Source: Microbacterium sp. T2.11-28 (GTDB lineage Bacteria; Actinomycetota; Actinomycetes; Actinomycetales; Microbacteriaceae). Taken from it: a stretch of 64,000 bases of DNA. How positions within the stretch are numbered: position 1 is the first letter of the stretch; the number at the start of each line of letters is the position of its first letter. The stretch spans positions 372,001 through 436,000 of the forward strand of contig NZ_CATNHF010000001.1 in NCBI RefSeq assembly GCF_950097975.1, written 5' to 3'. Position numbers and translations under genes: made by a program. Positions 1 to 64,000 of the stretch are shown piece after piece. The notes beneath the pieces were generated by a model. That model made no database searches. It was not told the DNA's origin and saw only the letters and a program-made list of their open reading frames with translations.

Positions 1-228
1 TCCGGGCCGTCGACGCTGCCGTGCGAGACCGTGGACGGCATCGACTGGCTCATCGACGACGCCGAGGCGCCGCGCTACCGGTTCACGACCTTCGGCCGCA
101 CCCCGTCGGTCGAGGTCTACCTCGACTACGACGTGGTCAGCGCACGCTCGGTGCTCGGCTCGCTGTCGTCGGCGGTGCGGATGCTGCCGGCGACCGAGTC
201 GGAATGCACCGACCGGCCGTCCGCCTGA
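1..228 (+). CDS. DUF3515-type lipoprotein, C-terminal part (partial)
   Basis: The open frame runs from the first base to a TGA at 226-228, so only the last 75 residues are visible. The stretch with L-P-C-E-T-V-D-G-I-D-W-L followed by T-T-F-G-R-x-P-S-V-E-V resembles the C-terminus of the actinobacterial DUF3515 family, small secreted or lipid-anchored proteins of unknown function. The family is often encoded beside D-alanine-D-alanine ligase, and here it faces ddl tail to tail with a 3-base gap. The N-terminal lipobox lies outside the window, so membrane anchoring is inferred from the family. Family assignment is moderately sure. Confidence 0.72.
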   Translation, partial: SGPSTLPCETVDGIDWLIDDAEAPRYRFTTFGRTPSVEVYLDYDVVSARSVLGSLSSAVRMLPATESECTDRPSA

Positions 229-231
229 GCC

Positions 232-1317
232 TCAGCGCACCCGCGCCAGGTCGATGAGCTCGGTGAGCAGCTCGTCGTAGGGCAGCCCCGAGGCGATCCA
301 GCACTTGGGGAACATCGAGATCGGCGTGAACCCGGGCATGGTGTTCACCTCGTTGACGAAGAACTCCGTGCCGGTGAAGAAGAAGTCCACCCGCGCGAGC
401 CCCTCGCCGCCGACGGCCTCGAACGCGCGCGCGGCGACGCGCTGCATCTCCGCCAGCTCGCCGGGACGGAGGTCGGCCGGGCACACCAGGTCGATGCCGG
501 GCGCGTCGAGATACTTCGCCTCGAAGTCGTAGAACTCGCGGCCGGTGATCACGATCTCCCCGGCGACGCTCACGCGCGGCGGGGCGCCATCACGTCCCTC
601 GAGCACTCCGCACTCGACCTCGCGGCCGGTCACCGACTGCTCGACGAGCACGGTGGCATCCTCTGCGAACGCGACATCGAGCGCCGCGTCGAGCTCGTCC
701 CACGCCGAGACCTTCGAGACGCCGACGCTCGATCCGGCCCGGGCCGGCTTGACGAACACCGGCAGGCCGAGCGCGCGCACGCGCCGCTCCCACAGCTCGC
801 GCTCCCGGGAGAGATCGCTCCGCGTGAAGGCGACCCAGGGCACCACCGGCACGCCGGCGGACTTCAGGATGCTCTTCGTGGTGTGCTTGTCCATGCCGAT
901 CGCCGACATCAGGAGCCCGGCGCCCACGTAGGGCAGACCGAGCAGCTCCAGGAACCCCTGCACGGTGCCGTCCTCGCCGAAGCGGCCGTGGAGGATCGGG
1001 AAGACGACGTCGACGTCGCCGAGGGACTCCTCCGACCCGTCGGCGCGGACGAGCGTCAGCTCGCGCGACCGGGTCGAGTCCGGCCAGCGCACGCGCGTGC
1101 CGTTGTCGACGACCTCCGGGAGGCTCCCCGCTGTCAGCGCGAACTTGTCGGGGTCGTCGTCCTCGAGCACGAAGGCGCCGTCGCGGGTGATGCCGATGGG
1201 GATCACCCGGAAGCGATCACGATCGATCGCGCGCAGGACCCCTCCGGCCGTGGCGGAGCTGATCGAGTGCTCGCTCGAACGTCCTCCGAAGAGCACCGCC
1301 ACTGCCGCCTTGTCCAT
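232..1317 (-). CDS. ddl: D-alanine--D-alanine ligase
   Basis: This cytoplasmic ATP-grasp enzyme joins two D-alanines for the peptidoglycan stem peptide. The 361-residue length is normal. The N-terminus carries V-L-F-G-G-R-S-S-E-H-S-I-S, the family's substrate-loop motif. The middle has G-S-S-V-G-V-S-K-V and V-E-Q-S-V-T-G-R-E-V-E, and the end has F-F-V-N-E-V-N-T-M-P-G-F-T, the metal-binding E-x-N with the D-Ala site. It is last in the minus-strand run murA - acyltransferase - gpsA - ddl. The ATG at 1317 follows GAGAGGACGCAGG. Its first 101 bases overlap the 3' end of gpsA in another frame, which is unusually long. Confidence 0.96.
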   Translation of the reverse strand: MDKAAVAVLFGGRSSEHSISSATAGGVLRAIDRDRFRVIPIGITRDGAFVLEDDDPDKFALTAGSLPEVVDNGTRVRWPDSTRSRELTLVRADGSEESLGDVDVVFPILHGRFGEDGTVQGFLELLGLPYVGAGLLMSAIGMDKHTTKSILKSAGVPVVPWVAFTRSDLSRERELWERRVRALGLPVFVKPARAGSSVGVSKVSAWDELDAALDVAFAEDATVLVEQSVTGREVECGVLEGRDGAPPRVSVAGEIVITGREFYDFEAKYLDAPGIDLVCPADLRPGELAEMQRVAARAFEAVGGEGLARVDFFFTGTEFFVNEVNTMPGFTPISMFPKCWIASGLPYDELLTELIDLARVR

Positions 1318-2332
1318 CCTGCGTCCTCTCGCCCTTCGGCTTGTCGTCGTCGGTCGTCAGATGAGGCGCGATGTCGCGCGGATCCATCGTTCCGTCCAGA
1401 ACCATCTTGACCTGCTCCACGATCGGCATCTGCACGCCCGCCTCGCGGGCCAGCTGCAGCACCGGCGCCACCGAGGCCAGACCCTCCGCCGTCTGGTTCA
1501 TCTGCTTGACCACGTCCTGGAAGCTGTACCCCTGCCCCAGCAGCCGGCCGGCCGTGTTGTTCCGGCTGAGCGGCGACTGGCAGGTGGCGATCAGGTCGCC
1601 GAGGCCCGCCAGTCCCTGCAGGGTCTCGGGCTCGGCGCCCTGGGCGACCGCGAAGTCGGTCATCTCCACCAGCCCGCGGGTGATGATCGAGGCCTTCGTG
1701 TTCTCGCCGTAGCCGACGCCGTCGACGATGCCGATCGCCACGGCGATGAGGTTCTTGAGCACCCCGCCGAACTCCGTTCCCACCACATCGGTGTTCACGA
1801 AGGTGCGGAAGTAGCCGTTGCGCGCGCGCAGCGCGACCGCCTCCGCCGTCTCGCGGCTGGAGGAGGAGATGACGGCCGCCGTGGGCTGCTCGCGTGCGAT
1901 CTCGAGCGCGAGGTTCGGGCCCGAGGCCACGGCGATCCGCGCCGGATCGCAGTGCAGCTCCTGCTCGATGACCTGGCTCATCCGCAGCCCCGACCGCTTC
2001 TCGACCCCCTTCATGAGGGACACGATCGGCGCGCCCGTCTGGGCGACGAGCGGCCGCACGGCCTTCAGGTTCTGGCGCAGGGCCTGGCTGGAGATCGCCA
2101 GATACACCTGGGTGGAGCCTTCGAGCGCCTCCGACAGGTGGGTCGTGGCGGTCATGCTCCGCGGGAGGTTCACGCCGGGGAGGTACTCGCTGTTGCGGTG
2201 CCCCTCGTGGATCTCCTGCGCGAGCTCTGCGCGCCGCGCCCACATGACGACGTCGGCGCCGCCGTCGGCGAGCACCTTGCCGAAGGTGGTCCCCCAGCTG
2301 CCGGCGCCGATGACGGCCACCCGCGGCCGCAC
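1217..2332 (-). CDS. gpsA: NAD(P)-dependent glycerol-3-phosphate dehydrogenase
   Basis: GpsA reduces dihydroxyacetone phosphate to sn-glycerol 3-phosphate, the backbone for phospholipids. The Rossmann motif V-A-V-I-G-A-G-S-W-G-T-T-F opens the protein. G-V-L-K-N-L-I-A-V-A-I-G and the G-E-N-T-K-A-S-I-I-T-R-G stretch with its conserved Lys and Arg follow. The start is uncertain: GTG at 2332 has a Shine-Dalgarno AGGAGG only 2 bases away. A TTG at 2353, overlapping the upstream stop codon, would add 7 residues. The C-terminus runs about 30 residues past the usual end and into ddl, perhaps because an earlier stop was lost. It lies just after an acyltransferase that could use its product. Confidence 0.92.
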   Translation of the reverse strand: MRPRVAVIGAGSWGTTFGKVLADGGADVVMWARRAELAQEIHEGHRNSEYLPGVNLPRSMTATTHLSEALEGSTQVYLAISSQALRQNLKAVRPLVAQTGAPIVSLMKGVEKRSGLRMSQVIEQELHCDPARIAVASGPNLALEIAREQPTAAVISSSSRETAEAVALRARNGYFRTFVNTDVVGTEFGGVLKNLIAVAIGIVDGVGYGENTKASIITRGLVEMTDFAVAQGAEPETLQGLAGLGDLIATCQSPLSRNNTAGRLLGQGYSFQDVVKQMNQTAEGLASVAPVLQLAREAGVQMPIVEQVKMVLDGTMDPRDIAPHLTTDDDKPKGERTQDGQGGSGGALRRTFERALDQLRHGRRGPARDRS

Positions 2333-2342
2333 GCCCTCCTGC

Positions 2343-3101
2343 CTACGACTCAAGGCGGCCCGTCTCCTTCTGGCCGTGCACGCTCGGGTCCCAGCGCTCG
2401 GCGGGAGGGTTCTGCCCGCGGAGGATGCCGAGCAGGCGCGAGATGTCGGCCATGACCACGTCGGTGGCGGCCACCAGGTTCGTCGCCGTCCTCGTGGCGC
2501 GGTACTCCTCGAGGTCGAGCGCCGGGCCGAACAGCACGCGGACGCGGCGGCGCGGCGGGAACAGCCGCAGCTTGCCGTAGCGCGGCATGATCTCCTGCAC
2601 ACCCCAGGTCGCGACGGGGATCACGGGCAGGCCTCCGGCGAGGGCGAGGCGGACCGCTCCCGTCTTGCCGCGCATGGGCCACATGTCGGGGTCGCGGGTG
2701 AGCGAGCCCTCGGGATAGACGATGACGCCCCGGCCCGACTCGACCAGCTCCTTCGCCTGGGTGATCGTCTGCTTGGCGGCGGCCGCCGTCGATGCGCGTG
2801 CGACCGGGATCATGCCGGTGGCGCGCAGCAGCGCACCCAGCACGGGCACGCGGAACAGGCTCTCCTTGGCCATGAACCGCGGGGCGCGGCCCAGCCGCCA
2901 GGTGGCCACGGCCGTGATCAGCGGGTCGAACTCGCTGTAGTGGTTCGGCGCGAGGACGTACGCCCCCGACTCGGGCAGGTGCTCGCCGCCCTCGATCTCG
3001 ATCTTCGCGAACCACCCCACGGCCGGGATGACCACCGCGGCGGCCGGCCAGAACGCACTCGGCCGGGACTTCTCCGCCGACGCGCGGCGACGCGTTCCCA
3101 T
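2343..3101 (-). CDS. lysophospholipid / 1-acylglycerol-3-phosphate acyltransferase (PlsC family)
   Basis: This 252-residue protein belongs to the LPLAT/PlsC acyltransferases, which acylate glycerophosphate lipids at the inner face of the membrane. The catalytic H-x4-D motif is seen as N-H-Y-S-E-F-D near residue 60. The phosphate-binding motif Y-P-E-G-S-L-T lies near residue 135. A hydrophobic N-terminal stretch fits membrane association. It sits between murA (6 bases upstream) and gpsA, whose product glycerol 3-phosphate starts the same pathway. Acyl-chain preference and exact position specificity cannot be read from the sequence. Confidence 0.9.
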   Translation of the reverse strand: MGTRRRASAEKSRPSAFWPAAAVVIPAVGWFAKIEIEGGEHLPESGAYVLAPNHYSEFDPLITAVATWRLGRAPRFMAKESLFRVPVLGALLRATGMIPVARASTAAAAKQTITQAKELVESGRGVIVYPEGSLTRDPDMWPMRGKTGAVRLALAGGLPVIPVATWGVQEIMPRYGKLRLFPPRRRVRVLFGPALDLEEYRATRTATNLVAATDVVMADISRLLGILRGQNPPAERWDPSVHGQKETGRLES

Positions 3102-3107
3102 CGCGGC

Positions 3108-4481
3108 CTAGCCCGCGACCGAGAAGTCGGCGCCGAGGGCGGCCAGCTTGTCGAAGAGCTTCTCGTATCCGCGGCGGATGATGTCCACGTTGCGGATGAT
3201 CGACTCGCCCTCCGCGGCGAGAGCGGCGATGACGTAGCTGTAGCCGCCGCGCAGGTCGGGCACCACGACGTCGGCGCCGTGCAGCGGCGTGGGCCCGGTG
3301 ATGACCGCCGCCTGCTCGAGCGCGCGGCGCGGGACCCGGCGGTCGGGAGAGGCGATCCCCTCGGGATGCACGACGATGTCGGCGCCCATCTTGTTGAGCG
3401 CCTGCGTGAAGCCGAGGCGGTTCTCGTACACCGTCTCGTGCACGGTCGAGACGCCCTCGGCCTGGGTGAGCGCGACGATGAGTGGCTGCTGCCAGTCCGT
3501 CATGAAGCCGGGGTGCACGTCGGTCTCGACGACCACCGGCTTGAGCGCGCCGCCGCGGCGGAAGCGTATGCCGTCCTCGGCGATGTCGAAGTCGCCGCCG
3601 GCCTTGCGGAAGACGTTCAGGAAGGTGAGCATCTCCTGCTGCTTGGCGCCGGCGACGAAGATGTCCCCGTCGGTGGCGAGGGCGGCGCACGCCCACGACG
3701 CGGCCTCGTTGCGGTCGAAGATGCAGCGGTGGTCGTAGCCGCGCAGCGACTCGACGCCCTCGATGAAGATGACGCGGTTGGGCTCGTACGAGATGATCGC
3801 GCCCATCTTCTGCAGGACCGCGATCAGGTCCATGATCTCCGGCTCGATCGCGGCGTTGCGCAACTCGGTCGTGCCCTTCGCGCGCACCGCGGTGAGCAGC
3901 ACCTGCTCGGTGGCGCCGACGCTCGGGTAGGGCAGTTCGATGTTCGCGCCGTGCAGCCCGTCGGGCGCCGACAGGCGGATCCCGCTCGGGAGCTTGTCGA
4001 CGATGGCGCCGAAGGCCCGCAGGGCGTCGAGGTGGAAGTCGATCGGGCGGTCGCCGATGCGGCAGCCGCCGAGGTCGGGGATGAAGGCCTGGCCGAGCAG
4101 GTGCAGCAGGGGGCCGCAGAACAGGATCGGGATGCGCGACGCCCCGGCGTGCGCGTCGATCTCCTCCATGTGAGCCGAGACCGCCCCGCTGGGGTCCAGC
4201 CGCAGCACGCCTTCGCCGTCGTCCTCCACGGTGACGCCGTGGACCTCGAGCAGCGAGCGCACCACCTGCACGTCGCTGATCTCGGGGACATCGCGCAGCA
4301 CGCTCGCCGACTCGCCGAGCAGCGCCGCCACCATCGCCTTGGTGGCGAGGTTCTTGGCGCCCTTGACGTCCACGCGGCCGCGCAGCGGCCGTCCTCCCCG
4401 GATCGTCAGCACCGTCACCTCGTCTGGTTCGCCGCTGCCTTCCGACGGCGACGGGGCGGACTCGCTCAGGAGGGTGTTCAT
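3108..4481 (-). CDS. murA: UDP-N-acetylglucosamine 1-carboxyvinyltransferase
   Basis: MurA transfers enolpyruvate from PEP to UDP-GlcNAc, the first committed step of peptidoglycan synthesis. The 457-residue EPSP-synthase fold carries K-G-A-K-N-L (Lys43-Asn44) and the flexible-loop motif G-G-C-R-I-G-D-R-P-I-D with Cys140. That Cys is the residue alkylated by fosfomycin. Mycobacterial MurA has Asp at this place and is resistant, so the Cys here predicts no intrinsic target-based resistance. An N-terminal tail of about 25 Ser/Glu/Pro-rich residues precedes the fold. It begins a run of four envelope genes on the minus strand, 66 bases after leuD. Confidence 0.95.
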   Translation of the reverse strand: MNTLLSESAPSPSEGSGEPDEVTVLTIRGGRPLRGRVDVKGAKNLATKAMVAALLGESASVLRDVPEISDVQVVRSLLEVHGVTVEDDGEGVLRLDPSGAVSAHMEEIDAHAGASRIPILFCGPLLHLLGQAFIPDLGGCRIGDRPIDFHLDALRAFGAIVDKLPSGIRLSAPDGLHGANIELPYPSVGATEQVLLTAVRAKGTTELRNAAIEPEIMDLIAVLQKMGAIISYEPNRVIFIEGVESLRGYDHRCIFDRNEAASWACAALATDGDIFVAGAKQQEMLTFLNVFRKAGGDFDIAEDGIRFRRGGALKPVVVETDVHPGFMTDWQQPLIVALTQAEGVSTVHETVYENRLGFTQALNKMGADIVVHPEGIASPDRRVPRRALEQAAVITGPTPLHGADVVVPDLRGGYSYVIAALAAEGESIIRNVDIIRRGYEKLFDKLAALGADFSVAG

Positions 4482-4547
4482 CCGGTGGACCTCACTTGTA
4501 TCTCGAGGAAACGACTGCGTGCCCCGTCGTGAGGGGCGTGCTTCGGG

Positions 4548-5144
4548 CTACGGGACAGGAAGCGTCCGTGGCCGCCACGCCTCACGGCGCGCCTCGAACT
4601 GCGCGATCTTGTCCTCATTGCGCAGCGTGAGCCCGATGTCGTCGAGCCCTTCGAGGAGCCGCCACCTAGTGTAATCGTCGATCTCGAAAGCGGTCTCGAA
4701 CTCACCGACACGGGCGGAGCGCGAAACGAGGTCGACCGTCATCTCGACGCCGGGATCGGCCTCCAGCGCAGCCCAGATGCGTTCGATCTCGGGCTCGCCC
4801 ACCACGCCCGTCACGAGTCCCTGCTTGCCCGCGTTCCCGCGGAAGATGTCGGCGAACTTGGGGCTCAGCACCACGGAGAACCCGTAGTCGCGCAGTGCCC
4901 ACACCGCGTGCTCGCGGCTCGAGCCGGTGCCGAAGTCGGGGCCGGCGACGAGGATGCTCGCCCCCGCGTAGGCGGGCTGGTTGAGCACGAATGCGGGATC
5001 CTGCCGCCAGTTGGCGAAGAGCGCGTCGTCGAAGCCCGTCTTGGTGACGCGCTTGAGGTAGACGGCCGGGATGATCTGGTCGGTGTCGACGGCGGACCGC
5101 TTCAGCGGGACGGCGACACCGGTGTGGGACGTGAACGCGTCCAT
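4548..5144 (-). CDS. leuD: 3-isopropylmalate dehydratase, small subunit
   Basis: With LeuC this 198-residue subunit isomerises 2-isopropylmalate to 3-isopropylmalate in leucine synthesis. It supplies the swivelling domain that closes over the iron-sulfur site. Visible hallmarks are V-D-T-D-Q-I-I-P-A near residue 20, [13 protein letters not shown] near residue 70, and F-A-D-I-F-R-G-N. The ATG overlaps the leuC stop codon by one base (TGATG), so the two are almost certainly translationally coupled. A weak GC hairpin at 4521-4537 follows the gene and could separate it from murA. Confidence 0.96.
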
Positions 5145-6604
5145 CAGCGGACCTCCGCCTTCGTCGGTTCGTGGCTGAGAGCGGGCAGATCGCTGGGGCT
5201 CGCGAGGCGGCCGAGCACGGCGGTCGAGGCGGCGACGAGCGGCGACACGAGGTGGGTGCGCCCGCCCTTGCCCTGCCGGCCCTCGAAGTTGCGGTTGCTG
5301 GTCGACGCGCAGCGCTCGCCCGGCGCGAGCTGGTCGGGGTTCATGCCGAGGCACATCGAGCAGCCGGCGAACCGCCACTCCGCGCCGAACTCGGTGATGA
5401 TCTTGTCCAGGCCCTCGGCCTCGGCCTCGAGCCGCACGCGTGCCGAGCCGGGCACGACCATCACGCGGACGCCCTCGGCCTTGGTCCGACCCTGGATGAT
5501 CGACGCGAACTGCCGCAGGTCCTCGATCCGGCTGTTGGTGCACGAGCCCATGAACACGGCGTCGACCGCGACGTCCTTCAGCGGCGTCCCCGCGGCGAGG
5601 TCCATGTACTCGAGCGCCCGCTCGGCGGCGGCGCGCTCGTTGGGGTCGTCGAACGAGGCGGGGTCGGGCACGACGCCGCTCAGCGACACGCCCTGCCCCG
5701 GGTTGGTCCCCCACGTGACGAACGGCTCCAGCTCGTTCGCGTCGAGGAACACCTCGGCGTCGTAGACGGCGCCCTCGTCCGACGGGAGCGTGCGCCAGTA
5801 GGCGACGGCGTCCTCCCAGTCCTGTCCGGTCGGGGCATGGGGCCGGCCCTTCACGTACGCGAAGGTCGTCTCGTCGGGGGCGACCATGCCCGCCCGCGCG
5901 CCGGCTTCGATCGACATGTTGCAGATCGTCATCCGGCCTTCCATCGACAGCGCGCGGATCGCGCTGCCCCGGAACTCGAGCACGTATCCCTGCCCGCCGT
6001 TGGCGCCGATCTTCGCGATGATGGCGAGGACGATGTCCTTGGCGCTCACGCCGGGCTTCAGCTCTCCCTCGACCGTGATCGCCATCGTCTTGAACGGCTT
6101 CAGCGGCAGGGTCTGCGTCGCGAGGACGTGCTCGACCTCGCTCGTGCCGATGCCGAAGGCCATCGCGCCGAACGCGCCGTGCGTGCTCGTGTGGGAGTCG
6201 CCGCAGACGACCGTGATCCCCGGCATCGTCAGTCCCAGCTGCGGACCCACGACATGGACGATGCCCTGGTCCTTGTCGCCGAGCGAGTGCAGCCGGACGC
6301 CGAACTCGGCGGCGTTGCGCCGCAGCGTCTCGATCTGCGTACGGCTGGTGAGGTCGGCGATCGGCTTGTCGATGTCGAGGGTCGGGGTGTTGTGGTCCTC
6401 GGTCGCGATCGTGAGATCGAGGCGCCGCACCGGCCTGCCCTCGGCCCGCAGCCCGTCGAAGGCCTGCGGGCTCGTCACCTCGTGCACGAGGTGGAGGTCG
6501 ATGTAGAGGAGGTCGGGCTCGCCGTCCTCTCCCTTGACGACCAGGTGGTCGTCCCAGACCTTCTCGGCCAGGGTGCGCGGGCGATCGGGAATCGAAGTGC
6601 TCAT
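5144..6604 (-). CDS. leuC: 3-isopropylmalate dehydratase, large subunit
   Basis: LeuC is the aconitase-type subunit that holds the [4Fe-4S] cluster of isopropylmalate isomerase. The three cluster ligands appear as Cys355 in G-S-C-T-N-S-R and Cys415 and Cys418 in [21 protein letters not shown] is the usual active-site stretch. Length (486 residues) is normal. Upstream lie a Leu-rich 16-codon leader and an 11-bp hairpin, so expression probably responds to leucine or leucyl-tRNA. The ATG at 6604 follows CTGGAG. LeuB is encoded 21 kb away in this window. Confidence 0.97.
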
Positions 6605-6645
6605 GTGTCTCGTACTCCAGGATGGGGGTGTGCCCGCGACGGACT

Positions 6646-6684
6646 CCGCGACGAGAGAGGGCTCAGAACGAGATCTCGTCGCGG
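6646..6684 (-). promoter_or_regulatory. hairpin in the leuCD leader (attenuator-like)
   Basis: The arms at 6646-6656 and 6674-6684 are an exact 11-base inverted repeat (CCGCGACGAGA against TCTCGTCGCGG on the transcript). They are separated by a 17-base loop. The upstream arm lies inside the coding part of the leader peptide, right after its Leu codons, and the leader stop codon is in the loop. A ribosome pausing on those Leu codons would therefore control folding. No U-run follows, so control by translation or by a factor-dependent terminator is as likely as intrinsic termination. Confidence 0.65.
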
Positions 6685-6713
6685 CCGCTAAGGAGAAGAC
6701 GAGCCAACCGCAT
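6663..6713 (-). CDS. Leu-rich leader peptide of leuCD
   Basis: A 16-codon reading frame, [16 protein letters not shown], lies 58 bases upstream of leuC. It holds four Leu codons (TTG, CTT, CTC, CTT), three of them consecutive. CTT and TTG are scarce codons in these GC-rich genes, the usual design of an amino-acid attenuation leader. A candidate -10 box (TAATCT, 6720-6725) lies so close that the transcript would start at or next to the ATG, making it leaderless. Leader-peptide control of leucine genes is known in actinobacteria; that this frame is translated is an inference. Confidence 0.65.
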
Positions 6714-6719
6714 CGGCTC

Positions 6720-6725
6720 AGATTA
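6720..6725 (-). promoter_or_regulatory. candidate -10 box of the leuCD leader transcript
   Basis: TAATCT on the minus strand ends 6 bases before the leader ATG at 6713, which would place the transcription start at the ATG. No convincing -35 box is visible, which is common in high-GC actinobacteria. It overlaps the 3' edge of the terC-leuC gap. Confidence 0.4.
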
Positions 6726-6730
6726 CCACT

Positions 6731-7852
6731 TCACGACCGACGGTCGTCCGGCTCGGGCGCGTGCGGGTCGGCCACCGTCGGCGGCGTGCCCTTCTCCTCG
6801 GCGACGACCTCCGCGGCGGCCACCGGGGTCGACTCCGCCGGTTCGCCGGCCGCGGCGCCGACCGGCACCGCCGCACGCTCGCGCGCCGAGGCCACCAGGC
6901 TGGCGACGGTCGCGACCGCCATCGAGACGACGATCACGCCCAGCGACATCCACGTGGAGATCTCGGGCGCCCACTCGATGTGCTCGCCGCCGTTGATGAA
7001 GGGCAGCTCGTTCACGTGCATGGCGTGCAGCACCAGCTTGACGCCGATGAAGGCCAGGATGAAGGCGATGCCGTAATGCAGGTAGCGCAGCCGGTCCAGG
7101 AGGTCGCCGAGCAGGAAGTAGAGCTGGCGCAGTCCCATCAGGGCGAAGATGTTCGCCGTGAAGACGATGAACGGGCTCTGCGTGATGCCGAAGATCGCCG
7201 GGATCGAGTCGATGGCGAACAGCAGATCGGTGACGCCGATCGCCGCGAACACGATGATCATCGGCGTGAAGATCTTCTTGCCGTCGACGACGGTCCTCAC
7301 CTTCGCGCCGTCGTACTCGTCGGAGATGTCGATCGTGCGGCGCAGCAGCCGCACGATGAAGTTCTCGCGCTGCGCGTCGTGGTCGTGGGTGCCGCCCGGG
7401 AAGGCCTGCCGCCACGCCGTCCACACCAGGAACGCGCCGAAGATGTAGAACACCCAGCTGAACTGCTCGATGATCGCGGCGCCCGCCAGGATGAAGAGGC
7501 CGCGCAGGACGAGCGCGATGATGATGCCGACCATCAGGACTTCCTGCTGGTAGCGGCGGGGCACCGAGAACTGGCTCATGATGAGCACGAACACGAACAG
7601 GTTGTCGATCGACAGGCTGTACTCCGTCAGCCATCCCGCGACGAACTGGCCGGCGAACTCTCCCCCCGCGAAGATCCACATCAGCAGCGCGAACACCAGC
7701 GCCAGCGTGACGTAGAAGACCACCCACAGCGTCGACTCCCGCGTGGACGGGATGTGCGGACGCTTCAGGATGATGAGCAGATCGGCGGCGAGGATCAAGG
7801 TCAGCACGACGAGCGAGCCGATCTCGAACCAGATGGGGAGGTCGAGGTCCAT
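6731..7852 (-). CDS. TerC/Alx-family integral membrane protein
   Basis: This 373-residue polytopic membrane protein matches the TerC family (tellurite resistance TerC, Alx, and manganese-exporter relatives). About nine hydrophobic segments are visible. The family signature E-Y-S-L-S-I-D-N-L-F-V-F lies near residue 80 and carries the acidic residues inside a membrane segment. F-A-I-D-S-I-P-A-I-F-G-I-T appears later. The last 60 residues are Ala/Glu/Pro-rich and probably cytoplasmic. A structured RNA-like leader precedes the gene, which for this family suggests control by Mn2+. Substrate is not certain; a metal-export or metal-insertion role is inferred from the family. Confidence 0.88.
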   Translation of the reverse strand: MDLDLPIWFEIGSLVVLTLILAADLLIILKRPHIPSTRESTLWVVFYVTLALVFALLMWIFAGGEFAGQFVAGWLTEYSLSIDNLFVFVLIMSQFSVPRRYQQEVLMVGIIIALVLRGLFILAGAAIIEQFSWVFYIFGAFLVWTAWRQAFPGGTHDHDAQRENFIVRLLRRTIDISDEYDGAKVRTVVDGKKIFTPMIIVFAAIGVTDLLFAIDSIPAIFGITQSPFIVFTANIFALMGLRQLYFLLGDLLDRLRYLHYGIAFILAFIGVKLVLHAMHVNELPFINGGEHIEWAPEISTWMSLGVIVVSMAVATVASLVASARERAAVPVGAAAGEPAESTPVAAAEVVAEEKGTPPTVADPHAPEPDDRRS

Positions 7853-7895
7853 ACGGGCCTTTCAGAGGGTGACGGAACGCCGAAAGTCTCTCCCC

Positions 7896-7985
7896 CGCCG
7901 AAGCGGCGCGCGCCCGGGCCCCCGACGGTGGGGTCCGTGATGACGGACGCGCGAGGCCGGGATACTCCCTCTCGCCCTGACAGAG
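7896..7985 (-). ncRNA. structured 5' leader of the terC gene, candidate yybP-ykoY (Mn2+) riboswitch
   Basis: The 200-base leader on the minus strand contains AGGGAGTATCCC (7959-7970) and then a perfect 6-bp hairpin with a four-base loop (GTCCGT / ACGGAC, 7933-7948). A GGGGGCCCGGGC stretch follows at about 7912-7923. The GGGAGTA loop recalls the conserved loop of the yybP-ykoY manganese riboswitch, which commonly controls TerC/Alx-type proteins. A further hairpin near 7896-7910 sits close to the gene. Classification rests on a remembered consensus plus gene context and needs a covariance-model search. Confidence 0.45.
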
Positions 7986-8061
7986 TACCGCCCCGCGGCC
8001 GGGGCGGAGGACACGCTGAGACCATCGGCTCATTGCCGACACTCCTGTGCTGAGAGACGAT

Positions 8062-8631
8062 ATGAACACCATGACCGAGCCGTCGGAGCGCAGCGACGCC
8101 GAACTCGTCGCTGCGGCGGCGAGCGGCAGCGAGCACGCCTTCCGCACGATCTACCGCACCTACGTGCGGCCGGTCTACTGGATCGCGCACGGCCTGGTGG
8201 GAAACCCCGCCGACGCCGAGGAGGTGACCCAGGAGACGTTCCTGGCCGCGTGGCGGAAGCTGCCCGGCATGGAACTGGCGGGCGACTCGCTGCTGCCCTG
8301 GCTGGTCACCATCTGCCGCTTCCAGTCCGCCAACCGCATCCGCCGCCAGCAGCGCGACCGCACCCACACCGCCGCCGCCGTCGAGGAGACGCTCCCGTCG
8401 ACCGTCGACGTCGAGCAGCAGGTGGTCACGTCGCAGCTGGTGGACCGCATCCTGCGCGAGGTCGCCACGCTCAGTCCCCTGGATCAGCAGATCTTCCGGC
8501 TGTGCGCCGCGGAGGGATACGCGTATCAGGCCGCCGCCGAGCAGCTCGGCGTGACCCATGGTGTCGTCCGCAATCGCCTCTCCCGGATCCGCACCCAGTT
8601 GCGGACCGCCGTCGAACCGGAGGGGACGTGA
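8062..8631 (+). CDS. ECF-type RNA polymerase sigma factor
   Basis: The 189-residue protein has both ECF sigma regions. Region 2 is seen in A-F-R-T-I-Y-R-T-Y-V-R-P-V-Y and D-A-E-E-V-T-Q-E-T-F-L-A-A-W-R (about residues 28-68). Region 4 is L-S-P-L-D-Q-Q-I-F-R-L followed by a helix-turn-helix (about 135-180). Three starts are possible (GTG 8047, ATG 8062, ATG 8071); 8062 is chosen because GAGAG sits 5 bases before it. Its stop overlaps the next gene by GTGA, so the two are coupled. No zinc-finger anti-sigma factor is next door; the DUF4349 membrane protein may take that role. Confidence 0.88.
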   Translation: MNTMTEPSERSDAELVAAAASGSEHAFRTIYRTYVRPVYWIAHGLVGNPADAEEVTQETFLAAWRKLPGMELAGDSLLPWLVTICRFQSANRIRRQQRDRTHTAAAVEETLPSTVDVEQQVVTSQLVDRILREVATLSPLDQQIFRLCAAEGYAYQAAAEQLGVTHGVVRNRLSRIRTQLRTAVEPEGT

Positions 8632-9791
8632 ACGAAGACATGGACACCGAGGACGTGACGCTGCCCGAACTCAGCGACGCGCGCATCGACGAGATCGAGG
8701 GCGTGCTCTTCCGGGCGATCGGACGGGAGCGACAGCGCGACGTCGCGGCACAGGAGCGCGCGCGACGTGCGCGGCGCGGCCGGCTGTGGCTCGGAACCGG
8801 GGGCGCCGCCGCCGTCATCGTCATCGCCGCCGTGCTCGCGCCGTCGATGCCGGCGATCATCGGCGGGATGGGAGGCGGAAGCGACGCCTCGACCGCAGAG
8901 GGCGCCCCCGACATCGCCCCTGCCGACGGCGGGGATCTCGGCGGCGCGGTCGATCAGGGCGGAAACGGCACGATGTCCGGCGAGGGCGCTTCCGAGGAGT
9001 CGGGCACCGCGCGGGAGATCATCGCGACCGCGTCGGCCACCGTCCGCGTGGCGGACGCCGAGGCGGCTGCGACCCGGATCGGCGAACTCGCGACGGGCGC
9101 GGGCGGCTACGTCGAGGCGATGAGCGTGGGCGGTGAGCGAGCGGTCCCCTACGACGACATGGTCGACGGAGGGATGGTCGACGATGGGATGGGCGGCGAT
9201 GCCGTGACGACGCCGTCGCCGTCGAGCGCGTGGATCACCGTCCGCGTGCCGGCCGCCGAGCTCGCCGACGTGACCGCCGCGCTGTCGGACGTCGGAGAGG
9301 TCACCGCCTCGCAGATCGACCGCCGCGACGTGACGTCGGAGGCGATCGACCTGCGCGCCCGTGTCGAGGCGCTGGAGGCCTCGGTGGCCCGCCTGACGGA
9401 TCTCGTCGGCGAGGCGGAGTCCACCGCCGATCTCATCGCCGCCGAAGACGCGCTCGCGACGCGCCAGTCCGACCTCGAGGCCTACCAGCAGCAGCTGAAG
9501 TACCTCGACGAGCAGGTCGGGATGTCGACGCTCACGGTCTCGCTGTTCGAGCCGAGCCCCGTCGTGACGGCCGACCCCGCCGGGTTCGGCGACGGTATCG
9601 CGGCGGGCTGGGGCGGGCTCGTGGCGACGCTCAACGGTCTCGTCATCGCGCTGGGGTTCCTTCTCCCCTGGCTCGCCGTCATCGCCGTCGCCGCGACGAT
9701 CGTGTGGGGCGTCCGCCGAGTGATCCGACGGCGGCGAACCGCGGCCGCCGCTGCCGGCACGCCCGATTCGGACGCTCCCCCGGCCGGCTGA
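8628..9791 (+). CDS. DUF4349 membrane protein, partner of the sigma factor
   Basis: The GTG start at 8628, behind GGAGGGGAC, overlaps the sigma-factor stop. The 387-residue product has a short charged cytoplasmic N-terminus and a first membrane segment at about residues 50-70. An Asp/Gly/Met-rich outer region follows. A DUF4349-like domain then carries a coiled coil around residues 235-300. A second membrane segment near 335-370 ends in a basic R-R-V-I-R-R-R-R-T tail. DUF4349 proteins are of unknown function. Coupling to a sigma factor and exposure on both membrane faces suggest a sensor or an unusual anti-sigma factor, which is inference. Confidence 0.85.
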   Translation: MNEDMDTEDVTLPELSDARIDEIEGVLFRAIGRERQRDVAAQERARRARRGRLWLGTGGAAAVIVIAAVLAPSMPAIIGGMGGGSDASTAEGAPDIAPADGGDLGGAVDQGGNGTMSGEGASEESGTAREIIATASATVRVADAEAAATRIGELATGAGGYVEAMSVGGERAVPYDDMVDGGMVDDGMGGDAVTTPSPSSAWITVRVPAAELADVTAALSDVGEVTASQIDRRDVTSEAIDLRARVEALEASVARLTDLVGEAESTADLIAAEDALATRQSDLEAYQQQLKYLDEQVGMSTLTVSLFEPSPVVTADPAGFGDGIAAGWGGLVATLNGLVIALGFLLPWLAVIAVAATIVWGVRRVIRRRRTAAAAAGTPDSDAPPAG

Positions 9792-9805
9792 ACGCCGCCG
9801 GAGAC

Positions 9806-9840
9806 CACGAAACGCCCGTCCAGTGGACGGGCGTTTCGTG
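9806..9840. terminator. bidirectional hairpin terminator
   Basis: Perfect 17-bp inverted repeat (CACGAAACGCCCGTCCA and its complement) separated by one base, with T-rich arm ends. It lies between the plus-strand DUF4349 gene and the minus-strand tRNA-Glu and can serve both. Confidence 0.9.
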
Positions 9841-9843
9841 TGT

Positions 9844-9919
9844 TGGTGACCCCAGCGGGATTCGAACCCGCGTTACCGCCGTGAGAGGGCGGCGTACTAG
9901 GCCGCTATACGATGGGGCC
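9844..9919 (-). tRNA. tRNA-Glu (CTC anticodon)
   Basis: The cloverleaf reads from 9919: acceptor GGCCCCA pairs with TGGGGTC. The anticodon stem-loop CCGCC-CTCTCAC-GGCGG gives anticodon CTC, which reads GAG. The T-arm is GCGGG-TTCGAAT-CCCGC. The 3' CCA is encoded (9844-9846). Confidence 0.95.
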
Positions 9920-9936
9920 GATCAGGCAACCGTTCG

Positions 9937-9966
9937 ATTATGCCATGGTCTCCGCGCCTCGTCCAA
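9937..9966 (-). promoter_or_regulatory. promoter of tRNA-Glu
   Basis: A -35 box TTGGAC (9961-9966), an 18-base spacer and a -10 box CATAAT (9937-9942) lie upstream of the tRNA. The predicted start is about 10 bases before the mature 5' end. It is the clearest sigma-70-type promoter in the window. Confidence 0.65.
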
Positions 9967-10063
9967 ATCGAGGCCGCACCCGCGACGGGAGGCCGCGGCA
10001 CGCCGACTCCGACGCACCGTGCGCGTCGTTGACTCCGACCCTCGGGGCGCGTTGACTGAGGGG

Positions 10064-10702
10064 ATGCGCGTCACGAAGCACGAACATGCCTGCCTCCGCA
10101 TCGAATCCGAGGGTCGTACGCTCCTCGTCGATCCCGGCGGGTTCACCCTCCCCCTCCACGATCTGCGCCGTGTCGTCGGTGTGGTGCTCACGCACGAGCA
10201 CCCCGACCACTGGACGCCCGAGCATCTGCAGCGGATCGTCGACGCCTTCCCCGACGTGCCCATCTACGCTCCCGCCGGCGTGGCGGCGGCGGCCGCCGGC
10301 TTCCGGATCTCCGTGGTCTCCCCCGGCGACCGCGTCGACGTCGAGCCCTTCACGCTCGAGTTCTTCGGCGGCACCCACAACGTGATCCACTCCTCGATGC
10401 CGACCGTCGACAACGTGGGCGTCCTCGTCGACGGCACGTTCTACTACCCGGGCGACTCGTACGCGGTGCCCGCGGGCGTCGAGGTCGGACTGCTGGCCGC
10501 TCCCATCGGCGCCCCCTGGCTGAAGATCGGCGAGGCGATGGACTTCGTGCTGGAGGTGGCGCCGCGGCGCGCCTTCGGCACGCACGAGATGACGCTCTCG
10601 CGCATCGGCCTGGACATGCACCGTCAACGCCTGACCTGGGCGACCGAGCAGGGCGGCGGCGAGTTCGTCGCGCTCGAGCCCGGCGAGAGCATCGACCTCT
10701 AG
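10064..10702 (+). CDS. metallo-beta-lactamase-fold hydrolase
   Basis: The 212-residue protein has the metal-binding T-H-E-H-P-D-H-W motif near residue 44. Further metal ligands are visible as G-G-T-H-N-V-I (about 106) and Y-Y-P-G-D-S-Y (about 127), with a late G-T-H-E-M. This is the compact UlaG/YtnP-like layout of MBL-fold hydrolases. The ATG at 10064 follows a GAGGGG sequence. Substrate is unknown; nothing in the neighbourhood (tRNA-Glu, ptsH) points to one. It is monocistronic with a strong terminator immediately after. Confidence 0.85.
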   Translation: MRVTKHEHACLRIESEGRTLLVDPGGFTLPLHDLRRVVGVVLTHEHPDHWTPEHLQRIVDAFPDVPIYAPAGVAAAAAGFRISVVSPGDRVDVEPFTLEFFGGTHNVIHSSMPTVDNVGVLVDGTFYYPGDSYAVPAGVEVGLLAAPIGAPWLKIGEAMDFVLEVAPRRAFGTHEMTLSRIGLDMHRQRLTWATEQGGGEFVALEPGESIDL

Positions 10703-10715
10703 CCGCCGTACGGGA

Positions 10716-10758
10716 AAAGACGGATGCCGCGGGCTCTCGCTCCGCGGCATCCGTCTTT
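10716..10758. terminator. bidirectional hairpin terminator
   Basis: Arms AAAGACGGATGCCGCGG (10716-10732) and its exact complement (10742-10758) with a 9-base loop. The stem ends in AAA/TTT, so it works for both converging genes, the MBL hydrolase and ptsH. Confidence 0.9.
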
Positions 10759-10769
10759 CGCTCTGAGGA

Positions 10770-11039
10770 TCACTCGGCGTCGTGGTCCGTCTCCAGGAAC
10801 GCGACCAGGGAGTCCAGCGCCTCTTCGGCGCCCTCCCCCTCCGCCTTGAGGGTGACGACCGTGCCCTGCGTCGCCCCGAGGCCCATCAGCGTCAGGATGC
10901 TGCCGGCGTTCAGGTCGGGACCGCCCTCCACGGCGATCGTCACGGGCACACCGGTCGCCTGGACCGCCTGGACGAAGAGCTTGGCGGGGCGGGCGTGCAG
11001 CCCGGAGCTGCTCGCGACGGTGGCGGTGCGTTCTGCCAT
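10770..11039 (-). CDS. ptsH: phosphocarrier protein HPr
   Basis: HPr passes phosphate from enzyme I to the sugar-specific EIIA domains of the phosphotransferase system. The 89-residue protein carries the active-site His15 in S-G-L-H-A-R-P-A. Ser47 in N-A-G-S-I-L-T-L-M-G-L corresponds to the regulatory serine of Gram-positive HPr. It is last in the fruR-fruK-fruA-ptsH run, 31 bases after fruA. Enzyme I is not encoded in this window. Confidence 0.95.
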   Translation of the reverse strand: MAERTATVASSSGLHARPAKLFVQAVQATGVPVTIAVEGGPDLNAGSILTLMGLGATQGTVVTLKAEGEGAEEALDSLVAFLETDHDAE

Positions 11040-11070
11040 GGTGTTCCTCCTTGGATCGGTGACTACGAGC

Positions 11071-13098
11071 CTATGCCGTGACGGCCGTGGCCGGCACCTC
11101 GGCATTCCCGTCGATAACCTCCGCGGCAGGGCGGCGGTGCGCGAAGCGCTTGAGCAGCACGACGAGCACGGCGCTGACGACGGTGCCGATCGCGATCGAG
11201 AGCACCCACAGCCAGAAGTTGTCGATCGCGAAGAACACGAACACACCGCCGTGCGGGGCCTTGGAGGTCACGGCGAACGCCATCGACAGCGCTCCGGTGA
11301 CCGCGCCGCCCACCATCGCCGCGGGGATCACGCGCAGGACGTCGGCGGCGGCGAACGGGATCGCGCCCTCCGAGATGAAGGCGGCCCCCAGCAGCCAGGC
11401 CGCCTTGCCGTTCTCGCGCTCCGGCTCGGTGAACAGCTTCCGGTCGAGCACCGTGGAGGCCAGCGCCATCGCGAGAGGAGGAACCATGCCCGCAGCCATG
11501 ACCGCCGCCATGATCTGCAGGTAGCGCTCGTCGCCGGCGATCCCGGCGGCGAGGTTCGCCGTCGCGAAGCCGTACGCGACCTTGTTGACGGGCCCGCCGA
11601 GGTCGAAGCACATCATGAGGCCGAGGATCACGCCGAGGATCACGACGCCCGCGCCGGTGAGGCTGCCGAGCCAGTCGTTGAGAACCGTCATGAGCCACGC
11701 GATCGGGCCGCCGAGGACCATCAGCAGCAGGCCCGAGGCGAAGATCGAGGCCAGGAGCGGGATGATGACGACCGGCATCAGGCCTCGCAGCCAGCGCGGG
11801 ACCTCGAGACGGTTGAGCCACCAGGCGGCCAGACCGGCGAGCAGACCGCCGACGATGCCGCCGAGGAAGCCGGCGCCCATGAAGGCGGCCACCGCACCGG
11901 CGACGAAGCCGGGCGCGATGCCCGGGCGGTCGGCCATGCCATAGGCGATGTAGCCCGCCAGCGCCGGCACGAGGAAGCCGAAGGACAGGCCACCGATCTT
12001 GAACGCCACGGCGCCCAGGTAGACGGCCAGCGAGTTGTCGCCGAGCGCCCAGAGGGTCGAGGACGCCAGGACATCGTCGGCGTTGAAGGCGATCTCGTAG
12101 CCGCCCAGGAGGAAGCCGAGGGCGATGAGGAGGCCGCCGCCGGCGACGAACGGGATCATGTAGCTGACACCGGTGAGGAGGGCCCGCTTGACGCTCCCGC
12201 CGAGGGAGGTCGGCGCCGCCGTGGCGGTCGCACCGGTCGCCGCGGCCGCGCTCACGCGGGCCGCCCCGGGGTTCTTCGCCGCCGCCACCGCCTCGGCGAT
12301 GAGCTGCGCGGGCTGCTCGATCCCTCGCTTCACCCCCGAGCGGACGACGGGCTTGCCCGCGAAGCGCTGCTGCTCGCGCACGTCGACGTCCACGGCGAAG
12401 ATCACCGCGTCGGCCTGATCGATGATGGCGGGATCGATCGCCTTGTACCCGCTGGAGCCCTGGGGCTCGACGACCAGGTCGACGCCCTCCTTGGCGCCCG
12501 CGGCCGACAGCGCGTCGGCCGCCATGAAGGTGTGGGCGATCCCTGTGGCGCACGCCGTGACCGCGACGATGCGGGCCGGACGGCCGTCGATCTGGTGCGC
12601 CGCATCGGCAGCGGCCGCGGAGGGAGCCGCGGCCGCGGCCGGGGGTGCATCAGAGACGGCGGCGCGCACGAGGGCAACGATCTCCTCGGCGGTGCTCGCC
12701 GAGCGGAGCCCCGCGGTGAAGTCGTCGCGCATGAAGCTGCGCGCGAGCTTCGACAGCACGGCGAGGTGCTCCTCCGCGGCGGTGTCCGGGGCCGCGATCA
12801 GGAACACGAGGTCAGCCGGACCGTCGGGGGCGCCGAAGTCGACGCCCGGCTTCAGACGCGCGAAGGCGAGGGTCGCCTCGGTGACGGCCGCGCTCTTCGC
12901 GTGGGGGATGGCGATGCCGCCGGGGAGTCCGGTCTCGTCCTTCTCCTCTCGCGCCCAGGCGTCTCGCGCCAGCGCGCCGGCGTCGGTGGCGCGCCCCTGC
13001 GCGGCGACGCGCGCCGCGAGGGCGTCGATGACGGCGCGCTTGTCGGCGCCGAGCGGCTCGTCGAGACTGACGAGAGCCGCGGTGATGATCTCTGACAC
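11071..13098 (-). CDS. fruA: PTS fructose transporter, EIIA-EIIB-EIIC fusion
   Basis: This 675-residue permease imports fructose while phosphorylating it to fructose 1-phosphate. The domain order is EIIA (about 1-148, active His66 in I-P-H-A-K-S), an Ala-rich linker, EIIB (about 175-270, phospho-Cys183 in T-A-C-A-T-G-I-A-H-T), then the membrane EIIC domain. The start is GTG at 13098 behind GGAGG. It follows fruK, whose substrate is its product, and precedes ptsH, so a whole fructose uptake route is encoded together. Confidence 0.95.
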   Translation of the reverse strand: MSEIITAALVSLDEPLGADKRAVIDALAARVAAQGRATDAGALARDAWAREEKDETGLPGGIAIPHAKSAAVTEATLAFARLKPGVDFGAPDGPADLVFLIAAPDTAAEEHLAVLSKLARSFMRDDFTAGLRSASTAEEIVALVRAAVSDAPPAAAAAPSAAAADAAHQIDGRPARIVAVTACATGIAHTFMAADALSAAGAKEGVDLVVEPQGSSGYKAIDPAIIDQADAVIFAVDVDVREQQRFAGKPVVRSGVKRGIEQPAQLIAEAVAAAKNPGAARVSAAAATGATATAAPTSLGGSVKRALLTGVSYMIPFVAGGGLLIALGFLLGGYEIAFNADDVLASSTLWALGDNSLAVYLGAVAFKIGGLSFGFLVPALAGYIAYGMADRPGIAPGFVAGAVAAFMGAGFLGGIVGGLLAGLAAWWLNRLEVPRWLRGLMPVVIIPLLASIFASGLLLMVLGGPIAWLMTVLNDWLGSLTGAGVVILGVILGLMMCFDLGGPVNKVAYGFATANLAAGIAGDERYLQIMAAVMAAGMVPPLAMALASTVLDRKLFTEPERENGKAAWLLGAAFISEGAIPFAAADVLRVIPAAMVGGAVTGALSMAFAVTSKAPHGGVFVFFAIDNFWLWVLSIAIGTVVSAVLVVLLKRFAHRRPAAEVIDGNAEVPATAVTA

Positions 13099-13123
13099 GG
13101 TGACCTCCAGTGGTCGATTTGTC

Positions 13124-14074
13124 TTAGGTGAGGAGCGGACGGACCGGCACGTCGCCGGGGGGTAGGTCTGCGGGGGTGGGCGGCTGGGTGCCCGGCAGCG
13201 AGGCGGCAGCGGACCCGTAGCGGATGCCGCCGCGCACGCGGTCGGCGGGCTCCGCGCCCGCGGCGACGGCGAGCAGGAAGCCGGCCAGCGAGCTGTCCCC
13301 CGCTCCCACGGTGCTGCGCACCTGAATCGGGGGCGGCGTGCCGTGCCACGCGCCGTCCGCGGTGACGAGGACCGCGCCCTCACCGCCGAGCGTGACGAAG
13401 GCGGCACGGACCTGCCCGGGGACGAGGCGACGCGCCACGGCCAGGACGGCGTCGGCCAGGGGCGCGCCGGGGTCGAGGGCGACGCCGGCGAGCTCGGCGA
13501 GCTCGTCCTCGTTGGGCTTGATGAGGTCGGCGCCGCCGTCGGACACGACGGCGTGCAGGGCCGGCCCCGAGGTGTCGACCGCGATCGCCGGCGCGTGGGC
13601 GCCCCAGCGGTCGCGGACGGCATGGATGACGCGCACGTAGTAGTCGGCGGGCAGTCCCGGCGCCAGCGACCCCGCCAGCACGAGCCAGTCGGCCCCGCCC
13701 GAGGTCTCGACCACCGCGTCGGTGAGAGCCTGGGCATCGGCCTCGGTGAGCGCGATACCCGGAAGGTTGAGCTTGGTCGTGACGCCCTCGGGATCGGCGA
13801 TCGTGATGTTGGCGCGCGCGGGCCCGTGGACGCGGACCGTCCGGACAGGAAGCCGCGCGCCGCGCAGCGCCGCGGCGAACGGGTCGCTCTCGTCGAGCGG
13901 GAGCACGGCCACCGTGGGGTGGCCGGCGGCGGCGATCACACGGGCGACGTTGATGCCCTTGCCCCCGGCGTCCTCCCGGGCGCCGATGGCCGCCTGCACC
14001 TCGCCCACGCGCAACGGCTCGCCGAGGCTGATCGTGCGATCGAGCGACGGGTTGGTGGTGACGGTGACGATCAT
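13124..14074 (-). CDS. fruK: 1-phosphofructokinase (PfkB family)
   Basis: FruK phosphorylates fructose 1-phosphate from FruA to fructose 1,6-bisphosphate, feeding glycolysis. The N-terminus T-T-N-P-S-L-D-R-T is the family hallmark. E-D-A-G-G-K-G-I-N-V-A-R is the PfkB substrate loop. The C-terminal T-V-G-A-G-D-S-S-L-A-G-F holds the catalytic Asp and anion hole. Its ATG overlaps the stop of the upstream DeoR-type regulator by ATGA. Tagatose or other 1-phosphosugars are conceivable substrates, but the operon makes fructose by far the best call. Confidence 0.93.
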   Translation of the reverse strand: MIVTVTTNPSLDRTISLGEPLRVGEVQAAIGAREDAGGKGINVARVIAAAGHPTVAVLPLDESDPFAAALRGARLPVRTVRVHGPARANITIADPEGVTTKLNLPGIALTEADAQALTDAVVETSGGADWLVLAGSLAPGLPADYYVRVIHAVRDRWGAHAPAIAVDTSGPALHAVVSDGGADLIKPNEDELAELAGVALDPGAPLADAVLAVARRLVPGQVRAAFVTLGGEGAVLVTADGAWHGTPPPIQVRSTVGAGDSSLAGFLLAVAAGAEPADRVRGGIRYGSAAASLPGTQPPTPADLPPGDVPVRPLLT

Positions 14075-14853
14075 GCGACGAGGACCTCCACATCGGCCTC
14101 GTCCAGCGCGCGGGCGAGTTCGCCGTCCGGCGCGGCGTCGGTGATGAGCACGTCGACGGCGGCCAGCGGTGCGAAGGACACGAGCAGCTCGGCGTCGAAC
14201 TTCTCCGCGTCCGCGACGACGACGATCCGGCGGGCTGCGGCGACGATGGCGCGCTTGACGGCGGCCTCGTCGGGGTCGGGAGTGCTGAGACCGAATGCGC
14301 CGGAGATGCCGTTCACGCCGACGAAGGCCGTGTCCGGCCGCAGGCGCGAGACGGCCTCGACCGTCTGCGCTCCGACCGCAGCGGCCGTGAGTCCGCGGAC
14401 GCGCCCGCCGATGGCGGTGAGCCCCAGGTGCGGCACCCCGGCGAGGGTGTGGGCGACGGTCATCGAGTGGGTCACCACTTCGAGAGCTCCGGCGACCCGG
14501 CTCTCGCGGGCGAGAATCTGCGCGATCGCCGCGGTTGTCGTGCCGGCGTCGAGGTACACGGCGCCGTCGAGGCCGGAGCCGAGTAGCTCCACGGCGGCCT
14601 GCGCGATCGCCTGCTTGGCGCCGCTGCGCACGCCGGCGCGCTCGGCGAACGAGGACTCGACGGTGCTGACGCGGGAGCGGCTGACGGCGCCGCCGTGCAC
14701 ACGGCGCACGAGTCCGGTGCGCTCGAGGTGCGCGAGGTCACGGCGCACGGTCTCGGTGGTGACCCCGAAGCGATCGGCGAGGTCGACCACGGCGACACGA
14801 CCGTCGGCGGCGATGAGCTGCTCGATCTGCTGCTGGCGCTCCGTTGCGTACAT
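14071..14853 (-). CDS. fruR: DeoR-family regulator of the fructose operon
   Basis: The 260-residue protein has the DeoR N-terminal helix-turn-helix, with R-Q-Q-Q-I-E-Q-L-I, V-T-T-E-T-V-R-R-D-L and V-H-G-G-A at about residues 5-55. A sugar-phosphate isomerase-like sensor domain with L-D-A-G-T-T-T and I-G-G follows. The start at 14853 follows AGGAGGACCAC, an excellent ribosome site. It heads the fru operon and overlaps fruK, so it probably represses its own operon and responds to a fructose phosphate. The paired direct repeats just upstream are its likely binding sites. Confidence 0.88.
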   Translation of the reverse strand: MYATERQQQIEQLIAADGRVAVVDLADRFGVTTETVRRDLAHLERTGLVRRVHGGAVSRSRVSTVESSFAERAGVRSGAKQAIAQAAVELLGSGLDGAVYLDAGTTTAAIAQILARESRVAGALEVVTHSMTVAHTLAGVPHLGLTAIGGRVRGLTAAAVGAQTVEAVSRLRPDTAFVGVNGISGAFGLSTPDPDEAAVKRAIVAAARRIVVVADAEKFDAELLVSFAPLAAVDVLITDAAPDGELARALDEADVEVLVA

Positions 14854-15200
14854 GTGGTCCTCCTCGAACAAGCCACACATTACAACACAGTCCCACATAT
14901 CACAACAGTCAGCACGTCGCCGCCGGGTGGGCCCGCTTCGCGTGCGCCCCGGGCTCGTTTTGTGAATGGTCTACAAGACACTCAGCGCCACCTTGCGTGA
15001 GACTTGGTGCCACCGCGCAGAACATCGCCGGCGTCCCCGGCATCGCCCCGACGGGCTGTTAGCGTCGTCACGCTTCACGACACATCCACGGTGCGCAGCG
15101 ACGCTCACCGGGAGTCCGGTCCCCCGAAGACCGGCGTCGACGGGTCCCCCTGGAGCGTCCTCGCGCCTGCCCTCGGCAGGCCCTCACGATGGAGTCCTCA
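14854..15200. other. 347-base intergenic region between fruR and the Gly-heptad gene
   Basis: This divergent gap holds the fruR-side direct repeats at 14876-14910. No further gene is convincing: the short frames across 14940-15190 have no ribosome site and no recognisable product. GGCAGGCCCTCACG precedes an upstream ATG at 15189 of the plus-strand gene. The rest shows nothing I can name. Confidence 0.6.
14876..14910 (-). promoter_or_regulatory. tandem operator-like direct repeats upstream of fruR
   Basis: Two 17-base copies, CACATTACAACACAGTC (14876-14892) and CACATATCACAACAGTC (14894-14910), match at 13 of 17 positions and are offset by 18 bases. They are AT-richer than their surroundings and lie 23-57 bases before the fruR start. 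DeoR-family proteins often bind such repeats, so autoregulation of the fru operon is likely. Confidence 0.5.
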
Positions 15201-17042
15201 ATGACGAGAACCCCTGCACACGTCCACGGTCTGGGCATGCGCATCACCGTGATCGTGCTCGGCGTGCTGCTGGCCGCCATGACGATCCTGTACTTCACCA
15301 CCATCGGGAAGATCGCCGACGGCGCGGTGCGCCTGGACGCCGGCGCCAGCCAGGCCGACGACGGCTCCCGTCAGGTCGCCGACGGCGCAGCGCGCCTGGC
15401 GGGCGGAGCGGGCGACCTGGCCGCGGGAGCGGAAGAGCTCGGCGCGGGCGCCGTCGCGGCGGCGGACGGCGCCTCCGATCTCAGCGCGGGCGCCGGGCGC
15501 GCGTCCACGGGGGCCCGAACCCTCGCTGACGGCGCCGCCACGCTCACCGAGGGCGCCGCATCGGCCGCCGCAGGTGCCGGCCGGCTGAGCGCCGGCGCAG
15601 GATCGGCGGCCGCCGGGGCCGACCGCCTCGCCGCGGGCGCCGCCTCCGCGGCATCCGGCGCGGTGCGGGTGCGCAGCGGCGCGGCCGACATCGCCGCGGG
15701 CGCGGGCAAGGTGTCCGACGGCGCCTCGGCCGCGGCCGCGGGCGCCGCCCGCGTCAGCGGTGGCGCGACCCAGCTCGCGGCGGGAGCGGGCACGCTCTCC
15801 GCCGGCGCGGTGCGCGCCGCCGCCGGGGCCGAGAGCCTCGCCGCCGGCGCCGCCGCTGCGGTCGCGGGAGCGGAGACGCTCGCGCAGAAGACCGCAGCGC
15901 TCGCCACCGGGGTGGTCGGAGCCGACACCTACGCCCGCGGTGTCTACAGCGGCGCGAGCGACTTCGCCGCCCTGCTGTCGAGCACGGTGACCGCCGACGT
16001 GCAGACCCTCGCGGGCTCCCAGACCGCGATCTCCGGCCTCGCCGACGGTGCGGCCGGCAACGCGCAGACCCTTGCGGACGCGCTGGCGGGACTCGCGCAG
16101 TCCGACCCCTCGCTCGAGCCGCTCGCACAGCTCGCCGCCGGCCTCGACCAGCAGGTCGATGCGCTGGGCGCACCCGCGAAGAGCGCTCCCGCGCTCGCTC
16201 ACGGACTCATGCAGGCCTCCGGCGGTGCCGCACAGGTCAAGGCGGGCGTGAGCGCGCTCATCAACGGCGACTCCTCCCGCGGATGGCCCGGGACCGTCGC
16301 TCTGGCCGACGCGGACCGCGGCGCTCCCGCACTCGCACAGGGAGCCGCAAACCTGGCCGAGGGCGTGTCCGCGCTGAGCACCGGCGCACGCGCGCTCTCC
16401 GACGGCACGAAGGAGCTCTCGGGCGGAGCGGCGGCGCTCGCCACCGGGACGACCACCCTCGCCGACGGCGCCGGCGACCTCGCAAGCGGGACCCGCAGCC
16501 TCGCGGGCGGCGCGGGCGCGCTCGCGGACGGCAGCGATACGCTCGCCGGCGGCGCCGCCTCGCTGGCGGACGGCACCCGCACCCTCTCCGCGGGCGCCGG
16601 CAGCCTGGCCTCGGGCACGCGCACGCTGGCCGAAGGCGCGACCTCGCTGAGTGCGGGAACCTCCGCCCTGAGCGCGGGGGCGACGCGTCTCTCGACGGGC
16701 GCAATGGAACTGGCAGACGGCACGGTCGCCCTGTCGGAGGGTGCGTCGTCCCTCGCCGACGGCGTCTCCCGCCTCTCCTCCGGCGCGGCCGCCGTGGCCG
16801 ACGGATCGACCCAGCTGGCAGACGGCTCGGGTGAGCTCGCGACAGGCAGCGCCTCCCTCGCCGACGGCAACGGGCAGATCGCCGCGGGCACCGGGGAGCT
16901 CGCCTCGGCGACCACCGGCGCTGCACCGACGCTGATGCCCTGGCTCCTCGGCGTCCTCCTGGCGGCGCTCATCGCCGCCGGTTTCTGGATCGGTCACCGG
17001 ATCGCGCACCGCGGTCGGGTCGCCGCGCTCGCGACGGCCTGA
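15201..17042 (+). CDS. membrane protein with two long glycine-heptad arrays (YhgE/Pip-like stalk)
   Basis: The 613-residue protein has a membrane segment at about residues 14-36 and another at 579-597, ending in a basic tail. Between them lie two arrays of a 7-residue repeat, roughly G-A-x-x-L-x-x. The first covers about residues 41-236 and the second about 381-573, joined by a non-repetitive domain. Such G-A-x-x-L heptads occur in the outer region of YhgE/Pip and type VII secretion-type membrane proteins, but the multi-helix transporter domain of those proteins is absent. ATG 15201 is preferred over ATG 15189 because GGAG lies 6 bases before it. Function is unknown; a periplasmic or cell-wall stalk is inferred. 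Confidence 0.8.
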   Translation: MTRTPAHVHGLGMRITVIVLGVLLAAMTILYFTTIGKIADGAVRLDAGASQADDGSRQVADGAARLAGGAGDLAAGAEELGAGAVAAADGASDLSAGAGRASTGARTLADGAATLTEGAASAAAGAGRLSAGAGSAAAGADRLAAGAASAASGAVRVRSGAADIAAGAGKVSDGASAAAAGAARVSGGATQLAAGAGTLSAGAVRAAAGAESLAAGAAAAVAGAETLAQKTAALATGVVGADTYARGVYSGASDFAALLSSTVTADVQTLAGSQTAISGLADGAAGNAQTLADALAGLAQSDPSLEPLAQLAAGLDQQVDALGAPAKSAPALAHGLMQASGGAAQVKAGVSALINGDSSRGWPGTVALADADRGAPALAQGAANLAEGVSALSTGARALSDGTKELSGGAAALATGTTTLADGAGDLASGTRSLAGGAGALADGSDTLAGGAASLADGTRTLSAGAGSLASGTRTLAEGATSLSAGTSALSAGATRLSTGAMELADGTVALSEGASSLADGVSRLSSGAAAVADGSTQLADGSGELATGSASLADGNGQIAAGTGELASATTGAAPTLMPWLLGVLLAALIAAGFWIGHRIAHRGRVAALATA

Positions 17043-17070
17043 TCCCCCCAGAGGCAGACCCCCGCAACAG

Positions 17071-17102
17071 CGAAGGCCCCGACCGTGAGGTCGGGGCCTT
17101 CG
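17071..17102. terminator. bidirectional hairpin terminator
   Basis: A perfect 14-bp stem (CGAAGGCCCCGACC and its complement) with a GTGA loop sits between the converging Gly-heptad gene and the oxygenase-like gene. Confidence 0.9.
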
Positions 17103-17118
17103 TCCGGTGGATCGAGGC

Positions 17119-17892
17119 TCAGGCCTCGCTCATCACCGTCACTTCCTTCTGACCGCGGGCGGCGAGGGCCGCCGCGCGGGCTGCAAGACGGCGCGCCTGC
17201 TCGGCCTGACCGGCGTCCAGCGTCTCCTGGTCGACCGGGAAGCTCTCGACGCGGTTCACGCCGTTGTACTTCTCGATGTACGCGTCGAGCTCCGGACCGC
17301 TCGTCCACGACGTGATGAGGCAGTAGCGCGGCGAGTCGCCGTAGTGCGTGGCGGCGTGCCACAGGCGCTGCGTATCGATGATGAGCTGCGCGCCGGCCGG
17401 GAGGGCGATGCGCGTCTCCTCGCTCGGATCGGTGCGGTTCTCACGCAGGACGAAGAAGCTGTCCTTGTCGTCGGTGAGGTTGAAGAAGCTGCGGACCACC
17501 CAGCCCGTGCCGTCGGGGTTGAGGCGGTTGTTGTCGTCCTGGTGCAGGTTGTACAGGCAGTCGGCGTACGTGTTCGGCTGGAGCTCGATGATGCGGCAGC
17601 GGCCGACGTTCGCGCCGGGCTCGAGGGCGCGCTCGGTGAGCGTCGGCGCGATCGCGGTCTGCGAGTCGATCCACACGCCGTCCTTGTCGGTGCGCGGCGG
17701 CTTGTGGTTCCAGAAGCCGTTGCACTCGATCTCGCCCTTGGCCGAGGCCAGCGGCGCGAAGCGCGTGTCACCCGAGGACTTCCAGTCGACGTACTCGACG
17801 TCGAGCCACTCCTTGGGGTCGATCTGCTTGTTGTAGCGGTCGAGGACGACGTATCCCGTCTCCTCCAGAGCAGCGCTCTTGATGTAACCCAT
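17119..17892 (-). CDS. probable 2-oxoglutarate/Fe(II)-dependent oxygenase-like protein
   Basis: I do not recognise a named family for this 257-residue protein, but a jelly-roll oxygenase pattern is visible. H117-x-D119 lies in Y-N-L-H-Q-D-D, His179 in R-L-W-H-A-A-T-H, and Arg189 ten residues later. That spacing fits the H-x-D...H...R facial triad plus 2-oxoglutarate anchor. The last 40 residues form an Ala/Arg/Glu-rich helix. Codon use is native. An iron-box-like palindrome lies 50 bases upstream, consistent with an Fe(II) enzyme whose supply is tied to iron status. Substrate and reaction are unknown; a non-enzymatic cupin-like role remains possible. Confidence 0.62.
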   Translation of the reverse strand: MGYIKSAALEETGYVVLDRYNKQIDPKEWLDVEYVDWKSSGDTRFAPLASAKGEIECNGFWNHKPPRTDKDGVWIDSQTAIAPTLTERALEPGANVGRCRIIELQPNTYADCLYNLHQDDNNRLNPDGTGWVVRSFFNLTDDKDSFFVLRENRTDPSEETRIALPAGAQLIIDTQRLWHAATHYGDSPRYCLITSWTSGPELDAYIEKYNGVNRVESFPVDQETLDAGQAEQARRLAARAAALAARGQKEVTVMSEA

Positions 17893-17941
17893 GACGAATC
17901 ATGCCCTTTCCGCGGACCAGCGAAGTTTTTACAGGTCCGAC

Positions 17942-17954
17942 TTAGGCAAGCCTA
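17942..17954. promoter_or_regulatory. DtxR/IdeR-like iron box
   Basis: TTAGGCAAGCCTA contains the exact palindrome TAGGC-AA-GCCTA and resembles the left two thirds of the DtxR/IdeR consensus TTAGGTTAGCCTAACCTAA. It lies in the 123-base divergent gap, 50 bases before the oxygenase-like gene and 62 bases before the restriction gene. Repression under iron-replete conditions is predicted for one or both. Confidence 0.5.
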
Positions 17955-18015
17955 CAGAGGCGATCTGAGCGGCCGATTAGACTCGTCGGGGGTTCCGAGG
18001 AGCGATACGGAGAAC

Positions 18016-20028
18016 ATGAGCACTGCCACGAATGTCGATGCGACCGCCGTCAACACGATCGGCTGGCTCTCGGCATCCGACACCACCATCGTCGTGCCCG
18101 TGTACCAGCGCCAGTACCGGTGGGACATCGGCGGGTGCGAGCAGCTGCTGGGCGACATCCGCGCCGTCGCCGACACCGACGACGCGCACACCCACTTCAT
18201 CGGCTCCATCCTGTCGACGGCCTCGACCGCCGATGCCGACGACGCCCATCTCGTGCTCATCGACGGTCAGCAGCGCATCACGACCCTGATGCTGCTGGTC
18301 GCCGCCCTGCACCACACCCTGGCCGCCTCCGACCCGGAGCTCGCGGCGGAGCTCGCCCGCGTGCTCGTGCGCGCCGACGACCCGGCACGCACGAAGCTCC
18401 GGCCGCACCGCGCCTGGGCGGACGTGTTCGAGAGCGTGGTGCTCGACCGGCGGTCGGCGGGTGACGAGAACCGCGAGTCGCGGTTCGACGACAACTACGC
18501 GTTCTTCCGCAGTCAGATCCGCCCCGACGAGGCCGCGCACATCTGGCGGGGTCTGCAGAAGCTCGAGCACGTCTCGATCACCCTCGGCGGCGAGGCGAAC
18601 GCACAGCAGATCTTCGAGAGCCTGAACTCCACGGGAGAGCCGCTGCGCGACCACGAGCTCATCCACAACTACGTGCTCATGGGCCTCTCGCACGCCGAGC
18701 AGACCGAGATCGAGAACGAGTACTGGCTGCCGATCGAGCAGAACACCGGCGAGCAGATCGGCTCGTTCTGGCGGCACTACCTCGTGATGCTGACCGGTCG
18801 GGAGGTGACCGTCGTCGGGGAGCGGGGCGTCTACGACGCCTTCCGGCACGAGTTCCCCCGGCTCGGGATCGAGACGCTGCGCGCGCACGCCGCGCAGTGG
18901 CGCGAGCTGTCGGAGATCTACCGCACGCTACTGGACCCGGCGCGCACGCCCGACCCCGAGATCGGCCGGCAGATCGCCTACCTCAACACCTTCGGCCGCG
19001 GCATGTATCCCCTCGTCATGCGCCTGTACCGCGATCACCTGCACGGGGCGCTGGGCGTCGACGAGCTCATCGCCTCCCTCGAGCACCTGCAGTCCCTCCT
19101 CCTGCGCCGCAAGGTGGTGGGCCTGCCCAACGACCGCCTCGTCGCACGCCTGTGCCGCGCTGCCGACGAGGGGCGTGACGCGCTCGTCCTGGCCATCGCC
19201 CGCATCACCCCGTCGGACGAGCGCGCGCGAGTGGGCCTGAAGTACGGCGACCTCCCCCACGCGTCCTACGTGCTCGGGCGCCTCGCGGGGGTGGATGCGC
19301 ACGACGGCCTCGATCTCGAGCACGTCGTGCCGCTCGCTCCCGGCGACGACTGGAGCGGCGACGGAGTCCGCCGCTGGGCGGAGTACTCCGACGACGAGCA
19401 GAACGCCCACCGCGCGCTCGCACAGACGCTCGGCAACCTCACGCTGCTGGAGGCCGAACTGGCGGACCGCGCCTTCGACGCCCCGTTCCCCGCGAAGCGG
19501 CCGATCTACGCCGAGAGCGCCATCGTCCCCACCCGGGAGCTGGCCGACGCCCAGGCCTGGGGAACGGCGGACATCGCCGCACGCACCGAGCGGCTCACGG
19601 CACGGTTCGTCGAGGTGTGGGAGCGCCCCGCCGTCGTGGGCATCGACGACGACAACCTCACCCCCATCCTGGACGCCAAGAAGCGGCGCGGCTGGCCGAG
19701 AGGATGGCAGCGCGAGTTCGACTACGTCGAGTTCCGGGGCGAGCACTGGGAGGTCAAGGACGTCCGCTACCTCTTCAACCGCGTGTTCAAGCGCCTGTGG
19801 GCCGACTCGCGCCAGAGCGTGATCGACTTCAGCGCACGCCGCGGCGGGCCGCTGTATCCCGCGATGGCGTGGAACGGGCAGTGGGACGAGATCGCCGAGG
19901 GCCAGTACCTCTACATGGGCTGGGACTCGAAGTACATGATGACCGCCGTGCAGGGCGTGCTCGACGAAGCCGGCTGGGCATCCGAGGTGTTCCTCAAGTA
20001 CTCCTACATCGGCGACGCGATGTCCTGA
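18016..20028 (+). CDS. GmrSD-type (DUF262-DUF1524) modification-dependent restriction enzyme
   Basis: This single 670-residue chain fuses both halves of the GmrSD family of type IV restriction enzymes, which cut modified phage DNA. The DUF262 half shows V-P-V-Y-Q-R-Q-Y-R-W near residue 30 and the nucleotide-handling D-G-Q-Q-R-I-T-T-L at 83-91. The DUF1524 nuclease half carries the His-Asn-His-like L-E-H-V-V-P-L (His436) and G-N-L-T-L (473-477). About 150 further residues at the C-terminus, rich in aromatic residues, match nothing I recognise. No methylase or partner gene is adjacent. Antiphage defence is inferred from the family. Confidence 0.85.
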   Translation: MSTATNVDATAVNTIGWLSASDTTIVVPVYQRQYRWDIGGCEQLLGDIRAVADTDDAHTHFIGSILSTASTADADDAHLVLIDGQQRITTLMLLVAALHHTLAASDPELAAELARVLVRADDPARTKLRPHRAWADVFESVVLDRRSAGDENRESRFDDNYAFFRSQIRPDEAAHIWRGLQKLEHVSITLGGEANAQQIFESLNSTGEPLRDHELIHNYVLMGLSHAEQTEIENEYWLPIEQNTGEQIGSFWRHYLVMLTGREVTVVGERGVYDAFRHEFPRLGIETLRAHAAQWRELSEIYRTLLDPARTPDPEIGRQIAYLNTFGRGMYPLVMRLYRDHLHGALGVDELIASLEHLQSLLLRRKVVGLPNDRLVARLCRAADEGRDALVLAIARITPSDERARVGLKYGDLPHASYVLGRLAGVDAHDGLDLEHVVPLAPGDDWSGDGVRRWAEYSDDEQNAHRALAQTLGNLTLLEAELADRAFDAPFPAKRPIYAESAIVPTRELADAQAWGTADIAARTERLTARFVEVWERPAVVGIDDDNLTPILDAKKRRGWPRGWQREFDYVEFRGEHWEVKDVRYLFNRVFKRLWADSRQSVIDFSARRGGPLYPAMAWNGQWDEIAEGQYLYMGWDSKYMMTAVQGVLDEAGWASEVFLKYSYIGDAMS

Positions 20029-20077
20029 CGCTCGCGCCGCGAAACGCCGGGTCCCCGAGGGGCACCGACCGCAATGC

Positions 20078-20103
20078 AAAACCCCCGCCTGAGCGGGGGT
20101 TTT
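20078..20103 (+). terminator. intrinsic terminator after the restriction gene
   Basis: AAAACCCCCGC, loop CTGA, GCGGGGGTTTT: an 11-bp stem followed by T residues, 49 bases after the stop codon. It also faces the minus-strand tRNA-Gln, whose 3' end is 6 bases away. Confidence 0.88.
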
Positions 20104-20108
20104 CCTTG

Positions 20109-20180
20109 CTGGGGTACCTGGACTCGAACCAAGAACAACTGAACCAGAATCAGCCGTGTTGCCAATTACACCATACCCCA
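20109..20180 (-). tRNA. tRNA-Gln (CTG anticodon)
   Basis: Reading from 20180, acceptor TGGGGTA pairs with TACCCCA. The anticodon arm GCTGA-TTCTGGT-TCAGT gives CTG, decoding CAG. The T-arm is CTTGG-TTCGAGT-CCAGG. The 3' CCA is not encoded. It lies close to glutamyl-tRNA synthetase, whose product may charge it if this organism uses the indirect GatCAB route. Confidence 0.95.
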
Positions 20181-20286
20181 AGGGCTTTACGACCGGAGTC
20201 GCACCGAGGATCGAGTCTACCTGACGCGGAGGGCCTCTCCAAACCAGCCGGGCTCCGGGCGTGGCGCGCCTGCCCGCGCCGCGGAC

Positions 20287-21801
20287 TCAGGCGAGTCGCT
20301 CGCGCGGGGCGTCCAGGCGGCGGAGGGATTCGGCACGACCGAGGAGCTCCATCGACTCGAACAGCGGCGGCGACACCCGCCGGCCGCTGACCGCGACACG
20401 GAGCGGACCGTAGGCGACGCGCGGCTTCAATCCCAGGCCGTCGATCAGGGCGGCCGACAGCGCGTCCTGCACGGAGGCCGCCGTGAACGACTCCTCCGGC
20501 AGCGCCTCGAGTGCGGCGACCGAGGCCGTGAGCACCTCGCCGGCGTTCGCGGGGAGGCTCTTGAGCGCATCCTCGTCGTACACGACCTCATCGCGGAAGA
20601 GGAAGCCGAGGAGTCCCGGGGCCTCCCCCAGCAGCTGCATGCGCTCCTGCACGAGCGGCGCGGCGGCATCCAGGATCTGCTGCTGCTGCGCCGTCGGCGG
20701 CTCGGAAACCAGCCCGGCGGCGGCGAGGTACGGCACCAGACGGGCGGCGAAGTCGCCGGGCTCGAGCATCCGGATGTGGTCGCCGTTGATCGACTCGGCC
20801 TTCTTCTGGTCGAAGCGGGCCGGGTTCGGGTTGACGTCGGCGATGTCGAAGGCGGCGATGAACTCGTCGAGCGAGAACACGTCGCGGTCGGCCGCGATCG
20901 ACCAGCCGAGAAGGGCGAGGTAGTTCAGCAGTCCCTCGTGGATGAAGCCCTTCTCGCGCTGCAGGAAGAGATCGGCCTGCGGGTCGCGCTTGGAGAGCTT
21001 CTTGTTGCCGGTCTCGCCGAGCACGAGCGGCATGTGACCGAAGCGCGGCACGAAGGGCGTGACACCGGCGTCGATGAGCGCCGCGTAGAGGGCGAGCTGG
21101 CGCGCGGTGGACGGCATCAGGTCCTCGCCGCGGATGACGTGCGTGATGCCCATGAGGGCGTCGTCGACCGGGTTGGTGAAGGTGTACAGCGCCTGACCGC
21201 CCGCGCGCACGACCACGAAGTCGGGGAACGAGCCGGCGGGGAAGGTCACTTCGCCGCGGATCAGGTCGACATAGGTGAGGTCGTGGTCCGGAACGCGCAG
21301 ACGCCAGGCAGGCTCGCGTCCCTCCGCGCGGAACGCCGCCTTCTCCTCGTCGGTCAGGTGCCGGTCGTGGTTGTCGTAGCCGAGCTGCGTGGCGCGACCG
21401 TTCGCCGTGTTGCGGGCGTCGATCTCCTCGGCGGTCGAGTAGGACTCGTAGACCGCTCCGCTGTCGATCAGGCGCTGCAGCACGTCCGCGTAGATGTCCG
21501 AGCGCTGCGACTGCCGGTACGGCCCGTGCGGTCCGCCCTTCTCCACACCCTCGTCCCAGTCGATCTTCAGCCAGGTGAGCGCATCGACCAGCTGGCGATA
21601 GCTCTCCTCGCTGTCCCGCGCGGCGTCGGTGTCCTCCACGCGGAAGATCAGCTTGCCGCCCGTGTGGCGGGCGTACGCCCAATTGTAGAGCGCCGTGCGG
21701 ACCATGCCGACGTGCGGCAGACCCGTCGGCGACGGGCAGAACCGGACGCGGACGTCGGTTCCGGAGGCGGTGGTGGTGCGGGGATCGATCGCGGCAGACA
21801 T
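20287..21801 (-). CDS. gltX: glutamate--tRNA ligase
   Basis: This class I synthetase attaches glutamate to tRNA-Glu. The 504-residue length is typical. The HIGH-type motif is seen as [11 protein letters not shown] near residue 25. The KMSKS-type loop is N-K-K-L-S-K-R-D near residue 260. It lies 10 bases downstream of a LysR-type gene on the same strand, though shared transcription would be incidental. tRNA-Gln is just downstream and tRNA-Glu is 10 kb away. Confidence 0.97.
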
Positions 21802-21811
21802 CCTGCCCAGT

Positions 21812-22819
21812 CTAGTTCGCGGCGGCCGTCTCCTTCGTGGCGGCGGCCGTCGACTTCGTGGCGGCGGCCGTCTCCTTCGTGGCGGCGGCCGTCGACTCGG
21901 CGACGGCGCGCTCGAGCATCGCGAGCACAGCGGCCACGGCAGGGATCCGCTCGGCGCCGCGCGCGGTCACCAGGTGGATGGCCCGCTCCTCCCCGCGCGG
22001 CAGGCGGCGGGTGACCACCCCCGGCAGCACGGGGAACGATGCGACGCCCAGCGACGGGAGCATCGCCACCCCGATCCCCTGGGCGACCAGGCCCTCCACC
22101 GCCACGACGTTGTCGGTCTCGAAACCGATGCGCGGGGTGAACCCGGCGCGCTCGCAGAGCTCCAGGAGGTGGCCGCGGCACCGCGGACATCCCGCGATCC
22201 AGTTCTCGTCGGCCAGAGCGGCCGCATCGACGACCGCTCCCCCGGCGGCGGGGTGACCGGCGGGGAGCACGACGAGCAGATCGTCCCGTCCCACCCGGCG
22301 GACGGCGAGACCGCGGGCGCTCTCGCGATGGGGGTCGGCGCGGTCGCCGGGGTAGGCGAAGGTGAGCGCGATGTCCGCGCGGTCCTCGCGGACGGCGGCG
22401 ACCGCCTCGGGCGGCTCGGCCTCGACATAGGTGACCGTGATCCCGGGCTCGGCCTCCGCGATCCGCGCGAGCACCCGGGGCAGGATCGTCGGCGTGGCGG
22501 ACGGGAACCCGACCAGCCGCACAGTCGCGGCGCGCAGCCCGCGCAGCGCGGCGAGCTCCCCCGCGGCCGCATCGAGCGCGGTCGTCACCGCCGGCGCGTG
22601 GCGGGCGAGGACGCGGCCCGCCTGCGTCAGGCGCACGCGCCTGCCGACCCGCTCGACGATCGGGAGCCCGAGGCGGGCCTCGAGGCGGCGCACCTGCTGG
22701 CTGATGGCGGGCTGGCTATATCCGAGGAGCTTCGCTGCGCCTGTCAGCGACCCCGCGTCGGCCACCGCCTTGGCGATGCGCACTGCGTGGATGTCGAAGT
22801 CGGCTGCATCGTCGGTCAC
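21812..22819 (-). CDS. LysR-family transcriptional regulator with repeat tail
   Basis: The N-terminal winged helix-turn-helix is clear ([21 protein letters not shown], about residues 20-45). A periplasmic-binding-like effector domain follows. The last 26 residues are a tandem heptad repeat, T-A-A-A-T-K-E/S, unusual for LysR proteins. The start is the GTG at 22819, with no strong ribosome site. It diverges from a PLP-dependent enzyme gene across an 81-base gap holding a palindrome, so it probably activates that neighbour. The effector is unknown. Confidence 0.87.
21815..21898 (-). repeat. 21-base tandem coding repeat at the end of the LysR gene
   Basis: About 3.7 copies of a 21-base unit encode T-A-A-A-T-K followed alternately by E or S. 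The alternation means the copies are really a 42-base higher-order unit. The unit is in frame, so copy-number change would lengthen or shorten the tail without a frameshift. Confidence 0.8.
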
Positions 22820-22832
22820 CCAGATACATAAC

Positions 22833-22849
22833 CATTCATCATGTGAATG
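22833..22849. promoter_or_regulatory. LysR-type operator palindrome
   Basis: CATTCA-TCATG-TGAATG is a perfect 6-bp inverted repeat with a 5-base centre in the divergent gap. It contains the T-N11-A pattern that LysR regulators recognise. It starts 14 bases before the regulator's GTG on its own strand. Confidence 0.55.
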
Positions 22850-22900
22850 ATGCAACACCTGCCGTAGACGAATGAGTGCTCGCCCGCGAAAGTGGATGCC

Positions 22901-23971
22901 ATGCCCGCCACCCTGCTCGGCACCACCCCTTCCGCCTCGGCCGCCCTTCGCGCCGAGTTCACCGACGGCGCGGGCTATCTGGCTGCGTGCACCGCGGGAC
23001 TGCCCATGGTCTCGACCCGGGCGGCGATCGCCGCCGACCTCGTCCGGTGGCCCGACCTCGGGAGGTACACGCGCGCCGCCGAGGCGAGCCGGTCCTACGC
23101 GGCGCGGCTGCTCGGAGTGGCGGCGGAACGCGTCGCGATCGGATCGCAGACCTCGGTCATGGCCGGCCTGCTCGCCGCGTCGCTCCCCGACGGGGCCGAG
23201 GTGCTCTGCGCGGCCGACGAGTTCTCCTCGATCGTGCTGCCGTTCGTGCACGCCGGCCGAGGGATCACCGTGCGCACCGCCCCGCTGTCCGACCTGGCGG
23301 ACGCCGTCGGGCCGAAGACGGATCTGGTCGTCTTCTCGCTCGTGCAGTCCGCCTGCGGGACCGTCGCCGACGGAGCGGCGATCGCCGCCGCGGCCCGGGC
23401 GCACGGTGCGCGCACGCTCTGCGACGTCACGCAGGCCGCGGGATGGATGCCGGTGGCCGGCGAGCTCTTCGACGCCGTCGTCTGCCACGCCTACAAGTGG
23501 CTCTGCGCCCCGCGCGGCGTGGCGTTCCTCGCGATCTCGGCGGAGTACGCACAGACCGTCCGGCCGATCCACGCGGGCTGGTATGCAGGCCATGACCCGT
23601 GGGCATCGTGCTACGGCGGAAACGCTGTGCTCGCGGAGGACGCGCGGCGCTTCGACGTGTCCCCCGCGTGGCAGGCGTTCCTCGGTGCGGAGCCCGCACT
23701 CCGGGCCTTCGCCGACGCGCACATGCCGGCGATCGCGTCGCACACGACGGCCCTCGCCGCCGCCTTCCGTGAGCGCTGCGACCGTCCCGCCGCGCCGTCG
23801 GCCCGCCCGAGCGCGATCGTGAGCTGGCCGGACGCCGACGGAGACGATCTCGCGCGACTGACGGCCGCCGGGATCGCGGCCTCGGGCCGAAACGGCCGTG
23901 CCCGCCTCGCCTTCCACATCTTCAACGACGAGGACGACGTCGATCGCGCGGCCCGCGCTCTCGGCCGCTGA
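22901..23971 (+). CDS. aminotransferase class V-fold PLP enzyme
   Basis: The 356-residue protein has the class V aminotransferase (kynureninase/cysteine desulfurase-like) fold. The PLP lysine is Lys199 in C-H-A-Y-K-W-L-C-A-P-R-G. The PLP-pyridine Asp is Asp175 in C-D-V-T-Q-A-A-G-W-M-P-V. The N-terminal Y-L-A-A-C-T-A-G-L-P region fits kynureninase relatives. A GTG at 22892 would add three residues; neither start has a strong ribosome site. It diverges from the LysR gene, its probable regulator, and converges with an MFS gene. Kynurenine, cysteine or other amino-acid substrates cannot be distinguished. Confidence 0.8.
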   Translation: MPATLLGTTPSASAALRAEFTDGAGYLAACTAGLPMVSTRAAIAADLVRWPDLGRYTRAAEASRSYAARLLGVAAERVAIGSQTSVMAGLLAASLPDGAEVLCAADEFSSIVLPFVHAGRGITVRTAPLSDLADAVGPKTDLVVFSLVQSACGTVADGAAIAAAARAHGARTLCDVTQAAGWMPVAGELFDAVVCHAYKWLCAPRGVAFLAISAEYAQTVRPIHAGWYAGHDPWASCYGGNAVLAEDARRFDVSPAWQAFLGAEPALRAFADAHMPAIASHTTALAAAFRERCDRPAAPSARPSAIVSWPDADGDDLARLTAAGIAASGRNGRARLAFHIFNDEDDVDRAARALGR

Positions 23972-23978
23972 CGGCCGG

Positions 23979-25223
23979 TCAGCGCCGGGCGAACGGCGAC
24001 AGCACCGTCACCGCGACGACGATCGCGAGCGCCGTCAGCGCCAGGCCGCCGTAGCCGATCCAGCTCAGCACCACGCCGGCGAGCACCGCGCCCGCAGCGG
24101 CGCTGAGCGTCATGATCGTGTCGCTGAGCCCCTGGCGGCGAGGTCGGCGCGCCGTCTCGGTGCTCTCGGTGAGCAGGGCCGCGCCGGCGACCGTCGCCGC
24201 GCTCCAGCCGAGGCCGAGGAGGAGCAGCGCCACGAGCACGGCCCACTGATCCTCCGGCGACACGGCCGCGACGACGAGCGCGGCGGCGAGGAGCGCCTGA
24301 CCGAGCAGGATCACCCGGATGCGCCCGGTCCGGTCGGCGAGGAAGCCGAACACCGGAGAGAGGCCGTACATGCCGAAGACGTGGAGCGCGATGGTGACCC
24401 CGACGACGAGCGTCACCTCTCCGGGGGCGAGATGGGCGAGGTGCACCGGGGTCATGGCCATGACGGAGGCCATCACCACGTGCGAGCCCGTCACCGCGAA
24501 AACGGCGTACCGGGCGACGCGCGGGCGGTCGACGTCGATCAGGGTCCCCGCCGCCGCTCCGCCGCCCCGCGCCACCCGCTGCGCCGTGAGGAGCGGGTCG
24601 GGCCGGAGCGCGACGACGTAGAGCACGAACGCGCACAGCTGCGCCACGATCGAGAACGCGTACGCACCCGTCAGCGGAGGCATCCCGATCGCCTGCCCGA
24701 CCGCCTCTCCGGGGGTCAGGAGCAACGGGCCGACCACGCCTCCGACCGTGGTCGCCCACACGACCGTGCCGAGGTCGCGCGCCCGCCGCGTGGTCGGGGC
24801 GAGGTCGGTCGCGGCGAAGCGCGACTGCAGGTTGCCCGCGTTGCCGGCGCCGATGAGGATCACGCCGAGCAGCAGCAGCGGGAACACGCGCGCCGCGGCG
24901 GCGGCGATGACCACCGCGATTCCGACGAGCGCGAACAGGTTCCCGAGGGTGAGGGCGCGACGGCGGCCGGTGCGTGCCGCCAGACGCGCGAGCGGGATCG
25001 CGCACAGCGCGGCGCCGAGCGTCACCGAGGCGGTCGCGAGTCCCGACAGCGAGGCCTGCCCCGAGATGTCCGCGGCCAGGAGCGCACCGAGGGACACCGT
25101 GGCGCCGAAGGCGATGCCGCCGAGCACCTGTCCGGCCGCGAGCACGCGGACCGTCCGGCGCTGGATGGCGGCGACGTCGTCGGGCGAGAGCGCGACGAGC
25201 TCGTCGGTCCGCGCCTCAGGCAT
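23979..25223 (-). CDS. major facilitator superfamily transporter
   Basis: The 414-residue protein shows about 12 hydrophobic segments and the MFS loop motif R-T-G-R-R-R-A-L after the second segment. A longer hydrophilic loop divides the halves near residue 220. The ATG overlaps the stop of the upstream FAH-family gene by 8 bases, so they are co-transcribed. It lies last in the leuB-ilvE-FAH-MFS run. Drug, amino-acid or organic-acid export are all possible; coupling to a fumarylacetoacetase-fold hydrolase slightly favours an organic acid. Confidence 0.85.
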
Positions 25224-25983
25224 CGCGCGCAGTGTTGCGCAGCACGCCGATGCCCGTGATCTCGACCTCGACGGTGTCGCCGGCGACGAACGGCCCGATG
25301 CCGGCGGGTGTGCCGGTGAGGATCACGTCGCCCGGAAGGAGCGTGAAGGCCGCCGACGCGTAGGCGACGATGTCGGCGACGGAGTGGACCATGTCGCTGA
25401 TCGGGCCGTCCTGACGCACCTCGCCGTTGACGCGCGAGACGATCCTCGCCCCGCCGTCGAGGTCGAACTCGGTCTCGATGACCGGGCCGAGCGGGCAGAA
25501 CGTGTCGAAGCCCTTCGCCCGCGACCACTGCCCGTCGGAGCGCTGCAGGTCGCGCGCGGTGACGTCGTTGGCCACCGTGTAGCCGAAGACGTACTCGTCG
25601 GCCTTCTCCGCGGAAACGTCCTTCGCGACCCGGCCGATGACGACGGCGAGCTCTCCCTCGAAGTCGGTGCGCTCGGACTGGCGGGGACGCACGATGACAT
25701 CGCCCGGCCCGATCACGGACGTGTTGGGCTTGAGGAACAGCAGCGGCTCGGCCGGTGCCTCGCCCCCCATCTCCGCGGCGTGGTCGCGATAGTTCTTGCC
25801 TACGCAGACGACCTTGGAGCGAGGGATCACGGGGGCAAGCAGCACGGCGTCGGCGAGCGGCACCCGCTCTCCCGTCGTGTCGAACCCGGCGAACAGCGGA
25901 TCACCGGCGAGCACCACGAGGTCCGCGCCGTCGACGATCCCGAAGCGGATGACCTCGTCGTGACGGAAGCGCGCGACCTTCAT
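25216..25983 (-). CDS. fumarylacetoacetate hydrolase (FAH) family protein
   Basis: The 255-residue single-domain FAH protein resembles the FAHD1/acylpyruvase and 2-hydroxyhepta-2,4-diene-1,7-dioate isomerase group. It shows the family stretch [12 protein letters not shown] near residue 75 and the metal ligands in [11 protein letters not shown]. The late T-G-T-P-A-G-I-G is also typical. Its ATG overlaps the ilvE stop by ATGA. Oxaloacetate decarboxylase/acylpyruvate hydrolase activity is plausible given FAHD1, but the true substrate is unknown. Sitting between ilvE and a transporter may mean clean-up of a keto-acid side product. Confidence 0.87.
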
Positions 25984-27095
25984 CGGGCGGACTCGGCGTC
26001 GTCGAGGCGGAGGAGCCAGCCGTGCGTGTCCTCTGCCCGGCCGTACTGGATGTCGGTGAGGTGCTGACGCAGCTCCAGCGCGAGCGAGCCCACGGGCTGC
26101 GTGTCCTCGAAGCCCTGGGCCTTCAGCGTCCCGATCGGGGCGACGACGGCGGCGGTGCCGCACGCGAAGACCTCGACGATGTCGCCGGAGGCGACGCCGT
26201 CGCGCCACTCCTGCAGCGACACGCTCCGCTGCTCCACGGTGTGCCCGCGGTCACGCGCCAGCTGCAGGAGCGAGTCGCGGGTGATCCCCTCGAGGATCGA
26301 GTCCGACTGCGGGGTGACGATGGTGCCGTCCTTGTAGACGAACACGATGTTCATGCCGCCGAGCTCCTCGACGTTGCCGTCCTGATCGAGGAAGACCACC
26401 TGGTCGCAGCCCTGCTCGTACGCCTGGGCCTGCGGCAGGAGGCTGGCCGCGTAGTTGCCGCCGGTCTTGGCGGCTCCCGTACCGCCCTTGCCGGCGCGCG
26501 AGTAGTCCTCGCTCAGCCAGATCGACACCGGCTTGGCGCCGCCCTTGAAGTACGCGGCGACGGGGCTGGCGATGAGGTAGTAGGCGACCTTGGCGGCCGG
26601 TCGCACGCCGAGGAAGGCCTCCTTGGCGAACATGAACGGACGCAGGTAGAGGCTCTGGTCCGCGCCGGAGGGCACCCAGTCGCCGTCGACGGCGATGAGC
26701 TCGCGGATCGACTGGATGAAGTACTCGACCGGAAGCTCCGGAAGGGCCAGCCGGCGCGCGCTGCGCTGGAGTCGGGCGCCGTTCTGGTCGGGCCGGAAGG
26801 TGTGGATCGAGCCGTCGGCGTGACGATAGGCCTTGATGCCCTCGAAGATCTCCTGGCCGTAGTGGAGCACGGCGGCAGCCGGGTCGAGCGAGATCGGGCC
26901 GTACGGCTGCACGCGCGGCCGGTGCCAGCCGCCTCGCGCCGACCAGCAGATGTCGACCATGTGGTCGGTGAAGGTCGTGCCGAAGACCGGATCGCGCAGG
27001 AGCTCCTCGCGCTCGGCGGCCGACTTGGCGGCGAGGTTGCGGGTGACGGCGAACGCCAGCGGGGCGGTCGTGGTCTCGGGGTCGATGAGGGTCAT
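25980..27095 (-). CDS. ilvE: branched-chain amino acid aminotransferase
   Basis: IlvE performs the last step of leucine, isoleucine and valine synthesis and the first step of their breakdown. This 371-residue fold-type IV PLP enzyme has its catalytic Lys210 in [20 protein letters not shown] and G-I-T-R-D-S-L complete the site. It is the long actinobacterial (eukaryote-like) version with an N-terminal extension. It lies 52 bases after leuB on the same strand with a stable hairpin at the junction. Confidence 0.96.
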
Positions 27096-27137
27096 GATCT
27101 GTCCTGTTCCATGCGCGGCGTCGACGGATGCGGAGCG

Positions 27138-27162
27138 CGACTCCAGGTTACGCCTGGAGTCG
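27138..27162 (-). repeat. hairpin across the leuB stop codon
   Basis: CGACTCCAGG and CCTGGAGTCG form a 10-bp stem with a 5-base loop that contains the leuB TAA stop. It lies 43 bases before the ilvE ATG. No U-run follows, so it may act on RNA stability or translation rather than as a terminator. Confidence 0.55.
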
Positions 27163-28215
27163 TGCGACGATCGCGTCGCCGATCTGCGCGGTCGTGCGGG
27201 CGGTGGCGCCCCGCGCGGCGATGTCCTCCTCGACCGCGCGGGTGACGCGCCGGGCCTGGTCGCCGAGCCCGAGGTGATCGAGCAGCAGCGCCGTGGAGAG
27301 GATGGCCGCCGTGGGGTCGGCCTTCTGCTGGCCTGCGATGTCCGGCGCCGAGCCGTGCACGGGCTCGAACATCGAGGGGAACGCGCCGTCGGGGTTGATG
27401 TTCCCCGATGCGGCGAGACCGATGCCTCCGGTGACGGCGCCGGCCAAGTCGGTGAGGATGTCGCCGAAGAGGTTGTCGGTGACGATCACGTCGAAGCGGC
27501 CCGGGTTCGTGACCAGGAAGATCGTCGCCGCGTCGACGTGCAGATAGTCTACGGCGACGTCGGGGTGCTCCGATGCCACGGCATCGACGATCCGCTTCCA
27601 CATCCCGCCCGCATGGACGAGGACGTTGGTCTTGTGCACGAGGGTGAGCCTGCCGCGGCGGCGCTGCGCCTGGGAGAAGGCGAACCGGACGACGCGCTCG
27701 ATGCCGTAGGCGGTGTTGACGCTCGTCTCGTTGGCGACCTCGTGAGGGGTGCCGGTGCGGATCGAGCCGCCGTTGCCGACGTACGGGCCCTCGGTGCCCT
27801 CTCGCACCACCACGAAGTCGATGTCGCCCGGGGCGCTCAGCGGCCCGGGGACACCCGGGTACAGCTTCGACGGCCGCAGGTTGACGTAGTGGTCCAGCGC
27901 GAAGCGGAGCTTCAGCAGGAGACCGCGCTCGATGTTCGCGTGCGCGAGACGCGGGTCGCCCGGCACCCCGCCGACCGCGCCGAGCAGGATCGCATCGTGA
28001 CCCGCGATGGCCGCCAGGTCTTCGTCGGTCAGCGTGTCGCCGGTCTCGAGGTAGCGAGCGGCGCCGAGCGAGAACCGCGTCTTCTCGAAGGCGATCCCCG
28101 CCGTGGCCGTGACGGCATCGAGCACCTTCTCCGCCTCGGCGATGACCTCGGGGCCGATCCCGTCGCCCGGGATCACGGCCAGGCGGTAGGTCCGATCGGT
28201 GGTCGCGCGCGACAT
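27148..28215 (-). CDS. leuB: 3-isopropylmalate dehydrogenase
   Basis: LeuB oxidises 3-isopropylmalate with NAD+ to the leucine keto-acid precursor, the substrate of IlvE encoded next. The 355-residue protein shows P-G-D-G-I-G-P-E-V near residue 16. N-L-R-P-S-K-L-Y-P and the R-E-G-T-E-G-P-Y region follow. The catalytic H-K-T-N-V-L lysine and [13 protein letters not shown] metal site are present. A DHA2 exporter gene ends 37 bases upstream, so leuB may have its own promoter in that gene's 3' end. Confidence 0.96.
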
Positions 28216-28252
28216 TGCTCTCCTCGTGCTGGGCGATCCCGCCGGGAGGCGC

Positions 28253-29800
28253 TCAGTGCAGGGCCGGCGCGGTGCGGGTGCCTCCCAGCGTAGTGGCCGC
28301 GATCACCGCCGCCACGCCGACGAGCACGGCCCCGATCACGGCGGTGATGCCGACGCCCGCGTCGAAGGCGTGCGCCGCGGCGAGACGCAGCGCCTCGCCG
28401 GTGGCCGGATCGAGCGTCGCCGAGGCGGCCACGGCGCCCGCGAGGGTCTCGCGGGCCGCGTCGGCCGCCGCCGCGTCCACGCCGGCGGGGATCACGATGC
28501 CCGCACGGTAGGCGGCCGTCAGGATCCCGCCGAGGACAGCGGTGCCGAGCACGGCGCCGAGCTCATAGGCCGTCTCGGACACCGCGCTGGCGGCGCCCGC
28601 CTTGGCGGGCGGTGCGCTCGCGAGGATGAGGTCGTTGGAGACGGTCTCCGCCGCACCGATGCCGACGCCGAGGAGGGTGAAGGCGCCGACGAGCATCCCC
28701 AGCGCGCCGTCGCCCACGGCGATCGGCACCAGCAGGTAGGCGGTGACGGAGAATCCCAGCGCCACCGGCACCACGATCCGCGGCGCGGCACGGCGGGCGA
28801 CCGGCACGACGAGCAGCCCGGCCACGATCATCGCCAGCATCCCGGGCACGAGCGCGAAGCCCGCCTGCATCGGCGTGAGTCCCACGATCAGCTGCAGGTG
28901 CTGGGCGACGAAGTAGAGGAAGCCCACGAGTGCGATCACGCTGAGGAGGTTCACCAGCAGCGCACCGCTGAAGGCCCCCCGCGCGAAGAGGCGCATGTCG
29001 AGCATCGGCGCCGGTGCGGCGAGCTGACGCCGGACGAACAGCACGCCGAACGCCGCTCCGAGCGCGGTGAGCCCCACCGGCAGCCAGCCCGGCCCGTGCA
29101 CCGCGAGCTCCTTGATCGCGTAGACGACCGGGACCATCGTCAGCATCGAGTAGGCGATGCTCAGCGGATCGATGCGGCCCGGGTCGGGGTCGCGGCTCTC
29201 GGGGACGAGGATCGGCGCGAGGATCAGCAGCGGCACGAGCACGGGCACCGACATCAGGAAGACCGAGCCCCAGGCGAAGTGCTCGAGCAGGATCCCGCCG
29301 ACGATCGGCCCGAGGGCGGCGCCGGCGGAGAACATCGACGCCCAGACGGCGATCGCGAGGCGCCGCTGGTCGCGGTGGGTGAAGATGCTGCGCAGCAGCG
29401 AGAGCGTCGACGGCATGAGCATCGCGCCGAACACGCCCATCCCCGCCCGGGCGGCGATCAGCAGCGCGGCCGACGGCGCGAACGCGGCGAGGACCGAGAC
29501 CGCCGCGAAGCCGACCGCCCCGATGAGAAGCATCCGTCGCCGGCCGAACCGGTCGCCGAGCGTGCCCATGGTGACCAGCAGCCCGGCGAGCACGAGGGGG
29601 TACGCGTCGATGATCCACAGCTGCTGGGTGCTCGTGGGGGCCAGGTCGAGGGCGATGTCGGGCAGGGCGAAGCTCAGCACGGTGTTGTCGACCGAGACGA
29701 GCAGCACGGGGAGCATGAGGACGACCAGGGCCGCCCAGCCGCGCCAGCCGACCCGTCGTCCCGCCGCGTCGGCCAGGGTGATCTCTTCTGTCAGCGTCAT
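28253..29800 (-). CDS. DHA2-type MFS drug/proton antiporter
   Basis: The 515-residue protein fits the 14-helix DHA2 group (QacA/SmvA-like). The antiporter motif is seen in [14 protein letters not shown] near residue 37. G-D-R-F-G-R-R-R appears after helix 2, and R-A-G-M-G-V-F-G-A in helix 4. It diverges from a TetR gene, and a palindromic operator starts 4 bases before its ATG. The usual meaning is a multidrug or antiseptic exporter repressed until a ligand releases TetR. Its substrates are unknown. Confidence 0.9.
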
Positions 29801-29803
29801 TTT

Positions 29804-29825
29804 CTATACCGTCCAGCCGGTATAG
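29804..29825. promoter_or_regulatory. TetR operator
   Basis: CTATACCG-TCCAGC-CGGTATAG is a perfect 8-bp inverted repeat with a 6-base centre. It starts 4 bases before the exporter ATG and 40 bases before the tetR ATG, and would block both promoters. Confidence 0.75.
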
Positions 29826-29864
29826 TATCAGGTCACGTCCTGTCGCGTCGATACGATCGGAACC

Positions 29865-30410
29865 ATGAGCCGCCCGCCCCGCGCCCGAGAGAGCGTCCTC
29901 GACGCCTTCGAGGCGCTCCTCATCGCCGAGGGCGAGCGCGCGGCCACGATGGATGCCACCGCGCGCGCCGCCGGAGTTTCCAAGGGCGGTCTCCTCTATC
30001 ACTACGCCTCGAAGGAGGCACTGGAGTCCGCGCTGCTGGAGCGCATGGAGGCGCTCGTCCGCGACGACGTCGAGGAGATGCGGGCCGATCCCGCGGGCCT
30101 CGTCGCGGCGTTCGTGCGGACGTCGGTGATGAACGACTCCCCCGTCGACCGCGCGCTCATCGCCGGGTCGAAGCTGGCGCAGGGCGGCAGCGTCGACGCC
30201 GCCCACGCGCTCCGGCGCGTCCGCCAGCAGTGGGAGGACGCGCTGCGGCCGCACACCCGCGACGAGACCGCGCTCCAGCTTGTGCTGCTCGTCAGCGACG
30301 GCCTCTACTTCAACAACAGCCTCGACCAGGGCGCGGTCCCCGGCCCGGTTCCCCAGGGCGCCGACATGGACGCCCTCATCGCACTCGTCGAACGCGCGAC
30401 ACGCGCCTGA
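29865..30410 (+). CDS. TetR-family repressor of the DHA2 exporter
   Basis: The 181-residue protein has the TetR helix-turn-helix at about residues 10-55 (A-T-M-D-A-T-A-R-A-A-G-V-S-K-G-G-L-L-Y-H-Y-A-S-K-E). The recognition helix S-K-G-G-L-L-Y-H-Y is of the TetR_N group. The C-terminal half is helical and binds an unknown ligand. It is transcribed away from the exporter, with the shared operator in between. Confidence 0.92.
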   Translation: MSRPPRARESVLDAFEALLIAEGERAATMDATARAAGVSKGGLLYHYASKEALESALLERMEALVRDDVEEMRADPAGLVAAFVRTSVMNDSPVDRALIAGSKLAQGGSVDAAHALRRVRQQWEDALRPHTRDETALQLVLLVSDGLYFNNSLDQGAVPGPVPQGADMDALIALVERATRA

Positions 30411-30449
30411 AGGGCGCGCCGGCGGGGCTCCGGCGGTGACGAGCGCGGG

Positions 30450-32054
30450 TCAGGACTCGGTGATCTCGATCTGCCGGAAGAGGTCGGCGTGGATCGCCGA
30501 GCGCACCTCGTCGAGGAGCTCGTCGGCCACGGGCGAGTCGACCGTGAGCACCGAGAGCGCCTGGCCGCCCGCCTGCGTGCGCGCGATCTGCATCCCCGCG
30601 ATGTTGATGCCCGCCTCGCCGAACTTCTGGCCGTACACGGCCACGATGCCCGGGCGATCGGTGTAGAGCATCACGATGTGATGCTTCTCGATCGGCAGCT
30701 CGAGCGCGTAGCCGTTGATGCCGACGAGCTTCTCGGTCTGCTTCGTGCCCGTCAGCGTGCCCGAAACCGACAGCTGCGACCCGTCGGAGAGCGCACCGCG
30801 CAGCGTGATGACGTTGCGGTACTCCTCGGACTGGTCGTCGACGAGCAGGCGCGCCTCGATGCCGCGCTGCTCGGCGAGCAGCGGCGCGTTGACGTACGAG
30901 ACCGTCTCGCTGACGACGTTCGTGAAGACGCCCTTGAGCGCGGCGAGCTTGAGCACCTTCACGTCGTACTGGCTGAGTTCGCCGTGCACCTCGACGTCGA
31001 GGCTGGTGAGGGGCGAGTGCGCGAGCGCGGAGAAGATCTGGCCGAGCTTCTCGACGAGCGGGATGCCCGGGCGCACGTAGGGGTCGATGATGCCGCCGGC
31101 GACGTTCACCGCGTCGGGCACGAGCTCTCCGCCCAGGGCGAGTCGCACCGACTTGGCGACCGAGACGCCGGCCTTCTCCTGCGCCTCATCGGTCGAGGCG
31201 CCCAGGTGCGGGGTGACGAGCACGTTCGGGAGTTCCAGCAGCGGGAAGGCCGGCCCGTCTTGCGCCGGCGGCTCCGAGCTGAAGACGTCGAGGCCGGCGC
31301 CGGCGATCTCACCGGTCGTCAGGGCGGCGTGCAGCGCGACCTCGTCGATGAGGCCGCCGCGGGCGACGTTGACCACGTACGCCGACGGCTTCATGCGACG
31401 GAACTGGTCGGTGGAGATCATCCCGGTGGTCTCGGGTGTCTTGGGCATGTGGATCGTGACGAAGTCGCTCTGCTCGAGGAGCTCGTCGAGGGTGAGCAGC
31501 TGCACGCCGAGCTGCTGGGCGCGTGCGCTTGTGACATAGGGGTCGTACGCGACGACGTTCATGCCGAAGGCCTGGAGGCGGGCGGCGATCAGCGCGCCGA
31601 TCCGGCCGAGGCCGATGATGCCGAGCGTCTTCTCGAACAGCTCGACGCCGGTGTAGGCGCTGCGCTTCCACTGTCCGGCCGACAGCGACGCGTGCGCCGC
31701 GGGGATGCGGCGGGCAAGGCCGAGGATGTGCGCGACGGTGAGCTCGGCCGCCGAGATGATGTTCGACGTCGGGGCGTTCACCACCATGACACCGGCGGTG
31801 GTCGCGGCCTTGATGTCGACGTTGTCGAGGCCGACGCCCGCGCGGGCGATGACCTTCAGCACCGGAGCGGCCGCGATGGCTTCGGCGTCCATCTTCGTCG
31901 CCGAGCGGATGAGCACCGCGTGCGCGTCGGCCAGCGCCGGAAGGAGCGCTGCGCGGTCTGCACCGTCGACGTGGCGGATCTCGAAGTCCGGGCCGAGGGC
32001 GTCGATCGTGGCGGGTGAGAGTTCTTCGGCGATGAGCACGACGGGCTTGGACAC
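30450..32054 (-). CDS. serA: D-3-phosphoglycerate dehydrogenase
   Basis: SerA oxidises 3-phosphoglycerate, the first step of serine synthesis. The 534-residue protein is the long (type 1) form. It has a substrate/NAD domain with G-L-G-R-I-G near residue 150 and the catalytic R...E...H set (N-V-A-R-G-G, H-L-G-A-S-T). An intervening ASB domain and a C-terminal ACT domain follow. GTG at 32054 is chosen over TTG at 32063 because AAGG lies 9 bases before it and it matches the S-K/L-P-V-V-L-I-A start of relatives. The ACT domain implies feedback inhibition by serine. It appears monocistronic. Confidence 0.95.
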   Translation of the reverse strand: MSKPVVLIAEELSPATIDALGPDFEIRHVDGADRAALLPALADAHAVLIRSATKMDAEAIAAAPVLKVIARAGVGLDNVDIKAATTAGVMVVNAPTSNIISAAELTVAHILGLARRIPAAHASLSAGQWKRSAYTGVELFEKTLGIIGLGRIGALIAARLQAFGMNVVAYDPYVTSARAQQLGVQLLTLDELLEQSDFVTIHMPKTPETTGMISTDQFRRMKPSAYVVNVARGGLIDEVALHAALTTGEIAGAGLDVFSSEPPAQDGPAFPLLELPNVLVTPHLGASTDEAQEKAGVSVAKSVRLALGGELVPDAVNVAGGIIDPYVRPGIPLVEKLGQIFSALAHSPLTSLDVEVHGELSQYDVKVLKLAALKGVFTNVVSETVSYVNAPLLAEQRGIEARLLVDDQSEEYRNVITLRGALSDGSQLSVSGTLTGTKQTEKLVGINGYALELPIEKHHIVMLYTDRPGIVAVYGQKFGEAGINIAGMQIARTQAGGQALSVLTVDSPVADELLDEVRSAIHADLFRQIEITES

Positions 32055-32177
32055 GCTGGGCAACCTTCAGGGGCGTCGCGGGAGCGAGGAGCGGTGATGG
32101 AATGCCTCGCCGCACACCGTCGGGGCGTGGCCTGACCAGCCTAGCGCTCGCGGCGGGGGGCCACCGACCGCATGACG

Positions 32178-32525
32178 TCAGCTTCCGAGGAGCGTTCCCC
32201 CGCTGGACAGCGCATAGGCCACCACGTTGAGCCAGAAGACGGCCACGAGCGCGATCCCGGCGAGCAGCAGCAGGGCGAACTCCCCCACTCGGCGCCGCAT
32301 CCCCAGCGCCAGCGCACCGGCGAAGACGAGGATCGGGAACACGGCGGCGAACAACAGGAGCCCCCACCCCAGCCCGTTGAGGCCGAGCGGTCCCGACGCC
32401 TGCTGGACCAGGAAGGAGACCGCGTTCCACACCGCGTAGGCGTAGAACAGGCCGAAGGCCCCCGCGACGGTGGCGACGAGCCACGTCGGCATCGCTCGGG
32501 AGGCAGAAGCGGAGGAGGCGCTCAT
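32178..32525 (-). CDS. small multi-spanning membrane protein, unknown function
   Basis: This 115-residue protein has three hydrophobic segments (about 13-35, 48-68, 80-100) and a Ser/Ala-rich N-terminus. I do not recognise the family. Its ATG overlaps the stop of the preceding membrane-protein gene by ATGA. That gene in turn overlaps cutC, so all three form one transcription unit. Confidence 0.72.
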   Translation of the reverse strand: MSASSASASRAMPTWLVATVAGAFGLFYAYAVWNAVSFLVQQASGPLGLNGLGWGLLLFAAVFPILVFAGALALGMRRRVGEFALLLLAGIALVAVFWLNVVAYALSSGGTLLGS

Positions 32526-33028
32526 TGTCCGACCACTCCGATCATGATGAACGGCCAGGGCACGAGGAGCACCGCGCCGGCGGCGAGCCACGCGAACCGG
32601 TGCCACGTCGGACGACCCCGCGTGAGCAGGAGGGTCGTCGAGAACCAGAGGAACGGAGCGAGCACGGCGAGCCAGAAGGCGGGCACGTAGGCGACGGGGC
32701 TCACCAGCAGGGCCGGGGCGATGACCTGGAGGCGCAGGCCGCCGATGATCCAGCCGATCGTGTAGAGCAGGTACACCCCGCCCAGGATGCCGAGGGCGAC
32801 CAGCGCGACGTTCCCGATCTGCGCCGCGTCGACCTGGGCGTCGTCGGCGGCGGCCTCTTCGGGTCGGACGACCTCGCCGCTCCCCCGGCCCACGGCGGTG
32901 TAGCCGTCGGGGAGCACCGGGGCGGCGGGGTCGGGTGCGACGCGCTCCGGCGCGCGCCGGGCGGTTCCCACGTCGAGCGTCGGGTCCTCGTCGCCCTCCC
33001 AGGAGAGGGCATCGTCGTCGCGGCTCAC
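32522..33028 (-). CDS. membrane protein with acidic cytoplasmic N-terminus, unknown function
   Basis: The 168-residue protein begins with about 70 Asp/Glu/Pro-rich residues, followed by three hydrophobic segments (about 72-92, 100-122, 138-160). The GTG start at 33028 overlaps the cutC stop codon (GTGA). No family is recognised. The tight coupling to the next small membrane protein suggests the two products form a complex, which is inference. Confidence 0.75.
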   Translation of the reverse strand: MSRDDDALSWEGDEDPTLDVGTARRAPERVAPDPAAPVLPDGYTAVGRGSGEVVRPEEAAADDAQVDAAQIGNVALVALGILGGVYLLYTIGWIIGGLRLQVIAPALLVSPVAYVPAFWLAVLAPFLWFSTTLLLTRGRPTWHRFAWLAAGAVLLVPWPFIMIGVVGQ

Positions 33029-33783
33029 GCCTTCAGCGTACCGGGCGTGTCCGCGGCCGCGACGGCTGCCGCAGCGGCACGCACCGCGGCGCCGACCACC
33101 GCGAGATCGGTGATGTCGTGACCGTCGGCTCCGCCTCCGGGCCCGGACGGCGCACCTGCCCCGCCCACCGCGCGCGCCGACAGGTGCACCGCGTCGACGC
33201 CGCACGCGACGAGAGCGCCGATGTCGGCGGGGCGCACGCCGCCACCGGCCATGATCTCGATCCCGTCCGACGCGGCGACCAGTGAGGCGAGCGCCGCCAC
33301 GCCGTCGACCGAGCGCGCGGCACCGCCGGAGGTGAGCACGCGGTCCACGCCGGCCCCGCGGAGGTCGCTCAGCACGGCCAGCGGATCATCTGCCGCATCG
33401 ATCGCCCGATGGAAGACGAGCGCGGCCTCGCCGGCCGCCTCGCGCCAGCGTGCCAGCGCGGACACATCGGCGCGCCCTCCCGGCGTGAGCGCCCCGACGA
33501 CCACGCCGCCCGCCCCGCGGGAGACGCACGCGCGGATGTCGGCGGCGACCAGCCCGATCTCCTCGTCCGAGTACACGAAGCCGCCGCCGCGCGGTCGCAC
33601 GAGGACGTTCACCGCCGCGGGGTCCACCGCCTCCAGCACCGCCTCGAGGAGTCCGAGCGACGGGGTGAGACCCCCGACGGCCAGCGCCTGGCAGAGCTCG
33701 AGCCGGGTGGCACCGGACGCCAGGGCGCCGCGCGCCCCGGCCACGTCCTGAACGGCGATCTCGACGGCGACGGAGCGGCTCAT
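33025..33783 (-). CDS. cutC: CutC family protein
   Basis: The 252-residue TIM-barrel protein carries CutC hallmarks: a Glu near the start (V-E-I-A-V-Q-D), R-L-E-L-C-Q-A-L-A-V-G-G-L-T-P-S, and V-R-P-R-G-G-G-F-V-Y-S. I-E-I-M-A-G-G-G-V also fits. The family was linked to copper homeostasis in E. coli, but that role has been questioned and the biochemical activity is unsettled. It is the first gene of a three-gene overlapping run with two membrane proteins. Confidence 0.9.
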   Translation of the reverse strand: MSRSVAVEIAVQDVAGARGALASGATRLELCQALAVGGLTPSLGLLEAVLEAVDPAAVNVLVRPRGGGFVYSDEEIGLVAADIRACVSRGAGGVVVGALTPGGRADVSALARWREAAGEAALVFHRAIDAADDPLAVLSDLRGAGVDRVLTSGGAARSVDGVAALASLVAASDGIEIMAGGGVRPADIGALVACGVDAVHLSARAVGGAGAPSGPGGGADGHDITDLAVVGAAVRAAAAAVAAADTPGTLKA

Positions 33784-33804
33784 GCTCCCACGATAGTGAA
33801 GGCG

Positions 33805-33837
33805 AAGAGCCCGACCCCTCGTAGGGGCCGGGCTCTC
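33805..33837. terminator. hairpin terminator after ilvC
   Basis: Arms around GAGCCCGACCCCT (33807-33819) and AGGGGCCGGGCTC (33823-33835) form a stem with one A-C mismatch and a 3-base loop. It lies 74 bases past the ilvC stop and just before cutC on the same strand, separating the two units. Confidence 0.75.
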
Positions 33838-33910
33838 CTGGCTTGCGTGAAGCCGGCTCAGCGGGTGCGCCGAGTGCCTGATGCGCGCCGTCGTCGCGAC
33901 GCGCCGTCCG

Positions 33911-35020
<1,110 letters not shown>

Positions 35021-35530
35021 CTAGCCGCGTAGGACGCGCTCGGTGATTGACTTGCCGCCGCGGCCGATGGCGAGGAGACCGGACTGGGCCAGCTCCTTGA
35101 TGCCGAACGGCTCGAGCGCGCGCAGGATCGCCTCGATCTTGCCGCGATCGCCGGTGACCTCGACCACCAGGGCATCGGTCGCGTAGTCGACGATCGACGC
35201 GCGGAAGAGGTTCACCACCTCGATCACGTTCGACCGGGTCTGATTGTCGGCGCGCACCTTGATGAGCATGTGCTCGCGCTGCACCGACGCGCTCGGGTCG
35301 AGCTCGACGATCTTGATGACGTTGATGAGCTTGTTCAGCTGCTTGGTCACCTGCTCCAGCGGCAGCTCCTCGACGTCGACGACCACCGTGATGCGGGACA
35401 GGCCCGGCACTTCGGTGACGCCCACCGCGAGCGACTCGATGTTGAAGCCGCGGCGCGCGAACAGGCCGGCGACGCGCGTGAGCAGACCCGGCTTGTTCTC
35501 CACGAGGAGACTCAGGACATGACGACTCAT
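35021..35530 (-). CDS. ilvN: acetolactate synthase, small (regulatory) subunit
   Basis: IlvN stimulates IlvB and carries valine feedback inhibition. The 169-residue protein has an N-terminal ACT domain (L-V-E-N-K-P-G-L-L-T-R-V-A-G-L-F-A-R-R-G-F-N-I-E-S-L) and a C-terminal IlvH-type regulatory domain. Its ATG begins 1 base after the ilvB stop codon, so subunit synthesis is coupled. Confidence 0.97.
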   Translation of the reverse strand: MSRHVLSLLVENKPGLLTRVAGLFARRGFNIESLAVGVTEVPGLSRITVVVDVEELPLEQVTKQLNKLINVIKIVELDPSASVQREHMLIKVRADNQTRSNVIEVVNLFRASIVDYATDALVVEVTGDRGKIEAILRALEPFGIKELAQSGLLAIGRGGKSITERVLRG

Positions 35531-35531
35531 C

Positions 35532-37334
35532 TCAGGCCTCCTCGTCGAACTTCGGCGCGTGGTCGCGGGCGTACTGGATGTAGCTGTTGCTCACGCCCTG
35601 CGGGACCATCGGCCACACCATGGCGTCGGCGCTGACGACGAAGTCGATGACCACGGGGCGGTCGTTCGTCTCCAGCGCCGTGCGGATCGCGGCGTCCACG
35701 TCCTCTTCCTTCTCCACGCGCAGCGCCATGCAGCCGTAGGCCTCGGCGAGCTTGACGAAGTCGGGGATGCGGATGGTGTCGTGCCCCGTGTTGAGGTCGG
35801 TGTTGGAGTAGCGCCCGTTGTAGAACAGGGTCTGCCACTGCCGCACCATGCCCAGCGACGAGTTGTTGATGATCGCGACCTTGATCGGGATGTTGTTGAT
35901 GACGCAGGTGGCGAGCTCCTGATTGGTCATCTGGAAGCAGCCGTCGCCGTCGATCGCCCACACCACCCGGTCGGGTTCGGCGACCTTCGCGCCCATCGCG
36001 GCGGGGACCGAGTAGCCCATCGTGCCGGCGCCGCCCGAGTTCAGCCAGGCGTTGGGCCGCTCGTACTTGATGAACTGCGCCGCCCACATCTGGTGCTGTC
36101 CGACCCCGGCGGCGTAGACGCCCTCCGGGCCGGTGAGCTCGCCGATGCGGGAGATCACGTACTGGGGCGACAGCAGTCCGTCGGTGGGCTGGGCGTAGCC
36201 GAGCGGGAACTCGTCGCGGAGTCCGTCGAGGAACGCCCACCAGTCCGTGATGTCGGGCCGCGCGCCGCCGGTGACCGCCTGGAACGCGGCGCCGAGGTCG
36301 ACGAGCACGTCGCGCAGGTCGCCCACGATCGGGACGTCGGCGCTGCGGATCTTGGAGATCTCCGCGGGGTCGATGTCGACGTGCACCACCTTGGCGTTCG
36401 GCGCGAACAGCGCCGCCTTGCCGGTCACCCGGTCGTCGAACCGCGCGCCGAGTGACACCAGGAGGTCGGCCTCCTGCAGGGCCAGCACCGCGGGCACGGT
36501 GCCGTGCATGCCCGGCATGCCCAGGTGCTGGGCGTGGGAGTCGGGGAAGGCGCCGCGTGCCATGAGCGTCGTCACGACGGGCGCCCCGGTCGCCTCGGCC
36601 AGCGCCAGCAGCTCGGCCGACGCCTGGGAGCGGATGACGCCGCCGCCGACGTACAGCACGGGCTTGCTCGCGCCCGCCAGCAGCTGGGCTGCGGCCTGGA
36701 TCTGCTTGCCGTGGGCCTTGGTCACGGGCCGGTAGCCGGGGAGGTCGATCTTCGGCGGCCAGACGAAGGGCGCTTCGGCCTGCTGCGCGTCCTTCGTGAT
36801 GTCCACGAGGACCGGGCCCGGGCGCCCCGTGCCGGCGATCTCGTAGGCCGCCGCGATGGCGCCCGGGATGTCGGCGGCGTCCTTGACCAGGAACGAGTGC
36901 TTCGTGATCGGCATCGTGATGCCCACGATGTCCGCCTCCTGGAACGCGTCCGTTCCCATGAGGTTCGAGAAGACCTGTCCGGTGATGCAGACGATCGGCA
37001 CGGAGTCCATGTACGCGTCGGCGATCGCCGTCACCAAGTTGGTGGCACCGGGGCCGCTCGTGGCGATCGCGACGCCCACCTTGTTCGATGCGGCGGCATA
37101 GCCCTCGGCCGCATGACCGGCGCCCTGCTCGTGGCGCACCAGCACGTGACGCAGCGCCGAGGAGTCCATGAGCGGGTCGTAGACGGGGAGGATCGCGCCG
37201 CCGGGAAGACCGAAGACGTCGGTCACCCCCAGCAGCTCGAGCGAACGGACGACGGCCTCTGCTCCCGTCAGCACGGGGGCGGAGGATCCGCGGGCGGGCG
37301 GCCGGGGAACGGCCGCAGATGTGTCGGATGACAT
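35532..37334 (-). CDS. ilvB: acetolactate synthase, large (catalytic) subunit
   Basis: This 600-residue ThDP enzyme condenses pyruvate with pyruvate or 2-oxobutyrate, the first shared step of branched-chain amino acid synthesis. Hallmarks are [12 protein letters not shown] near residue 42 and the catalytic Glu in [13 protein letters not shown]. The ThDP/Mg motif [12 protein letters not shown] is present. An N-terminal stretch of about 20 Ala/Pro-rich residues precedes the fold. It is 42 bases after ilvD. Confidence 0.97.
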
Positions 37335-37376
37335 GAGTGGACCTCGAATGGTGGAGATGACGCAGTCGGGAAGGCC

Positions 37377-39083
37377 TCAGCCTGTCGTCGCGCCCTCCGC
37401 AGCGGAGCGCACGAGCTTCGAGTACTTGGCCAGGACGCCACGGGTATAGCGCGGAGGAAGGGGCTCCCAGCCGTCCCGGCGGGAGCTCAGCTCAGCCTCG
37501 TCGACGAGTAGGTCGAGAGTGCGAGCCGCGATATCGACCCGTATCAGATCACCATCGCGCACGAAGGCGATGGGACCAGCGTCCACCGCTTCGGGTGCTA
37601 TGTGGCCGATGCACAGGCCGGTTGTGCCGCCTGAGAATCTGCCGTCCGTCAAGAGTAGTACATCTTTTCCGAGCCCCGCGCCCTTGATGGCGGCGGTGAT
37701 GGCGAGCATCTCGCGCATGCCGGGTCCGCCCTTGGGGCCCTCGTAGCGGATGACCACGACGTCGCCCGCGACGATCTCTCCGGCTTCGAGGGCGTCCATC
37801 GCGGCGCGCTCGCGCTCGAACACGCGGGCCGGGCCCTCGAACACCGCGGCGTCGAAGCCGGCCGTCTTCACGACCGCGCCCTCGGGCGCCATGGTGCCGT
37901 GGAGGATCGTGATGCCGCCCGTTGCGTGGATCGGATCGTCGAACGTGTGGATGACGGTGCCGTCGATCGGGTCGGGATCGAGTTCGGCGAGGTTCTCGGC
38001 GAGCGTCTTGCCGGTCACGGTGAGCGCGTCGCCGTGGAGCAGGCCCTCGTCGAGCATCGCCTTCATGATGACCGGGATCCCGCCGTGACGGTCGACGTCG
38101 TTCATGACGTACTTGCCGAACGGCTTCATGTCGGCCACGTGCGGCACCTTGTCGCCGATGCGGTTGAAGTCGTGGAGGCTGAGCTCGACCTCGGCCTCGC
38201 GTGCGATCGCGAGGAGGTGGAGCACGACGTTGGTGGAGCCGCCGAGGGCCATCGCCAGCGCGATCGCGTTCTCGAAGGCCTCCTTCGTGAGGATGTCGCG
38301 GGTCGTGATGCCCTGGCGGAGCAGGTTCACGACCGCCTCGCCGGAGCGGTGGGCGTAGTAGTCGCGGCGGCGGTCGGCCGACGGCGGCGCCGCCGATCCG
38401 GGCAGGCTGAGCCCGAGGGCCTCGGCGACGGAGGCCATCGTGTTCGCGGTGTACATGCCGCCGCAGGCACCCTCGCCGGGCGCGATGGCGCACTCGATCC
38501 GCTTGAGGTCGGCCTCGCTCATCTTGCCGGCCAGGCATGCCCCGACCGCCTCGAAGGAGTCGATGATGGTGACGTCCTTCTCGGTGCCGTCGGACAGCTT
38601 GACCCAGCCGGGAGCGATCGATCCGGCGTAGAGGAAGACGCTCGACAGGTCCAGCCGCGCCGAGGCCATGAGCATGCCGGGGATCGACTTGTCGCAGCCG
38701 GCCAGGAGCACCGATCCGTCGAGGCGCGAGGCCATGATCACCGTCTCGACGGAGTCGGCGATCACTTCGCGCGAGACGAGCGAGAAGTGCATGCCCTCGT
38801 GCCCCATCGAGATGCCGTCGGAGACCGAGATCGTGCCGAACTGGAGCGGGTACCCGCCGCCGGCGTGGACGCCTTCCTTGGCGCCCTGCGCGAGCCGGTC
38901 GAGGCTCAGGTTGCACGGGGTGATCTCGTTCCAGCTCGAGGCGATGCCGATCTGGGGCTTGTCCCAGTCCTCGTCGCCCATGCCGACGGCGCGCAGCATG
39001 CCGCGGGAGGTCGTCGCCTCGATGCCGTCGGTGACGACGCGGCTCCGGGGTTTGATGTCGATGGTGTTGTCGGGCGAAGGCAT
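37377..39083 (-). CDS. ilvD: dihydroxy-acid dehydratase
   Basis: IlvD dehydrates the dihydroxy acids made by IlvC to the keto acids used by IlvE. The 568-residue protein shows cluster cysteines Cys57 (T-P-C-N-L), Cys130 (A-G-C-D-K-S) and Cys207 ([12 protein letters not shown]). The last [10 protein letters not shown] motif is intact. About 37440-37672 (residues 470-548) uses AT-ending codons such as GTA, CTA, AGA, TCA, ACA and ATA that its neighbours avoid, while the protein stays conserved. That points to local recombination. It starts 9 bases after otsB. Confidence 0.96.
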
Positions 39084-39092
39084 TCTCGAAGT

Positions 39093-39863
39093 CTATTCCC
39101 GCGCGGCCGCGCGTCGGCGCGCCAGTCCGAGCAGCACGGCGGCCAGTTCGGCCTCGTCGGCCACCCGCATCGTCGCAGCCGTCTCGCCCGCGCCGACGCG
39201 GATCCCGACGTCGCCCGGGCCGAGGCTGCGCAGGGCGTCCTCGTCGGTCACGTCGTCGCCCGCGAACAGGACGCCGGTCGCCTCGGTGAGCGCGCGCAGG
39301 CGCGCGACGGCGGAGTCCTTCCCCTCGTCGCGGAAGGCGTACTCGGTGATCGAATGACCGACGCGGCGACGCCAGCGCGGCGCACGGGCGGCGACCAGCG
39401 CGTCCACGCGCTCGTGCACCTCCCCGGCGCGGCCGGGATCTGCGAGGCGCGTGTGCACCCCGAACCCGAACTCCTTGCGCTCGATCCATGCGCCCTCGAC
39501 CTCGCCGGCGACGTCCTCGGCGGCCGCACGGAGCTCGTCGCGCAGCGCGATGTCGGCGGCGTCGGAGTCGCGGCGGTCGGCGGCGACCGCACCGGACGGA
39601 TCCCACCACTGCGCCCCGTGGGACGCCGCCAGCAGGATCGGCGACCGGTCGTCGTGCTCGGCGATCACGCGGAGGTCGTCGAGCGTGCGGCCCGAGACGA
39701 AGGCGACCGTCGTCCGCGGCGCCGCGACGAGCGCGGCGACCGCTTCGGCGGCTGCGGGGACCATGCGGGCGGTCATGGGCTCATCGACCAGCGGAGCGAG
39801 CGTCCCGTCGAAGTCGAGCGCCACCAGCAGCCGCGGCGTGAGCGCCAGCTCGTCGATGCTCAC
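39093..39863 (-). CDS. otsB: trehalose-6-phosphate phosphatase
   Basis: OtsB removes the phosphate from trehalose 6-phosphate made by OtsA. The 256-residue HAD protein has D-F-D-G-T-L-A-P-L near residue 18, the nucleophile and acid/base Asp pair. V-S-G-R and the late [12 protein letters not shown] metal motif follow. The GTG start at 39863 overlaps the otsA stop by GTGA. Trehalose here would serve as a stress protectant. Confidence 0.94.
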
Positions 39864-41269
39864 GCGCGACCCTCCCGCACGGCGCGCAGGTCGCCGAGGA
39901 ACCGGGCCGACCACGCCGCCACGTCATTGTCGCGGACGCGACGTCGCAGCGCGCGCATGCGGCGACGACGCTCCTCGGCGGGCATCTCGATGGCGGTCAT
40001 GACGGCGTCCTTGAGCCCTTCGATGTCGTGGGGGTTCACGCGGACCGCCTGCGTCAGCTCGTCCGCGGCGCCCGCGAACTCGCTCAGCACGAGCACGCCG
40101 CCGCCGTCGACGCGACTGGCCACGTACTCCTTCGCGACGAGGTTCATGCCGTCGCGAAGCGCCGTGACCAGCATGACGTCGGCCGCGAGGTAGAGCGCCA
40201 CCATCTCCTCGCGAGGGTAGGAGTGATGGAGGTAGCGCACCGCGGTGAACCCCATGGTGTCGTGGTCGCCGTTGATGCGCCCCACCGCGAGCTCGATCTC
40301 GTCGCGCAGCTGCATGTAGGCCGCGACCCGCTCGCGGCTGGGGCTCGCCACCTGCACGAGCGTCGCGTCGCCGGCGCCGAGGCGCTCCTCGTCGAACAGC
40401 TCGCCGACCGCCTTCAGCCGGTGACGGATCCCCTTGGTGTAGTCGAGGCGGTCCACGCCGAGCAGCACGGCGCCGGGGTTGCCGAGCTCCTCTCGGATCT
40501 CCGCCGCACGCGCCTGGATCTCGGGCCTGCGGGCGAGCTCCTCGTAGGAAGCGGTGTCGATCGAGATCGGATACGCCTTGGCGACCGCGGTGCGATGTCC
40601 CCCGTCGGTGGGCACGCGGATCGATCCCGCCCGGGTCTCGTAGCCGAAACGGCGACGCACGGCGCGCGCGAAGTTCCCGGCGTCGGCGACGCGCTGGAAG
40701 CCGATGACGTCCGCGCCGAGAAGGCCGTCGAGCACCTGGGTGCGCCACGGCAGCTGCGAGAAGATCCCGTATGCGGGGAACGGAATGTGGTGGAAGTAGC
40801 CGATGACGAGGTCCGGCCGCAGCTCACGGAGCATCCGGGGCACGAGCTGCAGCTGGTAGTCGTGCACCCACACCGTCGCCCCGTCCCCCGCGGCCGCCGC
40901 GGCCGCCTCGGCGAATCGGCGATTGACCCGCACGTACGCCTCCCACCAGGCCCGGTGGTACGTGGGCGCCGCGATGACGTCGTGATAGAGCGGCCAGATG
41001 GTGTCGTTCGAGAACCCCTCGTAGTACTGGGCGATGTCCTCGGCCGACAGCGCGACCGGCACCAGGTGCACGCCGTCGAACTCGAACGGCTCGATCTCGA
41101 GACCCGGCTGCCCGGCCCAGCCCACCCACGCACCGCCGGTGCTGCGCACCACGGGCTCGAGCGCGGTCACAAGCCCGCCCGGAGACCGGCGCCACGGGTC
41201 CGCGTCGTCGTCTCCGCGATCGACGGGGAGACGGTTGGCGACGACCACGAAATCGGCAGCTGCGGACAC
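39860..41269 (-). CDS. otsA: alpha,alpha-trehalose-phosphate synthase
   Basis: OtsA joins a nucleotide-activated glucose to glucose 6-phosphate. The 469-residue GT20 enzyme shows the N-terminal V-V-V-A-N-R-L-P-V and the glucose-6-phosphate loop [31 protein letters not shown] and [10 protein letters not shown] also match. The GTG start follows AAGGA at 5 bases. A sigma-70-like promoter lies just upstream, and otsB and ilvD follow without gaps. Confidence 0.96.
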
Positions 41270-41287
41270 AGGGTTCCTTTCGGGGGG

Positions 41288-41317
41288 CGTATAGCCAGGC
41301 TAACAACCGCCTGGCAA
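41288..41317 (-). promoter_or_regulatory. promoter of the otsAB-ilv run
   Basis: -35 TTGCCA (41312-41317), an 18-base spacer and -10 TATACG (41288-41293) on the minus strand, 19 bases before the otsA start. It may drive otsA, otsB and perhaps ilvDBNC. Confidence 0.5.
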
Positions 41318-41356
41318 CCCCCTGCCGGTCCTTGTCACGCCCGGTAGCGTGGTGCT

Positions 41357-41614
41357 ATGCGCAAGTACCTGTTCGGAACCGGCATCATCTCCGCCGTCAC
41401 CGGTGGCCTCACCCTGCTGCGTTCTGCGCGCGACGACGCGCCCTTCAACTGGCGCACCGCGCTGGCGTGGCTCAGCTGGGCGATCACCTTCGCCCTCGCC
41501 ATCGGGACGATCGTCGACACGTACCGCGCGTCGCGCGGCGGACTCATCGCCCCGGACTCGCCGGTGGCCGGCGACGAGAAGGACCTCCTGCGGCGACGCG
41601 TGCGCGGCCGCTGA
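41357..41614 (+). CDS. small membrane protein, unknown function
   Basis: The 85-residue protein has two hydrophobic segments (about 5-22 and 34-53) and a charged C-terminal tail ending R-R-R-V-R-G-R. The ATG lacks a clear ribosome site. I do not recognise a family. It stands alone, divergent from otsA and convergent with the small Cys-rich gene. Confidence 0.68.
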   Translation: MRKYLFGTGIISAVTGGLTLLRSARDDAPFNWRTALAWLSWAITFALAIGTIVDTYRASRGGLIAPDSPVAGDEKDLLRRRVRGR

Positions 41615-41640
41615 GCATCACCGCGGGAGGGCGTCGCCCG

Positions 41641-41760
41641 TCAGCGCGCGCAGGTGCAGCGGTCGGCGGCGGCGACGCCCGCGAGAGCCTCGTCGACGTG
41701 CAGTCCGCAGCCCTGCCACGTCGTCTTACCGCAGTTCTGGCACCGTACCGGTGAGCACAC
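41641..41760 (-). CDS. small Cys-rich (zinc-ribbon-like) actinobacterial protein
   Basis: A 39-residue frame starts at GTG 41760, 9 bases behind AGAGGA. It has C-x2-C in R-C-Q-N-C-G-K-T-T-W, then G-C-G-L-H-V-D, and ends with C-T-C. This C-x2-C-G-K-T-T-W-x-G-C-G-x-H-V-D pattern is one I associate with a widespread short actinobacterial protein of unknown function. The four to six Cys/His residues probably bind zinc. Its size makes it easy to miss in annotation. Confidence 0.8.
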   Translation of the reverse strand: MCSPVRCQNCGKTTWQGCGLHVDEALAGVAAADRCTCAR

Positions 41761-41843
41761 GATCTGGATTCCTCTCGTCCACGAAGGCGCGACTGCGCGT
41801 GGGACCAGGGTAACGCGACCGCGCGCCGCGAGGGCGCGCCGCG

Positions 41844-43028
41844 TCAGCGGACGAGGATGAGCGCCTCGCCCTGACCGCCGCCGCCGCACAGACCGACCGC
41901 CGCCGTGCCCGACCCGCGCCGGACGAGCTCGTGCACCGCGTGCACGACCAGCCGGCACCCGCTCGCGCCGATCGGGTGCCCCAGGGCGATACCGCCGCCG
42001 TCGGGATTGACCACGTCGTCCGACAGGCCCAGCTCGGCCTGGGAGCGGGCGACGACGGCGCCGAAGGCCTCGTTGATCTCGACGAGGTCGAGGTCCGCCA
42101 CTCCGATGCCCTGCTTGTGCAGGGCCCGCTCGATCGCACGCGCCGGCTGCGCGTGCAGCGAGTTGTCCGGTCCCGCCACCTGTCCCGACGCCCCGATCAC
42201 GGCCAGCACCGGCCAGCCGTTCTCATCGGCGTGAGCGCGATGCGTGATGACGACGGCGGCTGCGCCGTCGGAGATCTGCGACGAGTTGCCCGCGGTGATG
42301 GTCCCGTCGGCGCTGAACGCCGGTCGGAGCGCGGCCAGCGCGGCCATCGTCGTCCCCGGCCGGACTCCCTCGTCGGCGGACACGGTGAGCGGGTCGCCCC
42401 GTCGCTGCGGGACGACCACCGGCACGAGTTCGGCACGGAACCGTCCCTCGGCCTGCGCCGCCGCCGCGCGCTGGTGCGATCGCACGGCCACGGCGTCCTG
42501 CGCCTCGCGCGTCACCTCGAAGCGCGGATTGAGCCGCTCGGTCGACGCGCCCATGCTCTCGTGGTCGTAGGCGTCGGTCAGACCGTCGAACGCCATGTGG
42601 TCGAGCACCTCGACCGAGCCGTACGTCCAGCCGTCGCGCGATCCCATGAGCAGGTGCGGCGCCCGGGTCATCGACTCCATGCCGCCGGCGACCACCACCG
42701 CGGCGTCGCCCAGCGCGACCATCCTGGCCGCGTCGATGATCGCCGTCAGCCCGGACAGGCACACCTTGTTCACGGCGGAGGCGGGAACGTCCCACCCGAT
42801 GCCCGCCGCGAGGGCGGCCTGACGCGCGGGGTTCTGTCCCGACCCCGCCGGCAGCACCTGGCCGAGCACGACCGCGTCCACTGCGCCGGCCGGGATGCTC
42901 CCGCGGTCGAGGGCGCCCGCGATCGCGAACCCGCCGAGCTGGGGCGCGGTGAACGAGGCGAGCTGCCCCTTGAGTCGGCCCTGCGGCGTGCGCGCGGCGG
43001 CGACGATGACGACATCGTCTCTGCTCAT
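41844..43028 (-). CDS. acetyl-CoA C-acetyltransferase (thiolase)
   Basis: The 394-residue thiolase has the nucleophilic Cys90 (N-K-V-C-L-S-G-L), the G-H-P-I-G-A-S-G His, and the C-terminal C-G-G-G-G-Q-G-E-A acid/base Cys. Next to a 3-oxoacid CoA-transferase and a 3-hydroxybutyrate dehydrogenase it most likely cleaves acetoacetyl-CoA to two acetyl-CoA. Its ATG overlaps the CoA-transferase subunit stop codon (ATGA). Condensation toward acetoacetyl-CoA is chemically possible but less favoured by this context. Confidence 0.93.
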
Positions 43029-43678
43029 GAGTCGTTCTCCTCCTCGATGCGGACGATGAGCGGTGGGTCGGTGGCGGAGACGACGTCGGCGACGCTCACG
43101 CCGGGCGCTGTCTCGACGAGCACGAGTCCGTCGTCGGTGACGTCGATGACGGCGAGGTCTGTGATGATGCGGTCGACCACACCCCGCCCGGTCAGCGGCA
43201 GCGTGCAGGCCTCGACGATCTTGGGCGATCCGTCACGGGCGACGTGCTCCATCAGCACGATCACCCGTGCGGCGCCGTGGACGAGGTCCATCGCCCCGCC
43301 CGGGCCCTTCACCATCTTGCCCGGGATCATCCAGTTGGCGAGGTCTCCCCCGGCCGACACCTGCATCGCCCCGAGGATCGCGGCATCGATCTTGCCGCCC
43401 CGGATCATCCCGAAGCTGAGCGCCGAGTCGAAGAAGGACGCGCCCGGGCGCACCGTCACCGTCTCCTTCCCCGCGTTGATGAGATCGGGATCGACCTCGG
43501 ACTCGGCCGGATAGGGACCCACTCCCAGGATGCCGTTCTCGGACTGGAGGACGACCGTCACCCCCTCGGGCACGTGGTTCGGCACGAGCGTGGGCAGACC
43601 GATCCCGAGGTTCACCGAAGATCCGTCGGCGAGCTCGCGAGCGGCACGGGCCGCCATCTCCTCCCGGGTGCGCGCCAT
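43025..43678 (-). CDS. scoB: 3-oxoacid CoA-transferase, subunit B
   Basis: The 217-residue subunit carries the catalytic Glu47 in [10 protein letters not shown], which forms the acyl-glutamyl intermediate. [11 protein letters not shown] and G-G-A-M-D-L-V also fit. With subunit A it moves CoA from succinyl-CoA (or another donor) to acetoacetate. The ATG at 43678 starts 1 base after the subunit A stop. The thiolase that would use acetoacetyl-CoA follows immediately. Confidence 0.93.
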
Positions 43679-43679
43679 G

Positions 43680-44465
43680 TCAGGCCCCCTCTCCCGGCCG
43701 CGGCTCGCGGACGGTGCGACGTTCGATGCGCTTCTCGATCCCCGTGCCCACGGCGACGATGCGGTGCACGTAGACCCCGGGCAGGTGCACGCGATCCGGG
43801 TCGATCGCCCCCGCGGGCAGGAGCTCCTCGACCTGCGCGACGCAGATGCGTCCGGCCATGGCGGCGAGCGGATTGAAGTTGCGCGCGGCGCGGCGGAAGA
43901 CGAGATTGCCGTGCGTGTCGCCGGCGGCGGCGTGGACGAGCGCGAAGTCCGTGACGATCGCCTCCTCGAGGACGTAGTCGCGCACCTCGCCGTCCTGCTC
44001 GAAGGCGCGCACGTCCTTCGGCGGGGACGCCACCGCGACACCGCCGGCGCCGTCGTACCGGCGGGGCAGGCCGCCCTCGGCCACCTGCGTGCCGATGCCC
44101 GTCTGCGTGTAGAACCCGGCGATCCCCGAGCCCCCGGCGCGCAGCTTCTCCGCCAGGGTGCCCTGCGGGGTGAGCTCCAGCTCGAGCTCGCCGGAGAGGA
44201 ACTGCCGTTCGAACTCGCGGTTCTCCCCGACGTACGACGACGTCATCCGCGCGATGCGCCGGTCGGCCAGCAGGATGCCGAGCCCCCAGTCGTCCACGCC
44301 GCAGTTGTTGCTGACGATGCGCAGGTCGCGGGTGCCCTGCCGGTGCAGCGCCTCGATCAGCACCATGGGGTTGCCGGACAGCCCGAAGCCGCCGACCGCG
44401 ATCGACGCGCCGTCGGGGATGTCGGCGACCGCCTCCGCCGCCGTGGGCCAGGTCTTGTCGATCAC
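43680..44465 (-). CDS. scoA: 3-oxoacid CoA-transferase, subunit A
   Basis: The 261-residue subunit has the family glycine loop [10 protein letters not shown] near residue 24, and [32 protein letters not shown] follows. GTG at 44465 is preferred because AAGGAG ends 5 bases before it; a GTG at 44471 would overlap that ribosome site. It heads the scoA-scoB-thiolase operon and diverges from the IclR gene. Confidence 0.93.
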
Positions 44466-44534
44466 GTGCACTCCTTCGTCCGCGCTCCCTCCATCGTCGG
44501 TCCCCGGGCGCGTCCGCGCACCCTGTTGTTTGCC

Positions 44535-44565
44535 ATGTGGATGCGCGTCGACGTATTGTCCACAT
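44535..44565. promoter_or_regulatory. inverted repeat in the scoA-IclR gap
   Basis: ATGTGGA (44535-44541) and TCCACAT (44559-44565) are exact complements 17 bases apart, ending 1 base before the IclR ATG. It is a candidate IclR operator controlling both directions. Confidence 0.45.
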
Positions 44566-44566
44566 C

Positions 44567-45385
44567 ATGGACGGCATCGACACGGAGACCTCCGGTTCGC
44601 GCGCCGCCGGCCCGACCGTGCCGGGCACGCAGTCGGTCGCCCGGGCCGCCGTCCTGCTGCGTCTGGTGACACAGGCGGGCGACGACGGCGCCACCGTCGC
44701 CGATCTGGCCCGGCGCGCGGAGCTCACCCGCCCGACGGCGCACCGGCTGCTGGCCGCGCTCGGACGCGAGGGCCTCCTCGACCAGGACGAGGTCACCGGG
44801 CGCTGGCTGCCGGGACCCGAGCTCTACCTCATGGGGACCGTCGCGGCGACGCGGTACGACATCACCGCGATCGCGCGCGACATCGTGCGCTCGCTCGCCG
44901 TCCGCACCGAGGAGAGCGCGTTCCTCTCGGTGCGCCGGGGAGACGAGACCGTCTGCCTCATCCGCGAGGAGGGCAGCTTCCCGATCCGCTCGTTCGTGCT
45001 GTCCGAGGGCGTGCGCTTCCCCCTGGGCGTCGCGAGCGCCGGGCTGGCGATCCTCGCGTTCCTGCCCTCCCACGATGTGGACGCCTACTTCGAGCGGCAT
45101 CCCGATCTCGCGTCCCGCTGGGGCGCCGCCCACGGGGAGCAGCGGCTGCGCGCGCGGCTGCGCGAGACGCACAGCACGGGCTATGCGGTCAATCCGGGCC
45201 TCATCGTGGAGGGAAGCTACGGGCTGGGTGCCGCCGTGTTCACGCGGGCGGGTCACCCGCAGTGGGCGCTGAGCCTCACCGGTGTCGAGTTCCGGTTCGG
45301 ACCCGAGCGGCAAGCGGAGCTCGGGCGGACGCTGCTGGCCCATGCGCACCAGCTGACCACGCGCATCGCTGCCAGCGCGCGCTGA
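44567..45385 (+). CDS. IclR-family regulator of the ketone-body operon
   Basis: The 272-residue protein has the IclR helix-turn-helix (Q-S-V-A-R-A-A-V-L-L-R-L through R-P-T-A-H-R-L-L-A-A-L, about residues 22-70) and the C-terminal effector domain with S-V-R-R-G-D-E-T-V. IclR proteins commonly govern aromatic or short-chain acid catabolism. Divergent placement from scoA suggests it controls the CoA-transferase/thiolase genes, with an acyl or keto acid as likely effector. Confidence 0.9.
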   Translation: MDGIDTETSGSRAAGPTVPGTQSVARAAVLLRLVTQAGDDGATVADLARRAELTRPTAHRLLAALGREGLLDQDEVTGRWLPGPELYLMGTVAATRYDITAIARDIVRSLAVRTEESAFLSVRRGDETVCLIREEGSFPIRSFVLSEGVRFPLGVASAGLAILAFLPSHDVDAYFERHPDLASRWGAAHGEQRLRARLRETHSTGYAVNPGLIVEGSYGLGAAVFTRAGHPQWALSLTGVEFRFGPERQAELGRTLLAHAHQLTTRIAASAR

Positions 45386-45397
45386 GTCCGCGCGCCC

Positions 45398-46150
45398 CTA
45401 GCGCGCGGTCCACCCGCCGTCCATCGTGTAGCTCGCCCCCGTCACCATGCCGGCGCCGTCCGACGCCAGCCACGCGGCGAGCGAGGCCACCTCGCCCGGT
45501 TCGATGAGACGCTTGATCGACGATTCGGTCAGCATGATCCGCTCCACGACCTCGCCCGGCGCGATCCCGTGCACGGCCGCCTGATCCGCGATCTGCTTCT
45601 CGACCAGCGGCGTGCGCACGTAGGCAGGGTTGATGCAGTTGCTGGTCACCCCGTGGGGGCCGCCCTCGAGCGCGGTCGTCTTCGACAGGCCCTCCAGCGC
45701 GTGCTTGGCCGCCACGTAGGCCGACTTGAAGGGGCTCGCGCGCAGCCCGTGGGCGCTGGAGATGTTGATGATGCGCCCACGCCCCCGCGCGTACATCCCG
45801 GGGAGGGCGGCCCGGATGAGGAGGAACGGGGCCTCGACCATGAGCCGGTGCATGAACCGCCACCGCTCGGGATCGAACTCGTGGATGGGGGCGACGGTCT
45901 GCACCCCGGCGTTGTTCACGAGGATGTCGACGTCGAGGGAGAGGTCGTCGAGGCGGCTGGTCGCCGAGAGGTCGACGATCCATGCCTCACCGCCGATCTC
46001 GTCCGCCGCCGCGCGGGTCGTCGGCTCGTGGACGTCGGCGATCGTCACCCGTGCGCCGCGTGCGGCGAACTCCCGCGCGCAGGCCAGGCCGATGCCACTG
46101 GCACCCCCCGTGACCAGCGCATGCTGTCCCGCGAACTCCGCCTCTGCCAT
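45398..46150 (-). CDS. 3-hydroxybutyrate dehydrogenase (SDR family)
   Basis: This 250-residue short-chain dehydrogenase most likely oxidises 3-hydroxybutyrate to acetoacetate, the substrate of the neighbouring CoA-transferase. T-G-G-A-S-G-I-G (residues 14-21), N-N-A-G and the catalytic Ser132, Tyr145 and Lys149 are in place. The long segment Y-V-R-T-P-L-V-E-K-Q-I-A-D-Q-A is typical of this dehydrogenase. ATG 46150 follows GGGAGGG. It converges with the IclR gene. Another SDR substrate cannot be excluded, but the locus makes a consistent route from 3-hydroxybutyrate to acetyl-CoA. Confidence 0.85.
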   Translation of the reverse strand: MAEAEFAGQHALVTGGASGIGLACAREFAARGARVTIADVHEPTTRAAADEIGGEAWIVDLSATSRLDDLSLDVDILVNNAGVQTVAPIHEFDPERWRFMHRLMVEAPFLLIRAALPGMYARGRGRIINISSAHGLRASPFKSAYVAAKHALEGLSKTTALEGGPHGVTSNCINPAYVRTPLVEKQIADQAAVHGIAPGEVVERIMLTESSIKRLIEPGEVASLAAWLASDGAGMVTGASYTMDGGWTAR

Positions 46151-46223
46151 CCAGGCCCTCCCTCTCTCCACCCCCACGGTCGATGCCCATCGTCCGCGGT
46201 CCGGCGCACCGCGTCAATCCCAT

Positions 46224-46255
46224 TGCATACGCACGGTATATACTTTTGGTATGCA
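46224..46255. promoter_or_regulatory. MarR operator and leaderless promoter
   Basis: TGCATAC (46224-46230) and GTATGCA (46249-46255) form an inverted repeat around a -10 box TATACT (46239-46244). The start point would fall at the ATG at 46251, so the mRNA would be leaderless. The right arm covers the start codon, suggesting autorepression by the MarR protein. Confidence 0.55.
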
Positions 46256-46682
46256 TTACTCCGATGACCTGATCCGGCTGCTCATGGGCGCCCACGCCCT
46301 CACGCGCATCGCTTCGCTGGAGACACGGAGCGAGGCGCCGTCGGCGCAGTGGCGCACGCTCGCCCTCCTGCGCGATCACGGCCCGCAGCGGCTGGGCGAT
46401 CTCGCGACCCTCAGTCGCGTCACGCAGCCGGGCATGACGCGCCTCACCGCCCAGATGGTCGATGCCGGGCTGATCTCCCGATCCGCGGATCCCACCGACT
46501 CGCGCGCGAGCATCCTGTCGCTGACCGCCGCGGGGGCCGTCGCGCTCGAGGAGTGGCTGACCCTGCTCGCCGACACGCTCGCCCCGCGCTTCGCCCATCT
46601 GGACGACGACGACCTCGCCGCGCTCCGGCGCGCGGCCGACATCCTGGCCGCGGTCGCCGCGCCGGTGGAGCCGGCACGATGA
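46251..46682 (+). CDS. MarR-family regulator
   Basis: The 143-residue protein has a MarR winged helix (L-G-D-L-A-T-L-S-R-V-T-Q-P-G-M-T-R-L, then D-P-T-D-S-R-A-S-I-L-S-L-T as the wing). Its stop overlaps the start of an MFS transporter gene (ATGA), so it probably represses that exporter together with itself. The ligand is unknown. Confidence 0.92.
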   Translation: MHYSDDLIRLLMGAHALTRIASLETRSEAPSAQWRTLALLRDHGPQRLGDLATLSRVTQPGMTRLTAQMVDAGLISRSADPTDSRASILSLTAAGAVALEEWLTLLADTLAPRFAHLDDDDLAALRRAADILAAVAAPVEPAR

Positions 46683-47908
46683 CGGGGGCGCGTGCCACGA
46701 GCAGCGTCTGGCGCCAGCCCGCCCAGGTGTGGGCGGTCGCGTTCGCCAGCGTGGTGGCGTTCATGGGCATCGGGCTGGTCGATCCGATCCTCCCCGCCAT
46801 CGCCGAGTCGCTGGCGGCGAGTCCGGTCGAGACCGAGCTCCTCTTCACGAGCTATCTGGTCGTCACGGGCCTCGCCATGCTCGTGACGAGCTGGGTCTCG
46901 AGCCGCATCGGCGCAAAGGCGACCATGCTGGCCGGTCTCGGCCTCATCGTCGTGTTCGCGCTCCTGTGCGCCCTCTCGGGCTCGGTCGACGCCGTCATCG
47001 GCTTCCGCGCGGGATGGGGCCTCGGCAACGCGCTGTTCATCTCGACCGCGCTGGCCACGATCGTCGGCGCGGCCTCGGGCGGGAGCGCGGCGGCGATCGT
47101 GCTGTACGAGGCGGCCCTCGGGCTCGGCATCGCGATCGGGCCGCTGCTCGGCGGCTTCCTCGGCGAGATCAGCTGGCGCGGGCCCTTCTTCGGCGTCGTG
47201 GCCCTCATGGCGATCGCCTTCGTCGCGGTGCTGGTGCTCCTGCGCAGCCCGGACCGGACTCGCACGCCGATCCCCCTCGCGGCGCCGCTGCGCGCCCTGC
47301 GCGTGCCCTCGCTGGCCGTGCTGGCCGCTGCCGCCCTCTTCTACAACATCGGCTTCTTCGTGCTGCTGGCGTTCTCGCCGTTCCCGCTCGGCTTCGGTGC
47401 GATGGGCATCGGGCTGACCTTCTTCGGGTGGGGCGTCGCGCTCGCGATCACCAGCGTGTGGATCGCCCCGCTCCTGCTGCGCCGGCTCGCACGGACGACC
47501 GCCATGCTCATCGTCCTGCCCCTGCTCGCCGCCGATCTCCTGGCCGCCGCGCTGATGGTCGAGGAGCCCGCCGGCCTGGTCGTCTGCATCGTCGTGGGCG
47601 GGCTGCTGCTCGGCCTCATGAACACGATCCTCACGGAGTCGGTGATGGAGGCGACAGACCTGCCGCGCTCCGTCGCGAGCTCCGCGTACTCGGCCGTGCG
47701 CTTCCTCGGCGGCGCGGCAGCACCGCCCGTCGCGGCGCTGCTGTGGCACGCGTTCGGCGCCGCCGTGCCGTTCGTCTTCGCCGCGGCCTCGGTGCTGGTG
47801 TCGGCCGCCGTCCTCGCCCTCGGCCGGAGGGCGCTCTCCCGCATCGACGCGCGTGAGGCGGATGCCGGCGATGAGGCCGCGGCGGTCCTCGTCGGGGATG
47901 CGAGCTGA
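46679..47908 (+). CDS. MFS transporter (DHA1-like) coupled to MarR
   Basis: The 409-residue protein has about 12 hydrophobic segments, the opening motif G-L-V-D-P-I-L-P-A-I-A-E-S-L, and S-S-R-I-G-A-K between helices 2 and 3. It overlaps the MarR gene by 4 bases. The pair is a typical regulated exporter cassette for a toxic small molecule. Its substrate cannot be told. Confidence 0.9.
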   Translation: MTGARATSSVWRQPAQVWAVAFASVVAFMGIGLVDPILPAIAESLAASPVETELLFTSYLVVTGLAMLVTSWVSSRIGAKATMLAGLGLIVVFALLCALSGSVDAVIGFRAGWGLGNALFISTALATIVGAASGGSAAAIVLYEAALGLGIAIGPLLGGFLGEISWRGPFFGVVALMAIAFVAVLVLLRSPDRTRTPIPLAAPLRALRVPSLAVLAAAALFYNIGFFVLLAFSPFPLGFGAMGIGLTFFGWGVALAITSVWIAPLLLRRLARTTAMLIVLPLLAADLLAAALMVEEPAGLVVCIVVGGLLLGLMNTILTESVMEATDLPRSVASSAYSAVRFLGGAAAPPVAALLWHAFGAAVPFVFAAASVLVSAAVLALGRRALSRIDAREADAGDEAAAVLVGDAS

Positions 47909-47938
47909 CGACGTGCGCGCGGTGTGAGCGCCACGAGC

Positions 47939-47978
47939 AGAAGGCCCCGGTCACTGGCGAGAGTGACCGGGGCCTTCT
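47939..47978. terminator. bidirectional hairpin terminator
   Basis: AGAAGGCCCCGGTCAC (47939-47954) and its exact complement (47963-47978) with an 8-base loop. It lies between the plus-strand exporter and the minus-strand tRNA-Lys. Confidence 0.9.
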
Positions 47979-47979
47979 G

Positions 47980-48055
47980 TGGTGCACCCCCTGGGACTCG
48001 AACCCAGAACCCACTGATTAAGAGTCAGTTGCTCTGCCGATTGAGCTAGAGGTGC
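47980..48055 (-). tRNA. tRNA-Lys (CTT anticodon)
   Basis: From 48055, acceptor GCACCTC pairs with GGGGTGC. The anticodon arm ACTGA-CTCTTAA-TCAGT gives CTT, decoding AAG. The T-arm is CTGGG-TTCGAGT-CCCAG. CCA is encoded at 47980-47982. Confidence 0.95.
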
Positions 48056-48150
48056 AGGCTGTTCGCTGCGAGGCGAACCGAGGGTCAACGTTATCATCCC
48101 GATGCCGTCTCCCGCCAATCGAGGCGACCACCCCGCGTATCCTGGAGCAC

Positions 48151-48981
48151 GTGACCACCCCCGCCGCCACGCCCTCCTGGAACGCGCCGTTCGACGGGGA
48201 TCTCTCGGGCGATCTCGCGCTGGCGCTGCGGCTGGCCGACGCGGCGGACGCGGTGGCCATGGCGCGGTTCGACGCATCCGACCTCGAGGTCCGCACGAAG
48301 GCCGACGCGACCCACGTGACGGAGGCGGACCTCGCCACCGAGAGAGCGATCCGCACGATCCTCGCCGAAGAGCGCCCCGAGGACAGCATCCTGGGCGAGG
48401 AGTTCGGCACCGGAGGAGCCAGCGACCGCCGGTGGGTGATCGACCCGATCGACGGCACCGCCAACTACCTCAAGGGCATCCCCCTGTGGACGACGCTGAT
48501 CGCCCTCGCGATCGACGGTGTGCCGCGGGTGGGCGTCGCCAGCCAGCCCGCGATCGGACGGCGCTGGTGGGCGGCAGCCGGCATGGGCGCGTGGACGAAC
48601 AGCGCGTCCGGTGCGCCTCGCCGCCTGCGCGTGTCGACGGTCTCCGACGTGGGCGCCGCGAGCATCAGCTTCCAGAGCATCGGCCAGTGGGAGGGCGCGG
48701 GGCGCATAGACGCACTCCTGCGGGTGAGTCGTGCGGTCTGGCGCGACCGCGGGTACGGAGACGCCTGGCCGTACATGCTGCTCGCGGAGGGACGGCTGGA
48801 GTTCGTCGCGGAGTTCGACGTCAAGGAGTACGACATCGCCGCGCTCGTTCCCATCGTGACCGAGGCCGGCGGCCGGTTCACCGACATCGACGGCGTCGAC
48901 ACCATCTCGACGCGGTCGTCACTGGCCACGAACGGCGTCCTGCACGACGAGTTCCTCTCCCTCATCCACGCTGCTCGCTGA
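48151..48981 (+). CDS. inositol-monophosphatase-family phosphatase, probable histidinol-phosphatase
   Basis: The 276-residue protein has the Mg2+ phosphatase motifs G-E-E-F-G near residue 85, W-V-I-D-P-I-D-G-T-A-N-Y near 100, and E-Y-D-I-A-A-L-V-P-I-V-T-E-A-G-G-R near 230. Actinobacterial relatives of this length are often HisN, but inositol monophosphatase is the main alternative and no his gene is nearby. The GTG at 48151 has GGAG only 3 bases before it. A TATCCT box at 48138-48143 would make the transcript leaderless. Confidence 0.85.
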   Translation: MTTPAATPSWNAPFDGDLSGDLALALRLADAADAVAMARFDASDLEVRTKADATHVTEADLATERAIRTILAEERPEDSILGEEFGTGGASDRRWVIDPIDGTANYLKGIPLWTTLIALAIDGVPRVGVASQPAIGRRWWAAAGMGAWTNSASGAPRRLRVSTVSDVGAASISFQSIGQWEGAGRIDALLRVSRAVWRDRGYGDAWPYMLLAEGRLEFVAEFDVKEYDIAALVPIVTEAGGRFTDIDGVDTISTRSSLATNGVLHDEFLSLIHAAR

Positions 48982-48998
48982 ACCGGAGCCCCCGCCGC

Positions 48999-49601
48999 AT
49001 GATCGCTCGCGTCCCCTCTCGCCTCGCCCTGACCGTGCTCCTGGCCGCGGGCATCGCGGTCGCGGCCTCCGCGTGCGCGCCGTCCCCGGCGCCCGCGCCG
49101 ACGATGCCGGGCGACGGAGGCACGACGGAGACCGTCGCACCCGTCGACCCGAGCGCCTCCCCCGGCCCGGAGGAGACGGGGAACGCGGTCGACCCCGCGA
49201 CCGTGACGTGCGAGAACCTCATCGGCCCCGATCTGGTCACCGAGCTCACCGACCAGGGGTGGACCGCGAGGAAGGACCCGTTCGTCATCGGCGACACCGA
49301 GCTCGCCGACGGGACGGCGTGCACGTGGGGCGACTTCGACAACACGACCGGCGACGACCTGCTGCTGTTCGGCTGGTCCCCCATCACCGCGGAGGAGGCC
49401 GCCACCGTGCAGACCTCGCTGGAGGCGGAGGGGTGGATCGCCGAGGACGGATCCGAGGGGCTGTACGTCACCGAGGACCCGGCACAGGCGATCGCCGTCG
49501 ACGAGGACGGCTACGGCATGACGTACCTGTTCGGGGACGGCTGGGTCATGGTGTCCGACACCAAGCAGGGACTCATCCTGATCGAGCGCCCCGGCGCATA
49601 G
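48999..49601 (+). CDS. lipoprotein, unknown function
   Basis: The 200-residue protein has a lipoprotein signal (hydrophobic run ending A-A-S-A-C, Cys near residue 26) and a Pro/Thr/Ser-rich linker. A compact domain with two further Cys (V-T-C-E-N-L and T-A-C-T-W-G) may form a disulfide outside the membrane. No family is recognised. It starts 17 bases after the phosphatase stop and is probably co-transcribed. Confidence 0.78.
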   Translation: MIARVPSRLALTVLLAAGIAVAASACAPSPAPAPTMPGDGGTTETVAPVDPSASPGPEETGNAVDPATVTCENLIGPDLVTELTDQGWTARKDPFVIGDTELADGTACTWGDFDNTTGDDLLLFGWSPITAEEAATVQTSLEAEGWIAEDGSEGLYVTEDPAQAIAVDEDGYGMTYLFGDGWVMVSDTKQGLILIERPGA

Positions 49602-49682
49602 CCGGCTCGTCTCCCGCGGTCCTCTGCCCGGCCGGGCAGCGATGCCGGGCGGTGATGGTCGCGCGGCGGCCTCCGAAGTAGA

Positions 49683-49710
49683 GTCGGGGCGGAAGCGTCG
49701 GGGCGGAAGC
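49683..49710. repeat. 14-base tandem repeat upstream of the amine oxidase gene
   Basis: Two exact copies of GTCGGGGCGGAAGC, followed by the first five bases of a third, lie 37-65 bases before the amine oxidase ATG. Confidence 0.7.
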
Positions 49711-49747
49711 GTCGGAGGACGCGAGGAGCCGAGCGCGGAGGGCACCG

Positions 49748-51076
49748 ATGGCACACGTCGACACGATCGTGGTCGGAGCGGGCGTCGCCGGACTCACCGC
49801 CGCCGGACTCCTCACCGACGCGGGGCGCCGCGTCGTGGTCCTGGAGGCACGCGATCGCGTCGGAGGACGCGTCTGGAGCGATGACGACGGCGGCGTCGTC
49901 ACCGACCGCGGCGCGTCCTGGATCCACGGCATCACCGACAGCCCCGTCGCCGCCGCCGCTTCGGCCTTCGGCATGCGGATGGTCGAGTTCACCGTCGGCG
50001 GCTACCAGCCCGACAGCCGGCCGATCGCCTACTACGGGCCCGACGGGCGCCGGCTGTCGGATGCCGACGCGCAGCAGCACATCGACGACATCCACGCGGT
50101 CGACGCCGCGCTGGTCGAGATCATCGCGGCGTCGGCTGCCGACGCCTCGTACCGCGACGTCACGGAGCGCGCCCTCGCGGCGCAGGAGTGGGAACCCGAC
50201 CGCGCCCAGCGCGTGCGGGAGTACCTCGAGCACCGCAGCGAGGAGCAGTACGGCGCCTGGATCGAGGACCTGGCCGCCCACGGCCTCGACGACGACGCGA
50301 TCGACGGGGACGAGGTCGTCTTCCCGGAGGGGTACGCCCGACTCCCGGAGGGACTCGCCCGGGGTCTCGACGTACGGCTCGGGCACCTCGTCACGCGGGT
50401 GGCCTGGTCGGCCGACGGCGTGACCGTGCACGTGGGCGACGAGGCGTTCACCGCCGACACGGCGGTCGTCACCGTCCCCGTGGGCGTGCTGCAGTCCGGC
50501 GCCTTCGAGATCGAGCCTCCGCTTCCTCCCGAGGTGGCCGCGCCGCTGTCGCGTCTGCGGATGAACGCCTTCGAGAAGGTCTTCCTGCGCTTCCCCACCC
50601 GGTTCTGGGACGAGGGCGTCTACGCGATCCGGCAGCAGGGACCGGAGAGCCGGTGGTGGCACTCCTGGTACGACCTGACCCCGCTGCACGGCGTCCCCAC
50701 ACTCCTCACCTTCGCCGCCGGTCCCGCCGCCGTGCAGACCCGCGACTGGACCGACCGGGAGATCGTCGACGCGGTCCTGGCCCAGCTGCACCGCCTGTAC
50801 GGCGAGCGGGTCGAGCAGCCGACGCACGTGACCGTGACCGACTGGCAGGACGACCCGTTCAGCCACGGCTCCTACGCCTACATGACGGTCGGTTCCACGA
50901 CGGACGACCACGATGCGCTCGCCATGCCCGTCGGCGGCGTCCTCCATCTCGCCGGCGAGGCGACCTGGACCGAGGACCCCGCCACGGTCACCGCGGCGAT
51001 GATGTCGGGTCACCGCGCCGCCTCGCGGATCCTGCAGCGCGACATCGCCATCGAGCGGGCCTGGCTGAGGGACTGA
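49748..51076 (+). CDS. FAD-dependent amine oxidase (flavin monoamine/polyamine oxidase family)
   Basis: The 442-residue protein has the dinucleotide motif V-V-G-A-G-V-A-G-L-T-A-A near residue 10, then E-A-R-D-R-V-G-G-R-V and R-G-A-S-W-I-H-G. The C-terminal E-A-T-W-T-E-D-P-A-T-V is the FAD-binding end seen in polyamine oxidases. It may oxidise polyamines or other amines to aldehyde, ammonia and H2O2. No signal peptide is seen, so it is probably cytoplasmic. It converges with an unknown membrane protein. Confidence 0.88.
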   Translation: MAHVDTIVVGAGVAGLTAAGLLTDAGRRVVVLEARDRVGGRVWSDDDGGVVTDRGASWIHGITDSPVAAAASAFGMRMVEFTVGGYQPDSRPIAYYGPDGRRLSDADAQQHIDDIHAVDAALVEIIAASAADASYRDVTERALAAQEWEPDRAQRVREYLEHRSEEQYGAWIEDLAAHGLDDDAIDGDEVVFPEGYARLPEGLARGLDVRLGHLVTRVAWSADGVTVHVGDEAFTADTAVVTVPVGVLQSGAFEIEPPLPPEVAAPLSRLRMNAFEKVFLRFPTRFWDEGVYAIRQQGPESRWWHSWYDLTPLHGVPTLLTFAAGPAAVQTRDWTDREIVDAVLAQLHRLYGERVEQPTHVTVTDWQDDPFSHGSYAYMTVGSTTDDHDALAMPVGGVLHLAGEATWTEDPATVTAAMMSGHRAASRILQRDIAIERAWLRD

Positions 51077-51101
51077 CCCCGCGCGGCGCCCGCCGGGCGG
51101 A

Positions 51102-52124
51102 CTACATCTCGGGTTTGCGCCGTCTCGCCGCCCGCTCCCTCTCCCGGTCTCGCAGGCACGCCACCACTTGGGTGCCGATCCGCCGGCCCCATCGCGCGTA
51201 GGTCCGGGCGGTGAGATCGTTCGCCGCGTCGAGGGCGATCATCGGCGTGCCCGAGGCGGCGCAGATCCGCCGCGTCTCGGCGTCCAGCAGCCGGGCATGG
51301 CGCCCGGTCAGGCGACGCGCGAACGGCGAGAGGGTGCGGGTCAGCTGCATGCTGGCGGTGCTCGTGACGACGATCGATGCGGAACTGCCGACCGTCAGGG
51401 TGAGCAGCGTCGAGGTGTTGTACAGGCGCGATCTCTCGCGAGCGGCGGCGGACCCGTCCTCGGGGCGGTCCCACAGCTCGCCGTCGATGATGATCCACGC
51501 GATGACGATGGCGATCGAGGCGATCGAGGCGGCGCCCAGACGCCAGCCCGACAGGGATGCCGCCAGCAGCCACACCGTCGGCTCGATGGTCGCGACCGCG
51601 CCGGTGGCCAGCGCGGCGACGAGGGCCGACTTGAGCCCCGCGGCGAGGAGCCACGGCCGGTTCGCGAGCACCATGCCCAGGAGAACCCGACCCCGCCCGC
51701 TCAGACCCGGGAGCGTCACCCGCTCCTCGTGCGGCGGCGAGGACCCCGCCATGTCGGTGACGAGTCCGCGCACCGTGCGACGTGCGCGGGAGCGGACGCG
51801 GAGGCCTCCCAGAGCGGGCAGCGACAGCACGGCGGCTTTGCGTCGCGTGTCGAGCGCCGCGACGAGGTAGCGCCCGTCGTCGTCGCGGAGCGGGAGCTCC
51901 GTCACACCGATCACGAGGTCCCACTGATGGGCCAGGGCCCGCGCCCGCAGCCGCGCCAAGGCGATGTCGACATCCTCGGAGCCCAGCGTGAAGGGCTCGC
52001 TCACGAACTCGACCTCCCACACCTCGGCGGTCGCCTCCGCGGACGGGGTGAGGTCCGTCATGCGGCGCGCCACGTCGGTGGGCGATGCGGGATCGGCCAC
52101 CAGTCCTACCCGGATCGGCTCCAT
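51102..52124 (-). CDS. conserved membrane protein, unknown function
   Basis: The 340-residue protein has a soluble N-terminal half that looks like an alpha/beta domain (I-R-V-G-L-V-A-D-P-A-S-P, then W-D-L-V-I-G-V-T-E-L-P-L). Three to four hydrophobic segments follow at about 155-290, and a basic tail ends the chain. I do not recognise it. The ATG at 52124 is chosen because an upstream frame extension has no ribosome site. It is transcribed in the same direction as tmRNA, with a terminator between. Confidence 0.72.
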   Translation of the reverse strand: MEPIRVGLVADPASPTDVARRMTDLTPSAEATAEVWEVEFVSEPFTLGSEDVDIALARLRARALAHQWDLVIGVTELPLRDDDGRYLVAALDTRRKAAVLSLPALGGLRVRSRARRTVRGLVTDMAGSSPPHEERVTLPGLSGRGRVLLGMVLANRPWLLAAGLKSALVAALATGAVATIEPTVWLLAASLSGWRLGAASIASIAIVIAWIIIDGELWDRPEDGSAAARERSRLYNTSTLLTLTVGSSASIVVTSTASMQLTRTLSPFARRLTGRHARLLDAETRRICAASGTPMIALDAANDLTARTYARWGRRIGTQVVACLRDRERERAARRRKPEM

Positions 52125-52171
52125 GCCCGCACCGTACACCCCGCCTTCGGGCCGGACGACGGCCGTCACGA

Positions 52172-52217
52172 CGAAGGGCCCGGGATCCGCGTGGCGACGC
52201 GGCTCTCGGGCCCTTCT
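52172..52217 (-). terminator. two-part terminator after tmRNA
   Basis: Outer arms GAAGGGCCCG (52173-52182) and CGGGCCCTTC (52207-52216) enclose an inner hairpin CCGCGT/ACGCGG (52187-52202). It lies 20 bases past the tmRNA 3' end and before the membrane-protein gene. Confidence 0.75.
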
Positions 52218-52236
52218 TCGTGTGACAGCGGCATCG

Positions 52237-52607
52237 TGGAGATGGGGGGAATCGAACCCCCGTCCATCGCTGAAAAGCGGCGTCTTCTCCGGGCGCAGTC
52301 TGTGTAAGTCGTTCTGCTCGGCCCCAACCCTTGGTCACAGACACCCGAGTTGACGAGCCCAGTCCGGGAGAAGTCCCACGCGACGTCCGGACGCCGTCGC
52401 GCAGCAAGATCCCTTAGATGACGCCAGGGAACGTGACGGGATCAGTCACGCACTGACGGACTCGGGCTCGCTGCTCAGGCAGCGAGGGCGAAGTCGGACT
52501 GCTTCTTTTCGGCAGTTATTGTTTCGCAGAGATCGTTAACGAGATAACCCTGCATCCTCGGCCCGCTTCCCGCAGCAACGCAGGCGATGTCGAAACCGAT
52601 CATCCCC
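52237..52607 (-). ncRNA. ssrA: transfer-messenger RNA (tmRNA)
   Basis: The 371-base tmRNA rescues stalled ribosomes. The 5' end GGGGATG pairs with the 3' CATCTCC, and GGTTTCGACAT near the 5' end is the usual tmRNA start. The T-arm GGGGG-TTCGATT-CCCCC is near the 3' end; CCA is not encoded. The tag frame (52525-52475) reads ETITAEKKQSDFALAA then TGA, ending in the A-L-A-A degradation signal after the tRNA-borne alanine. smpB, encoding its protein partner, lies 0.8 kb away on the same strand. Confidence 0.96.
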
Positions 52608-52747
52608 GAGGCGCCGTTGAGGCAGAGGCCACTGTCACACTGTGGAGTTGTCATCCCTCACGGGAATCGAGTTCCCGGATGCGTGCACCCGAGCATTACA
52701 GCTTACAACACATGCCCACCTCCCACCATTCCACGTAGAGTCGCGGC

Positions 52748-53407
52748 ATGAGCGAAGTCATCATCACCGTCCGCGGCGAGAACGAGGCGCGCGTCGCCCC
52801 CGAGCGCGCGGTCGCGCACGTCTCCGTCACCGCCGACGGTCCCGAGCGGGGTGCCGTGGTGGAGCGGATCGCCGCGCTGGCGACTCCCGTCCGCGACGAC
52901 CTCGCGGCCCGCAAAGCCGCCGGGGCGCTGACGGACTGGTCCAGCCAGCGCGTCTCGGTCTGGTCGGAACGGCCCTGGAACAACGAAGGCCGCCAGCTCG
53001 CCCTCGTCCACCACGCCTCGGTCGAGCTGACCGCCACCTTCACCGACTTCATGGTGCTCTCGGACTGGCTGAACGGGCTCGCCGAGCGCGACGGCCTGCA
53101 GGTCGGCGCCGTCGAGTGGCTGCTCTCCCCCGAGACCCGGTCCCGCGTGGAGCGCGACGTGGCCACGGCGGCGGTCGCGGTGGCCGTCGACCGCGCCACG
53201 GCCTACGCGGGCGCCCTCGGGCTGACGGCGGTGACGCCGCTGGAGATCGCCGACCTGGGGCTGCTCACCGGCGGGCAGGAGGGCGCGCCGTCGCCGAGGA
53301 TGTTCGCGAAGGCGGCGATGGACTCCGCGGGAGCTCCGGCGGTGGACTTCCAGCCCGACGACATCGTGGTCTCCGCCGCGGTCGAGGCGCGCTTCCGCGC
53401 GGCCTGA
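52748..53407 (+). CDS. SIMPL-domain (DUF541) protein
   Basis: The 219-residue protein has the SIMPL/DUF541 opening I-I-T-V-R-G-E-N-E-A-R-V-A-P-E-R-A with the later S-W-S-pattern strands. The family is of loosely known function, with links to oxidative stress in some bacteria. No signal peptide is visible, so it is probably cytoplasmic. It lies alone between tmRNA and smpB on the opposite strand. Confidence 0.82.
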   Translation: MSEVIITVRGENEARVAPERAVAHVSVTADGPERGAVVERIAALATPVRDDLAARKAAGALTDWSSQRVSVWSERPWNNEGRQLALVHHASVELTATFTDFMVLSDWLNGLAERDGLQVGAVEWLLSPETRSRVERDVATAAVAVAVDRATAYAGALGLTAVTPLEIADLGLLTGGQEGAPSPRMFAKAAMDSAGAPAVDFQPDDIVVSAAVEARFRAA

Positions 53408-53425
53408 CCGTCGTGGCCGCAGGCG

Positions 53426-53902
53426 TCAGTCGCCGAGTCGGTTGCGCGTGCGCATCGCCCGCTCGGCTTCGCGCTTGTCCTCGCGCTCGCGGATCGTCTG
53501 GCGCTTCTCGTACTCGCGCTTTCCCTTCGCGACCGCGATCTCGACCTTGGCACGACCGTCGCTGAAGTAGAGCTTGAGCGGCACCAGCGTGTAGCCGCCG
53601 GCACTGACCGCGTGCGAGAGCTTGATGATCTCGTCCTTGTGGAGGAGCAGCTTCCGGGTGCGCTTGGCCGAATGGTTCGTCCAGTGTCCCTGCGAGTACT
53701 CGGGGATGTTCACGGCGTCGAGGTAGGCCTGACCGCCGTCGATGTACGCGTAGCCGTCGCTGAGGTTCGCCCGTCCCTGACGCAGCGACTTCACCTCGGT
53801 GCCCGTCAGCACCAGGCCCGCCTCGTACGTCTTCTCGATGGCGTACTCGTGGTGCGCGCGACGGTTGGTCGCGATGACCTTCTCCCCGCGTTCCCTGGGC
53901 AT
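53426..53902 (-). CDS. smpB: SsrA-binding protein
   Basis: SmpB binds tmRNA and carries it to stalled ribosomes. The 158-residue protein shows N-R-R-A-H-H-E-Y near residue 13 and G[12 protein letters not shown]. G-R-A-N-L-S-D-G and the C-terminal basic tail that enters the mRNA channel ([11 protein letters not shown]) are also clear. It ends the ftsE-ftsX-smpB run, with ssrA next along the strand. Confidence 0.97.
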
Positions 53903-53963
53903 GATGACTCCTCGTGGTTCGCCGTCCGGACAGGTCGTGGGGACGGCAGCCGTCCAGCCTACC

Positions 53964-54878
53964 TCAGGCGCGGAGCCACCGTCGGATCGCGAACCCGGCC
54001 GACGCCGCCGCCAGGACCAGCCCGATGACGATGAGCGCCGGGATCACGACCGCGGCGTCCCGCATGCCCACCCAGGAGGTGATGAAGTCCACACGGTCCC
54101 GCAGGTAGCCGTTCACGCCGAACTGGATGCCGGCGACGATGGCGATGCTCGCCAGTACCGATCCGATGAGCGCCGCGAACATGCCCTCGAGGATGAAGGG
54201 GGTCTGGATGAACCGGTTCGATGCGCCCACGAGTCGCATGATCCCGAGCTCCCGTCGCCGCGCGAAGGCCGAGAGGCGGATCGTGGTGGCGATGAGGAGC
54301 ACGGCGGCGATGAGCATCAGCACGGCGATGCCGACCGCGATGTAGGTGGCGACGGTGAGCGCGGAGAACAGCGGATCCAGGTACTGCATCTGGTTCTGCA
54401 CGCCGTCGACGCCCGCCATGCTGCGGAACGCCTCTTCGATCACGTCCGCGCGCGTCGGGTCGACGAGGTTGATCCGGAAGGCCTCGTTCATCTGATCCTC
54501 GGTCACGAACTCGGCGTAGTCCTCGCCGTAGAGGTCGAGCACCGCCTGGTACGCCTCTTCCCGCGACTCGAAGTCGTAGTCGCTGACCACCGACTGCAGC
54601 GCGGGACTGTCGAGCTTCTCCTGCACGGCGAGGATCTGATCGTCGCTGGCCACCCCGTCGGTGCAGTTCGGTCCCGACGAGATGGAGCTGCACAGGAACA
54701 CCGCCACCTGCGCGCGATCGACCCAGAAGTCGTGCATCTTGGCGATCTGCATCTGCATGAGCATCGCGGCGCCGACGAAGGTGAGCGAGACGAAGGTGAC
54801 GAGGATGACCGAGATCACCATCGACGCGTTGCGACGGAGCCCCAGGAGCGCCTCGCCCAGGATCAGGCCGATTCTCAC
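53964..54878 (-). CDS. ftsX: cell-division protein FtsX
   Basis: FtsX is the membrane half of the FtsEX complex that activates peptidoglycan hydrolases at the septum. The 304-residue protein has one N-terminal and three C-terminal membrane segments around a large outer loop (about 50-170). [15 protein letters not shown] in the cytoplasmic loop is the family motif. Its ATG overlaps the ftsE stop by ATGA. Confidence 0.96.
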
Positions 54879-55924
54879 GAGGTCGGCCCCACTTCGTCGT
54901 CGTCCTCGTCGGCCAGGCCCAGGCGGTCGGCGGCGCCGAGCCCACCCAGTCCGAGCTCCTGCAGGTCGACCGCGGGCGCGGCGATCTGGATGGGCCGGGT
55001 CGAGGGCTCCGGCTCCGCCGGGGCGGGTGGTGTCGTCACCTCGGGCGTCACCGGCGCCTGATCGGCGGCAGGAGACGCCGCCACCGCCGCGGCCGCCGCG
55101 GAGGCCGCCGCCGCAGCAGCCGCTGCCGCCGCCGATGCGGGCTGGGCGGCGATCTCCCGCTGCAGCTGGAGCACCGCCGTGAGCGCCGCCGTGGCCGCCG
55201 CGCCTCTCTCCTCCTGCGGCGCGAGACTCGGGATCGCGGAGGTGTCGCCGTAACCGCCGTGGTGGTCGTCGCGCACCAGCACGCCGCCGCGCAGCTCGAT
55301 CACGCGCCGCTGCATCTCGTTCACGAATCCGGCCTCGTGGGTGGCCATCACCACCGTCGTACCGCCGGCATTGATGCGGCTGAGCAGCTGCATGATGTCG
55401 ACCGAGGTCGCGGGGTCGAGGTTTCCGGTCGGCTCGTCGGCTAGGAGGATCTGCGGGCGGTTGACGAGCGCGCGGGCGATGGCCACGCGCTGCTGCTCAC
55501 CGCCGGAGAGCTCATGCGGCAGCCGCTTGTCCTTGCCCTCGAGGCCGACGAGCGCCAGCACCTCGGGGACCGCCTGCTGGATGAACGCGCGCGACGAGCC
55601 GATGACCTGCAGTGTGAAGGCGACGTTCTGGAACACGGTCTTCCCCGGCAGCAGCCGGAAGTCCTGGAAGACCGACCCGATGTGGCGCCGGAAGTACGGC
55701 ACCTTGCGCGTGGACAGGGTCCGCAGGTCGCGGCCGAGCACGACCACGCGGCCGTCGCTCGGGCTGTCCTCCCGCAGGATCAGGCGCAGGCACGACGACT
55801 TGCCGGAGCCGGAGGCGCCGACGAGGAACACGAATTCTCCGCGCTGCACCTCGAAGCCGACGTCGTGCAGCGCCGGCTTGCTCGTCCCGCGGTAGCGCTT
55901 GGTGACGTTCTCGAACCGGATCAT
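54875..55924 (-). CDS. ftsE: cell-division ATP-binding protein FtsE with long C-terminal tail
   Basis: The first 220 residues are a standard ABC ATPase. Walker A is G-A-S-G-S-G-K-S-S (36-44), the signature L-S-G-G-E-Q-Q-R is near 140, and Walker B is [13 protein letters not shown]. FtsE normally ends there. This one continues for about 125 residues with a poly-Ala helix, a Pro/Glu stretch and an acidic end. Ala/Pro tails on FtsE occur in Microbacteriaceae relatives as far as I recall; their role is unknown. It may link FtsEX to another divisome protein. Confidence 0.95.
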
Positions 55925-55981
55925 GACCCGTCGAGCCTAAGCGCGGCCGTTGCGGATGCCGGACGCGACACCCGCAACGCG

Positions 55982-56767
55982 TCAGGAAGGCTCGAGCACG
56001 CCGCGCACGATCGAGTCGCCGGAGTGCGCCTCGTCGCCGTCGTCGGGCTCCTGGGAGATGTCGACGACGCGGAACACCGCGGTGTCCACGTCGGCGGGGA
56101 TCTCGAACGTGCCGCTCCGGCCGTCGAGCACGCCGAGGCTCACGAGGTCGCTGCCGTCCTCGGTCAGCAGCCACACCTCACGGTGGCCGTCGGCGGGGAC
56201 GTCGGCGTCGAGCTCGACCACGACCCGCTCGGCTCCGGTCGGCTCGCGCTCGAGCGCCGCCGATCCCGAGGCTCCTGGGTGCGCGGGGAACGCGTCGAGC
56301 ACGGCGGTGGCCACATCGACGGGCCGCGGCACGACGAGGAGGGCGACGATCAGCACGACGGCGGCGGCGCCCACCAGCCCCGAGACGAGCAGGGCGGGGC
56401 GCAGGCGCCCCCGGCGCCGGCCGCGCGCGACGCGGTGGGCGCGACGCGGCGAGGAGCCCCCGATCGACGGGTTCTGCGCGGCAGGGGAAGCCGGCACCGA
56501 ATCGGGCGACGGAGCGGAGTCCGGCGCGGGGGCCGAGTCCGGCGCGGCGTCGTCGCGGATCTCCGCCGCGATGGCGTTCCACACCCGCGGGGCGGGAGAC
56601 ACCAGCTCCGAGACGGGAGCGCGCCGCGCCGTCTGCACCGTGCGCTCCAGCGCGGCGAGCTCGTCGCGGCACACGCTGCAGTCACGCAGGTGCTCGGCCT
56701 GCGCGGCGTCGAGCGCGAGCTCGCCGAGGGCGACCATGGCCAGGTCGTCGGGGTCAGTGTGCGACAT
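55982..56767 (-). CDS. anti-sigma factor with zinc-finger domain
   Basis: The 261-residue protein has an N-terminal zf-HC2/RskA-type motif H-L-R-D-C-S-V-C (His26, Cys30, Cys33). A Pro/Ser/Asp-rich linker, a membrane segment near 123-145 and an outer RskA-like C-terminal domain follow. It overlaps the sigma-factor gene by 14 bases and presumably holds that sigma factor inactive at the membrane until a signal triggers its cleavage. Confidence 0.9.
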   Translation of the reverse strand: MSHTDPDDLAMVALGELALDAAQAEHLRDCSVCRDELAALERTVQTARRAPVSELVSPAPRVWNAIAAEIRDDAAPDSAPAPDSAPSPDSVPASPAAQNPSIGGSSPRRAHRVARGRRRGRLRPALLVSGLVGAAAVVLIVALLVVPRPVDVATAVLDAFPAHPGASGSAALEREPTGAERVVVELDADVPADGHREVWLLTEDGSDLVSLGVLDGRSGTFEIPADVDTAVFRVVDISQEPDDGDEAHSGDSIVRGVLEPS

Positions 56768-57347
56768 GGCTGCCCTCCAATCTCGTTCTCATGCGCTGCA
56801 GACTTCGTCTCAGGTGACTCTTCACGGTACCCAGTGGCATCCCGAGTCTCTCGGCGATTTGGGTGTGGGTCAGGTCGTCGTAGAAGGCGAGCCGGATGAC
56901 GACCTGGGCGTCCGGCTCCAGTCTGTCGATCTCGTGGGCGACCATCACCGCCTCGGTGGGATCGGCGGCCTCCTGCACCGCAGGCTCGACGCTGCCCTTC
57001 AGCGCGTCGATGACCCGGTGCTCCTTGGCACGGGCCCGGTGCGCGTCGGCGATGCGGCGACGGGCGATCGCGACCAGCCACGTGGCCAGCGACGCCTTGG
57101 ACGGATCGAAGCCGGCCCGGGATCGCCACGCCGACACGAAGGTCCACTGCGTGACGTCCTCCGCCTCGCTCACATCGCCCAACGACCGCAGCGCGATCGT
57201 GTACACCAGTCGCGACCAACGGTCGTAGACCGCCTTGAGCACCGCCTCGTCCGCCTGCGCGAACGCCAGATCGAGGTGCCTCTCCTCCGCGTCGTCGATG
57301 ACGCACTCCTCTCCGAGCTGCGGGATCGCGATGGTCATCGGACTCAC
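56754..57347 (-). CDS. ECF sigma factor (SigK-like)
   Basis: The 197-residue protein shows region 2 (Y-D-R-W-S-R-L-V-Y-T-I-A-L and A-E-D-V-T-Q-W-T-F-V-S-A-W-R) and region 4 (L-E-P-D-A-Q-V-V-I-R-L-A-F-Y-D-D-L-T-H-T-Q-I-A-E). The set resembles the SigK/RskA class. Start GTG 57347 overlaps the sortase stop by GTGA; ATG 57338 is the alternative. The order DUF4397 - sortase - sigma - anti-sigma suggests that it drives these surface-protein genes. Confidence 0.9.
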   Translation of the reverse strand: MSPMTIAIPQLGEECVIDDAEERHLDLAFAQADEAVLKAVYDRWSRLVYTIALRSLGDVSEAEDVTQWTFVSAWRSRAGFDPSKASLATWLVAIARRRIADAHRARAKEHRVIDALKGSVEPAVQEAADPTEAVMVAHEIDRLEPDAQVVIRLAFYDDLTHTQIAERLGMPLGTVKSHLRRSLQRMRTRLEGSHVAH

Positions 57348-57997
57348 CCCGCCGGGTGGGCGACCGCGACCACATTGTCACTGTACGACCTCGTGGCCTC
57401 GTCGAACGACCCGCCGCACGTGATGATGACGAGCGCCGGCTCGCCGGTCCGCGCGAAGAACTCGTCGACGGGGAGCTTCGCCCGCGGGATGTAGTCCACG
57501 GTGGCCACCACGAACCGCGAGGTCTCGCCCTCGGCGTCGCGCACCGTGATCTCGTCGCCCGCTTCGAGCTCGCGCAACCGCGCGAGCGGACCGATACCCC
57601 GCACGCGCGAGTCCACGTGCGCCGCGACCACCGCCGACCCCTCCGGCGCTCCGGGAACCGGGCCGTAGCGGTACCAGCCCGCCACCGCCGGGTTCTCCGG
57701 GATCTCCATCGAGCCGTCGCGCTGCACCCCCACGGGGTCCACCGGGAGAGTCGCGTCGATCGCGGGGATAGCGATCCGCACGGGCTCCGGATCGGGAGCC
57801 GCCACCGGGGGCGGCGTCGCCTTCGTCACCGGCACGTCGACCACGGCCGTCGGGGCCGGCGCCGCGGTGGCGGGGGGCGTGGCGCGCTCCCCCTCGGCCA
57901 TCCCGTCTCCGGGAGCCGAGGGGGAGCACGCGGTCAGCAGCGACGCGGTCACGACGGCCCAGACGGCGGCCGCCACGGATGTGCCGCGCCGCATCAT
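57344..57997 (-). CDS. class E/F-type sortase, lipid-anchored
   Basis: The 217-residue protein carries a sortase domain. The catalytic His is in V-V-A-A-H-V-D-S, the Cys in V-I-I-T-C-G-G-S-F, and the Arg in T-R-S-Y-S-D-N-V-V. The N-terminus has a lipobox (L-L-T-A-C-S), so the enzyme is probably a lipoprotein rather than a transmembrane one. Sortases join surface proteins to cell wall or pilins to each other. The adjacent DUF4397 protein lacks a standard LPxTG signal, so the substrate is unclear. ATG 57997 overlaps the upstream stop (TGATG). Confidence 0.87.
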   Translation of the reverse strand: MMRRGTSVAAAVWAVVTASLLTACSPSAPGDGMAEGERATPPATAAPAPTAVVDVPVTKATPPPVAAPDPEPVRIAIPAIDATLPVDPVGVQRDGSMEIPENPAVAGWYRYGPVPGAPEGSAVVAAHVDSRVRGIGPLARLRELEAGDEITVRDAEGETSRFVVATVDYIPRAKLPVDEFFARTGEPALVIITCGGSFDEATRSYSDNVVAVAHPAG

Positions 57998-58821
57998 CAG
58001 CTGCGCTGCGCGGCGACGCGACGGACGACGAGGACCGAGGCGAGACCGAGGAGCAGGAGGCCGCCGGCCACCACGCCGATCGGCGCCCACGATCCGCGGT
58101 CCTCCGCAGCGAGACCGGCCGAGCCGGTGTTCACGCCGTCAGGGTCGGAGTGCAGGCCCTCGACGGTCTGCACGGCGAGGGCGAGGTTCTCGTCCTCGGC
58201 GCTGCCCCACGCGTACACGATGGTGAGCGTGCCGTCGGCGATCTCCACGTCTGTCGGTCCGAGCACCGGGTCGGTCGTTCCCGCCAGCGCGACCGCGGCC
58301 GACACGGTGCCGGCGGCGAGGTCGAGCGTCGCCTCGTCGGGGTTCTCCAGCCCCTCGACGACGGCGTCGCCACCCGCCAGGATGTCGACGGCGGGGGCGG
58401 CCGCCACGTGACGGACGGTCAGTCGTCCCTCGCCGGCGGCGGTCTCGGAGGTGTCGTTCGTGAAGAGCGTCGCCGTGGGCTCGCCCGCGTCGGTGAGGTG
58501 CGCGGCCGCCGTGTACGACATACCGCCCTCGAGCGTGAGGCTGACCGGTCCCAGCACCGGGTCGGAGTCGTCGGCGGCGTCCGTGGCCGTCAGGGCGACG
58601 TCGTAGTCGCCGGCCGGGAGCTCGAGCGGTCCGGCGAGGTCCCCGGGCTGGAAGTCGTCGAGAGTGAGATCCCCGTTGACATAGACGTCGACGGGGGTGT
58701 CGGGGATGCCGTGCAGCACCGACAGGGTGGCGTCTTCAGAGGTCGCGGCGTTCGCCGGTCCCGCGACGGTGACCGCCGCGAGCCCCGCGATGGCGAGGCC
58801 GACCAAGATCCTGGATCGCAT
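57997..58821 (-). CDS. secreted DUF4397 surface protein with C-terminal membrane anchor
   Basis: The 274-residue protein has a signal peptide (cleavage near A-N-A-A) and two DUF4397-type immunoglobulin-like domains with V-L-H-G-I-P-D-T-P-V-D-V-Y and V-R-H-V-A-A-A-P-A-V-D-I. A C-terminal membrane segment with an R-R-V-A-A-Q-R-S tail follows. No L-P-x-T-G is visible before the anchor. It is first in the sortase/sigma/anti-sigma run, and AAGGAG precedes its ATG. A wall-associated structural role is inferred. Confidence 0.88.
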   Translation of the reverse strand: MRSRILVGLAIAGLAAVTVAGPANAATSEDATLSVLHGIPDTPVDVYVNGDLTLDDFQPGDLAGPLELPAGDYDVALTATDAADDSDPVLGPVSLTLEGGMSYTAAAHLTDAGEPTATLFTNDTSETAAGEGRLTVRHVAAAPAVDILAGGDAVVEGLENPDEATLDLAAGTVSAAVALAGTTDPVLGPTDVEIADGTLTIVYAWGSAEDENLALAVQTVEGLHSDPDGVNTGSAGLAAEDRGSWAPIGVVAGGLLLLGLASVLVVRRVAAQRS

Positions 58822-58937
58822 GTCGTTCTCCTTCCGTGCGGCGCGCGTATCGCGCCGTCATGGAGGTATTCGCACGAATGCGCGCAGGCGGATGCAGCGG
58901 TGGGGAGAACTTTTCCGGGGTGGTCCGGCAGCGCGAC

Positions 58938-60047
58938 TCAGTCGTCGTCTTTGCGCTTGCGCCAGCGGATGCCGGCCGCGATGAGGCCGTCGAGGTCGCC
59001 GTCGAAGACCGAGGCGGGGTTGCCGACCTCGTAGCCGGTGCGGAGGTCCTTGACGAGCTGCTGGCCGTAGAGGAAGTACGAGCGCATCTGGTCGCCCCAG
59101 CTGGCGGTGATCACACCGGCCAGCTCCTTCTTCTTGGCGGCCTCCTCTTCCTTCTGCAGAAGCATGAGGCGCGTCTGGAGCACCCGCATCGCGGCGGCGC
59201 GGTTCTGGATCTGGCTCTTCTCGTTCTGCATCGAGACGACGATCCCCGTCGGGATGTGCGTGATGCGGACCGCCGAGTCGGTGGTGTTGACCGACTGGCC
59301 GCCGGGCCCCGAGGAGCGGAAGACGTCGACGCGGATGTCGCCTTCGGGGACCTCCACCTCCTGGGCCTCCTCCATGACGGGGATGACCTCGACGGCGGCG
59401 AAGCTCGTCTGCCGCTTGTCGGCCGAGCCGAACGGGCTGATGCGGGCGAGACGGTGCGTGCCGGCCTCGACCGACAGCGTGCCGTAGGCGTAGGGGGCGT
59501 CGACCTCGAAGGTGGCCGACTTGATGCCGGCGCCCTCCGCGTAGGACGTGTCCATGACCTTCACGGGGTACTTGTGGCGCTCGGCCCAGCGCAGGTACAT
59601 GCGCAGGAGCATGTCGGCGAAGTCGGTGGCGTCGTCGCCGCCGGCGCCGGAGCGGATCGTGACGACGGCGGAGCGCGCGTCGTACTCGCCGTCGAGGAGG
59701 GTCTGCACCTCGAGCTGCCCGATGGCATCCTGGAGGTTGGCGAGCTCGGTGCGCGCCTCGGCGGCGGAGTCCTCGTCCTCCATCTCGTTGGCGAGCTCGA
59801 TGAGCACCTCGAGGTCGTCGAGCCGCTGCCCGATGTCGTTCACGCGCTTGAGCTCCGACTGACGGTGGCTGAGCGCGCTCGTCACCTTCTGCGCCTTCTC
59901 GGGGTCGTCCCACAGGTCGGGGGCGCCGGCCTCGTCGGAGAGTCGCTCGATCTCCGTGCGGAGGCCGTCGACGTCGACCACCGCCTGGATGTCGGCGAAG
60001 GTGGAGCGGAGGGCCTGGATGTCGGCGGACAGATCGAGTTCGAGCAT
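58938..60047 (-). CDS. prfB: peptide chain release factor 2
   Basis: RF2 ends translation at UGA and UAA. The 369-residue protein has the stop-recognition tripeptide S-P-F (204-206) and the catalytic G-G-Q (249-251). It reads in one frame from ATG 60047, so the programmed +1 frameshift of E. coli prfB is absent. In many actinobacteria prfB directly precedes ftsE. Here about 3 kb with a sigma/sortase module lies between. Confidence 0.96.
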
Positions 60048-60072
60048 GGCACCCCCAGACTAACGTGGAAGG

Positions 60073-61389
60073 GTGACCCCGGATGCCTCCTCCGCGCCCG
60101 CCGAGGAGCCGATCGGGCGGATCCTGTGGCGGCTCGCCCCCATGATCTACGGACCGACGGTCCTCTTCGCCCTCGGCGAGGGCGCCGTCATCCCGCTCCT
60201 GCCCGTGCTGGCCTCCGCCCTCGGCGCCGACGTCCCGACCGCCGCGCTCGTGGCGGCCGCGCTCGTCGTCGGGCAGCTCTGCGGCAACCTGCCCGCCGGC
60301 TGGGCGGTCGCCCGGATCGGCGAGCGCGTCACCATGGCGATCGGCGGCGGGGTCGCCCTCGCCGGCACCGCCGGACTCGTCTGGGCGCCGAGCCTCGGCG
60401 TGCTCGCGGCCTCCGTCTTCGTCATCGGGCTGAGCGCCGCGGCCTTCGGGCTGGCGCGGCACTCGTTCATGACGACGCGAGTGCCTCTCGCCTTCCGCGC
60501 GCGGTCGCTGTCACTGCTGGGCGGCACGTTCCGACTCGGCATGTTCGTCGGTCCGTTCGTCGCCGCCGCGCTCATCGGACTGTTCGGGGATCCGCACGCC
60601 ACGATCTGGTTCTTCGGGTTGTGTCTCGTCGCCGCCGTGCTGCTCGTGCTCCTGGGTCCCGATCCCGAGGTCGAGGCGGCGGTCGCCACGACGCGCGCCG
60701 CCGGCCGCCGCGGCCGCAATGGCTCCGGCGACGACGTGGAGGACACCGGCGAGGCCGTCACCGGCGCCGTTCCCACGCGTCGCGATCCCGGCACCGGCGT
60801 CATCCGCACGATGTGGCGCCACCGCGGGGTGCTGGCGCGCCTCGGCGTCGCCGCCGCGTCGCTGTCGGCCGTGCGCTCGGCCCGACAGGTCGTGCTGCCG
60901 CTGTGGGGTGTGTCGATCGGGCTCGACGCACAGACCATCGCCCTCGTCGTCGGCGTGTCGGGGGCCATTGATTTCGCCCTGTTCTATGCGAGCGGGCAGG
61001 TGATGGACCGGTTCGGGCGCCTGTGGGCGGCTCTTCCCGCCATGCTCCTCATGGGGCTCGGATTCGTCGCGCTGTCGTTCACGCACGACGGCGATCAGGC
61101 GGCCATGTGGTTCGCCCTCTTCGCCGCGGTGCTCGGTGTCGGCAACGGCCTGTCGAGCGGCATCCTGCTGACGCTCGGCGCCGACGCCGCCCCCCAGTCC
61201 GACCCGGCCGCCTTCCTCGGCTCGTGGCGAACGCTGACGGATGCCGGTGGGGCCATCGCCCCGCTGATGGTGTCGGCCGTCGCCGCCGCCTTCTCGCTGT
61301 CGATCGCGACGGGGCTGATGGGCGCGGTCGGACTGCTGGGCGCCGCCGCGTTCGCACGGTGGGTGCCGCGGTTCGTGCCACGTCGGTGA
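60073..61389 (+). CDS. MFS transporter
   Basis: The 438-residue protein has about 12 hydrophobic segments. A long charged loop (about 200-250) divides the halves, and A-R-I-G-E-R-V follows helix 2. The start is GTG at 60073 with GGAAGG directly before it. It diverges from prfB. It resembles DHA1-type exporters, but no regulator is adjacent and the substrate is unknown. Confidence 0.87.
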   Translation: MTPDASSAPAEEPIGRILWRLAPMIYGPTVLFALGEGAVIPLLPVLASALGADVPTAALVAAALVVGQLCGNLPAGWAVARIGERVTMAIGGGVALAGTAGLVWAPSLGVLAASVFVIGLSAAAFGLARHSFMTTRVPLAFRARSLSLLGGTFRLGMFVGPFVAAALIGLFGDPHATIWFFGLCLVAAVLLVLLGPDPEVEAAVATTRAAGRRGRNGSGDDVEDTGEAVTGAVPTRRDPGTGVIRTMWRHRGVLARLGVAAASLSAVRSARQVVLPLWGVSIGLDAQTIALVVGVSGAIDFALFYASGQVMDRFGRLWAALPAMLLMGLGFVALSFTHDGDQAAMWFALFAAVLGVGNGLSSGILLTLGADAAPQSDPAAFLGSWRTLTDAGGAIAPLMVSAVAAAFSLSIATGLMGAVGLLGAAAFARWVPRFVPRR

Positions 61390-61399
61390 GCAGCGGCGG

Positions 61400-61852
61400 T
61401 CAGCCGAGCGCGGTGCGCGTCGTGGCGGTCGCATCGATGGTGACGCCGTCGGGCACGAAGAGGCTCAACACCGGCGGGCGCCATCGCAGCCTCACCGTCA
61501 CGCGCGCGGAGGTGCCGTCCGGCGCGGACGCCGAGACGAGCTCCACTCCCCCGAACTCGTTGAGCAGTGCGGCGGCCTGACGTCGCACCTCCGCGTCGGT
61601 CAGCCGAGCGGCGGCGGTGCCGTCTACCACTTCGACCTCGAATCCGTCCGCTCCCGCCAGCGCCGCCGCATCGGCCGCGGCGTCTGCGCGCTTGTGCGCG
61701 AGATAGAGGCTTGTGGCGTCGGCGCAGACGAGGATGAGCGCCAGCGCGAGGACCGCGAAGCCGATGGTGAGAAGCATCGCCGTGCCGCTGTCGTCGGTGG
61801 CCCCCGCCGACCTCGGCTCCGCCGGTCTCGACTGCGCGGACGGGACGTTCAC
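61400..61852 (-). CDS. TadG-like pilus-assembly protein
   Basis: The 150-residue protein has a hydrophobic N-terminal segment (about 25-47) after a short basic/Pro-rich head, then A-H-K-R-A-D-A-A-A-D-A-A-A-L-A-G-A. This is the helix typical of Tad pilus minor proteins (helicase/secretion neighbourhood TadE-like group). GTG 61852 overlaps the upstream TadE stop (GTGA); ATG 61864 would add four residues. It ends the tad run. Confidence 0.78.
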   Translation of the reverse strand: MNVPSAQSRPAEPRSAGATDDSGTAMLLTIGFAVLALALILVCADATSLYLAHKRADAAADAAALAGADGFEVEVVDGTAAARLTDAEVRRQAAALLNEFGGVELVSASAPDGTSARVTVRLRWRPPVLSLFVPDGVTIDATATTRTALG

Positions 61853-62298
61853 TGCCCGCCCCATCCGCGTGACACCCGCTGCACTCCGGTGGCCTCCACG
61901 GTCACCCTCGCGCGATCCTCGAGGTCGAGGACGGCGGGCACGAGCGGGAGCGGGACGTCGACCGTCACCGTCACGCGGATGAGAGCGCCCGCCGCAGGAC
62001 ACGGCGTCACGGGTTCACAGCGCACATCCATGTCGACCGACTCCGCCTCCCAGCCGTTCTGGGTGATGAGGCTCCCGAGGATGTCGTCGATGCGTCCCTC
62101 TGCCTCCGCATCGTCGTTCGCCGTCGCGATGGCGCGCGCCAAATGCCGTGACGCGCTGTCAGCCGCCATCGCCCCGCTCTGGATCTGTCCGAGGGCAATC
62201 ACCAGGTAGACGAGCGGGACCAGGAGCACCAGCCCGACGAGGAGGAACTCGATGGCTGCGGATCCGTCTTCGTCACTCCAGACTCTCGAGCGGTGCAC
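61849..62298 (-). CDS. TadE-family pseudopilin
   Basis: The 149-residue protein begins V-H-R-S-R-V-W-S-D-E-D-G-S-A-A-I-E-F-L-L-V, the classic TadE N-terminus with G-S-A-A-I-E-F before the membrane helix. GTG 62298 has GGAGG 9 bases before it. Two Cys (R-C-E-P and P-C-P) in the outer domain may form a disulfide. TadE proteins are minor components of Flp/Tad adhesive pili. It overlaps the previous tad gene by 26 bases. Confidence 0.88.
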   Translation of the reverse strand: MHRSRVWSDEDGSAAIEFLLVGLVLLVPLVYLVIALGQIQSGAMAADSASRHLARAIATANDDAEAEGRIDDILGSLITQNGWEAESVDMDVRCEPVTPCPAAGALIRVTVTVDVPLPLVPAVLDLEDRARVTVEATGVQRVSRGWGGQ

Positions 62299-62662
62299 GT
62301 GCCGTCACCTCCCATCCCTCGGGTATCCCGAAGAGTCCGATGATCGGAAGGCGGGTGGTGACGCGGACCTCCACGACAGCGGTGCCCCCTCGGCCCACCA
62401 GGCGTGCCGTCGCAGAGTCGACGAATCCGTCGCCGACGGCACGCTCGAGGATCGCGCGTGCACGTGCGGCTCCTTCGGCGGTCTGGACGTCGGCCAGCGC
62501 GGCGAAGTACGCGCCCTCGACCGCGGCATCCTGCGTGAGGTTTCGCAGATAGACCGCCACCGCGAGCTGAAGCACACCCAGCGTCAGCGCTGTGAGCACG
62601 ATGCTCACGAGCAGGAACTCGACAGCGCTCGAACCGCGGTCGTCTCTCAGCAGACCGCGCAC
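62273..62662 (-). CDS. second TadE-family pseudopilin
   Basis: The 129-residue protein has the same N-terminal pattern (L-L-R-D-D-R-G-S-S-A-V-E-F-L-L-V) and one membrane helix, then a short outer domain. The start is GTG at 62662. It lies between the Flp-like remnant and the other TadE gene. Confidence 0.88.
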   Translation of the reverse strand: MRGLLRDDRGSSAVEFLLVSIVLTALTLGVLQLAVAVYLRNLTQDAAVEGAYFAALADVQTAEGAARARAILERAVGDGFVDSATARLVGRGGTAVVEVRVTTRLPIIGLFGIPEGWEVTARAPLESLE

Positions 62663-62669
62663 CGGTGGT

Positions 62670-62792
62670 TCAGAACCCCGACACGCGACTGATCGCCTGC
62701 TCGAACAGCTGCGCGAGCGCCGGTCCCGCCAGAGCCCAGATCGCGACGACCAGCCCCGCCGTCATGAGCGTCACGAGCACCCAGCTCCGCAT
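62670..62792 (-). pseudogene. Flp/DUF4244-like pilin remnant, 5' end replaced
   Basis: The 40-codon frame M-R-S-W-V-L-V-T-L-M-T-A-G through I-S-R-V-S-G-F looks like the hydrophobic C-terminal half of a DUF4244/Flp-like small pilin. That family should begin with an acidic/Gly segment and A-x-Y-A before the helix, which is missing. Only 12 bases separate its ATG from the oppositely oriented integrase ATG. The simplest reading is that an integration event cut off the 5' end. It could still be expressed if the junction supplies a promoter. Confidence 0.6.
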
Positions 62793-62804
62793 AGACTGAC
62801 ACCT
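62793..62804. other. probable attachment junction (attL) of the integrative element
   Basis: Here the minus-strand tad cluster ends and the plus-strand integrase begins. Codon use changes at the same place toward A/T-ending codons. Serine integrases commonly lie right beside their attachment site. The exact core dinucleotide cannot be fixed without the right end. TAGACT at 62791-62796 could be a -10 box for a leaderless integrase transcript. Confidence 0.5.
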
Positions 62805-64000
62805 ATGACACGGAAGCTCGTAGATCTCTACCTCAGGCTCAGCGTTGACCGTGAGGGGAAAGACTCTCTGGAGCGACAGGAAGCCGACCTTCGAGCATGG
62901 GCGAAGCGCGAGAAGCTCACCGTGCGGAAGGTCTGGAAGGACGCGGGCAAGTCGGGCTTCAAGGCCGACGTCCACCGACAGAACTTCGAGTCAGCCGTTC
63001 ACGCCGTCAGTACCGGCGAGGTCGGCACGCTGGCCGTCTGGAAGCTCGACCGGCTCTCCCGTCGCGGCGCTGGCCAGGTGGGTCTACTGCTCGATCAGGT
63101 GGAAGCCGCCGGATCGCGCATCGTCTTCCTGAAGGACAATCTCGATAGCCGCGAGTCCTCAAACCGAATGCTCATCATCATGGTCTCGGAGCAAGCCCGC
63201 GCCGAGTCCGCGAACACCAAGCTGAGGGTGCGCGAGAAGATCGCCGCCGACGCGATCAGGGGCGTCCCCAAGGGTGGAACACGCCCCTTCGGATGGGAGC
63301 CGGGCGGCATCACGCTTCGACCCTCTGAGGCCGATCTAGTGCGCGTGGCCGTGGCCGACTATCTCGGCGGTCGGCGCTCCCTGCTGAGGATCGCGAAGGA
63401 CTGGAACGCGGCGGGCGTGCAGACAGACGGGATGAAGCGCGAGCGCGTCGGGCGTGACGGCGTGAAGCGCCCCGCCCGTGGCATCTGGACGGCGACGACG
63501 GTTCGTCAGCTACTGCTTCGTGAGCGCAACGCGGGGCTACTAGTGCACGACGGCGCGGTGATGCCCAAGAGCAAGATCAAGCCCATCATCACGACGGAAG
63601 AGCATGAGGCGCTGAAGGGTCGCGTCAAGGCCGGAACGCCCCTCTCTGAGCGCGCTGTGACCTTGCTTGGCGGCATCATTCGGTGCGAGTGCGGAGCACC
63701 GATGCACGGCACGATGAGCTACAGCCAGCGGGCCAAGGAGCGGGGCAACGTCCCGGCGGGCAAGCGCTACACATACACGCATTACAAGTGCTCTCAGGCG
63801 CTCTATGACAAGTCGCGTCGGCACGCATCCATCGTGCAGAAGATCGTGGATGACCTCATCATCGCGATGCTGTGGGCGGACCTGTACAGCGGCAAGCTCG
63901 ACACGCCCGGCGACGACGTGACGGCGGCGCTCGCGGACGTCAGCGCGCGGCTGAGGGAGAACTCCGAGGGCATCGACCACATCGCGGGAGTGCTGAACGA
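62805..64000 (+). CDS. large serine recombinase (phage-type integrase), partial
   Basis: The frame is open from ATG 62805 to the window edge, giving 398 residues without the C-terminus. The N-terminal resolvase domain has the nucleophile Ser13 in Y-L-R-L-S-V-D, then V-W-K-L-D-R-L-S-R-R-G and a recombinase domain. A zinc-ribbon with C-E-C (294-296) and a further Cys near 329 follows. A coiled-coil region is beginning at the edge. This is the layout of phiC31-like integrases, which insert phages or conjugative elements at a specific site. Codon use is less GC-extreme than the host genes, a sign of transfer. Confidence 0.93.
   Translation, partial: MTRKLVDLYLRLSVDREGKDSLERQEADLRAWAKREKLTVRKVWKDAGKSGFKADVHRQNFESAVHAVSTGEVGTLAVWKLDRLSRRGAGQVGLLLDQVEAAGSRIVFLKDNLDSRESSNRMLIIMVSEQARAESANTKLRVREKIAADAIRGVPKGGTRPFGWEPGGITLRPSEADLVRVAVADYLGGRRSLLRIAKDWNAAGVQTDGMKRERVGRDGVKRPARGIWTATTVRQLLLRERNAGLLVHDGAVMPKSKIKPIITTEEHEALKGRVKAGTPLSERAVTLLGGIIRCECGAPMHGTMSYSQRAKERGNVPAGKRYTYTHYKCSQALYDKSRRHASIVQKIVDDLIIAMLWADLYSGKLDTPGDDVTAALADVSARLRENSEGIDHIAGVLN

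Follow-up and report, generated by a model that had tools for sequence, protein, structure and literature searches.

The right-hand end of the window, the whole 64,000-nucleotide stretch of Microbacterium sp. T2.11-28 analysed here, falls inside an integrative element that its own large serine integrase has placed in the Flp pilin gene of a tad locus. We read this element as one of the selfish elements that disable the competence of their hosts, here by way of the Tad pilus: its insertion splits flp, the uptake pilus would thereby be lost, and the element would gain from the loss. We give this reading a probability of roughly 0.7. A wider proposal, in which transformation in Microbacterium runs on two Tad loci together with comEC, comM and dprA, and unrelated elements have repeatedly evolved to break this machine while switching between sequence-unrelated genes, seems to us probable as well, with somewhat less assurance.

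The window comprises bases 372,001-436,000 of a 1.0-Mb contig in a 3.4-Mb genome (G000:C1:372001-436000), so that its end is not a contig edge, and it was extended to the right (extended stretch L002, in which L002:6780 is position 62780 of the window). The original prediction had the integrase starting 12 bases from a truncated Flp-like pilin, and this is the arrangement found: the integrase ATG is at 62805 and that of the opposite-strand fragment at 62792-62790, from which the C-terminal pilin piece can be read by adding three element-derived residues to a sequence that begins at the conserved W of GDVPGW. That this was an element lodged within the tad locus, with the rest of the pilin, a matching att site and the missing upstream tad genes on its far side, was borne out by the extension, which reached the absent N-terminal 28 residues and, after them, tadC, tadB and cpaF, all on the minus strand; the tad genes that flank the element on both sides are open frames (Table 1). 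A 6-bp core, CCCAGC (GCTGGG on the gene strand), is common to both junctions, its two copies lying 9,426 bp apart, and joining the flanks at this core yields a single 64-residue pilin when GTG is taken as the start (MKQLDVSQKCRNAWGRLRDDERGDVPGWVLVTLMTAGLVVAIWALAGPALAQLFEQAISRVSGF). No exact word longer than 10 bp is common to the two end regions, and a wider search returned no long end repeat. A tRNA was ruled out as the target, there being none in L002. By eye, the start codon of the integrase lies within one arm of an apparent attP inverted repeat (TGTCATATGTG / CACCTATGACA; L002:6790-6815 and 16180-16195).

Table 1. Features at the two junctions of the element (positions are those of the window unless prefixed).
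Feature	Position	Strand	Basis and remarks
tadG-like gene	61400..61858	-	PF13400 Tad, E 1.6e-7; 5' end uncertain, ORF call reaches 62002
tadE-like minor pilin	61849..62298	-	PF07811 TadE, E 2.4e-4, slightly below curated cut-off
tadE-like minor pilin	62273..62662	-	PF07811 TadE, E 2e-8
Flp pilin, C-terminal piece (WVLVTLMTAG...RVSGF)	62670..62783	-	37 residues and stop; residues 28-64 of the joined pilin
attL core CCCAGC	62780..62785		
Large serine integrase, 508 aa	62805..64000, continues to L002:8331	+	PF00239, E 9.7e-26; PF07508, E 1.2e-8; PF13408, E 3.2e-5
attR core CCCAGC	L002:16206-16211		Second copy, outside the window
Flp pilin, N-terminal 28 residues	L002:16207-16290 (G000:C1:444207-444290)	-	9.4 kb from the C-terminal piece, before tadC

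The integrase matches the Resolvase and Recombinase families above their cut-offs and the zinc ribbon (PF13408) slightly below it (24.6 against 25.3 bits), and as a protein of about 500 aa at the end of an element it fits the profile of a large serine integrase. It is followed by two small ORFs, an Eco57I-like DNA methyltransferase, a restriction endonuclease of the XamI family (PF09572, E 1e-46), a small serine resolvase and further small ORFs without a family above cut-off, after which the N-terminal part of the pilin is reached. The XamI-family type II restriction-modification pair, to the right of the window (L002:9243-11765), is likely to be stabilising or defence cargo; no relative of either gene was found among the loci searched. 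Phage structural genes, proposed as something to look for, were searched with Pfam and PHROGs, and no structural family exceeded its cut-off in the ORFs of the element, so that a phage origin was rejected; there is one weak match resembling a small terminase (E 7e-4 in PHROGs, 3e-3 in Pfam). Among the 8 of 486 matches listed for the integrase, those to phages show 26% identity over 94% of the length or about 38% over 60%. The predicted change of strand and codon use at the junction stood in its first part, while the change in codon use is weak, with an integrase GC3 of 0.825 inside the range of the four tad genes measured (0.77-0.86); overall GC is 66.5% in the element and 71.4% in the L002 flanks. 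A scan of named genomes by alignment to the integrase returned three loci, all of them in Microbacterium, and in one, M. gorillae, a large serine recombinase (LSR) adjoins the 3' part of cpaF.

Insertions of this kind recur throughout the genus. In a survey set of 295 Microbacterium genomes, one per species, a match to the flp pilin was present in 254, mostly as one strong match; flp went unmatched in 41 genomes and tadC in 32, some of these genomes being incomplete, from which we take the tad locus to be dispensable. A split was called where the query (for flp, the 64-aa pilin) yielded two separate pieces. Splits on one contig were found for flp in 17 genomes, by about 7 to 51 kb (37 of the 295 re-searched in full, picked by weak or double matches or by a relative of the integrase), for cpaF in 21, by 6 to 104 kb (31 re-searched), and for tadC in 19, by 7.7 to 15.5 kb (36 re-searched). 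Together, at least 48 of the 295 genomes carry a split of 6 kb or more in one of the three genes, and nine carry two; these counts are lower bounds, since the full search was confined to chosen genomes and splits across contigs were not counted. Excluded were G251 and G256 (cpaF pieces with no insert between them), G132, G081, G165, G026 and G261 (cpaF on different contigs or in one piece), G143 and G090 (flp pieces on different contigs), G135 and G229 (N-terminal flp piece not found), G127 and G019 (insert of about 1 kb or less) and G289 (broken cpaF); G173, with tadC on different contigs, counts for cpaF only, as does G035, in which only the C-terminal flp piece was found. In G207 an additional 30 kb lies between flp and cpaF.

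The break points are several in flp, around GDVPGW|VLV, VLVT|LMTAG and MTAG|LVV, where they sit at conserved codons (GDVPGWVLVTLMTAG), and four or five in cpaF, near residues 148, 205-226, 274 (the Walker A region), 360 and perhaps 320; tadC has essentially one. An LSR lies beside the junction in all 17 flp splits, in 15 of the 21 cpaF splits and in 11 of the 19 tadC splits. For tadC, G262 has a partial LSR ORF, G237 and G214 have no LSR within about 1 kb of the one junction inspected in each, and G272, G291, G002, G187 and G144 lay outside the junction check. The cpaF splits that lack an LSR include two with a PF00589 tyrosine recombinase at the junction (G253, G257), two with similar ORFs (G154, G035), one with two PF00589 proteins (G022) and one in which no recombinase was identified (G287). 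In G257 the element (L116:2142-9132), in cpaF near residue 218, carries, besides the tyrosine recombinase with a 649-aa partner, an E1-E2 (P-type) ATPase gene; similar ORFs occur in G253, G154 and G035. The flp elements of G154 (terminase, capsid, tape measure) and G262 (portal, endolysin) are prophages. Elements unrelated to each other, among them the restriction-modification island of G000, prophages and the P-type ATPase element, occupy different sites in the tad locus. Short inserts were also seen, of about 1.1 kb between the flp pieces of G127 (L065:3054-4192) and about 0.4 kb between the tadC pieces of G019 (G019:C7:71319-71746); these are perhaps decayed elements that can no longer be excised.

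This diversity bears on the suggestion, made in the original prediction, that excision may restore the pili and so act as a genetic switch; in such a scheme the element would leave in response to some signal, mending flp and turning the pilus on. Gene-splitting elements that excise or act reversibly are familiar from the comK prophage of Listeria and the skin element in sigK, and the anatomy at the present locus would permit the same, with tad genes that remain open frames around the element and flanks that join into a pilin. Across the flp loci, a stop-free join fitting the consensus was obtained in 18 of 18, partly by construction as the join was chosen for best fit, and in 11 of these 18 loci the two sides share a run of 3-8 nt where they were joined. 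Restoration of the frame is, however, expected of any site-specific insertion, and a switch under host control sits poorly with many unrelated elements at different sites, with nine genomes in which two splits mean that a single excision would not mend the locus, and with the short leftover inserts of two loci. As in the gin element of gerE, described as a gene-intervening excision element (PMC5595907), and in skin, a coding gene is split and removal would restore it; unlike in those systems as described, there is no sign of programmed excision here. A host-controlled switch is thus possible from the anatomy but unsupported, and we regard it as very improbable.

The disabling of competence also draws support from a sample of 50 single-contig genomes that were taken in the order of their labels, irrespective of tad, and searched with PF07508. 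The search gave 48 matches in 27 of the 50 genomes, and 22 of these 48 LSRs adjoin a broken gene that serves to take up or process DNA: 12 at the present tad locus, five in the pilin of the second tad locus, two in comM, two in dprA and one in comEC, the last four groups coming from the 36 LSRs outside this tad locus, whose flanks were read. The five adjoin half of a DUF4244 pilin, and in three of them a CpaF paralogue is adjacent to that pilin. The comM breaks are an N-terminal piece (PF13541) next to the LSR in G093 and, in G161, 29 C-terminal residues, 65% identical, 32 bp from the LSR start. For dprA, a C-terminal piece (PF02481) lies beside the LSR in G113 and an N-terminal piece reads directly into it in G067; in G166, comEC lacks its N-terminal third and adjoins the LSR. 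G161 had been a candidate dprA case and was rejected as such, its dprA being whole and its comM broken; beside the LSR in comM a DUF2469 gene and dprA face each other (L140:600-2320), which suggests an inversion at the element. In G149 (L149:1446-3605) the LSR frame stays open past the end of its domain, over the second-pilin piece, which is in another frame, and into the TadE-like sequence that follows. Random insertion would place about 0.2 of 48 events in the 15 kb of target, against 22 observed, on a calculation that treats the LSRs as independent, which they are not; being related, they yield a p-value that should not be taken at face value. The proportion of 22 in 48 is compared here with random placement alone. 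None of the remaining 26 LSRs was assigned to a competence gene; as targets were identified for a minority of them, the share of competence genes could rise.

How the recombinases came to these genes was followed on a tree that included 44 of these 48 LSRs (three short fragments and the G007 locus near 3628898, with no suitable ORF, were left out), on which the tad label covers 17 rows and the comM, dprA and comEC cases are labelled as other. The tad label requires eight changes (gains or losses), at least six of them forced by the starred branches, compared with a mean of 13.6 for shuffled labels. From the tree topology, the tad loci would most simply have been reached by LSRs several times. 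Changes of target between near relatives are also evident: the cpaF LSR of G071 and the flp LSR of G154 are sisters (99), as are the tadC LSR of G177 and the second-pilin LSR of G149 (100), and, in a separate tree with a bias towards tad LSRs, the window's own integrase belongs to a clade that contains flp and cpaF insertions together with that of G067 in dprA. We know of no sequence similarity among the tad and com target genes hit by sister LSRs.

An alternative account would hold that the tad and com genes are simply safe harbours, conserved at the DNA level, present in single copy and dispensable, so that they offer a site in most hosts at low cost, with the loss of competence a by-product that brings the element no benefit. 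The conserved codons at which flp and cpaF are entered agree with it, as does the absence of the locus from some genomes. An LSR of G157 at 1,419 kb (L126:3820-4325) is a near relative of the recombinases at cpaF residue 274, yet it sits in the gene of an ABC-type ATPase, at the Walker A codons; recognition is thus of the DNA, conserved DNA can bring an integrase to an unrelated gene, and conserved DNA alone explains part of the target pattern. It would account less readily for 22 of 48 LSRs falling in one functional set of sequence-unrelated genes spread over several chromosomal regions, or for the same cpaF being hit by tyrosine-recombinase elements. We consider the safe harbour unlikely as the explanation of the whole.

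What flp, cpaF, tadC, the second pilin, comM, dprA and comEC have in common is one known role, natural transformation. An alternative focused on the cell surface, in which breaking the Tad pilus shields the lysogen or host from pilus-dependent phages by superinfection exclusion, would draw on the fact that Tad pili serve as receptors for some phages in other bacteria, and on most of the insertions found being in pilus genes, though those were the genes searched for. It leaves aside comM, dprA and comEC, which are hit as well and are not surface pili, and we give it very little credence.

Other parts of the machinery are intact. The genome of the window has a second tad locus, a paralogue of the first, in which both the DUF4244 pilin (G000:C1:962581-962736; L169) and the tad ATPase are whole; a search for a second Flp_Fap (PF04964) pilin gave just two weak matches, below the cut-off. 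The original prediction had named an intact flp-tad cluster elsewhere, with the present locus ending naturally, as evidence against itself: such a paralogous cluster exists, and the locus does not end naturally. By weak half-length matches, the second pilin appears to be split in about 25 of the 295 genomes, five of which were confirmed beside an LSR. Both comEC and comEA are intact in G000, and comEC was found in 94 of 98 relatives. The nearest experimental parallel is Micrococcus luteus, which likewise has two tad clusters with comEA and comEC, a combination its authors call frequent in actinobacteria; transformation was lost on deletion of any gene of either cluster except one tadB, the authors allowing for polar effects, and the tad deletions are described as having no adherence phenotype (Angelov et al., 2015; PMC4322843). 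The evidence for a role of tad in transformation comes, in that species, from deletion mutants. A mixed-culture Hi-C study reports Microbacterium transformed by an added plasmid under high kanamycin, and its account of that event does not mention tad in this connection (PMC10257627). In the open-licence literature we found no test of a competence gene in the genus.

By homology with M. luteus, a distant relative, flp would be needed for transformation in Microbacterium. The gene is broken in G000, as had been predicted, and no Flp pilus would then be made from this locus; if, as in M. luteus, natural transformation takes in DNA by means of this pilus, the host would become non-transformable and could not swap the element for incoming DNA that is free of it, to the benefit of the element. 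Such a gain would exist for any element in any competence gene, which would explain why different integrase families settled on flp, cpaF, tadC, the second pilin, comEC, comM and dprA.

The case of G000 fits a known, competence-disrupting kind of element. In the argument of Croucher et al. (2016; PMC4774983), elements are cleared by transformation and so profit from a host whose competence is lost; the disrupted genes they name are comYC, comK, comFA, comM and comEC. The parallel with the elements they describe extends to the recurrent disruption of transformation genes within their coding sequences, the major pilin gene among them (comYC there), and to comM and comEC as targets; recurrence across species and across different competence genes is seen here too (48 of 295 genomes; second pilin, comM, dprA, comEC). 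The difference lies in the machine, here an actinobacterial Tad/Flp system with insertions in flp, cpaF, tadC and a second pilin; neither "tad" nor "Actinobacteria" occurs as a whole word in the main text of that paper. Among the LSR targets catalogued by Durrant et al. (2022; PMC10083194), DNA competence genes are reported as strongly enriched, with 12.4% of predicted site-specific integrases targeting one magnesium-chelatase-like gene, and the main text contains neither "pilus" nor "Microbacterium". The present analysis extends that catalogue to the Tad pilus as a set of targets, to genes with several sites each, and to shifts of target from one tad gene to another. The magnesium-chelatase-like gene is one that we take to be comM. 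No report of Tad/Flp loci as targets of mobile elements in an actinobacterial genus was found in the open-licence literature, among the matches listed, and it appears to be new that the Tad/Flp pilus is a main target in such a genus, with several sites entered across three genes of one locus and the pilin of a second locus hit as well.

These observations join two lines of work that have been separate: the sabotage of competence by mobile elements, known from comYC, comK and comM, and the uptake of DNA through a Tad/Flp system in an actinobacterium. They also yield numerous serine integrases whose attB sites can be inferred and fall in just a few genes. If our reading is right, the Tad loci of a large and little-studied genus are competence loci under attack, and the target sites of integrases could be used to predict the DNA-uptake genes of a lineage; should the wider proposal hold, the insertion sites of these elements would be a natural map of the competence machinery in Microbacterium.
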